Assembly (NCBI GenBank): GCA_020831885.1
Contig: JAFIFU010000037.1
Span: 1 to 34,782, forward strand
Origin: Ectothiorhodospiraceae bacterium
GTDB lineage: Bacteria > Pseudomonadota > Gammaproteobacteria > Nitrococcales > Aquisalimonadaceae
DNA length: 34,782 nucleotides
Reading direction: 5' to 3'
In this document: in pieces, positions 1 to 34,782 of the stretch
How the letters are laid out: every line of letters begins with the position of its first letter
Numbering within the stretch: the first letter of the stretch is position 1
Program-made: the position numbers and the translations under genes
The notes under the pieces: generated by a model
What the model saw: only the letters and a program-made list of their open reading frames with translations
What the model was told of the DNA's origin: nothing
Database searches by the model: none

Positions 1-4
1 TGAG

Positions 5-52
5 GTCGATTCCCCCGTATCAGGCCGGCGAGAGGCCTTATTCAGAATCGAC
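5..52. repeat. Nested inverted repeat
   Basis: Outer arms GTCGATTC (5-12) and GAATCGAC (45-52) are perfect 8-bp reverse complements. Inside them AGGCC (22-26) and GGCCT (34-38) form a second stem with a 7-nt loop. The two stems could coexist as one extended hairpin or cruciform. There is no adjacent gene in the window to say whether it is a terminator, an operator or a recombination site. Confidence 0.5.
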
Positions 53-88
53 TATGAAAATAATGGCGGCAGTCTGGATGCCCACCAA

Positions 89-138
89 TCGCCTTCACAC
101 AGGCTGGGTCGCTGGTTCAATCCCAGCCGCGTCCACCA
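89..138 (+). pseudogene. tRNA-Val(CAC)-like 3' half, degraded
   Basis: Seen: a perfect T arm (stem GCTGG 111-115, loop TTCAATC 116-122, stem CCAGC 123-127), then a 7-nt acceptor strand CGCGTCC (128-134), A135 and an encoded CCA (136-138). Upstream are a variable-loop-like GGGTC (106-110) and an anticodon-loop-like TTCACAC (94-100) with CAC at 96-98. This matches the layout of bacterial tRNA-Val(CAC) as remembered. The anticodon stem no longer pairs and no 5' acceptor strand GGACGCG is visible, so the gene is not intact. It could be a decayed tRNA or the duplicated tRNA 3' end left by a site-specific integrase (att site). Confidence 0.5.
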
Positions 139-304
139 GATAACTCAAGGACTTGAAGCATCGCTGCAGGCCCCTTTTCGTTTGGAACGCGATTTGGGAG
201 CCGCCTGGGTCGCTAATCCCCCGCTTCTGGGTGATTTTAAATGCGGAGATCAGATCGGAGCCCCTGGACTGCAGGAATGAGCAGACCTTGCTGGTTGCGG
301 GATT

Positions 305-327
305 GGCACCGCCTGGTGGGCGGCGCC
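305..327 (-). terminator. Hairpin downstream of the SDR gene
   Basis: GGCACCGCC (305-313) and GGCGGCGCC (319-327) form a 9-bp stem with one mismatch around a 5-nt loop. It lies 16 bp past the stop of the leftward SDR gene. No T tract follows in the direction of transcription, so it is at best a weak or Rho-assisted terminator. Confidence 0.3.
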
Positions 328-343
328 GACAATCACGACACGA

Positions 344-1168
344 TCAGATGGTCAAACCGCCGCCGACGATGACGGTTTGCCCCGAGATGTAATCGGACTC
401 GGGAGTGCAGAAGAGATACACACCGTTCGCGGCTTCTTCGGGCGTGCCGGGGCGGCCGACCGGAATCATCATGGCCATCCCCTTCGCCATCTTTGACGGG
501 ATGCCGACCGGAATGGCATTGCCGTTCACGTCGATCTGTTTTTTCTCGTCAGTGGCTTCGGTCAGACGCGTCTCGATATAGCCGAAAGCCACACAATTGA
601 CGTTGACCTTCATCCGGCCCCATTCCTTGGCCAGGGTCTTGGTCAGACCCAGGACACCGGACTTGGCGCTGGAGTAGTTGACCTGCCCGGCGTTGCCGCC
701 AGTGCCCGCCACCGAGGAGATGTTGACCACCTTGCGGAACACCTCCCGCCCCTCGGCAGCCTCGGCTTCGGCGGCTTCTCTGATGAAGCCGGATGCCGCG
801 CGCAGAATGCGGAAAGGCGCTTTCAGATGAACGTCGACCATGGCATCGAACTGCTCATCGGACATCTTTCCGATAAAGCTGTCCCAGGTATATCCGGCGT
901 TGTTGACGATAATGTCAACGCCGCCAAAGGTTTCGATGCCGGTGTTGATGAAGCGCTCTGCAAAATCGGCTTCGGTGACACTGCCGGCCACGGCTACGGC
1001 TTGGCCGCCAGCCTGCTGGATCTCTTCCACCACCTCATTGGCTGGCGCCTCGTCCATGTCGTTGACGACGACCGCCGCGCCTTCGGATGCCAGTTTCAGC
1101 GCCACTGCACGCCCTATGCCGCGGCCCGAACCGGTCACATAAGCAGTTTTTCCGTCAAGTTTCTTCAT
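344..1168 (-). CDS. SDR-family 3-hydroxyacyl-CoA/3-oxoacyl dehydrogenase
   Basis: A 274-residue short-chain dehydrogenase/reductase. Visible motifs are the Rossmann cofactor loop TGSGRGIG (12-19), NNAG (89-92) and the catalytic Ser about 152, Tyr165 and Lys169 (YSSAKSG). An Asp at about 37 after the second beta strand suggests NAD rather than NADP. An insertion rich in Glu and Ala (about 131-141) precedes the Ser strand. The ATG at 1168 is chosen because AAAGGA lies 7 bases upstream; an in-frame extension upstream overlaps the acyl-CoA dehydrogenase gene and is spurious. It is last in a four-gene operon, 31 bp after the acyl-CoA dehydrogenase. With a MaoC hydratase beside it, the likely reaction is oxidation of (3R)-hydroxyacyl-CoA in beta-oxidation. 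A FabG-type reductase role cannot be excluded. Confidence 0.85.
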   Translation of the reverse strand: MKKLDGKTAYVTGSGRGIGRAVALKLASEGAAVVVNDMDEAPANEVVEEIQQAGGQAVAVAGSVTEADFAERFINTGIETFGGVDIIVNNAGYTWDSFIGKMSDEQFDAMVDVHLKAPFRILRAASGFIREAAEAEAAEGREVFRKVVNISSVAGTGGNAGQVNYSSAKSGVLGLTKTLAKEWGRMKVNVNCVAFGYIETRLTEATDEKKQIDVNGNAIPVGIPSKMAKGMAMMIPVGRPGTPEEAANGVYLFCTPESDYISGQTVIVGGGLTI

Positions 1169-1199
1169 TTCATCAGTCCTTTCTATCTGTTGCAGTCTT

Positions 1200-2360
1200 T
1201 CAGTCAATATCAATCGAGCGCGCAACGATCTCACGCATGATTTCGCTCGTACCCCCGTAGATGCGTTGCACGCGGGCATCGGCATAAAGCTGGCTGATGG
1301 GATACTCCTCCATGTAGCCGTAGCCACCGAACATCTGCAGACAGGTGTCAATGGCGCGGCACTGAAATTCAGTAGCCCACATCTTGGCCATTGCGGCACG
1401 TTCCGCGGTCAGGGCGCCTTTTTCCAACTCGCGCGATAGACGGTCCAGGAATGCGCCAAGCATCTCGATTTCGGTCTTGATCTCGGCCAGCTTGAAACGT
1501 GTGTTCTGGAAGTCCATGACACGATTTCCAAAAACCTTGCGTTCGCGCACATGCTCGACTGTCATTGCAAACGCCGTGCGCACCATGCCCAGCGCGATGT
1601 AGCCGAGCATGAGGCGCTCCCAGGGCAATTGGACCATCAACTGCACGAACCCCCGGCCTTCGTGGCCGCCGAGCACATTCGCAACCGGCACCCGCACGTC
1701 CCCAAAAAACAGCTCTGAGGTGTCCTGCGCCTTCAGGCCTAATTTCTTAAGGTTGCGCCCGCGGCGGAAGCCTTCGGCTCCTTCGGTCTCGAGAACCAGA
1801 AGCGAAATCCCCTTTGATCCTGCTTCCGGATCAGTGCGCGCCACAACGACGATCAGGTCCGCATTCTGGCCGTTGGTGATGAAGGTTTTTGAACCATTGA
1901 GCACGAAATGGTCGTCATCACGCTTAGCCGTGGTGCGAATCGATTGCAGGTCCGACCCGGTGCCGGGTTCGGTCATCGCAATCGCGCCAACAAGATCACC
2001 TGAAATCATGCGCGGCAGCCACCGCGCCTTCTGGTCATCCGTTGCCAGTTCCACAACGTAATGCATCACGATGTTGTGGACGCTGAAGCCGAAACCCATG
2101 TCGTGGATGCGGGCCTGTTCCAGCATCGTGACCAGGTCGAATGTGCGTGACAGACCCTGCCCGCCGTATTCTTCGGGTGCCGAGGCGCCGAGGATCCCCA
2201 TTTCGCCGGCCTTGCGCCAGAATCCGAGATCGACGACTCCCGCCTCTTCGTACTTGGCACGCTGGGGCTGATATTCTTCTTCGAAGAACCGCCGCACGCT
2301 GTTGGCATAGGCGTGGTGATCTTCGGTCATCCAGTCATGATCGAGGTGCGGATCGCTCAT
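1200..2360 (-). CDS. Acyl-CoA dehydrogenase (long-chain/branched type)
   Basis: A 386-residue FAD-dependent acyl-CoA dehydrogenase, full length for the family, catalysing alpha-beta desaturation of an acyl-CoA. The FAD/substrate signature AMTEPGTGSD (128-137) and the C-terminal YGGTSEIM are present. The position of the MCAD-type catalytic Glu is Gly, while a Glu lies in QLPWERL (E248), as in long-chain and isovaleryl-CoA dehydrogenases. The start at 2360 overlaps the stop of the upstream MaoC gene by 4 bases (ATGA), which implies translational coupling. The upstream in-frame extension runs into the MaoC gene and is rejected. Electrons would pass to ETF, which is not encoded in this window. 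Confidence 0.9.
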   Translation of the reverse strand: MSDPHLDHDWMTEDHHAYANSVRRFFEEEYQPQRAKYEEAGVVDLGFWRKAGEMGILGASAPEEYGGQGLSRTFDLVTMLEQARIHDMGFGFSVHNIVMHYVVELATDDQKARWLPRMISGDLVGAIAMTEPGTGSDLQSIRTTAKRDDDHFVLNGSKTFITNGQNADLIVVVARTDPEAGSKGISLLVLETEGAEGFRRGRNLKKLGLKAQDTSELFFGDVRVPVANVLGGHEGRGFVQLMVQLPWERLMLGYIALGMVRTAFAMTVEHVRERKVFGNRVMDFQNTRFKLAEIKTEIEMLGAFLDRLSRELEKGALTAERAAMAKMWATEFQCRAIDTCLQMFGGYGYMEEYPISQLYADARVQRIYGGTSEIMREIVARSIDID

Positions 2361-2794
2361 GCGGCTTTCTCCGCTTTCACGACGGCCTCGCCGGCAAGCG
2401 TTTTTGCGGTCTGGCCTTCGGTATCGGTGATCTCGGCAAGCAGCGCGATGCGCAGATGCGGCACACCGTCCTGTTCGAAGCGCTCGATCACCTCGCCGCC
2501 GCAAACAAGCGTCGCATTCACCGGCGTAATTGCCAGGAAACGACTGGACAGGCTCACGATGCGTTCGATCCCGGCCCAGTCGGAGACCACGCGCGCAAGC
2601 ACGCCCATGGATAACATGCCATGCGCGAAAACGTCTGGCATGCCGGCCTTTTTGGCGAAATCGCTGTCGATATGAATGGGGTTATGATCGCCCGACGCCC
2701 CCGCGTAAAGCGCAAGCCGCGTGCGGCTGATGCGCCCGTAGTCAACGGTCGGCAGAACATCGCCCGGCTGGGCAGCATGGATGGATGCTGACAT
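2357..2794 (-). CDS. MaoC-like enoyl-CoA hydratase subunit
   Basis: A 145-residue single hotdog-fold protein of the MaoC dehydratase family. The hydratase-2 motif is intact: YAGASGDHNPIHID (30-43), with the Asp36/His41 dyad that activates water. It lies 11 bp after a second MaoC-type gene and overlaps the acyl-CoA dehydrogenase start by 4 bp. Two adjacent half-size MaoC proteins usually form a heterodimer, as in ChsH1-ChsH2 or HadAB, so this is probably the catalytic partner. Expected product is (3R)-hydroxyacyl-CoA, which suits the downstream SDR. Specificity cannot be read from sequence. Confidence 0.85.
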   Translation of the reverse strand: MSASIHAAQPGDVLPTVDYGRISRTRLALYAGASGDHNPIHIDSDFAKKAGMPDVFAHGMLSMGVLARVVSDWAGIERIVSLSSRFLAITPVNATLVCGGEVIERFEQDGVPHLRIALLAEITDTEGQTAKTLAGEAVVKAEKAA

Positions 2795-2805
2795 GGAATT
2801 CTCCT

Positions 2806-3297
2806 TCAGATAAGGCGGTGAACAAGGCTGCGCGTGATCACAGTCACCAGACCGCGCTGTTCATGGTGAATCTCCGCGCGCAAATGCGCGAGTTCGAGAG
2901 CGCCACCCTTCTTGTCTTCGAAGTCAACGATTTCAGTTGTGACGGTCAGGCGGTCGCCGGCGAAGATCAGACCATGGTAGTCATAGCGTTCCTCGCCGTG
3001 CAGCAGGCGGGCAAGATTGCAGCCGATCAGCGTAAGGATCGAGGGCTTACCGGCACGTTCCGCGGCGCGACCGGTTTCGGTATCCACAACCATGGCAAAT
3101 GTGGGCGGCGCGACGATACCCGGAAAACCGGCCGCACGCGCCGCGTCGGCATCATGGTGGATCGGGTTCATCTCGCCGATCATTTCGCAGAAGAAGGAAA
3201 TACGTCCGGCTTCGACGTCGAACGCTATCGGGTCCGTCTTCATTCCCTTGGTTTCGCGCTTGAAGAACCCTTGCGCGATCTTCGAGGTCTGGCCCAT
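2806..3297 (-). CDS. MaoC-like hydratase partner (FAS1-like N-terminal type)
   Basis: A 163-residue hotdog protein resembling the FAS1-like/MaoC N-terminal dehydratase domain. The hydratase motif is IGEMNPIHHD (40-49): His47 is kept but the usual Asp is Glu42. This fits a structural or substrate-binding half of a heterodimeric hydratase, although activity with Glu is possible. The ATG at 3297 is preferred because GGGAG lies 8 bases upstream; an in-frame GTG at 3306 would add three residues. It is the first gene of the operon ending at 344. DNA upstream is AT-rich with no confident promoter. Confidence 0.75.
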   Translation of the reverse strand: MGQTSKIAQGFFKRETKGMKTDPIAFDVEAGRISFFCEMIGEMNPIHHDADAARAAGFPGIVAPPTFAMVVDTETGRAAERAGKPSILTLIGCNLARLLHGEERYDYHGLIFAGDRLTVTTEIVDFEDKKGGALELAHLRAEIHHEQRGLVTVITRSLVHRLI

Positions 3298-3491
3298 TGA
3301 CAACACTCCCGTTAAAAAAATCTGAGAACTTGGGCAGTCGTTTCAGTTCAAGTGGCACTGATGCGCCCAACCAATTAAAACCCCACCCCAGTTATATGAA
3401 TCAGTTTCCGTGAAGATCTTAAATAGGTAATCTGGCCATCAACAATAATCTGGCACACCCACTAACCTGACAAAAGAACAAACAAACTCAC
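3298..3491. other. AT-rich intergenic region with short direct repeats
   Basis: No gene. It is much more AT-rich than the operon to its left and must hold the promoter for 3297-344 unless transcription continues from the ligase gene. A 9-bp direct repeat TAATCTGGC occurs at 3428-3436 and 3446-3454 (18-bp period, about two helical turns), which could be a regulator site. No clear -35/-10 pair was found. Confidence 0.35.
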
Positions 3492-5057
3492 CTAGTTTAT
3501 TGCTCGCTCCCGATCCTTCCAGTACGCTTCCCGCAGCTCCACTTTTCTCAACTTTCCAGCTCCTGTTACGGGAAAAGGCTCCTGACGGAACTCTACACTT
3601 CGCGGCGCCTTATAAGCCGCAATGTGAGCACGACAATGCTCTATAATTTCTTCCTCAGTCGCCTCTTCTCCATCCTTAAGTCGAACGATGGCATGAACAG
3701 ACTCTCCCCACTGCTCACTTGGTATAGCAATGACAACGGATTGAAGGACCGCAGGATGCATTGATATCACATTTTCCACTTCAACGGAGAACACGTTTTC
3801 TCCACCGGTGATAATCATATCTTTCGCTCGATCGACAAGATAGATAAAACCATCCTCATCCATATAACCAACATCACCGGTCAGGATCCATCCACCTATC
3901 ATTACCGCCCTGGTCTCATCAGGCTTCTTCCAATACCCCATCATTGTGTTGGGACCTTTAACCGCGATTTCCCCAACGAATCCCCTTTCAACTTCCTCAC
4001 CGTTAGCGTCTCGAACCTCAACATTCACGCAGTATCCCGGGCGCCCGGCCGATCTAATCTTCCCGGTTCCCGTTCCGTCCAGTACGTGATATTTGGAAGA
4101 AAGAATGCTGCAAAGTGGCCCCAACTCAGATTGTCCGTAGGCCTGGACGAAACCCACATGAGGAAGCGACTCTATGGCCTCCCTGAGCGTACCTATAGGC
4201 ATTGGAGAAGCACCATATACAATGGTCCTAAGAGAGCTCATATCAGCTGTCGAAAGCGTTGTGTCCGTAAGCAACATGCTGATCATTGTTGGTACCAGTA
4301 ACGTGTGGGTAACCTTGTGCTCTTCAGTGGCGCGGATAACAGAGGAAGGCTCGAAGAACGGAACGAACACGTGCGTCATGCCACCGATCGTTGCTGATTG
4401 GGAGAATGCCGCATCGGCCAAATGAAACATCGGTGCAGCGTGTAGGTACCTGCCGTCTTCATCCGTCAACCGTACATCGGCCATTACGGAAATTGCGCTG
4501 GTCCACAGGTTGCGGTGCGATAGCATTACTCCCTTAGGGAAGCCGGTAGTTCCGCCTTTATAGAATATTCCCACAAGACTATCGTAACCCTGTTCGGCCG
4601 GCGGACACGCCGTGCCCTCCTTGATCAACTGCTCGAAGCTAACCATACCCTTGGGCGTCTCTTTTTCACCCATGTACACAGCAAGGTGAATCTTTCCAGC
4701 CTCACGCAGAAGCTCCTGTCCCATCTCCAGAAACGCATCATCGACAAATAATACGCTACATTCGGAATCCTCAAGAGCGTAAACATTTTCCCTGAATGAC
4801 CATCGGATATTTAAAGGAACAAGCACCCCTCCCATCCATGGAACCGCATAGAAATATTCCATATAACGAGCTGAGTTCAGCGCTAGTATCGCGACATGAT
4901 CACCTGCATTTACGTTATGTGCAATTAAACCACTGGCAAGCTTCTCCACTCGCGCCTGCGTTTCGGCCCAAGTACTCTCCCGACCAGAACAGACAGTCGC
5001 GATGTTATTGCTCAGAATTTTTGCATTGCGTTGAATAGCGTTATAGATGTACACCAC
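3492..5057 (-). CDS. AMP-forming acyl-CoA ligase (FadD/FadD3-like)
   Basis: A 521-residue member of the adenylate-forming superfamily, which activates a carboxylic acid to an acyl-CoA via an acyl-adenylate. The P-loop is YKGGTTGFPKG (166-176), with Gly where Ser is commonest; the YGQSE motif, the hinge region GDVGYMDEDG and the catalytic Lys of GAGKLRK (about 502) are present. Translation starts at one of two consecutive GTG codons (5057 or 5054) behind AGGAG. Codon use is AT-richer than in the flanking operons and similar to the next two genes to the right, suggesting shared, possibly foreign, origin. The substrate is unknown; neighbours point to a branched or cyclic acid. Confidence 0.9.
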   Translation of the reverse strand: MVYIYNAIQRNAKILSNNIATVCSGRESTWAETQARVEKLASGLIAHNVNAGDHVAILALNSARYMEYFYAVPWMGGVLVPLNIRWSFRENVYALEDSECSVLFVDDAFLEMGQELLREAGKIHLAVYMGEKETPKGMVSFEQLIKEGTACPPAEQGYDSLVGIFYKGGTTGFPKGVMLSHRNLWTSAISVMADVRLTDEDGRYLHAAPMFHLADAAFSQSATIGGMTHVFVPFFEPSSVIRATEEHKVTHTLLVPTMISMLLTDTTLSTADMSSLRTIVYGASPMPIGTLREAIESLPHVGFVQAYGQSELGPLCSILSSKYHVLDGTGTGKIRSAGRPGYCVNVEVRDANGEEVERGFVGEIAVKGPNTMMGYWKKPDETRAVMIGGWILTGDVGYMDEDGFIYLVDRAKDMIITGGENVFSVEVENVISMHPAVLQSVVIAIPSEQWGESVHAIVRLKDGEEATEEEIIEHCRAHIAAYKAPRSVEFRQEPFPVTGAGKLRKVELREAYWKDRERAIN

Positions 5058-5219
5058 TCGCTCTCCTTTCTTGAACGCCTTGACGGTTTTTATTCATTGA
5101 ACACAAAAAACGAAAAAATGAAATACAGAATAAAAAATGCATCGTAACCATCCCAAGAAGAAATCCGTTTTACGATCCAAGACAACCATGAGCGTCAAGT
5201 GCAGTGCTATATTAAAGGT

Positions 5220-5291
5220 TTAAATCTTGGGCTTCATGGGCCAAACCATAGCCGCAAACCCGCCGCGAATGGCTTCCATTACCACGGACAT
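5220..5291 (-). other. Possible 23-aa small ORF or gene remnant
   Basis: A 23-residue minus-strand frame, ATG at 5291 and TAA at 5220-5222, with a plausible AAAGAG four bases upstream. The peptide contains AIRGGFAAMVWPMKPK. Its base composition is more GC-rich and more coding-like than the DNA around it. I do not recognise the peptide. It may be the surviving C-terminus of a lost gene, a real microprotein, or chance. Confidence 0.2.
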
Positions 5292-5391
5292 GATCTCTTT
5301 CGCCTTTTATATTTTTCTGCGGTTCCGATTGCAAGGAACTCCTGATTCATGAGGATCATCTAATGCAATCAACAAAAATCACTAGGAAAGT

Positions 5392-5433
5392 TCCCGGTCA
5401 CGAACCTGCCTATTATCCAGTGAGTGACCGGGA
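5392..5433 (-). terminator. Inverted repeat, probable terminator of the dctP-like gene
   Basis: TCCCGGTCAC (5392-5401) and GTGACCGGGA (5424-5433) are perfect 10-bp reverse complements around a 22-nt loop, about 40 bp past the stop of the leftward TRAP binding-protein gene. Read leftward, the hairpin is followed by ACTTTCC and then a T-rich stretch. The long loop also leaves an operator role possible. Confidence 0.5.
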
Positions 5434-5471
5434 TGTTTGCGCGCTAGTTTAAAGAGTCTTTTCCCGCCCCT

Positions 5472-6626
5472 TCATAGACCGTGTTTAGCCACATCGACTT
5501 TGGAAAATGCTTCATCCCAGTACAGCTGAGCAAGATCCTCCGCATTATCTATACCGGAGACGAGATCAACCCAACGCTCCAAGAGTTCATTGAACTTCTG
5601 CAGCATCTCTTCAGCATGTTCGATATTGTGCCGGGAAGCGTAATAGTCCAGCACGGTCTTCAGGTCTTCCTCAGTAAACTTTCGCGTAGCCTCAATAAGT
5701 TCTTCATCAGCTGAAAGTACTTCGTTACCCCGGGCCCGAACCTCATCGAGCATTTCCTCTCCAATATTCATATAACCAAAAGTCGTCTCAGCACTTAGTA
5801 CAGTCTTTGCACGGAGGAAATCCCGCCTCTGATCTTCAGTCAGGCTCGCCCAAACGTCCCGATTAATGTTGTTGGAGATACCTGAATAAATGCCACCAGG
5901 CACATCCATATTGACGTGGGTCGCTTGTTCTACAAGCCGGATGTTATGGAGCTCGGGAGCGGACTGGATTGTACAGTCAATGACGCCCTGCCCCAGGCCT
6001 TCATATATCTCCCCGTACGTCAGGGAAAGCGACTGCGCTCCGAAGTGGGCGGCCCAGCGCGACCAGTGAGTACCCGCAACCCGCAGCCGTTTTCCTCTCA
6101 CATCCGCCACGGAGGTGATGGGCGTTGTGCACAGCAAGCCGTAGCGTGAACTACCGGCCACTCCGGCAAACACTTGGTTCTGTGCGGCATACTCTGCGTT
6201 GCATTCCGGGCAATGGAGAAATAGAAATTCGTTCTTGGCGCCTATATACGCCATCACTTCCTCCATCTCATCAACACCCTCCAGCAGGTTTAACTGCATG
6301 GAGCTGTCGTTAATGAGGTTTGTATGAGGGTACTCACTCGGAAAATAGGCGGTAAGCACCGGACCTGCATCAGCGAGGCCATCTCGCAGTCCTGCGGACA
6401 TCTCTGCAAAATTTAGTAACGAGAGTGGGAACACCCGTGCTGTGAGTTCCCCGCCTGTGTACTCCCCCAAGGCCTCCGCGAATGCTTCCGCTGCCCGCAC
6501 TGGGTCAGAACCTGGCGCTGATCCCGTTGCGTAATTCAGGGTCCGAGCTGAGGATGCGGTACTCATGAGGGCAACGACACCAATACTGGCCGCAGCAACA
6601 ACAGCGAGTTTTCTTAGCATTTTCAT
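5472..6626 (-). CDS. TRAP transporter substrate-binding protein, DctP family
   Basis: A 384-residue periplasmic binding protein of the DctP/TRAP family. Residues 1-27 form a Sec signal peptide (positive start, hydrophobic core, Ala-rich cleavage region ending SSA). The conserved ligand-anchoring Arg region is LRVAGTHW (about R182), followed by the family pattern YGEIYEGLGQGVID. A CPEC pair (139-142) is unusual and could be a disulphide. The ATG at 6626 has GGAGGAG upstream. No DctQ or DctM membrane gene lies beside it, so it is an orphan: it either uses permeases elsewhere or the 29570-31591 permease, although the latter is of the TAXI type. It sits between two ligase genes, implying capture of the acid those ligases activate. 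Confidence 0.9.
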   Translation of the reverse strand: MKMLRKLAVVAAASIGVVALMSTASSARTLNYATGSAPGSDPVRAAEAFAEALGEYTGGELTARVFPLSLLNFAEMSAGLRDGLADAGPVLTAYFPSEYPHTNLINDSSMQLNLLEGVDEMEEVMAYIGAKNEFLFLHCPECNAEYAAQNQVFAGVAGSSRYGLLCTTPITSVADVRGKRLRVAGTHWSRWAAHFGAQSLSLTYGEIYEGLGQGVIDCTIQSAPELHNIRLVEQATHVNMDVPGGIYSGISNNINRDVWASLTEDQRRDFLRAKTVLSAETTFGYMNIGEEMLDEVRARGNEVLSADEELIEATRKFTEEDLKTVLDYYASRHNIEHAEEMLQKFNELLERWVDLVSGIDNAEDLAQLYWDEAFSKVDVAKHGL

Positions 6627-6681
6627 CTACTTCTCCTCCATACCGTGACTATTGAATCATCGTTCCGGTTTTCAGTACTTT

Positions 6682-6717
6682 TATTTAGGAGCATTTTCCT
6701 GAGTCTCAAATCGAGAC
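6682..6717 (-). promoter_or_regulatory. Putative promoter and operator of the dctP-like gene
   Basis: On the minus strand a -35-like TTGAGA (6704-6709) is separated by 16 bp from a -10-like TAAATA (6682-6687), about 55 bp before the dctP-like ATG. The -35 box lies within an inverted repeat GTCTC-N5-GAGAC (6703-6717). The sequence ATCGAGACAAA (6710-6720) recurs at 6788-6798. A repressor covering the -35 box is the simplest reading. The regulator is unknown. Confidence 0.4.
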
Positions 6718-6849
6718 AAAACCTCCCGAAAATCAAGACTACATTGCCAATAAAAGTTGCCCTCCAACTAGAAGAACACCCTCTAATATCGAGACAAACC
6801 AAGAACAACAAGTGGGAAAATTTTTCTTATTTTAACTGAGCGATCTCAC

Positions 6850-8406
6850 TTATATTTTACGGTCGCGATCCTCCCAAAACCCATCCCGAATTCGACGTTT
6901 TAGAACCTTCCCCACCGGACTCCTGGGAAGACTATCCCAAACTTCTATTGATTTTGGGGCTTTAACTCCACCAAGCCTTTCACGGCAATAAGAAATTATT
7001 TCATCCGGTTTGGCATCGCTGTTCGCCTTAAGCTCAACGACGGCCATAATGGCTTCGCCCCATTTATCATCCGGAACACCGATCACAGCGCAGTCTTGCA
7101 CTGCTTTGTGCGAAAGTAGCACTTCCTCAACCTCGGTGGAATAAACATTGAACCCACCGGTAATTATCATGTCTTTTTTTCTGTCAACGATGAAGACGTA
7201 ATCGTTCTCATCCTTGTAGCCTAGGTCGCCGGTGTGGTGCCAGCCAAATGCGGAGACGGCAGCGGTGGCTTCTGGGTTCTTGTAATACCCTGGAAAAACA
7301 AGCTTTCCTCTTGCGACGATCTCCCCCACCTCACCGGGCCCCAGAAGCTGCCCTTCGTCGTCCATGATCTCTACTCGGCTGAACATGGTGGGGCGGCCAC
7401 AGCTCCGTAAGAGGTGTGCGTCACCTTCGTTGACGATAGCTCTCTGGTGATCCTCCCTGGAAAGAAAAGTGAGAAAGAATGGCGCTTCTGCTTGGCCAAA
7501 CGCCTGGCAGATCACAGGCCCAAACGCCGCGACAGCTTCCCTAAGTTTCTCTGACGATACGGGCGCTGCCGAGATAAGAAGAAACTGGAGTGATCTGGTA
7601 TCGTAACGACCTAATTCCGGGCTGGCCAACAACATGTAGAGCAGCGTTGGTGGCAAGAACAGATGGGTTACGCCGTAGCGTTCAATCGCTTCCAGTATGC
7701 TCGTCGGATCAGGTTTGTTCAGAATAATATTCGATGGGCCTCGAGGCATGAGCATAAGGGACAGCACACCGGCCGCATGTGTCATTGGCGCCACGCACAG
7801 ATGCACGGGGTTCTCAATAGGAGGGGCAGATGTCCAGAAACTTGCGATGAGTGTTTCCCAAACCTGGTTGGTCAGAACGACACCCTTGCTACGGCCCGTC
7901 GTGCCGCCAGTCGGTGCGAGTGTGCACGGGCGCTGGGCATCATCTGGTATCTCCAACACCTCACCATGGCTGGCGGCTGTGACATGATCGAGCGACGGGC
8001 CCAGTTGGCCCTCTTTATCCAGGCAGATAAAACCCCTGATGCCTTTCACCGACTGGTGGATTTTCCGAACTTGTTCCTCAAAATCACTGTGATAAAAAAC
8101 AAATTCCACGTCCGCCGTTTCCGCAAAGGCGATATTCTCCTCCACAGTATTTCTTGCATTCAATGGAACCCAGGCTCTGCCAGCCCCGAATATTCCCAAC
8201 ATAGCAAAAAATGCCCTTGCGTCGTTGGGACTGTAAACGGCGATATTAGCCGTTTCGCTGACATCCATTGACTGAATCGCTGCAGCCAATTTTTTGCTTA
8301 AAACCGCAACCTCATGATATCGATAACTGTATCCATTTGGCTGCATGAAAGCCATGCGATCAGGGTAGCGTTTTGCAGCCATTTCAAAGAAATCGATAAG
8401 TTGCAT
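6850..8406 (-). CDS. AMP-forming acyl-CoA ligase
   Basis: A 518-residue adenylate-forming ligase, full length. The P-loop is TGGTTGRSKG (166-175), again with Gly replacing the common Ser; the hinge region HTGDLGYKDENDY and the C-terminal GKVLKR (Lys about 500) are intact. The start is set at the ATG at 8406, behind GGAG seven bases upstream; an in-frame upstream Met at 8430 lacks this. It resembles the ligase at 3492-5057 in architecture and AT-richer composition, and the two flank the dctP-like gene. Likely role is CoA activation of the acid bound by that protein. Specificity is not readable. Confidence 0.9.
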   Translation of the reverse strand: MQLIDFFEMAAKRYPDRMAFMQPNGYSYRYHEVAVLSKKLAAAIQSMDVSETANIAVYSPNDARAFFAMLGIFGAGRAWVPLNARNTVEENIAFAETADVEFVFYHSDFEEQVRKIHQSVKGIRGFICLDKEGQLGPSLDHVTAASHGEVLEIPDDAQRPCTLAPTGGTTGRSKGVVLTNQVWETLIASFWTSAPPIENPVHLCVAPMTHAAGVLSLMLMPRGPSNIILNKPDPTSILEAIERYGVTHLFLPPTLLYMLLASPELGRYDTRSLQFLLISAAPVSSEKLREAVAAFGPVICQAFGQAEAPFFLTFLSREDHQRAIVNEGDAHLLRSCGRPTMFSRVEIMDDEGQLLGPGEVGEIVARGKLVFPGYYKNPEATAAVSAFGWHHTGDLGYKDENDYVFIVDRKKDMIITGGFNVYSTEVEEVLLSHKAVQDCAVIGVPDDKWGEAIMAVVELKANSDAKPDEIISYCRERLGGVKAPKSIEVWDSLPRSPVGKVLKRRIRDGFWEDRDRKI

Positions 8407-8430
8407 GGGTAATCTCCATATGCGAATCAC

Positions 8431-8733
8431 AAGCTCTACGATGGCGATTGATTGTGATCAGCGTTTTCGCATAACCGGTACAGATGCCTATGGCTAAGCC
8501 AGAAAATAGCGGCCTATACCAACAACCCGCCGCCGATAGTATTTGTTTTCCCCGAAATATAAATTTATTCGGGTTTGGATAAACGATTGATCCCTTTAGC
8601 GATTCTGCTCAGGCGGATCGGTTTTCCTTTTCAGGCATCCTTGCCTACACACCACGGGCAATCTTTTTCGGCGTTGACAGCGAGCAACGACTGTTTGTGT
8701 CTGATAACTGATATATCGATCCCGCTCGCCACC
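8431..8733. other. Intergenic region containing a decayed SDR gene end
   Basis: No intact gene. On the minus strand 8514-8627 is the recognisable C-terminal remnant of an SDR gene, described separately. The rest (8431-8513 and 8628-8733) shows no convincing coding signal. The region marks the junction between the AT-richer ligase/dctP block and the GC-richer thiolase gene. Confidence 0.6.
8514..8627 (-). pseudogene. SDR dehydrogenase pseudogene, 3' end only
   Basis: Reading leftward in one frame gives about 37 codons that line up with the C-terminus of the intact SDR at 344-1168 without gaps: GKP for GRP, then an Ala and a Gly at matching positions, PE, then YISGKT for YISGQT, and IGGGL for VGGGL before a stop at the matching distance. 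An internal TAA replaces the codon after PE. No Rossmann loop or active-site segment is visible upstream, so most of the gene is gone. It lies downstream of the thiolase on the same strand, where a beta-oxidation operon would carry a dehydrogenase. Confidence 0.7.
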
Positions 8734-9918
8734 TCAGCCCGCCGTGTAAAGGGTGACCACGCAAGCACCGCCCAGGCCGAGGTTATGCTGCAGCGCTGTG
8801 CGTGCACCCTCCACTTGGCGCTTATCTGCGGTTCCTCGCAGTTGGTTGGTCAACTCATAGCACTGTGCCAGGCCGGTGGCGCCCAACGGGTGCCCTTTTG
8901 AGAGCAATCCCCCCGACGGATTCGTCACCACCTTTCCGCCAAAGGTGTTGTCGCCATCGGCGATAAACTTCGGTGCTCCGCCCTCCGGGCATAAACCCAG
9001 GGCCTCATAGGTGATCAGCTCGTTGTGCGCGAAACAATCGTGCAACTCAACAACATCCAGGTCCTCCGGACCGACGCCGGCCTGTTCGTAGACCAGCGCA
9101 GCCGCATCTCTCGTCATGTCGTATCCGACGAGTTGCATCATGTCGTTTGCTTCAAACGTGCTGGGGGTATCGGTTGTCATCGCCTGACCGGCGATCCGCA
9201 CACTGGTGCGCAGCCCATGCCTTTCGGCGAACGCTTCCGAGACGATCAGTGCCGCTGCAGCACCACAGGTTGGCGGGCAGGCCATGAGCCTGGTCATAAC
9301 ACCCGGCCAGATGACCTGCGCATTGAGCACGTCGTCCTCACTGACTTCTGTGCGGAACAAGGCCAGTGGGTTATGCGCCGCATGACGGCTGGCCTTGGCG
9401 CGAATGCGTGCGAAATCCCTGAGAGTGCTGCCGTACTTCTCCATGTGTGACTTGCCCGCCCCGCCGAAATATCGCAGCGCCAGCGGGATCTCATCGTGGC
9501 CCACCAGTTCTGCAGTTTTCTCGTCGAACGACTCAAAGGGGCTTGGACGGTCCGTCCACACATTCCCGAGTGCGCCTCGCTGCATGGTTTCGAAGCCAAG
9601 CGCCAGTGCGCAATCAATGGCGCCAGACGCGACTGCCTGCCGGGCCAGGAAGAGCGCGGACGATCCCGTGGAGCAATTGTTGTTGACGTTGACGATGGGA
9701 ATGCCGGTCATACCCGCCCGGTAGAGCACGTTCTGTCCGCAGGTGCTGTCACCGTAAACGTAGCCGGCATAGGCCTGCTGGATCAGGCCGTATTCAAGTC
9801 CGGCATCGGCCAGCGCATCCCGCACCGCTGCAACACCGGAGACTGTATAGGGTTCATGTTCTCCGGGCTTTGTGAACTTCGTCATGCCCACACCAGCCAC
9901 ATACACGTTGCGGTTCAT
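8734..9918 (-). CDS. SCP2-type thiolase (acetyl-CoA acyltransferase)
   Basis: A 394-residue thiolase of the SCP-x/SCP2 branch, cleaving 3-oxoacyl-CoA in the last beta-oxidation step. The nucleophile Cys82 lies in NNNCSTGSSA, the SCP2-type HDCFAHNE motif is at 293-300, His343 in GHPLGATG, and the second catalytic Cys386 in GLGGAC. All catalytic residues are therefore present. SCP2 thiolases act on branched and sterol side-chain substrates, unlike FadA. The ATG at 9918 has AGGAAGGAG upstream. It is divergent from a TetR gene (147-bp gap), which is a likely regulator, and is followed by the SDR remnant. Confidence 0.9.
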   Translation of the reverse strand: MNRNVYVAGVGMTKFTKPGEHEPYTVSGVAAVRDALADAGLEYGLIQQAYAGYVYGDSTCGQNVLYRAGMTGIPIVNVNNNCSTGSSALFLARQAVASGAIDCALALGFETMQRGALGNVWTDRPSPFESFDEKTAELVGHDEIPLALRYFGGAGKSHMEKYGSTLRDFARIRAKASRHAAHNPLALFRTEVSEDDVLNAQVIWPGVMTRLMACPPTCGAAAALIVSEAFAERHGLRTSVRIAGQAMTTDTPSTFEANDMMQLVGYDMTRDAAALVYEQAGVGPEDLDVVELHDCFAHNELITYEALGLCPEGGAPKFIADGDNTFGGKVVTNPSGGLLSKGHPLGATGLAQCYELTNQLRGTADKRQVEGARTALQHNLGLGGACVVTLYTAG

Positions 9919-10065
9919 TGCTGCTCCTTCCTGTAGCCATCTTCGAGGATCAGTAAATTACACTTTCCAGTTACCATGAACCCTGCTCGGTTACCTTGTC
10001 AACAGAATATTGCTATCATCCCGGGCAACCGAACGCTGGGACCAGACCAAGAAGGAAGTGCCGTG

Positions 10066-10719
10066 ATGAGTGGGAGACCATGGAACAAAGTCGTCGACAG
10101 CCGAGACCAGCAACGGCGCAAGAAGCGGCAGGCTGTGCTGGAGGCTGGCGCATTCCTGTTCAATGAGAACGGCTTCGAGCGCACCTCGCTTGACGACTTG
10201 GCCCGCAAACTCGGCGTCACCAAGCGCACGCTCTACTACTACGTCCAGAGCAAAGAAGAGATTCTGATGGAGTGCGTTCGCCAGGGGATGGAATTTCTGG
10301 AGACCATCATCCGGTCGTCCGAACAGGAGGCGCGCGCGCCGCTCGAACAGATTTCCCTGATCATCACGGAATACGTTCGACAGGTGTCAACCGATTTTGG
10401 GGCCGCGCTTGTGCTGACCCGTGAGAATCTGCTGTTGGACGAAACGCGCAGGAACCTGCGGGAGACCAAATCGCGACTGGACCGCCTGATGCGGGACGCC
10501 ATCAGCCAGGGAATCGCGTCGGGTGACATTGCCCCTTGCGATCCGAAGCTGGTTTCCGCCGCGATATTCGGCGCCTTGAACTGGGTTCCCTACTGGAACC
10601 GTAAGGCGGAGCCTGTCCCGGCCGAAGAGATCGCGCGGCAGTTCAAGCAGACGTTTCTCCACGGCCTCGTTCACGTTCATGCCGATGGTGAGCAACTGCC
10701 CAGAACATCCTCGAACTGA
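10066..10719 (+). CDS. TetR/AcrR-family transcriptional regulator
   Basis: A 217-residue one-domain-pair repressor. The N-terminal helix-turn-helix spans about 39-60 (TSLDDLARKLGVTKRTLYYY), followed by the helical ligand domain. The start at 10066 follows AAGGAAG; an in-frame GTG lies directly before it. It is divergent from the SCP2 thiolase, and this arrangement, common for TetR regulators of acyl-CoA catabolism (KstR2, PaaR-like), suggests an acyl-CoA ligand and control of the thiolase. No convincing palindromic operator was found in the 147-bp gap. Confidence 0.85.
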   Translation: MSGRPWNKVVDSRDQQRRKKRQAVLEAGAFLFNENGFERTSLDDLARKLGVTKRTLYYYVQSKEEILMECVRQGMEFLETIIRSSEQEARAPLEQISLIITEYVRQVSTDFGAALVLTRENLLLDETRRNLRETKSRLDRLMRDAISQGIASGDIAPCDPKLVSAAIFGALNWVPYWNRKAEPVPAEEIARQFKQTFLHGLVHVHADGEQLPRTSSN

Positions 10720-10770
10720 TGGCGCAGAGGCTTTCGCGTCACAGGAGAACGGCCGGCGGTGCCCCGCATG

Positions 10771-11655
10771 CTATGGCACCACCGCCTGCCCACTCAGGAT
10801 CTCCTGACGCGCCTTGAGCGCCTCGGCCACGAAACTGATGAAGGCGCGTATACGCCCCACGCGTCGGAGGTCAGGGTGGGTCAGCAGCCAGAGGTCCGTG
10901 GCGAGTTCCGGGATGGGGTCGCCAACACGGATCAGCGAGGGCTCGGGATCAGCCAGATAGCAGGGCAGAACCGCCCGGCCCAGCCCGTCCCGGGCGGCGG
11001 CCAGCATGCCCAGCATGGTATCGACGCGATACCGGCAACGGGTATCGGCACCGTTAGCCGCCATCCATGCCTCCAGCGCCGGATAGCCCAGGTGACGATC
11101 AGGCCCGACCCAGTCTTCGCCGCCGGAGTCGCCGTTGTTGCTCAGGTAAACCGCCTGGGCGATGGTGCCGCCCCGCCGCCCCAGCAAGTATTCCGGCGGG
11201 GCTGCAGTCGGCCGCAGGGCCACGTCCGCATCGCGCTGGGAGAGATTGAACAACTGATTGGACACGGCAACTTCCAGCAAAATCTCCGGATGTGCGCGCC
11301 GGAACGCCCTGAATATCGACGAAAAAAGCCCTACGAGGAGCGTGTCTGTGGTGGTGACGCGGATTGTGCCGGACAGGCGCAGATCCCGGCCGATCACCCG
11401 AAGTTCCGCAGCCAGCACCTGTTCCTCCACCCGCCCCCCTGCGGCCGCCAGTTCCTCCCCTGCCGCGGTCGGGGTATAGCCGGTTCGGGCACGCTCGAAA
11501 AGCCGCACACCCAGGCGACGCTCCATCGCATTCAGCCGCCGGAACACCGTGGCATGGCTCAGGCCAAGCCTCCGCCCTGCCCCCGATAGCGATCCCGCTT
11601 CGGCGATGGCCCGCACCACTTCCAGGTCGTTCCACTGCAGACGTTGTTCATTCAT
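10771..11655 (-). CDS. LysR-family transcriptional regulator
   Basis: A 294-residue LTTR. The winged helix-turn-helix is at about 10-67, with the core AGSLSGAGRRLGLSHATVFR (20-39), and the co-inducer domain starts at about 95. The ATG at 11655 is chosen as the family start; the longer frame adds non-homologous residues. It is divergent from the NAD(P)H-quinone reductase gene with a 98-bp gap, the classic LTTR arrangement, so that gene is the likely target. The ligand, perhaps a quinone or electrophile, is an inference from the target. Confidence 0.88.
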   Translation of the reverse strand: MNEQRLQWNDLEVVRAIAEAGSLSGAGRRLGLSHATVFRRLNAMERRLGVRLFERARTGYTPTAAGEELAAAGGRVEEQVLAAELRVIGRDLRLSGTIRVTTTDTLLVGLFSSIFRAFRRAHPEILLEVAVSNQLFNLSQRDADVALRPTAAPPEYLLGRRGGTIAQAVYLSNNGDSGGEDWVGPDRHLGYPALEAWMAANGADTRCRYRVDTMLGMLAAARDGLGRAVLPCYLADPEPSLIRVGDPIPELATDLWLLTHPDLRRVGRIRAFISFVAEALKARQEILSGQAVVP

Positions 11656-11656
11656 G

Positions 11657-11669
11657 CAAATTTCATTTG
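11657..11669. promoter_or_regulatory. Palindrome at the LysR start, candidate operator
   Basis: CAAAT-TTC-ATTTG is a perfect 5-3-5 inverted repeat lying 1 bp upstream of the LysR ATG in the shared intergenic region. A second short repeat ATTT-GTA-AAAT overlaps it at 11665-11675. The position would suit autorepression; it is somewhat far from the quinone reductase start for activation. AT-rich chance palindromes are possible. Confidence 0.3.
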
Positions 11670-11753
11670 TAAAATTACGGGATATTCTTCCACCACCGAA
11701 CAGCATACCGTTGTAGACCTCCGAACACACACAACCGCCGGAGGTAAACCGTC

Positions 11754-12503
11754 ATGCACGTGCTGATTGTCTTCTGCCATCCCGAACCGGACTCGTTTAA
11801 CGGCGCACTGCGGGACGTCGCCATCGAGACCCTGACAAGCCAGGGTCACAGCATCGAGATCTCGGACCTGTACGCCGAGGAGTTCAACCCGGTGGAGGGG
11901 CCGACCCATTTCCCAAACCGGGCTGATCCGGATGTGTTCTTCCCGCTGACCGAGCAACGCCATGCCTTCGAGAGCGGCTCCCTGCCCGGCGACATCCGGC
12001 GCGAGATCAACCGGCTGGAACGCGCCGACCTGGTCATCCTGCAGTTCCCGCTCTGGTGGCACGCCCAACCGGCCATGCTCAAGGGCTGGTTCGACCGGGT
12101 GTTCGTCTATGGCGGACTGTACTCCGGCGGCATGCGCTACGACCGCGGCCGTTTTCCGGACAAGCGGGTGATCTGCTCGGTGACCACCGGCGCCCCGGCA
12201 TCCACGTTCTCCCGCCACGGCAGAAGTGGCCACATCGTGACGCTGATGTGGCCGATCCACTACTCGCTCTACTATCTGGGCGTGCAGGTGCTGCCACCCC
12301 AGATCACTTATGGCGTCCAGGGTGGTGGTCTCAGCTACGAGGCGGAGGCCGAGTTCCGGGAACGCCTGGAAGCGGAAAAATCGGCCTGGGCCCAGCGCCT
12401 CGAGGGACTGGCCGGGGAATCCGCCATCCCCTTCGCCGGGTGGAGTGACTGGGATGAACGGGGAATGCTCGATGAAACGCACCCTTGGGCCTGGCGATTG
12501 TGA
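11754..12503 (+). CDS. NAD(P)H:quinone oxidoreductase, flavodoxin-2 fold
   Basis: A 249-residue flavodoxin-like oxidoreductase of the DT-diaphorase/MdaB/KefF group, which reduces quinones by two electrons using FMN or FAD and NAD(P)H. The family motif FPLWWHAQPAMLKGW (98-112) is intact, and the flavin phosphate-binding start is FCHPEPDSFNGAL (7-19). GGAGG precedes the ATG. The LysR gene is divergent. A protective role against quinone redox cycling fits the neighbouring SoxR, efflux and glutathione-transferase genes. Exact acceptor unknown. Confidence 0.87.
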   Translation: MHVLIVFCHPEPDSFNGALRDVAIETLTSQGHSIEISDLYAEEFNPVEGPTHFPNRADPDVFFPLTEQRHAFESGSLPGDIRREINRLERADLVILQFPLWWHAQPAMLKGWFDRVFVYGGLYSGGMRYDRGRFPDKRVICSVTTGAPASTFSRHGRSGHIVTLMWPIHYSLYYLGVQVLPPQITYGVQGGGLSYEAEAEFRERLEAEKSAWAQRLEGLAGESAIPFAGWSDWDERGMLDETHPWAWRL

Positions 12504-12534
12504 GGCACCCCCGCACATGGCGCACACCACGCTA

Positions 12535-12554
12535 CCGGGAGAAACCCCGCCCGG
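12535..12554. terminator. Hairpin between convergent genes
   Basis: CCGGG (12535-12539) and CCCGG (12550-12554) could pair around a 10-nt loop in the 98-bp gap between the quinone reductase and the leftward exporter gene. It has no T tract and is short; weak evidence for a shared terminator. Confidence 0.2.
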
Positions 12555-12601
12555 ATCGGCCCCATTGGTCCACAGGCTCCGCAGAGCACCATGGAAATAG
12601 A

Positions 12602-14137
12602 TCAGCGCTTCCCAAACGGATCCACATGTCGAAGACCAACTGCCGACATCACCGCAAGCCCCAGAATGGCGATCCCTCCCGCCATGGCGGAGGCATTCAT
12701 TCCCAGGGTGAAGACCGCTTGCGACTCCGCCAGCAGGCCCGCCGGCAGGCGCTCGGCCACGGCCAGTGCCGCCCACAGGCTGTCGCCCAGCGCCTCGGCC
12801 AGCTCGGCCGTCATGTGCTCCGGGATCCGACCGGCGATCTGAACACGATAGATCAGGGTCGCCAGGCTTCCCAGCAAGGCCACGCCCAACGCCAGGCCCA
12901 GTTCCTGGACCATCTCTGACATCGCCGAGGCGGTGCCGGCCCGCTCCGCCGGCGCCGACCCCACCACCAGATCCGTACCCAGAGCGGCGATGGTCCCCAG
13001 GCCGAGATAAACCAGTGAAAAGCCGGTAATAACCCGGGTCACCTGGATAGCGTCGGCATCGATGGAGGCGATCAGTCCGTAGCCGAGACTCGACAGCACC
13101 AGGGCCCCAGCCACCACGAAAGCGGGCCGGATGCGCCGGGCCAGCAGCGGTGCGCCAATGCCCGCGGCGACCATCATCAGCGCCGGCGGCCCCATCCACA
13201 GCCCCGCTGTCAGCGGTGAGTAGCCTGCCACCAACTGCAGGTACTGGGTGACCAGCAACATCATCCCGGCCACACCAACCAGACCGATGAGCAGAACGAT
13301 CAGCGCCATGCTGGAGGTGCGGCTGGCGAACAGCTGCAGATCCAGCAAGGGGATGGCCAGGCGCCGCTGGCGACGGACGAAGAGCAGCGTACCGAGGATA
13401 CCCACAGCCAAGGCAAACAACGCCCCCGGGGCGAATCCCGCTTTGGCCAGTTCCTTCACCCCATAGATCGCCGGGAGAATGGCCACCAGCGACAACAGCA
13501 CGCTGAGCAGATCCAGGCGCCCCTCCCCAGGGGCACGATACTCCGGCAGCAGCAGCGGCGCGGCGACGAGCAGCACAGCAACCACCGGCACGGCAACCAG
13601 GAAGGCCGCACCCCACCAGAAGTGCGCCAGCAACGCACCCCCCACTACCGGGCCCAGGGCCATACCCAGGGCGAACATGGTCGCCCAGACGCCGATGGCC
13701 AGGGCGCGCTGACGCGCGTCGCCGAACAGATTGCTGATCAGGGCCAGGGTCGACGGCATCAGCGTTGCCCCTGCCACGCCGAGTGCCGCCCGGGCCAGGA
13801 TAAGCAGCTCGGCACGGGGCGCATAGGCAGCGACCACCGAGGCCGCGGCAAAGGCCGTGGCCCCAAGCATCAGCAGGCGACGCCTGCCAATGCGGTCTCC
13901 CAGGCTGCCCATGGTGATGAGGAAGCCGGCGATCATGAAGCCATAGACATCCATGATCCACAATGCCTGGGTGCTGCTCGGCTGCAGATCGGCGGCCAGG
14001 GCCGGCAACGCCAGGTAAAGGATGGTCACATCCAGGCCCAGCAGCAGGGTGGGCAAGGCCAGCACCGCCAGGCCGGCCCATTCCCTGGCGCCGGCGGGCC
14101 TGGGATGGGGAATGAATGACTCGCGCTCGAGGGACAT
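12602..14137 (-). CDS. MFS drug exporter, DHA2 (EmrB/QacA/SmvA) family
   Basis: A 511-residue inner-membrane proton-drug antiporter with about 14 predicted membrane segments, the DHA2 arrangement. The DHA2 motif around Asp36 (GLDVTILYLALP) and MFS motif A GSLGDRIGRRRLLMLG (77-92) are clear. AGGAGG lies five bases before the ATG. No membrane-fusion (EmrA) partner is adjacent, which favours the single-component SmvA/QacA type exporting cationic biocides or dyes. The divergent MmyB-type regulator gene 106 bp away is the probable controller. A long reading frame in another frame of this same stretch is an artefact of high GC. Confidence 0.9.
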   Translation of the reverse strand: MSLERESFIPHPRPAGAREWAGLAVLALPTLLLGLDVTILYLALPALAADLQPSSTQALWIMDVYGFMIAGFLITMGSLGDRIGRRRLLMLGATAFAAASVVAAYAPRAELLILARAALGVAGATLMPSTLALISNLFGDARQRALAIGVWATMFALGMALGPVVGGALLAHFWWGAAFLVAVPVVAVLLVAAPLLLPEYRAPGEGRLDLLSVLLSLVAILPAIYGVKELAKAGFAPGALFALAVGILGTLLFVRRQRRLAIPLLDLQLFASRTSSMALIVLLIGLVGVAGMMLLVTQYLQLVAGYSPLTAGLWMGPPALMMVAAGIGAPLLARRIRPAFVVAGALVLSSLGYGLIASIDADAIQVTRVITGFSLVYLGLGTIAALGTDLVVGSAPAERAGTASAMSEMVQELGLALGVALLGSLATLIYRVQIAGRIPEHMTAELAEALGDSLWAALAVAERLPAGLLAESQAVFTLGMNASAMAGGIAILGLAVMSAVGLRHVDPFGKR

Positions 14138-14160
14138 GCCGCCTCCTGATCCAAGGGAGA

Positions 14161-14228
14161 GGTTGCCAGTCTCGAGCGCTTTTTATAGGGTTACAATATA
14201 GCTGTTTATCCTATTACTGGTAGCAACC
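14161..14228. promoter_or_regulatory. Shared control region of exporter and XRE regulator
   Basis: The 106-bp divergent gap is AT-rich at its centre and has two inverted-repeat pairs: GGTTGCCAG (14161-14169) with CTGGTAGCAACC (14217-14228, three extra bases), and ATAGG (14185-14189) with CCTAT (14210-14214). Spacing of the pairs is not symmetrical, so they may be separate sites. The regulator at 14244 is the obvious candidate binder. Confidence 0.3.
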
Positions 14229-14243
14229 ACCTGGAGCCACCGC

Positions 14244-15038
14244 ATGGCACAGCGCAGTCTCCAGCGAACCCGCGGTGAGCTCACCGACTTCCTGCTTCAT
14301 CACCGCAACAAGCTGACGCCGGCCGACGTCGGCCTGCCCTCCACCGGTCGCCGGCGTACCCCTGGGCTAAGGCGCGAGGAAGTGGCCACGCTCGCCGGCG
14401 TGGGGCTGACCTGGTACACCTGGTTCGAACAGGGTCGCGACATCAATGTCTCGGAGCGCTTTCTGCTGCGCGTCTCCAAGGCTCTGAAACTGGACGACGC
14501 CGAATGCTGCCATCTGTTCCTGCTGGCCCAGGGCAGGCCGCCCCCCGCCGAGGCCTATCAGGCACAGGCTGTCCCGCCGCGCATCCAGACCCTCCTGGAC
14601 GACCTGGCCCGCCCCGCCTACGTCATCAACCTGCGCTGGGACCTCGTCGCCTGGAACGCCGCGGCCGACGTGTTGCTTGGCCTCGCCGACCGGGAGCCGC
14701 CAGCACGCAACCTGCTGCGCCTGGCGTTCGCGGACCCCGCGCTGCGCCGCCGACTTCCGGCCTGGCGGCGAGACGCCTCCTGCCTGCTGGCCCAGTTCCG
14801 CTGCGACCTGGCGCTGGCGCCCGGGGATGACGCCATGGGGACACTGATCGAGGAGCTCTCCCGACTGTCCCCCGATTTCCGCCGCTGGTGGGAGAGTCCG
14901 GACCTGGAGGGCTATGCCCGGGGTATCGGTCGCCTGCTTGATACCCAGGGCACGGCCCAGGATTTCGACCACCAGACGCTGGTGGTGGACGAGCACCGCC
15001 ATCTCTGGATGGTCGTCTACTTCAAGGCATCCACCTGA
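14244..15038 (+). CDS. XRE regulator with MmyB-like ligand-binding domain
   Basis: A 264-residue protein. The N-terminal XRE helix-turn-helix includes RRTPGLRREEVATLAGVGLT (residues about 37-56) and WYTWFEQGR. The C-terminal half (about 105-260) matches the MmyB-like ligand-binding domain, with DLVAWNAAAD near 133 and the closing DHQTLVVDEHRHLWMVVY. Such regulators commonly sit beside oxidoreductases or exporters and are thought to bind a small lipophilic ligand. GGAG precedes the ATG by about eight bases. It is divergent from the DHA2 exporter and probably controls it. A fatty-acid ligand is known for MmyB itself; here it is only a guess. Confidence 0.87.
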   Translation: MAQRSLQRTRGELTDFLLHHRNKLTPADVGLPSTGRRRTPGLRREEVATLAGVGLTWYTWFEQGRDINVSERFLLRVSKALKLDDAECCHLFLLAQGRPPPAEAYQAQAVPPRIQTLLDDLARPAYVINLRWDLVAWNAAADVLLGLADREPPARNLLRLAFADPALRRRLPAWRRDASCLLAQFRCDLALAPGDDAMGTLIEELSRLSPDFRRWWESPDLEGYARGIGRLLDTQGTAQDFDHQTLVVDEHRHLWMVVYFKAST

Positions 15039-15226
15039 TGTCATACACATGCCCGCCACGGCAGCACCGGTCATGCCGCTCGCTTCCAGGGCGGCATCGG
15101 CCAGGCTCCACGGACCCGGCCACGGGATTCCCCCGGGAACGACGTGTATGGTTGGTACCAGGGGAATGGATCATCAGCGCTTCCGTGCGCACACCCATCC
15201 GGCCCGCTCTCCAGGAGGAACGAACA

Positions 15227-16201
15227 ATGAAGTGCTTCATGATCGAAAACGGAAAGGCGGCATTGCGCGAGGCGCCGGAGCCCGTGCTTCAACCCCGCCA
15301 GGTTCTGGTCAAGGTGCACGCCGCCGGACTCAACCGCGTGGACTCACTGGTGCTGCAAGCGGCCGCGGCAAACCAGACAGGCAGTCACGGGGCAGCGCTT
15401 GGCCGGGAGTTGTGCGGCACCGTCGTGGAAATCGGCCCGGAAGTGCAGCACCTGAAAAAGGGCCAGGTGATCATCGCCTTCACCTCCGGGGCGCTGGCGG
15501 ATTACGCAGCGGTGGATGAACGAACGGCCGTGGAAGCCCCGCTGGGGAACCTGAGCCGGGAAGAAGCCGCTGTCCTGCCGGTGGCGCTGAACACCATGCA
15601 CGACGCGCTGGTCACCCGGGGGGAACTGGCGCCCGGCCAATCGGTGCTGATCCAGGGCGCAAGCTCGGCCGTGGGCATCATGGCCATGCAGATCGCCCGG
15701 GAGTTGAAAGCGGGTCTGGTGATCGGCACCTCCCGCGACCCGGAACGCCGCGCGCGTCTCACCGACCACGGGGCAGATCTGGCGCTGAACACCGATGACA
15801 GCCATTGGGTGGACGCCGTGCTTCAGGCAACCGATGGCAAGGGCGTGGACCTGATCATCGACCAGGTGGGCGCGTCGGTGGCGGATGACAACCTCCGTGC
15901 CACACGGCTGGAGGGGCGGATCGTGAACGTGGGTCGACTGGGCGGCAATACCGGTCCTTTCAACTTCGACCTGCATGCCGAACGCCGCATTTCCTACATC
16001 GGTGTGACATTCCGGACGCGTACCATCGACGAGGTCAGCACCATCGTCCGCAAGGCCTGGGCACACCTGGGGCCGGCCGTTGAAGCCGGACGCCTGCGCA
16101 TTCCTCTCAGCCAGCGCTACCCGCTGGAACACGCCGGCGAGGCGCTGGATGCGATGGCGCACAACAAGCACTTCGGCAAGATCGTGATCACCATGGACTG
16201 A
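15227..16201 (+). CDS. Zinc-independent quinone oxidoreductase (MDR family)
   Basis: A 324-residue medium-chain dehydrogenase/reductase. The N-terminal GroES-like domain lacks the catalytic-zinc Cys/His set, and the NAD(P)-binding motif GASSAVGIMAMQIA lies near residues 143-156, typical of NADPH:quinone reductases and related enone reductases. The start at 15227 has AGGAGGAA immediately upstream; the long in-frame extension upstream is not homologous. It is a single gene between the XRE regulator and the glutathione transferase. A role in detoxifying quinones or unsaturated carbonyls is inferred. It is distinct from the second paralogue at 22395. Confidence 0.87.
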   Translation: MKCFMIENGKAALREAPEPVLQPRQVLVKVHAAGLNRVDSLVLQAAAANQTGSHGAALGRELCGTVVEIGPEVQHLKKGQVIIAFTSGALADYAAVDERTAVEAPLGNLSREEAAVLPVALNTMHDALVTRGELAPGQSVLIQGASSAVGIMAMQIARELKAGLVIGTSRDPERRARLTDHGADLALNTDDSHWVDAVLQATDGKGVDLIIDQVGASVADDNLRATRLEGRIVNVGRLGGNTGPFNFDLHAERRISYIGVTFRTRTIDEVSTIVRKAWAHLGPAVEAGRLRIPLSQRYPLEHAGEALDAMAHNKHFGKIVITMD

Positions 16202-16211
16202 ACCACCGGCG

Positions 16212-16226
16212 GCACCGATCCGGTGC
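16212..16226 (+). terminator. Rho-independent-like terminator of the MDR gene
   Basis: GCACCG (16212-16217) and CGGTGC (16221-16226) form a perfect 6-bp stem around ATC, 10 bp past the stop, followed on the plus strand by TTCCTTAA. The T run is interrupted, so efficiency is uncertain. Confidence 0.5.
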
Positions 16227-16240
16227 TTCCTTAAAGGCAG

Positions 16241-16268
16241 GGCCCGGGAGGGAGTCCGCTCCCGGGCC
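16241..16268. terminator. Strong convergent hairpin
   Basis: GGCCCGGGAG (16241-16250) and CTCCCGGGCC (16259-16268) are perfect 10-bp complements around an 8-nt loop, lying between the convergent MDR and glutathione-transferase stops. A bidirectional terminator or transcription barrier is likely, although neither side has a long T tract. Confidence 0.6.
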
Positions 16269-16275
16269 TGTCCGT

Positions 16276-16983
16276 TCAGGCCACCAGCCGCGGTCGCAGC
16301 GCCTCCAGGGTGACGTGACCACGGAAGCCGCCGGCACCGGCGGGGTTCTCGCCACGCTCGACCGCTTCGGCGAACTGCACCCCCGGGTCGGCCTGCAGCC
16401 GGCGCATATGCCGGGCGAGATGAGGGTAGGCCTGTTCCGGATCAAACAGCCGATGGTAGGAGATCCAGCGGGCCAGACCGCTGAAATAGGCATCGGCCAG
16501 GCTGCGCCGCTCACCCAACAGCCACTCGCGTTCTGCCAGCAGGCCATCGAGATGAGCGCAGCCCTGCTCCACCGCCTCCCGCCCCAGTTGCCGCAACAGC
16601 TCCTGTTGCACGCCATTCAGCCCCTGCTTCTCGTAGAGGATCCAGAGCGGGCCGAAGGCGGCGAAGAAGTCGGTGTTCAGATAGGCCAACATCTCGTTCA
16701 GCCGATCGAACTCGCGACCACCCTGGGCGAAACCCAACCCGGCCTCCCGGCTGCGGGCCGCCAGATGCTGCAGGATCGCCTGACTCTCGGTCAGGGGTTC
16801 CCCATCCTCCAGCAGCAGGGTCGGGGTCAGGAACAGCGGATTCACCTTGGCATAGAGCGCATCCCAGGGCTGTTTCAGCATCTCGATGCGGCACAGGCGG
16901 TAGGGCTGTTCCAGCCATTCCAGCGCCACGATCGAGCCGAATGAGCAGCCATGGGGCACGCCATAAAACAGAACAGGTTCCAT
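16276..16983 (-). CDS. Glutathione S-transferase family protein
   Basis: A 235-residue cytosolic GST. The thioredoxin-like N domain starts MEPVLFYGVPHGCSFGSIVA with a Ser/Cys pair in the active-site loop (residues 13-14), has the cis-Pro region FLTPTLLLEDG (51-61) and the G-site LTESQAILQHLA (64-75). The all-helical C domain follows. AAGGAG precedes the ATG at 16983. It is divergent from the WYL regulator gene. It would conjugate glutathione to electrophiles or reduce peroxides; the substrate is unknown. Confidence 0.88.
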   Translation of the reverse strand: MEPVLFYGVPHGCSFGSIVALEWLEQPYRLCRIEMLKQPWDALYAKVNPLFLTPTLLLEDGEPLTESQAILQHLAARSREAGLGFAQGGREFDRLNEMLAYLNTDFFAAFGPLWILYEKQGLNGVQQELLRQLGREAVEQGCAHLDGLLAEREWLLGERRSLADAYFSGLARWISYHRLFDPEQAYPHLARHMRRLQADPGVQFAEAVERGENPAGAGGFRGHVTLEALRPRLVA

Positions 16984-17054
16984 CGTGTACTCCTTGCTTG
17001 GGTCGATACGGCCGACGCCCTTTGCGTCTGGCCTCGCGAGCAAGGTAATGGCTA

Positions 17055-17077
17055 AATAGGTCAATACCCGTCCTAAT
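17055..17077. promoter_or_regulatory. Dyad in the GST/WYL intergenic region
   Basis: TAGG (17057-17060) and CCTA (17072-17075) are inverted around an 11-bp centre, with further partial symmetry in the flanking A/T bases. The element sits 14-30 bp before the WYL regulator start and about 70-90 bp before the GST start. It is a candidate operator for the regulator; arms are short. Confidence 0.25.
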
Positions 17078-17089
17078 AAAATCGCGAAA

Positions 17090-18043
17090 ATGCTGAATCC
17101 CACCGCCCGCGTGCTGGCCCTGCTGGAACTGCTACAGACCCATCGTCACATGAGTGGCCGTGAGCTGGCGGATCGTCTCGGTGTGGACCGCCGCACCCTG
17201 CGGCGCCACATCCGCACCCTGGAGGAACTCGGCATCCCGGTGACCACGGAACGGGGCCGCCATGGCGGCTACCGGCTGTTGCCCGGCTTCAAGCTGCCGC
17301 CCCTGATGTTCACCACCGAAGAAGCGCAAGCCCTGGCACTGGGCCTGTTGGCTGCCAGGAACCTGGGCGTGACCGAGACCAAACCGGCGATCGCGAGCGC
17401 CCGGGCCAAACTGGAGCGGGTGATGCCCGCCGAGTTGCAGCGGCGGGTGCGTGCCCTGGACGAGAATGCCCGGCTGGCCTTGCCCCCGCCCCGGGCTAGC
17501 AGCAACGAGGCGCTGCTCGGCTTACTCGCCACCGCCACCCGGGAACGCCGGCGCGTGCGGTTTCACTACCACGACGAGCACGGCCGGATCACCCGGCGGG
17601 ACCTCAACCCCTATGGCCTGGTCTATCATGGCGGCCATTGGTACGTCAGCGGCTGGTGTCATTTGCGGCGCGCCCTGCGCAGCTTTCGTCTCGACCGGAT
17701 GGGCGAGGCCATTCCGCTGGCGGCCGGCTTCGACCGGCCTGCGGACTTCGACGCCGCGGCCCACCTCCGCCACAGTCTCGCCACGCTGCCCCGTGCCATC
17801 CCCGTGGAAGTATGGCTCGACACTGATCTGGAGGGCGCCGTAGCCGAACTCGGCGCTCATATCGGGCTATTGACCCCCACAGACGGGAGCGTGGTGCTTC
17901 ATGCCCGCACCGACAGCCTGGCCTGGTTCTCCCGCCAGCTCATCCGGATGCCCTTCGATTTCAAGGTCGTCGAACCCGCCGCACTGCGTCAGGAACTGAA
18001 ACGGCAGGCGGCGCGTATTCAGCGCCTGGCAGAGACGAACTGA
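17090..18043 (+). CDS. YafY/PafC-type HTH-WYL transcriptional regulator
   Basis: A 317-residue regulator. The N-terminal HTH_11 domain covers about 5-60, with MSGRELADRLGVDRRTLRRH (21-40). The WYL domain spans about 140-210, including HWYVSGWC (183-190), where the third motif residue is Val rather than Leu, and the Arg-rich SFRLDRM (198-204) that binds ligand in the family. A WCX-like C-terminal region follows. There is no strong Shine-Dalgarno before the ATG at 17090. It is divergent from GST and presumably controls it. WYL domains sense nucleic acid or small ligands; which applies here is unknown. Confidence 0.87.
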   Translation: MLNPTARVLALLELLQTHRHMSGRELADRLGVDRRTLRRHIRTLEELGIPVTTERGRHGGYRLLPGFKLPPLMFTTEEAQALALGLLAARNLGVTETKPAIASARAKLERVMPAELQRRVRALDENARLALPPPRASSNEALLGLLATATRERRRVRFHYHDEHGRITRRDLNPYGLVYHGGHWYVSGWCHLRRALRSFRLDRMGEAIPLAAGFDRPADFDAAAHLRHSLATLPRAIPVEVWLDTDLEGAVAELGAHIGLLTPTDGSVVLHARTDSLAWFSRQLIRMPFDFKVVEPAALRQELKRQAARIQRLAETN

Positions 18044-18250
18044 AGGGCTGCTGGGAGACAACACATCAGGCGCCAGGGCCACGTGCTTGCGCATGGGTAC
18101 CGATTGCCACCGGGATTCGGTTAGCCTGACACGTCAGAATCTGCGACCGCCCGGGGAACAACTTCGCCAGCAGGACAACGGTGAAACCGGGGGTGATGAC
18201 AACCGTGCCCCGGGTGGATGCGGTTACCTGGAACGGCAACGAGTAACGCC

Positions 18251-19111
18251 ATGAAACTGATCCTGAGCCGGAAGGGGTTCGACTCCTCCGCCGGCGGTAC
18301 GCCGAACCCGATCTTCCCGGACGGCAGACTCCTGGCCCTGCCGATTCCCGATGCCGCATCATCCATTCGCTACCGGGATATCATGTTTGACGGCATCTCA
18401 CTGGACGCACTGGTCACGCCGCTGACCCGGGGGCGGGTGGCGCCTGAGGCCCATGCCCATCTGGATCCCGACCTGCTCCCCGGAGCCCTGCCCCGGCAAC
18501 AAGGCTGGCGACCGTTGTTCGGGCAGGCCGGTTCTGCCCAAGGGCATCTGCGCAAACACCGCGTCGGCCCTGGAGACCTCTTCCTGTTCTTCGGCCTTTT
18601 CCGGCGCATCGAACCACACGAGGGCGCCTGGCGCTGGTTGCCCGGCTCACGCCCACGCCATGTCATCTGGGGCTGGCTGCAGGTGGCTGCTGTGATACCG
18701 GTGGACGAGGCACGGGCGAAGCGCTGCACCTGGGCCGCCTATCATCCCCATTTCCGGAGAACGGAAGATCCCAATAACGTCCTGTATGTTTCAGGCAGGC
18801 GGCTGCGCATCAACGGGCGGGATGAAGAAGCGCCCGGCGCGGGGGTTTTCCCCGCTTTCACCCCGGAACGGCAACTGACGGCACCGGACGCCCCCCGAAC
18901 CTCCCGCTGGCGGTTGCCGGCCTGGTGGTATCCGGAACGGGGGCGCACGCCGCTCTCTTATCACGGTGACCGCAGGCGCTGGCGAAAACAGGCCCATTAC
19001 ACAGAACTGGACGCAGCGGCCAGAGGCCAGGAATTCATTCTGGACACCGACGCATACCCGGAGGCATTGTCCTGGGCCGCGGAGTTGATCCGTCGCCGGG
19101 ACGAACCGTAA
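18251..19111 (+). CDS. Nmad3-like protein, putative nucleotide-modification associated
   Basis: A 286-residue soluble protein with no signal peptide or membrane segment. Its opening, MKLILSRKGFDSSAGGTPNP followed by FPDGRLLALPIPD, and the later HLDPDL (77-82) and GDLFLFFGLFR segments match my memory of the Nmad3 family, a group named from genome context with DNA base modification and without an experimentally proven activity. The ATG at 18251 is chosen because homology begins there; an in-frame ATG at 18218 is possible. The DUF899 gene starts 12 bp after its stop, so they form an operon. No methyltransferase, nuclease or phage gene is nearby, so a DNA-modification role is not supported by this neighbourhood. 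Confidence 0.6.
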   Translation: MKLILSRKGFDSSAGGTPNPIFPDGRLLALPIPDAASSIRYRDIMFDGISLDALVTPLTRGRVAPEAHAHLDPDLLPGALPRQQGWRPLFGQAGSAQGHLRKHRVGPGDLFLFFGLFRRIEPHEGAWRWLPGSRPRHVIWGWLQVAAVIPVDEARAKRCTWAAYHPHFRRTEDPNNVLYVSGRRLRINGRDEEAPGAGVFPAFTPERQLTAPDAPRTSRWRLPAWWYPERGRTPLSYHGDRRRWRKQAHYTELDAAARGQEFILDTDAYPEALSWAAELIRRRDEP

Positions 19112-19123
19112 GGAGTAGACGCC

Positions 19124-19825
19124 ATGACCCCACCCCTGCCCCCCATCGTCTCCGAGGCGGAATGGCGCACCGCTCTGGACGCCCAGATCGCCCGGGAGAA
19201 GGCCCATACCCGGGAGCGCGACCGGCTGAACGCCGCGCGACGCCGGCTACCCATGGTCCAGGTGCGCGACGACTATGTCTTCCACGGGCCCAATGGCCCT
19301 GTGACCCTGCTGGAGCTCTTCGAGGGGCGCCGTCAACTCATTGTCTATCACTTCATGTTCGGCCCTGACTGGGAGGCGGGCTGCGACGGCTGCTCCTGGG
19401 TGGTGGACGCCATGACCCACCCCGCCCACCTGAATGCCCGCGATACCAGCCTGGTACTGGTCTCCCGTGCACCGCTGGAGAAGCTCCAGCGCTACCAGAC
19501 GCGCATGGGCTGGCGCCACCCGAGCTGGTACTCCTCCTACGGCAGCGACTTCAACCGCGACATGGGGGTGACCAGCGAGGACTGTTGCGCCCCGGACACG
19601 GATCGCGGGGAACGCCATGGCGTCAGCGTCTTCCTGCGCGACGGCGGGCAGGTTTTCCGCACCTACTTCACCGGCAAACGCGGCGTTGAGTACCTGGGCA
19701 GCCTGTGGAGTTACCTGGATCTGACACCCTACGGCCGCCAGGAGAACTGGGAGGACTCACCGGCCGGCTGGCCGCAAACACCGCCCTACGTCTGGAACCG
19801 CCGCCATGACGAGTACGGGGAATGA
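19124..19825 (+). CDS. DUF899 thioredoxin-fold protein
   Basis: A 233-residue protein of the DUF899 family, which has a thioredoxin-like fold. The family hallmark FMFGPDWEAGCDGCSW (78-92) includes a CxxC pair, Cys87 and Cys90, where thioredoxins have theirs; GMGW-like RMGWRHPSWYSSYGSDFNRD and a C-terminal SLWSYLDLTPYGRQE are also typical. AAGGAG lies eight bases before the ATG. It is coupled to the Nmad3-like gene. A disulphide or peroxide-reducing role is plausible from the fold and the redox-defence setting, but no reaction is established for the family. Confidence 0.85.
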   Translation: MTPPLPPIVSEAEWRTALDAQIAREKAHTRERDRLNAARRRLPMVQVRDDYVFHGPNGPVTLLELFEGRRQLIVYHFMFGPDWEAGCDGCSWVVDAMTHPAHLNARDTSLVLVSRAPLEKLQRYQTRMGWRHPSWYSSYGSDFNRDMGVTSEDCCAPDTDRGERHGVSVFLRDGGQVFRTYFTGKRGVEYLGSLWSYLDLTPYGRQENWEDSPAGWPQTPPYVWNRRHDEYGE

Positions 19826-19856
19826 GCCGTCAATCCGCGATTACGCTTGTCAGTGG

Positions 19857-21752
19857 TCATAACACCGTGGACAGCGGCTCGTCTGACCGTTTATCAAAAG
19901 CCTCACCATCCACGTCCACGCCCAGGAAACCGCCGGACTGCCGGCGCCACAGGGCGGCGTAGAGGCCATTGCGGGCCAGCAACTGGTGGTGGGCGCCACT
20001 CTCCACGATCTCCCCCCTGTCGATCACCACCAGACGATCCAGCATGGCAATGGTGGACAGTCGGTGGGCGATGGCGATAACCGTCTTGCCCTGCATCAAC
20101 GCGTGAAGCTGCTCCTGGATCGCCGCCTCCACCTCGGAATCCAGCGCCGACGTGGCTTCGTCCAGCACCAGGATGGGGGCGTTCTTGAGCAGCACCCGGG
20201 CAATGGCGATACGCTGGCGCTGGCCGCCGGAGAGCTTGACGCCCCGCTCGCCCACATGGGCATCCAGGCCACGACGCCCTTTCAGATCCACCAGCTCGTT
20301 GATGAAGCTGTCCGCATGGGCGCGGCGCACTGCTGCCCAAATCGCTTCCTCGCTGGCCTCGGGGCTTCCGTAGCGGATGTTGTCCCGCACTGAGCGGTGC
20401 AGGAGCGACGTATCCTGGGTGACCATGCCGATGTTCCGGCGCAAGGATTCCTGGGTGACGGTGGCAATGTCCTGGCCATCGACCAGAATGCGCCCGCCCT
20501 CCAGGTCATAGAAGCGCAGCAGCAAGTTGGCCAGTGTGGATTTCCCGGCGCCGGAGCGCCCGATCAGTCCCACCTTCTCGCCGGGGGAAATGGTCAGCGA
20601 CAGGCCGTCGAAAACCCGCTGGGATTCGCCGTCCGGGCGCGGATAGCCGAAGCGTATGCCGTCGAAGCGGATCTCTCCGCGGGACACCACAAGCTCCCGG
20701 GCGTCGGGCTTATCCTTCACGGCCGGCTCCCGGGCAATGGTGTTGATGCCGTCCTGCACTGTGCCGATATTCTCGAACAGCCCGGCCACTTCCCAGAGGA
20801 TCCAGTTGGACATAAAGCGGATGCGCATCACCAGGGCGATGGCCACGGCGATAATGCCCAGCGACACTGCCTCCAGGTACCAGGCGCCGATGGCCATGGC
20901 AGCCACCCCGGCCAGCAACAGAGAGTTAAGAAACGTTAGAGTCACCGTCAGCCCGGTGGCCAGGCGCATCTGACGATGCACCGTGGCCATGAACTGCTCC
21001 ATGGCGTCACGGGCGTAGGCCTGCTCGCGACGGGTATCGGCGAACAGCTTGATGGTCTGGATGTTGCTGTAGCTGTCCACGATCCGCCCGGTCATCACCG
21101 CCCGGGCATCGGCCTGGTCCATGGAAACCGTCCGCAGGCGCGGCACGAAATACCACATGATGGCCACATAGCCACCCAGCCACACCACCAGCGGCAGCAT
21201 CAGCCAGGGTTCGGCGCTACCCATCAGCAGCATGGCCCCCGCAAAGTAGACGATGACGTAAACCATCAGGTCCATCAGTTTCATCACCGTCTCGCGGATC
21301 GCCAGCGCTGTCTGCATGACCTTCTGGGACACCCGCCCGGCAAACTCGTCCTGATAGAAGGCCAGGCTCTGGCCGAGCATATGACGGTGGGCGAGCCAGC
21401 GGCCGATCATGGGGTAGTTACCGAAGATGCTCTGATGGGTGACGAGTGCCTGCAACAGGGTTACCAGAGGCAGGCCAATGACCACCAGCGCCGCCAGGCC
21501 GGCCAGGCGCCAGCCGTATTCGGCGAGAAAACCGTCCCGTTCGGCACCGGCCAGCCAGTCCACCAGTTCCCCCATGTAGCCGAAAAAAACCACCTCGGCG
21601 GCTGACACAAGGGCCGTGAGCAGGGACATGGCGATCAGCAGCGGCAGCACCGGCCGTGAGAAGTGCAGAATGAAGGCGAAAAGGCCCCGGGGTGGCGTTC
21701 CCGCGTCCTCTGCGGGATAGGGATTCACCAGATTCTCGAAGTAACGAAACAT
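19857..21752 (-). CDS. ABC-type exporter, fused permease-ATPase
   Basis: A 631-residue half-transporter of the MsbA/multidrug class that acts as a dimer in the inner membrane. The six-helix permease domain covers about 30-330. The ATPase domain has Walker A GRSGAGKST (398-406), Q-loop Gln446, signature LSGGQ (507-511), Walker B ILVLDEATSALDSE (527-540) and the switch His563. All catalytic motifs are intact. Its promoter contains a SoxR box, so it should be induced by redox-active compounds, as are exporters in SoxR regulons of non-enteric bacteria. The exported substrate is unknown; redox-active dyes, quinones or phenazine-like molecules are plausible. Confidence 0.92.
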   Translation of the reverse strand: MFRYFENLVNPYPAEDAGTPPRGLFAFILHFSRPVLPLLIAMSLLTALVSAAEVVFFGYMGELVDWLAGAERDGFLAEYGWRLAGLAALVVIGLPLVTLLQALVTHQSIFGNYPMIGRWLAHRHMLGQSLAFYQDEFAGRVSQKVMQTALAIRETVMKLMDLMVYVIVYFAGAMLLMGSAEPWLMLPLVVWLGGYVAIMWYFVPRLRTVSMDQADARAVMTGRIVDSYSNIQTIKLFADTRREQAYARDAMEQFMATVHRQMRLATGLTVTLTFLNSLLLAGVAAMAIGAWYLEAVSLGIIAVAIALVMRIRFMSNWILWEVAGLFENIGTVQDGINTIAREPAVKDKPDARELVVSRGEIRFDGIRFGYPRPDGESQRVFDGLSLTISPGEKVGLIGRSGAGKSTLANLLLRFYDLEGGRILVDGQDIATVTQESLRRNIGMVTQDTSLLHRSVRDNIRYGSPEASEEAIWAAVRRAHADSFINELVDLKGRRGLDAHVGERGVKLSGGQRQRIAIARVLLKNAPILVLDEATSALDSEVEAAIQEQLHALMQGKTVIAIAHRLSTIAMLDRLVVIDRGEIVESGAHHQLLARNGLYAALWRRQSGGFLGVDVDGEAFDKRSDEPLSTVL

Positions 21753-21809
21753 GGTTGTTGTCCGGTTGCGTTCCTTGGCCCGGCGCGGACTTGCCCGGGA
21801 TTGGCGAGC

Positions 21810-21840
21810 AGGGTAAAACCTTTAGTTAAGTTGAGGTCAA
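21810..21840 (-). promoter_or_regulatory. SoxR box inside a 19-bp-spacer promoter for the ABC exporter
   Basis: The 18-bp element at 21819-21836 reads CCTTTAGTTAAGTTGAGG on the plus strand, close to the E. coli soxS operator CCTCAAGTTAACTTGAGG as remembered. Reading leftward, -35 TTGACC (21835-21840) and -10 TACCCT (21810-21815) are separated by exactly 19 bp, the over-long spacer that MerR-family activators need. The promoter therefore points at the ABC exporter. The box ends 14 bp before the soxR ATG, so SoxR could also repress its own gene. Confidence 0.8.
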
Positions 21841-21850
21841 GGAGTCCGGC

Positions 21851-22318
21851 ATGTCCCGTTCCCTGCAACGCGAGCTCAGCGTCGGCGAGGTGGCCCGTCG
21901 CAGCGGCCTGGCCGTCTCGGCCATTCACTTCTACGAGGCCAAGGGGCTGATCAGGAGCTGGCGGAACGCGGGTAATCAGCGGCGCTTCAGCCGCGACGTC
22001 CTGCGCCGCCTGGCAATCATCAAGGTCGCCCAGCGAACCGGCATTTCCCTTGCGGAGATCCGCGAGGCTTTCGAGACACTGCCGGACTCAGGTACGCCCG
22101 GCGCCGCCGACTGGCAGCGCCTCTCGGTAAACTGGCGGGAAGTTCTCGACGCCCGGATTCACAGCCTGACGCAGTTACGCGACCAGCTCGACCACTGTAT
22201 CGGCTGCGGCTGCCTGTCGCTGGCGGATTGTCCGCTACGCAACCCGGGGGATGCCCTGGGTGAAGAGGGTTGCGGGGCACGGCTGCTGGAATCTGCCGAC
22301 GGTTGCACAACGTCCTGA
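21851..22318 (+). CDS. soxR: Redox-sensing MerR-family activator SoxR
   Basis: A 155-residue MerR-family regulator with a [2Fe-2S] cluster. The helix-turn-helix begins [20 protein letters not shown] (9-28), the dimerisation helix follows, and the cluster ligands are Cys116, Cys119, Cys121 and Cys127 in [17 protein letters not shown], the exact CX2CXCX5C pattern of E. coli SoxR. Oxidation of the cluster activates transcription. AAGGAG precedes the ATG. There is no soxS in the window; the target is the divergent exporter gene, whose promoter carries the SoxR box. Confidence 0.95.
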
Positions 22319-22319
22319 A

Positions 22320-22345
22320 GGTCGGATGCAGCCCGCCCTCCGACC
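22320..22345. terminator. Hairpin after soxR
   Basis: GGTCGGA (22320-22326) and TCCGACC (22339-22345) are perfect 7-bp complements with a 12-nt loop, right after the soxR stop and facing the convergent quinone oxidoreductase gene. There is no T tract; a second small hairpin (GGCC-GTCC-GGCC) follows near 22353. Probably a bidirectional transcription end. Confidence 0.4.
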
Positions 22346-22394
22346 ATCACCCAAGGCCGTCCGGCCGCAGTTCCTTCTCGGCCCCTGCCCTTGA

Positions 22395-23396
22395 CTACCG
22401 GGAAGCGCCCAGCCCGGCGTCCGTCTGCACCACCACCTTGCCGGTGACGCGGCGGTCGAGAATGTCCTGCAGGGCCCGGGGCGCCTGGTCCAACGGATAG
22501 CGGGCCGTAATACTGGGCCGGACGCGCCCTTCACGGACCCATTCAAGCAGCTCCGCCATCAGGGCGCGGTAGCGCTCCGGCTCCTGCTGCTGGAACGCGC
22601 CGTAGAACACCCCCACGATGGACGCCCCCTTGAGCAGCGGCAGGTTGAGCGGTGGCCTGGGGATGTCCCCGGCGGTGAACCCGATGACCAACAGCCGCCC
22701 CTTCCAGCCCAGACTCCGCAACGCTGGCTCCGTGTAGGGCCCGCCCACCGGGTCGTAAACCACGTCCACGCCCTTGTTATCCGTCAATTGCCGCAGACGC
22801 TCCCGCAGGTCTTCCTCCACGTAGTTGATGGTGTCATCGGCGCCGTGCTGCCGGCAGAATGCCAGTTTCTCCTCGCTGGAGGCGGCGGCGATCACCCGGG
22901 CACCCAGAACCTTGCCCAGCTCAATGGCCGCCACACCGGTCCCCCCGGCGGCGCCGAGCACCAGAAGGGTTTCCCCGGGCTGAATGGCGCCCCGGTCCTT
23001 CAGCCCGTAATGGGTGGTGCCGTAGGTGATCACCAGCGCTGCCGCTTCGTCCATGGGAATCCCGTCCGGCAGCGGAATCAGCTTCTCGGGGCGGACCGCC
23101 ACCTCTTCCGAGAAACCACCCCATCCCGGAATGGCGATCACGCGATCGCCCACGGCATAGCCGTCGACGCCTTCCCCCACCGCCTTGATCACGCCGGCCA
23201 CCTCGCCGCCCGGCGCGAACGGCATCTCGGGCTTGAACTGATACTTTCCCTGGATGATCAGCGTGTCCGGGAAATTCACGGCGCAGGCATGCACCGAGAC
23301 GACCACCTGGCCGGGTGCCGGCTGAAGCTCGGGGATCTCCTCGAAGCTCAACGCGTCCGGAGCGCCGTATTCCCTGCATAGAACTGCCTTGATCAT
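22395..23396 (-). CDS. NADPH:quinone oxidoreductase / enoyl reductase-like (MDR family)
   Basis: A 333-residue zinc-independent MDR protein. The NADP-binding motif LGAAGGTGVAAIELGK lies near 149-164, and the domain closes with the typical QAPRALQDILDRRVTGKVVV. GAGG lies just before the ATG. It is the last gene of the long leftward operon, 66 bp after the ligase gene. Homologues with such neighbours often reduce unsaturated acyl-CoA or quinones. Here it may remove a double bond of an unsaturated intermediate; that is an inference from position only. Confidence 0.87.
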   Translation of the reverse strand: MIKAVLCREYGAPDALSFEEIPELQPAPGQVVVSVHACAVNFPDTLIIQGKYQFKPEMPFAPGGEVAGVIKAVGEGVDGYAVGDRVIAIPGWGGFSEEVAVRPEKLIPLPDGIPMDEAAALVITYGTTHYGLKDRGAIQPGETLLVLGAAGGTGVAAIELGKVLGARVIAAASSEEKLAFCRQHGADDTINYVEEDLRERLRQLTDNKGVDVVYDPVGGPYTEPALRSLGWKGRLLVIGFTAGDIPRPPLNLPLLKGASIVGVFYGAFQQQEPERYRALMAELLEWVREGRVRPSITARYPLDQAPRALQDILDRRVTGKVVVQTDAGLGASR

Positions 23397-23462
23397 GTCA
23401 TCCTCGCGCTGGCTGAAGGTTTCCGATCCGGGCGGTGCACCCCTGCAGGCATCCCACCCGAA

Positions 23463-25106
23463 TCACGCAAGCCGCTCCACTGCCATGGCCTTGAGTCGCG
23501 GTTTGTCGTATTTGCCGGTGGGCGTGATCGGCCAGTCCTCTGCCGACATCGCCACCACATGCTTGGGGATCTTGAATCCGGCCATCCGGCCCTTGCAGAA
23601 CGCCTTCAGGGATGACAGCGGCAGCGGATCGCCGGAGACGGTCTGCACCATGGCGGTCACCGCCTCTCCCCAGCGCTCGTCCGGCACACCCACCACCTGG
23701 ACGGCCCGGATCTCCGGATGCCCCTCCAGGAACATCTCCACCTCCCGCTCCGAGACGTTTTCCCCGCCGGTCTTGATCATCTGCTTGTAGCGGCCCCGGT
23801 AATAAACGTAGCCCCGTGCATCCATCCAGCCGTAATCGCCGGAATGGAAGTAGCCGTCCTCGTCAAAGCTTTCCGCGGTCTGCTCGGGCATCTTGTAGTA
23901 ACCCTGGAACAGGGTCCATCCCCGGATACAGATCTCCCCGGGCTCGTCCGGTCCGCAGCACTCCCCGGTTTCCGGGTTGACGATCTTGACGTTCACGCCG
24001 GCGAATGGCTGCCCGTTGCTGTTCCGGCGGATGTCTTCATCCGTCTCGCCCCGGGGCATGACAACGGAGGTGCCCTCGGTGAAACCGTAATGATGGGACA
24101 CGGAGGTGGCGCCAAAGCCCATCTCACGCACGGTGTCGTACCATTCCGGCCCGCAAGCCAGGGTGATCTTGTGCACCCGGGAGCAGTCCGTGGCAGGGAA
24201 ATCCGGATGGTTGGCCAGCGCCCGAAGATGGGTATCGAACCCGCTCATGCAGGTCACCCCCTCCTCCCGTATCAAACGCAGCACCTCCCCGGGCTCGAAG
24301 TATTCCAGCAGGGCGATGCAGGCGCCGGACAGGGCCGTACCCAGGGTGACGTAGATGCAGCCGCCCACGTGATAGAAGGGCGAATACCCCATCATCACGT
24401 CGTCCGGCTGCATGTGGAAACACTGTGCGTACAGGTGATCGGCGATACCCACACTGCTACCGTGCGTGCGCAGGGCGGGTTTGGGGAACGCGGTACTGCC
24501 GGAGGTGAAAAGAATGTACGCCGTGTCGTCCGGCGAGAGGCCGTCGATCCAGGTGTCAATGGCGGAGGACCGGTACCCGGCCCCGGCACGCATCAGGTCG
24601 TGAAAGGCGAAAGTTCCCGGGGAACCCTGGTTCTCGCGGCTGACGGTGATGACCGTATCCAGCTTCGGAAAGGTTTCGCTCTCCAGAAAGCCCGGCGTGG
24701 CATCCTTCAGTTCCGGCACCAGTTCGCCGATCAGGGCCAGTTGATCCACATCCCGGAAACGATCCCGGATCACCAGCGCCCGGGCGTCGGAACGGCGCAG
24801 GGCGTGGATCAGTTCCTGCCCTCTGAACGTCACGTTGATGGGGACGATCACCGCCCCGAGCAGCGTGATGGCGTAGGAGATGTAGAACCACTCCGGACCG
24901 CCGCCCAGCAGGGTGGCCACATGGTCGCCCCGGCGGATGCCCTGGGCCCTGAGTGCATGGGCGAACCGGCAGATGCGGTCATATTGCTGGGCGTAGGTTA
25001 TCGTCTCGCCCCGGAAACGCAGCGCCGGCCGATCCGGCCAGTTGCGCGCGGCCCGCCGGGCCACCTCCGGGATGGTGATCCGGGTGAAATCCGGTGCGTG
25101 ATCCAT
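23463..25106 (-). CDS. AMP-forming acyl-CoA ligase with variant P-loop
   Basis: A 547-residue adenylate-forming ligase. The P-loop is TSGSTAFPKP (201-210): the usual third Gly is Ala and the Gly after the Lys is Pro, so it departs from TSGTTGxPKG at two conserved sites. YGFTEG, the hinge HSGDYGWMDARG and the C-terminal catalytic Lys in PTGKYDK (about 532) are intact, so activity is likely. AGGAGG precedes the ATG. It lies 14 bp after the TLP1 gene in the operon. It would activate the imported acid or a shortened intermediate to its CoA ester. Confidence 0.9.
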   Translation of the reverse strand: MDHAPDFTRITIPEVARRAARNWPDRPALRFRGETITYAQQYDRICRFAHALRAQGIRRGDHVATLLGGGPEWFYISYAITLLGAVIVPINVTFRGQELIHALRRSDARALVIRDRFRDVDQLALIGELVPELKDATPGFLESETFPKLDTVITVSRENQGSPGTFAFHDLMRAGAGYRSSAIDTWIDGLSPDDTAYILFTSGSTAFPKPALRTHGSSVGIADHLYAQCFHMQPDDVMMGYSPFYHVGGCIYVTLGTALSGACIALLEYFEPGEVLRLIREEGVTCMSGFDTHLRALANHPDFPATDCSRVHKITLACGPEWYDTVREMGFGATSVSHHYGFTEGTSVVMPRGETDEDIRRNSNGQPFAGVNVKIVNPETGECCGPDEPGEICIRGWTLFQGYYKMPEQTAESFDEDGYFHSGDYGWMDARGYVYYRGRYKQMIKTGGENVSEREVEMFLEGHPEIRAVQVVGVPDERWGEAVTAMVQTVSGDPLPLSSLKAFCKGRMAGFKIPKHVVAMSAEDWPITPTGKYDKPRLKAMAVERLA

Positions 25107-25120
25107 GGTTCGACTCCTCC

Positions 25121-26671
25121 TTACCGGTCCGGCGTGAACAGGTTCGATCCATCCACCGTCCGGACGCTGCCCGGGCGACCAAGGCCTTCCCGATCCACCA
25201 GGTCCTGCAGCAGGGCGCGGTCCGCCGGCGTGTTCGCCACGAAACGGCGGCCGCTGTCCTGCTCCCTGCCGAACACGATGCCCTGGACCGGCGCCTTGCG
25301 GTCATACATGACCGTGTAGGTTTCGATCACCGCCCGACCGGATGGGGTTTCGGTGAATTCCGCCTTGGGCAGGGCGTCCAGTCTGGCCTGAAGCCGGGAC
25401 GGTTCCTCTCTGACCCAGCCGCCGGCGACGGGGCGGGTGGAGTAAACACCGAAGGCGTGCTTTGTCAGGTAATACCCGTTGGCTGTCACCAGTCCGAAGG
25501 TACCAGGCGCCCGACGCAGACGGCGCATCATCCCGGAGATGGCATGGGTCACGTAGTTATTCCCGGGCCCCCCGAAGTACGGTAGTCCACCGGTGACGGT
25601 GAGCCCTCGCGGATCCTGTTCTGACAGCCCCAGTTCCTGGCAGGCGATCTCCACGGCGGAGGGGAAGCAGCTATAGATATCCAGGTGATCCAGCTCATCC
25701 ACCCCGATGCCCGCCATCTCCAGGGCCAGCGATGCGCCCGCGCGGATGGCGGGAGACGAGTACAGATTCTCGCGCTCGCTCACGTGCCAGTGGTCATGCC
25801 CATCCGCACAGCCGTGCAGATAGACCCAGTTCGACTCCGGAATCCCCCTGGAGCGAGCCTCCCCGACACTGGTCATGATCAGTGCCGACGCCTGATCCAC
25901 GAAAACGTTGGCGTTCATGAGCCGTGGATAGGGAAAACCGATCCAGCGGTTGTCGGCGTCCACCCGGGCAAGCCGTTCCGCGGGCATGGACTCCCGCCGG
26001 GTGGCCAGAGGATTGTCCGCCGCCACCCGGGCAAAGCCCTCCAGCAGCCCGGCCATGGATCGCAGATGCTGCTCCACGGTGTGGCCGCGCTGACCCCGGA
26101 TGGCCTGCTCGAACAGGGGGTAGAAGGCGATGGCCGCACGCAGCCCATGCTTCTCTTCATGAGCACTCCAGCCGCTGCGATTCTCGCCCATCAGTTCCGG
26201 CTCACCGCCGGGATCCTCGGCCCAGGACACGTCCAGACCCACCCGCTGGACCCCGAGCTGGGTACGCAGCGCTTCCCCGCCCACAATCAGTGCGGCCCGC
26301 ATCGACCCTTCCACAATCGCCTGGGCAAAGGTGTTGACCAGTGACTGGGGCATATTGCCGCCCACATGGGTGTAGATCTCCCGCTGTGGGTTCAGCCCCA
26401 GCCTGCGCGCGATGCTCCGCGGCGGGTTGGTGGAACTGCCGAGACCAGTGGCGGCGAAACGCGGGGAGCTGTCCACGAACAGCCGCAGCACGGCAACGGT
26501 ATCGATGGCCTCTGCCACCTCCGTGCCCCCGGTATCCCCCAGCGCCAGTCGTCCGGCTTCCGCCATCAGGTCGAAGGGCGAGCGCCCCGCATCCACCGGC
26601 GTGGTCATGTCGGTCACGTCACCACACCCCACCAGAATCGGGGTCCGATCATCCAAGTCCCGTGTTGCCAA
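25121..26671 (-). CDS. Thiolase-like protein type 1 (TLP1), no catalytic cysteine
   Basis: A 516-residue protein with thiolase-fold halves and an extra C-terminal domain (about 425-516), the layout of thiolase-like protein type 1 (TLP1_add_C). Aligned with the thiolase at 8734, its nucleophile Cys is Gly105 in VGGNMPQS, HDCFAHNE becomes YSCFPSAV (333-340), and the second Cys region is GLVTANGYY. His376 (THAIS) remains. It should not act as a normal thiolase; family proteins bind CoA but have no settled reaction. The start is TTG at 26671, supported by AGGAGG five bases upstream. It lies between the acyl-CoA dehydrogenase and a ligase, so a role in the same pathway is likely. Confidence 0.85.
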   Translation of the reverse strand: MATRDLDDRTPILVGCGDVTDMTTPVDAGRSPFDLMAEAGRLALGDTGGTEVAEAIDTVAVLRLFVDSSPRFAATGLGSSTNPPRSIARRLGLNPQREIYTHVGGNMPQSLVNTFAQAIVEGSMRAALIVGGEALRTQLGVQRVGLDVSWAEDPGGEPELMGENRSGWSAHEEKHGLRAAIAFYPLFEQAIRGQRGHTVEQHLRSMAGLLEGFARVAADNPLATRRESMPAERLARVDADNRWIGFPYPRLMNANVFVDQASALIMTSVGEARSRGIPESNWVYLHGCADGHDHWHVSERENLYSSPAIRAGASLALEMAGIGVDELDHLDIYSCFPSAVEIACQELGLSEQDPRGLTVTGGLPYFGGPGNNYVTHAISGMMRRLRRAPGTFGLVTANGYYLTKHAFGVYSTRPVAGGWVREEPSRLQARLDALPKAEFTETPSGRAVIETYTVMYDRKAPVQGIVFGREQDSGRRFVANTPADRALLQDLVDREGLGRPGSVRTVDGSNLFTPDR

Positions 26672-26720
26672 TGCGGCCTCCTGTCGGAAATCGTTCGTTC
26701 AGAGGATGGGCGTCAACGCT

Positions 26721-27875
<1,155 letters not shown>

Positions 27876-27902
27876 CTGGAATTGCCCTTGCTTCGGTTGG
27901 TT

Positions 27903-29549
27903 TCAGCCCGAGATGGCGTTCTCGGCGTACAGGTCCTTGAGACGGGTACGCAGGATGTGCTTCTGCACCTTGCCGGTGCCGGTGCGTGGCAGCTCGTCCT
28001 CCACCAGAATGCGCTTGGGAACCTTGAAACCGGCAAGCCGGGAACGACAGTGCTCATCAAGCTCCCGGCGTTCGAGCTTCACCCCCGATTGCGGTATGAC
28101 GATTGCCGTGATGGCCTCGCCCCAACGTGGATGGTGGAGCCCGATCACCGCGGCATCGGCAACCCCCGGATGAGCCAGCAGGCACCGCTCGACTTCAATG
28201 GAGGCAACATTCTCGCCGCCGGTCTTGATCACATCCTTCTTCCGGTCCGTGAACCAGACGCCGCCGTCCTCGTCCATCCATGCCATGTCGCCGCTGTGAA
28301 ACCAGTCGAAACGGAAGGACTCCGCGGTCTGATCCGGCTGGTTGAGATAACCGTTCATGACCTGGGGGCCGCGATAGACCACCTCGCCGATCTCCCCCGG
28401 GGGCAACAGGCGGCCCTGGTCGTTCATGATCCCGATTCGCGTCATGGCCGTGGCGGTGCCCCAGGACGCCGCCTTGCTCCATTGATGCTCCGCCCGTTGA
28501 CGGCAGGCAGCAGGCGTGAACTCGGTCTGGCCCGCGCCCAGAACGACGTCCGCATTCGGGAACAGCGCGTGCAAGGCCCGCAGCCGCTCCTCGGACATGG
28601 GCGCCATCGCATAACCGGCGCGCACCACGGACGATAAATCCCGATCCTGGATGCCCGGCTGCTGCAGCAAATTCGCATACATCACCGGAAGCAGGGTCAG
28701 ATGGTTGATCCGGTACCGTTCGATGAGGTCGGGAATCACCTCGGGATCGAAACCGCGCTGGAGCACCGCCGTCCCACCTACGGTGAACAAGGGCATGACG
28801 TTGCCGTTGAGCATGGCGCAGTGAAACAGCGGCAGGGAAACCAGCGCGGTGGTACTCCTCCCGGGCACCATGCCATGGGCAATCGCCCCGGAAAGCGCAG
28901 ACATCATGACCGCAACGTGGCTGGTGACCACCCCCTTCGGCCTGGAGGTTGTGCCGCTGGTGTAGAGCAGTTGCACCCCGTCCCGGTCGTCGACGAACAC
29001 CTCCAGCGGTTCCGGACTGCCCCGGGCCATCAGCTCCGGGAACATCCCGGCGCCCTCGGGGACCGCGGCCGGTGCGTCCGCCCCGATCCAGTAAAGATGT
29101 TGCAGCGCCGGGAGGTCCGCCGGAAACCCACGCACCATGTCGCCGAACTCCGTCTCCGCGATCAGCACCCGGGCATCCGCGTCAGCCAGGCAATAGGCGA
29201 TGTCCTCCCCCTTGAGCCCCAGGTTCATGGGCGCGAAGACCAGCCCCGCCCGGGCGCAGGCAAGATAAACCAGCAGTATCTCGGCACAGTTCCGGGCAAG
29301 CACGCCCACCACGTCGCCACGCTCCAGCCCAAGTTCAAGCAAGGCGCGGCCCAGCCGGTTGACGCTGACCTCGAACTCCCGGTATGTCAGCTCGGCCCCG
29401 TCCGGGCCGATGACTGCCGCCTTTTCCGGAAACAGATCCGCCGCCCGGGTGATGGCGTCGCCGACATTGACCCGGCTGATCAGGTTGTACGACAGGCTCA
29501 TGTCTGGCCTGGGGCGGTGGGGAGCGCCCTTGTGCGTTGAATCCCTCAT
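27903..29549 (-). CDS. AMP-forming acyl-CoA ligase
   Basis: About 548 residues. P-loop YTSGTTSRPKG (196-206), AGQTEF in place of YGxTE, hinge HSGDMAWMDEDG, and catalytic Lys in TGTGKVQK (about 527). The start is uncertain: ATG at 29549 has GGAGA 11 bases upstream, ATG at 29501 (MSLSYN) is where homology begins but has no ribosome site, and ATG at 29567 lies 2 bp after the TRAP permease stop. The 876-residue open frame running further upstream is antisense-like shadow of the permease gene. It is tightly coupled to the TRAP permease, which favours the imported acid as its substrate. Confidence 0.85.
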   Translation of the reverse strand: MRDSTHKGAPHRPRPDMSLSYNLISRVNVGDAITRAADLFPEKAAVIGPDGAELTYREFEVSVNRLGRALLELGLERGDVVGVLARNCAEILLVYLACARAGLVFAPMNLGLKGEDIAYCLADADARVLIAETEFGDMVRGFPADLPALQHLYWIGADAPAAVPEGAGMFPELMARGSPEPLEVFVDDRDGVQLLYTSGTTSRPKGVVTSHVAVMMSALSGAIAHGMVPGRSTTALVSLPLFHCAMLNGNVMPLFTVGGTAVLQRGFDPEVIPDLIERYRINHLTLLPVMYANLLQQPGIQDRDLSSVVRAGYAMAPMSEERLRALHALFPNADVVLGAGQTEFTPAACRQRAEHQWSKAASWGTATAMTRIGIMNDQGRLLPPGEIGEVVYRGPQVMNGYLNQPDQTAESFRFDWFHSGDMAWMDEDGGVWFTDRKKDVIKTGGENVASIEVERCLLAHPGVADAAVIGLHHPRWGEAITAIVIPQSGVKLERRELDEHCRSRLAGFKVPKRILVEDELPRTGTGKVQKHILRTRLKDLYAENAISG

Positions 29550-29569
29550 ATCGTGTTCGTTCTCCATGC

Positions 29570-31591
29570 TCAGCTTGCGGCCAGGGGCGCCGTGCGCCGC
29601 CGGATCATGGCAATCCCCCCACCCACGACGGCCAGTACCGTGGAGGCCAGGAGGAGCGTGAGATGACTGATACCGATCATGCCGCCGCCGGGTGCGGCGA
29701 GCAGCAAACCACTGACGAGCAGACAGGTCCGGGACAACCAGCCTGTGACGCCTCCGCCCAGCTCTCCGATGCCGATGAGATAACCCTGCATCGCCGCCGA
29801 GACCAGCGCGATGCCGATCAGGGCCGTGAAAAGGACGGCCGCAACCTCCGTCATGGGCCCCTGCATCAACAGCGCGGGATTGAACACGAAGTAGAACGGT
29901 ATGAAATAGATCACCAGCGCCAGGCGCATGGCCTGAAGCCCGGCCCCCATCGGGCTCCCCTTGGCGATGGAGGCCGCAGCGAAGGCGGCCAGCGCCACCG
30001 GGGGCGTGATGAAGCTGAGCATGCCCCAGTAGAACACGAACATATGGGAGGCCAGGGGGTCCAGACCCGCCTGCACCAGCGCGGGAACCAGCACCACCGC
30101 GAGGAAGATATATGCCGCCGTCACGGTCATCCCGATACCCAGCACGAAGCTGGTCAGCGCCCCCATGATCAGCAGGATGAGCACGTTCTCGCCAGCGATA
30201 TAGACCAGATCGTTGGCCAATGTGGCCGCCATGCCGGTACTGACCAGCGCCCCCACGATCAGCCCCACGACCGCCAGGATGCCCGCCAGTTCCGCCAACA
30301 GGGCGCCGGCACCGAGAAGCAGCTTCCAGAATCCGCCGAGGCTCAACCGGTACCGGGTGAACTGGTTGATGACCAGCAGCAGGGCGGTTGCATAGAACGG
30401 CGCCACGGATTCCTGCTGGAGGTACAGGAGCATCCACACCAGCAGGACGAACACGAAGATGAATACCCAGCCCTCCTTCAGGCACTGCCAGAGGGATGGC
30501 AGATCCTCCTGGGGCAGCCCCCGGAGATTGCACCGTGCCGCGTAGGCATCGATCTGCATGAACAGGCCGAAAAAGTACAGCAGCGAGGGAATGATTGCGG
30601 CAATGATGACGGTGGAATAGTTCACACCGAGAAAGCTTGCCATGATGAAGGCGGTGGCCCCCATGATCGGCGGCATCAGCACCCCGCCGGTGGAGGCGCA
30701 GGCTTCCACCCCGGCGGCATGCTCCCGGGAGAACCCGATGCGCCGCATGGCGGGAATCGACAGGGGGCCGGTGGTCAGTACATTGGTCACCGGTCCGCCG
30801 CTCATGGAACCCATGAGACCGCTGGAGAAGATTGCCACCTTCGCCGGCCCACCGCGGAAACGCCCCAGCAAGGCAAACGAGAAATTGATGAAAAACTTCC
30901 CTGCGCCGGTGACCTGCAGGGAGATGCCGAACACGAGAAAGCCGAAAACCAGCAGGGCAAACGCCTGCATGGGGATGCCCAGCATGCTTTCAGCGCTGTA
31001 GATATGAAAGGTCGCCGCGCTACGGAAATCCATGCCGATGCCGGAAATCACGTGGGGCATTTTCTCCGCGAACAGCGGGTAAAGGGAGAACAGCAGCGCA
31101 ATGATGAACACGGACAGTCCACCGGTACGCCGCCCGGCTTCCAGCAGCAGCGCCCACATGGCAAACGCGGCCCAGACCCCATGCTCCGGGGACATGTAGT
31201 CCCAGCCGTGCAGATTAATGCGCTCCGCCCAGTAGGTGAAATAGACGCCAAGCCCGAACGTGGCCAGAGCAAGTGCAACGTCGTAAAGCGGAACGCGACG
31301 TTTCGGGCTGCTTTTTGTCGCCGGGAAATAGATGAAGATCATTGGCAGCATCAGGCCGATGATCATGTAGAGATAGCGGGTATCGAAGATGACGCGGCCG
31401 ACAAAGAAGCCGAGATTGAAGATCTGGTTCACGGCCAGCCCGATGGCGGCTATGGTCAAAAGCACCACGACACATTGCCATGGCCTGGAGAGCACCCGGG
31501 TCCGGCCCACATCCTCGATCTGGTCGATGGTCTTGCGTTCATCCAAGCCGGAACGCCCGTCATTACTGCGTTGATCTTCAGAAGCACTCAT
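29570..31591 (-). CDS. TRAP transporter permease, fused 4TM/12TM (TAXI type)
   Basis: A 673-residue inner-membrane permease in which the small (DctQ-like) and large (DctM-like) parts are joined, the form that pairs with TAXI binding proteins. The N-terminal part carries about five hydrophobic segments (39-185). The DctM hallmark SGLMGSMSGGPVTNV (257-271) and EACASTGGVLMPPIMG (296-311) follow. It would use a sodium gradient to import an organic acid delivered by the binding protein encoded just upstream. The ATG at 31591 is chosen; a GTG at 31600 in frame is an alternative. The ligase start lies about 20 bp past its stop. The 725-codon frame on the opposite strand is a GC shadow. Confidence 0.93.
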   Translation of the reverse strand: MSASEDQRSNDGRSGLDERKTIDQIEDVGRTRVLSRPWQCVVVLLTIAAIGLAVNQIFNLGFFVGRVIFDTRYLYMIIGLMLPMIFIYFPATKSSPKRRVPLYDVALALATFGLGVYFTYWAERINLHGWDYMSPEHGVWAAFAMWALLLEAGRRTGGLSVFIIALLFSLYPLFAEKMPHVISGIGMDFRSAATFHIYSAESMLGIPMQAFALLVFGFLVFGISLQVTGAGKFFINFSFALLGRFRGGPAKVAIFSSGLMGSMSGGPVTNVLTTGPLSIPAMRRIGFSREHAAGVEACASTGGVLMPPIMGATAFIMASFLGVNYSTVIIAAIIPSLLYFFGLFMQIDAYAARCNLRGLPQEDLPSLWQCLKEGWVFIFVFVLLVWMLLYLQQESVAPFYATALLLVINQFTRYRLSLGGFWKLLLGAGALLAELAGILAVVGLIVGALVSTGMAATLANDLVYIAGENVLILLIMGALTSFVLGIGMTVTAAYIFLAVVLVPALVQAGLDPLASHMFVFYWGMLSFITPPVALAAFAAASIAKGSPMGAGLQAMRLALVIYFIPFYFVFNPALLMQGPMTEVAAVLFTALIGIALVSAAMQGYLIGIGELGGGVTGWLSRTCLLVSGLLLAAPGGGMIGISHLTLLLASTVLAVVGGGIAMIRRRTAPLAAS

Positions 31592-31606
31592 AGGGTTCAC
31601 CCGGGC

Positions 31607-31650
31607 CGCCTGACATCAGGAATGCGGTTCCTGAGCAAGAGAATCAGGCG
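31607..31650 (-). other. Nested hairpin between binding-protein and permease genes
   Basis: Outer arms CGCCTGA (31607-31613) and TCAGGCG (31644-31650) and inner arms TCAGGAA (31616-31622) and TTCCTGA (31628-31634) are all perfect and can coexist as one long hairpin with a 5-nt tip. It lies between the two TRAP genes in the mRNA. Such intercistronic structures often raise binding-protein level over permease by blocking 3' decay or attenuating transcription; that role is inferred. Confidence 0.55.
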
Positions 31651-31697
31651 ACAGGCCGCCCCCGGTGGGATGACCCGTCGCCACCTGCCGTTTTGGG

Positions 31698-32876
31698 CTA
31701 CCAGCGATCCATGATGGTGATCATCCCGGCATCCCGGAGGGCTTCCGCCCTGGCGTCCATCCAGCCGCTTGCGAAAGCGGATTCATCGTTCAGGTCCGCC
31801 ACGTCCAGGTAGGCCTTCCAGGCCTCCGCCAGCAACTCCTGCCGCCGCAGATTGCGTTGCTGGTTCTCCTCGGCCTCATCCGTCCAGAGACCGATTTCCT
31901 TGAAGTACCGGACGGCACCCTCGTGGAAGGGCATGAACGCGTTCTCCGGCGCCTGGCGGTCCATGCTCCAGCCGTACAGGCCCGGTGCGTTGTCCTTGAA
32001 CCGCTCATAGTTCTGGTGCATCGCCTTGGTCATGTTGTAGACCAGGTCTTCCGACTGATCCTTCATGGTGACGAGCTGAGGATAGGGGGCATGAATCACC
32101 TCCAGGGGTGAATCCTCGGAGATCACCACGCCTTCGGTGGCCACGCTGGGGATGTACCAAGGCATCAGCGCCCGTGCCCGCTGAATGCCCTCGGGGTCGT
32201 CATGCGGAGTGCCCAGGGTGCGCAATCCACGGGGCGCTGAATCAACCCGCATCAGGGGCCCGCTGTTGCAGCCCGCGCCGAACACGTCCGCCCGGTTGGC
32301 AACCACCGCATCCACCGACGCCAGGAACCCGCCAACCTCTACCCGCTCCACGTCGTCCCAGGTCAGGCCGCCATAGGCCAGCACTGCGGTTGTGGCATTG
32401 TTCAACCCGGCTGCGGCCTGCACGTAAGTCACCCGCTTGCCCTTTATGTCGCGGATATGCTCGATGCCGCTGTCCCGAGTGGTATGCAAGGTGAAGGAGC
32501 AACTGTCCGAGAGGCTCCACATGACCAGCCGAACGGGCTGGGGGCCCCAGCTGATGGTGCTGAAATCCAGTATGGCCTCCTGGGCGTAGATTGAAGGTGA
32601 ACCATCTGCCGCGAACTGCGCGCGTCCGAGGCGCAGCGGCGACAAGCGGGCCATATCGTTGCGGCCGGGAAGAACCCGCAGGTTGGTCCGGTGCTGGCGC
32701 TGGATCACGGACCCGATGGCCACGGCCTGGTTGAAGCCTTCGGAGCCGCTTTCATAGGTGGTCCAGACGATGGTGCCGGGCAGTTCCGGTTCGCCGGCCT
32801 GAACGCTCATGGCCAGACCCAGGGCTGCCAGGCCTCCCGCCAGTGTGGTTCCCGTTTTCAAGATACGCCGATACAT
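31698..32876 (-). CDS. TAXI-family TRAP substrate-binding protein
   Basis: A 392-residue periplasmic solute-binding protein of the TAXI (TRAP-associated extracytoplasmic immunogenic) family. Residues 1-27 are a Sec signal peptide ending SVQA. The family core includes IKGKRVTYVQAAAGLNNATT and the ADVFGAGCNSGPL segment. AGGAGG precedes the ATG at 32876; the upstream in-frame extension lacks a ribosome site. It is followed, after a 106-bp gap with a strong hairpin, by the fused permease. TAXI proteins often bind glutamate-like or other organic acids; the genes around it suggest a larger carboxylate. Confidence 0.9.
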   Translation of the reverse strand: MYRRILKTGTTLAGGLAALGLAMSVQAGEPELPGTIVWTTYESGSEGFNQAVAIGSVIQRQHRTNLRVLPGRNDMARLSPLRLGRAQFAADGSPSIYAQEAILDFSTISWGPQPVRLVMWSLSDSCSFTLHTTRDSGIEHIRDIKGKRVTYVQAAAGLNNATTAVLAYGGLTWDDVERVEVGGFLASVDAVVANRADVFGAGCNSGPLMRVDSAPRGLRTLGTPHDDPEGIQRARALMPWYIPSVATEGVVISEDSPLEVIHAPYPQLVTMKDQSEDLVYNMTKAMHQNYERFKDNAPGLYGWSMDRQAPENAFMPFHEGAVRYFKEIGLWTDEAEENQQRNLRRQELLAEAWKAYLDVADLNDESAFASGWMDARAEALRDAGMITIMDRW

Positions 32877-32944
32877 GCTGTCTCCTCCTGGTAATGTCGT
32901 CGTGGTGATCCCGGGCCTTGTGTTACCCGTTCCCACATGCCTCG

Positions 32945-34093
32945 TCAGAGGCCCATCTGCCGTACCGCCAGATCCTTCATAATCTCTTCGGCCCCTCCGC
33001 CGATGGCATTCACACGGACCTCCCGGTAAATGCGCTCCGACTTGGAACCGCGCATGAAGCCTGCCCCACCCAGAATCTGCACGGCCTCCCGGGCGCAGAA
33101 CTCCATGGTCTGACTTGCCTGATTCTTCAGCAGGCAGACATCCGCCACGGGCCGATCCCCTTGCTCAATGCGCCAGGCGAGATGTTCCAGATAAGCCTGC
33201 GATGCATTGATGCGCATGCGCATATCCGCGACTTTGTGCCGGATCACCTGATGCTCGATCAGACGCTTGCCAAAGGTCTTGCGCTCCTGGGCGTAGGCGA
33301 TGGCCTCGTCCAGACAGGTCCTGGCAAAGCCGATCGCTCCCGCGGCCAGGGAAATGCGCTCGCTGTTGAAGTTCTGCATGATCAGCTTCGACCCCCGGTT
33401 CTCTTCGCCGAGGAGGTTCTCCACGGGAACGCGGCAGTCGTCGAAATAGAGCGCTGCGGTATCCGAACACCACCAACCCATCTTCCGCTCCAGCGGTGTC
33501 CGCGAGAATCCGGGGGTATCCCGCTCCACCAGCAGCATGGAGAGCCCGCCATGCCCCGCCTCACCGGTGCGCACCGCGACGGTGTAATAGTCCGCCCGCA
33601 TCCCCGAGGTGATGAAGATCTTGGAACCGTTGATCACGTAGTGATCGCCGTCGCGCCGGGCCGTTGTGCTGATGGCCGCGACATCGGATCCGCCACCCGG
33701 TTCGGTGATGGCCAGGGCGCTGATCTTCTCTCCGGACAGGATTTCAGGCAGCACCCGTGCCTTGATCTCCGGCCGGGCGGCGCGGGCGATGGGCGGAGCA
33801 CCGATGGTATGGCTGCGCAGGCTGGAAGACAGGCCTCCCGCTCCCGCCCGGGCCAGTTCCTGAGCAGCGATAATGGTGTAGAAAAGGTCGGTCTCACTAC
33901 CGCCAAAGGCTTCCGGAAAGCCGATCCCCAGCAGGCCGACGTCACCGGCCTTCCGGTACAGATCCCGCGGAAACGTACCGGCCTCGTCCCATTCAGTGAC
34001 ATACGGCTCCACTTCCACCTGAACCCATTTCCGGAACATCTCCCGGAAAGACTCATGCTCTGGGGAGTAATACGGTGAAGAAACGGAGCCCAT
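32945..34093 (-). CDS. Acyl-CoA dehydrogenase
   Basis: A 382-residue acyl-CoA dehydrogenase, first gene of the leftward operon. Motifs: LAITEPGGGSD (127-137), FITSG (160-164), and C-terminal AIGGGAEEIM with Gly in place of the MCAD-type Glu; a candidate base is E245 in NFNSERI. The ATG at 34093 has AAGGGG about seven bases upstream; the longer frame (to 34255) covers AT-rich leader DNA and is rejected. It is 68 bp upstream of the TAXI gene. It presumably shares or divides substrates with the dehydrogenase at 26721. Confidence 0.9.
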   Translation of the reverse strand: MGSVSSPYYSPEHESFREMFRKWVQVEVEPYVTEWDEAGTFPRDLYRKAGDVGLLGIGFPEAFGGSETDLFYTIIAAQELARAGAGGLSSSLRSHTIGAPPIARAARPEIKARVLPEILSGEKISALAITEPGGGSDVAAISTTARRDGDHYVINGSKIFITSGMRADYYTVAVRTGEAGHGGLSMLLVERDTPGFSRTPLERKMGWWCSDTAALYFDDCRVPVENLLGEENRGSKLIMQNFNSERISLAAGAIGFARTCLDEAIAYAQERKTFGKRLIEHQVIRHKVADMRMRINASQAYLEHLAWRIEQGDRPVADVCLLKNQASQTMEFCAREAVQILGGAGFMRGSKSERIYREVRVNAIGGGAEEIMKDLAVRQMGL

Positions 34094-34203
34094 GAAATAC
34101 CCCTTGAATGTCACCTGAAGAAGAACAAAAAACCGAACAAAACTCACTTCTCCCGAAACAAATCGGGAAAAATAAAATCGTGACCTGACTGAAAAAATCG
34201 ACC

Positions 34204-34228
34204 TATATAAACCCATCCATGGGGATGG
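34204..34228 (-). promoter_or_regulatory. Candidate operon promoter with operator-like palindrome
   Basis: On the minus strand a -10-like TATATA (34204-34209) lies about 110 bp before the operon's first ATG. Directly upstream, in the spacer, is a perfect inverted repeat CCATCC-N4-GGATGG (34213-34228). The -35 position (about 34227-34232) is not consensus, suggesting activation or a weak promoter. A further small dyad TCCCGA-N6-TCGGGA lies in the leader at 34151-34168. No regulator in the operon itself explains these. Confidence 0.35.
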
Positions 34229-34525
34229 AATCCGGTCCACCTTCAGGCAAGACATGCAATATTGTTCTGTTTACAACGTCAGGAACTTCAGCGAAAAAAA
34301 TTCACAATGCATCGCCCTTCTGACGGCCACACACCGGCCCGGCCACATTGTCTGGGCTGGCATGCGAACGCATACGCTATGGCTGCGTTGACAATGCGCA
34401 GAGCTTCCTGACTGTTGAAACGGGCAACACTAAGTTCTGCACATGGCGACACCCCCAAGGCAAGCGGTGCTCTGATACCACCGCCGAATAATCTGGCGGA
34501 CTTTGATTTCTTCCGCTTGAATAAA

Positions 34526-34542
34526 TAGTAGACTAACTACTA
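34526..34542. promoter_or_regulatory. Perfect 17-bp palindrome, operator-like
   Basis: TAGTAG-ACTAA-CTACTA is a perfect 6-5-6 inverted repeat in AT-rich DNA, the size of a typical TetR-family operator. It lies about 430 bp upstream of the operon, so it may serve a gene beyond the window edge. No second copy was noticed in the window. Confidence 0.35.
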
Positions 34543-34631
34543 ACAGCAAACAAGTGATTGGTCACATCATTTTTTGGATCCCTACAATAAACGATTGAAT
34601 AAAATATCCAGGTTTGAACAAACAGAATTAT

Positions 34632-34718
34632 ATGGAAGCCATCTCCATGGCCAAAGGATATCCGGAAGGCGTTCGGCGGCAAGGTGACGGCGTGAGTATT
34701 TACCCAGGGAAGCGCTGA
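34632..34718 (+). pseudogene. Possible transposase N-terminal stub
   Basis: A 28-codon frame whose start at 34647 reads MAKGYPEGVRRQGDG, reminiscent of IS3-family OrfA openings of the form MAKxYPxEFRR. It stops at 34716-34718, inside the first 21-bp repeat. If real, the gene was cut by the element whose edge begins at about 34707. The match is short and from memory. Confidence 0.25.
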
Positions 34719-34750
34719 TCGATTCCCTAGGGAAACACTGATCTATTCCC
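34707..34750. repeat. Tandem 21-bp repeat, possible insertion-sequence end
   Basis: Two copies of a 21-bp unit, 34707-34727 and 34730-34750, both beginning GGGAA and ending ATTCCC around CTGATC, differ at three positions and have a 23-bp period. Each unit starts GGGAA and ends TTCCC, so each also has 5-bp terminal symmetry. Such arrays occur at the ends of some insertion sequences; the rest of the element would lie outside the window. Confidence 0.4.
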
Positions 34751-34782
34751 ATGGTGCTCTGGCTTAGCAGCGTGTTCGGGGG

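Follow-up and report, generated by a model that had tools for sequence, protein, structure and literature searches.

A probable remnant of an SDR gene between the thiolase and acyl-CoA ligase genes of an Ectothiorhodospiraceae bacterium

The minus strand sequence at positions 8514–8627 is very probably a pseudogene remnant, the decayed 3′ end of a short-chain dehydrogenase/reductase (SDR) gene that belonged to a thiolase-SDR-ligase block. The DNA analyzed (the window, 34,782 nt) is contig C78 in its entirety; the draft genome to which it belongs has 4.13 Mb in 129 contigs. The fossil is read as a genuine gene loss because a sister species of the same genus, genome G002, keeps an intact SDR gene in that place. 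The features of the window that are relevant here are as follows.

344–1168, minus strand: SDR344, an intact SDR gene of the same clade as the relic, from motifs and comparison (TGSGRGIG at residue 12, NNAG at 89, YSSAK at 165)
1200–3306, minus strand: MaoC, MaoC and acyl-CoA dehydrogenase (ACAD) genes of the left operon, which ends in SDR344, from open reading frames and NCBIfam relatives
3492–5057, minus strand: second acyl-CoA ligase gene, the next gene in both the window and G002 (56% to G002)
5472–6626, minus strand: gene for a DctP-type solute-binding protein, the next gene in both the window and G002 (73% to G002; NCBIfam NF037995, above cut-off)
6850–8406, minus strand: acyl-CoA ligase gene, intact, adjoining the relic on its downstream side (79% to the ligase at the corresponding position of G002)
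8514–8573, minus strand: core of the SDR relic, the last 20 codons including the TAG stop and the internal TAA, from DNA scores and in-register protein scores, with the codons checked
8574–8627, minus strand: probable but weak 5′ continuation of the relic, the first 18 codons, from in-register shuffles (not significant as DNA)
8628–8733, minus strand: remainder of the spacer after the thiolase stop; a gapped DNA alignment with the G002 SDR gene extends to 8702, and this part alone is not significant
8734–9918, minus strand: lipid-transfer-type (SCP-x-like) thiolase gene, intact, adjoining the relic on its upstream side (NCBIfam NF006102, 684.6 bits, cut-off 436)

The thiolase and acyl-CoA ligase genes are both on the minus strand and are separated by a spacer of 327 nt, in which the SDR fragment is found on the same strand. 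Read from position 8627 to 8514 the fragment has 38 codons. The frame is disabled by an internal TAA at 8567–8565 and by loss of the 5′ part of the gene, and it ends with a TAG at 8516–8514. A preliminary description, made from the sequence alone, had reported that about 37 codons align without gaps with the C-terminus of SDR344 and share several motifs with it. The alignment is borne out: 15 of 37 residues and the terminal stop are identical, there are no gaps, and the ungapped BLOSUM62 score is 69. The fragment is thus homologous to the C-terminal end of SDRs of this clade and ends at the same stop position. One of the listed motifs, however, is not shared letter for letter, as YISGKT is the spelling in the fragment and SDR344 has YISGQT.

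The match also stands far above background. In 1000 dinucleotide shuffles of positions 8431–8733, translated in six frames, the mean score is 28.8 (sd 3.5) and the maximum is 45. To allow for chance hits elsewhere, six-frame translations of all 16 window spacers of at least 60 nt were set against 28 genes of the window (2688 comparisons); the fragment and SDR344 ranked first. The runner-up scores 49 and involves a different gene at the same stretch; the best score at any other place is 42.

Against SDR344 the last 20 codons of the fragment score 56 and the first 18 codons score 13; against the G002 SDR these values are 58 and −1. As DNA, the core at 8514–8573 scores 40.0 with the G002 SDR gene and 38.0 with SDR344, each reached by 0 of 500 shuffles, and its protein score held in register is reached by 0 of 5000. 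Positions 8574–8627 alone score no better than chance as DNA (their value is attained by 263 of 500 shuffles with the G002 gene and by 114 of 500 with SDR344), and the longer segment 8574–8702 is likewise inseparable from chance. When the first 18 codons are held in register, the protein score is reached by 4 of 5000 shuffles with SDR344 and by 119 of 5000 with the G002 SDR. The remaining part of the spacer, 8628–8733, taken alone as DNA has its score reached by 105 of 300 shuffles (G002) and 276 of 300 (SDR344); its protein score with SDR344 is 34, which 4 of 100 shuffles reach. The interval 8514–8627 as originally proposed has a correct 3′ boundary and a soft 5′ one, and only about 60 nt of relic are demonstrable by themselves.

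As judged from its sequence, the fragment is an SDR relic and not a present-day SDR enzyme. It matches only residues 238–274 of the 274 in SDR344, which are distant from the nucleotide-binding motif and the active site, and for this reason it cannot be an enzyme. The classical SDR motifs are TGxxxGxG, NNAG and the active-site YxxxK. Neither TGxxxGxG nor NNAG is present in the six frames of 8407–8733. Two YxxxK strings do occur there, YISGK in the relic and YANHK on the other strand; these are not the active site because the relic aligns to residues 238–274 and the YSSAK of SDR344 is at residue 165.

A Pfam search with the fragment in either form, with E-values up to 10, gives no SDR family; the fragment corresponds only to the tail of the profile. 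A profile was made from 42 SDR C-termini (SDR344 and the G002 SDR included), and 2,971,450 windows of 19 codons were scanned with it, the window copies being excluded. The fragment scores 26.5 and another SDR of the same genome 27.5. Besides the fragment, the entries scoring above 14 are SDR genes, as judged by eye from their letters and places. Other proteins of the window (MaoC, ACAD, ligases, DctP, thiolase, TetR) show no match to the spacer beyond their shuffles, the lowest count being 9 of 100. Identity of the fragment with SDR344 at the three codon positions is 24, 22 and 14 of 38; because SDR344 is itself constrained, this pattern gives no date for the loss.

In a separate observation, a plus strand frame at 8407–8513, i.e. 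on the strand opposite to the fossil, scores 36 with SDR344 (0 of 100 shuffles, null maximum 35). This is probably chance among 27 tests. The spacer has a GC content of 44% and neighbouring spacers have 39–43%, so that low GC is unspecific. The left-block spacers at 3307–3491, 5058–5471, 6627–6849 and 8407–8733 are all AT-rich (39–47% GC, compared with 61% for the window), and the ligase gene at 6850 has 51.5% GC. Foreign origin or further decayed genes are possible reasons.

The intact counterpart is in G002. Three genomes of the genus were searched by DNA, and an 80% match at the thiolase end was found in G002, on contig C191 (6783 bp). The gene order there is thiolase, 7 bp, SDR, 125 bp, ligase, DctP, ligase, and this order and strand recur in the window, with the fossil at the place of the SDR. 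The G002 SDR gene is intact, encodes 277 residues with 74% identity to SDR344, and lies between the thiolase and the homologue of the ligase at 6850. The proposal that the block once had a dehydrogenase of its own, now lost, is supported by this synteny. Contig C191 ends inside the thiolase gene and synteny at that end consists of the last 72 residues, which are 97% identical. On the other side, the G002 ligase has 79% identity to the ligase at 6850, DctP has 73% to that of the window, and the second ligase has 56% to the one at 3492.

Alignment of the whole spacer as DNA with the G002 SDR gene runs from about nt 653 of the gene to its stop codon and scores 61.0 (shuffle maximum 36.5, 0 of 300). 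With the genes used as controls (three: an unrelated SDR, the ligase and a MaoC) the spacer DNA gives no score above their own shuffles. The distance from the thiolase stop to the SDR or relic stop is 220 nt in the window and 841 in G002, a net loss of about 620. The fossil and the G002 SDR gene are identical at 62 of 114 nt without gaps, compared with 85 of 114 for SDR344 and the G002 gene over the same codons. The lower value for the fossil is as expected after relaxed selection. As protein, the fossil matches SDR344 better (69) than it does the SDR in the syntenic place of G002 (57). Fourfold sites of the window and G002 are near saturation, 31–43% being identical. The sequence between the SDR end and the ligase, 8407–8513, is unconserved with respect to G002, as 247 of 300 shuffles reach its score.

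The region has also been reshuffled, because for both DctP and the second ligase the G002 copy is nearer to a module on contig C24 of the window's own genome (84% and 84%) than to the window (73% and 56%). This module (C24:1466–6265, locus L126) is a second ligase-DctP-ligase set with 74%, 73% and 55% identity to that of the window; no SDR relic above shuffles is found upstream of it. In G002, two small genes follow the second ligase at C191 209–828 (locus L134), which are taken by eye from the sequence to be a HigB/HigA-like toxin-antitoxin pair; the window has the MaoC operon at that location. The own genome also has a second thiolase gene (C70:9311–10483, loci L003 and L127) of 73% identity. 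It is followed by a different gene, presumably DctP-like, and by one for a presumably TRAP-like permease, both named by eye. Within the 16 kb taken at this locus there is no SDR with more than 27% identity to SDR344.

A thiolase search of 59 genomes (the own genome and 58 relatives) at E 1e-60 finds the own genome only; it missed the G002 copy, which is cut by the contig end. In the congener G001, whose assembly is 88% complete, SDR matches reach at most 46% and thiolase matches at most 32%. A class-wide search with the ligase at 6850 finds 7 of 369 genomes at E 1e-90, the best outside the genus being 50%, and no copy of the block closer than that of G002. Plasmid searches likewise give no copy closer than that of G002.

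Linkage of thiolase and SDR genes was analyzed outside the genus in the best 80 loci from other genomes, chosen by thiolase. A downstream SDR on the same strand with at least 60% identity to SDR344 is present in 41 of these: 33 have the order MaoC-MaoC-SDR, three have MaoC-MaoC-ACAD-SDR, and five have the SDR directly after the thiolase. Of the others, 26 have ACAD directly after the thiolase without such an SDR, nine have other arrangements and four have too little sequence. Among the nine, ACAD again comes directly after the thiolase in L039 and L060, where the alignments show an overlap of a few bases; in L014 there is MaoC-MaoC, and its SDR has only 35%. Two annotated plasmids, of Roseovarius indicus and Sulfitobacter, show a lipid-transfer protein followed by an SDR. 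An SDR downstream of the thiolase is common, and the direct thiolase-SDR order exists outside the genus too. Two loci show split matches. At L013 (11260–12389) the ACAD homologue matches as two overlapping pieces of 51% and 58%, which suggests a frameshift or a sequencing error. At L012 (6421–6928) a ligase homologue lies upstream of the thiolase; it is matched in no more than two overlapping pieces and is perhaps a broken gene.

The gene order of the left operon is also found in L019, L057 and L080, and its MaoC and ACAD genes resemble those of L019-type loci (47–49%, 57–59% and 62–63%). The left operon may have come from outside or have arisen by duplication. The best NCBIfam relatives of SDR344, a classical SDR, are FabG models, below their cut-offs. 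The window thiolase groups with that of L004 (support 99/94), and the window TetR is closest to the TetRs of L004 and L013 (47–48%). An SDR tree of the window and G002 sequences with 31 of the 41 outside SDRs has a polytomy at SDR344, the G002 SDR and the outside relatives.

Taken as a history, the ancestral block very probably had the order thiolase, SDR, acyl-CoA ligase, DctP, acyl-CoA ligase on one strand, as kept by G002. In the window lineage the SDR gene then acquired stops and base changes, with a net loss of about 620 bp. Comparison of the two loci shows that the last 20 to 38 codons were left as non-coding spacer, with the thiolase and ligase flanks intact. The most likely reason would be redundancy with SDR344 (344–1168) in the MaoC-MaoC-ACAD-SDR operon of the same block, a plausible cause that draws on one species pair. 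The suggestion that the left-operon copy covers the step would fit the situation in G002, where the single close SDR of the clade is the thiolase-linked copy and the other hits, with E-values up to 1e-30, have 46% identity or less. There is also no close relative of the left-operon gene MaoC2357 in G002 (best 29%). From these SDR and MaoC2357 searches of the draft assembly, the left operon is likely absent from G002; relatives of ACAD1200 with 54% identity are present both there and in G001. In the own genome, 39 places match SDR344 at E 1e-10 or better and all but SDR344 itself have 46% or less.

In a beta-oxidation route the lost enzyme would probably have served as the 3-hydroxyacyl-CoA dehydrogenase, because the set consists of ligase, acyl-CoA dehydrogenase, MaoC hydratases, SDR and SCP-x-type thiolase; this draws on the gene set and on knowledge of the families. 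A tentative extension, somewhat short of an even chance, is that two partial beta-oxidation operons of different origin are fusing. The thiolase-SDR-ligase-DctP-ligase set would have joined the MaoC-MaoC-ACAD-SDR set, the redundant resident SDR may have been pruned, and one dehydrogenase would now serve both halves.

Other origins of the fragment have to be weighed. It could be a shortened copy of SDR344 that came from the left operon and not the thiolase's own dehydrogenase, and the protein score is indeed highest with SDR344 (69; the next locus reaches 59 and the G002 SDR 57). This is nevertheless very unlikely, given the intact SDR in the same slot of G002, the better fit of the whole spacer DNA to the G002 gene (61.0, compared with 49.5 for SDR344) and the slight preference of the core DNA for it (40.0 and 38.0). 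Among the repeats listed, none of at least 18 nt joins both places in the same orientation. A shade less probable is a broken or failed import, with the G002 gene gained independently and the SDR never used by the block in the window lineage. The closeness of the G002 DctP and second ligase to C24, and the polytomy of the SDR tree, would be in keeping with such a history, but slot, order and strand are identical in the window and G002, and the SDR lies directly after the thiolase outside the genus in five of the best 80 loci and in the two plasmids.

Retention of the stretch for a function between thiolase and ligase, for instance as a short peptide, a regulatory element or an RNA element, is given very little credence. 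The spacer does lie upstream of the ligase start and has two weak terminator-like patterns (shuffle mean 0.7), both on the plus strand, opposite to the operon; against this, the frame has an internal stop, no promoter-like site was found in the spacer, and 8407–8513 is unconserved in G002. Least credible of all is a chance resemblance of non-coding spacer to an SDR tail. The missing Pfam hit and the chance-level DNA score of 8574–8627 would agree with it, but the score of 69 compared with a shuffle maximum of 45 and the first rank among 2688 comparisons speak against it, and it is considered refuted by the syntenic intact G002 gene with its DNA score of 61.0 (null maximum 36.5). The decayed 3′ end of the block's own SDR gene remains the preferred reading.

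This is an ordinary bacterial gene fossil and its biology is modest. Its added value is the before-and-after pair, i.e. the intact gene in G002 and the relic in the window, which suggests that a genome with another SDR of this clade can dispense with the dehydrogenase linked to the thiolase. There is also a hint that, in this organism, the thiolase may rely on an SDR whose gene lies some 7.5 kb off within the block. In addition, reading of the raw sequence caught a relic with about 60 significant bases, which was missed when the fragment was scanned with Pfam. A literature search found no paper on a thiolase-SDR-ligase operon with the terms used.

In G002 C191, the Sulfitobacter plasmid NZ_CP040754 and the Roseovarius plasmid NZ_CP031599 the SDR gene is directly after the thiolase gene and on the same strand. 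The fossil shares the C-terminal end motif with these thiolase-linked SDRs, but it is what remains of a dead gene, reduced to its end. SDR344 and the G002 SDR are of the same clade, with 31 identical letters in the last 38 codons (stop included); SDR344 differs from the fossil in being intact and in its place in the MaoC-MaoC-ACAD-SDR operon. Remnants of pseudogenes in intergenic spacers are a well-known kind in bacteria (e.g. PMC522871, PMC3164680). The present fossil, a short decayed piece with an in-frame stop, a large deletion and intact neighbours, does not differ from these in kind; here an intact gene in the same genus documents the state before the loss.
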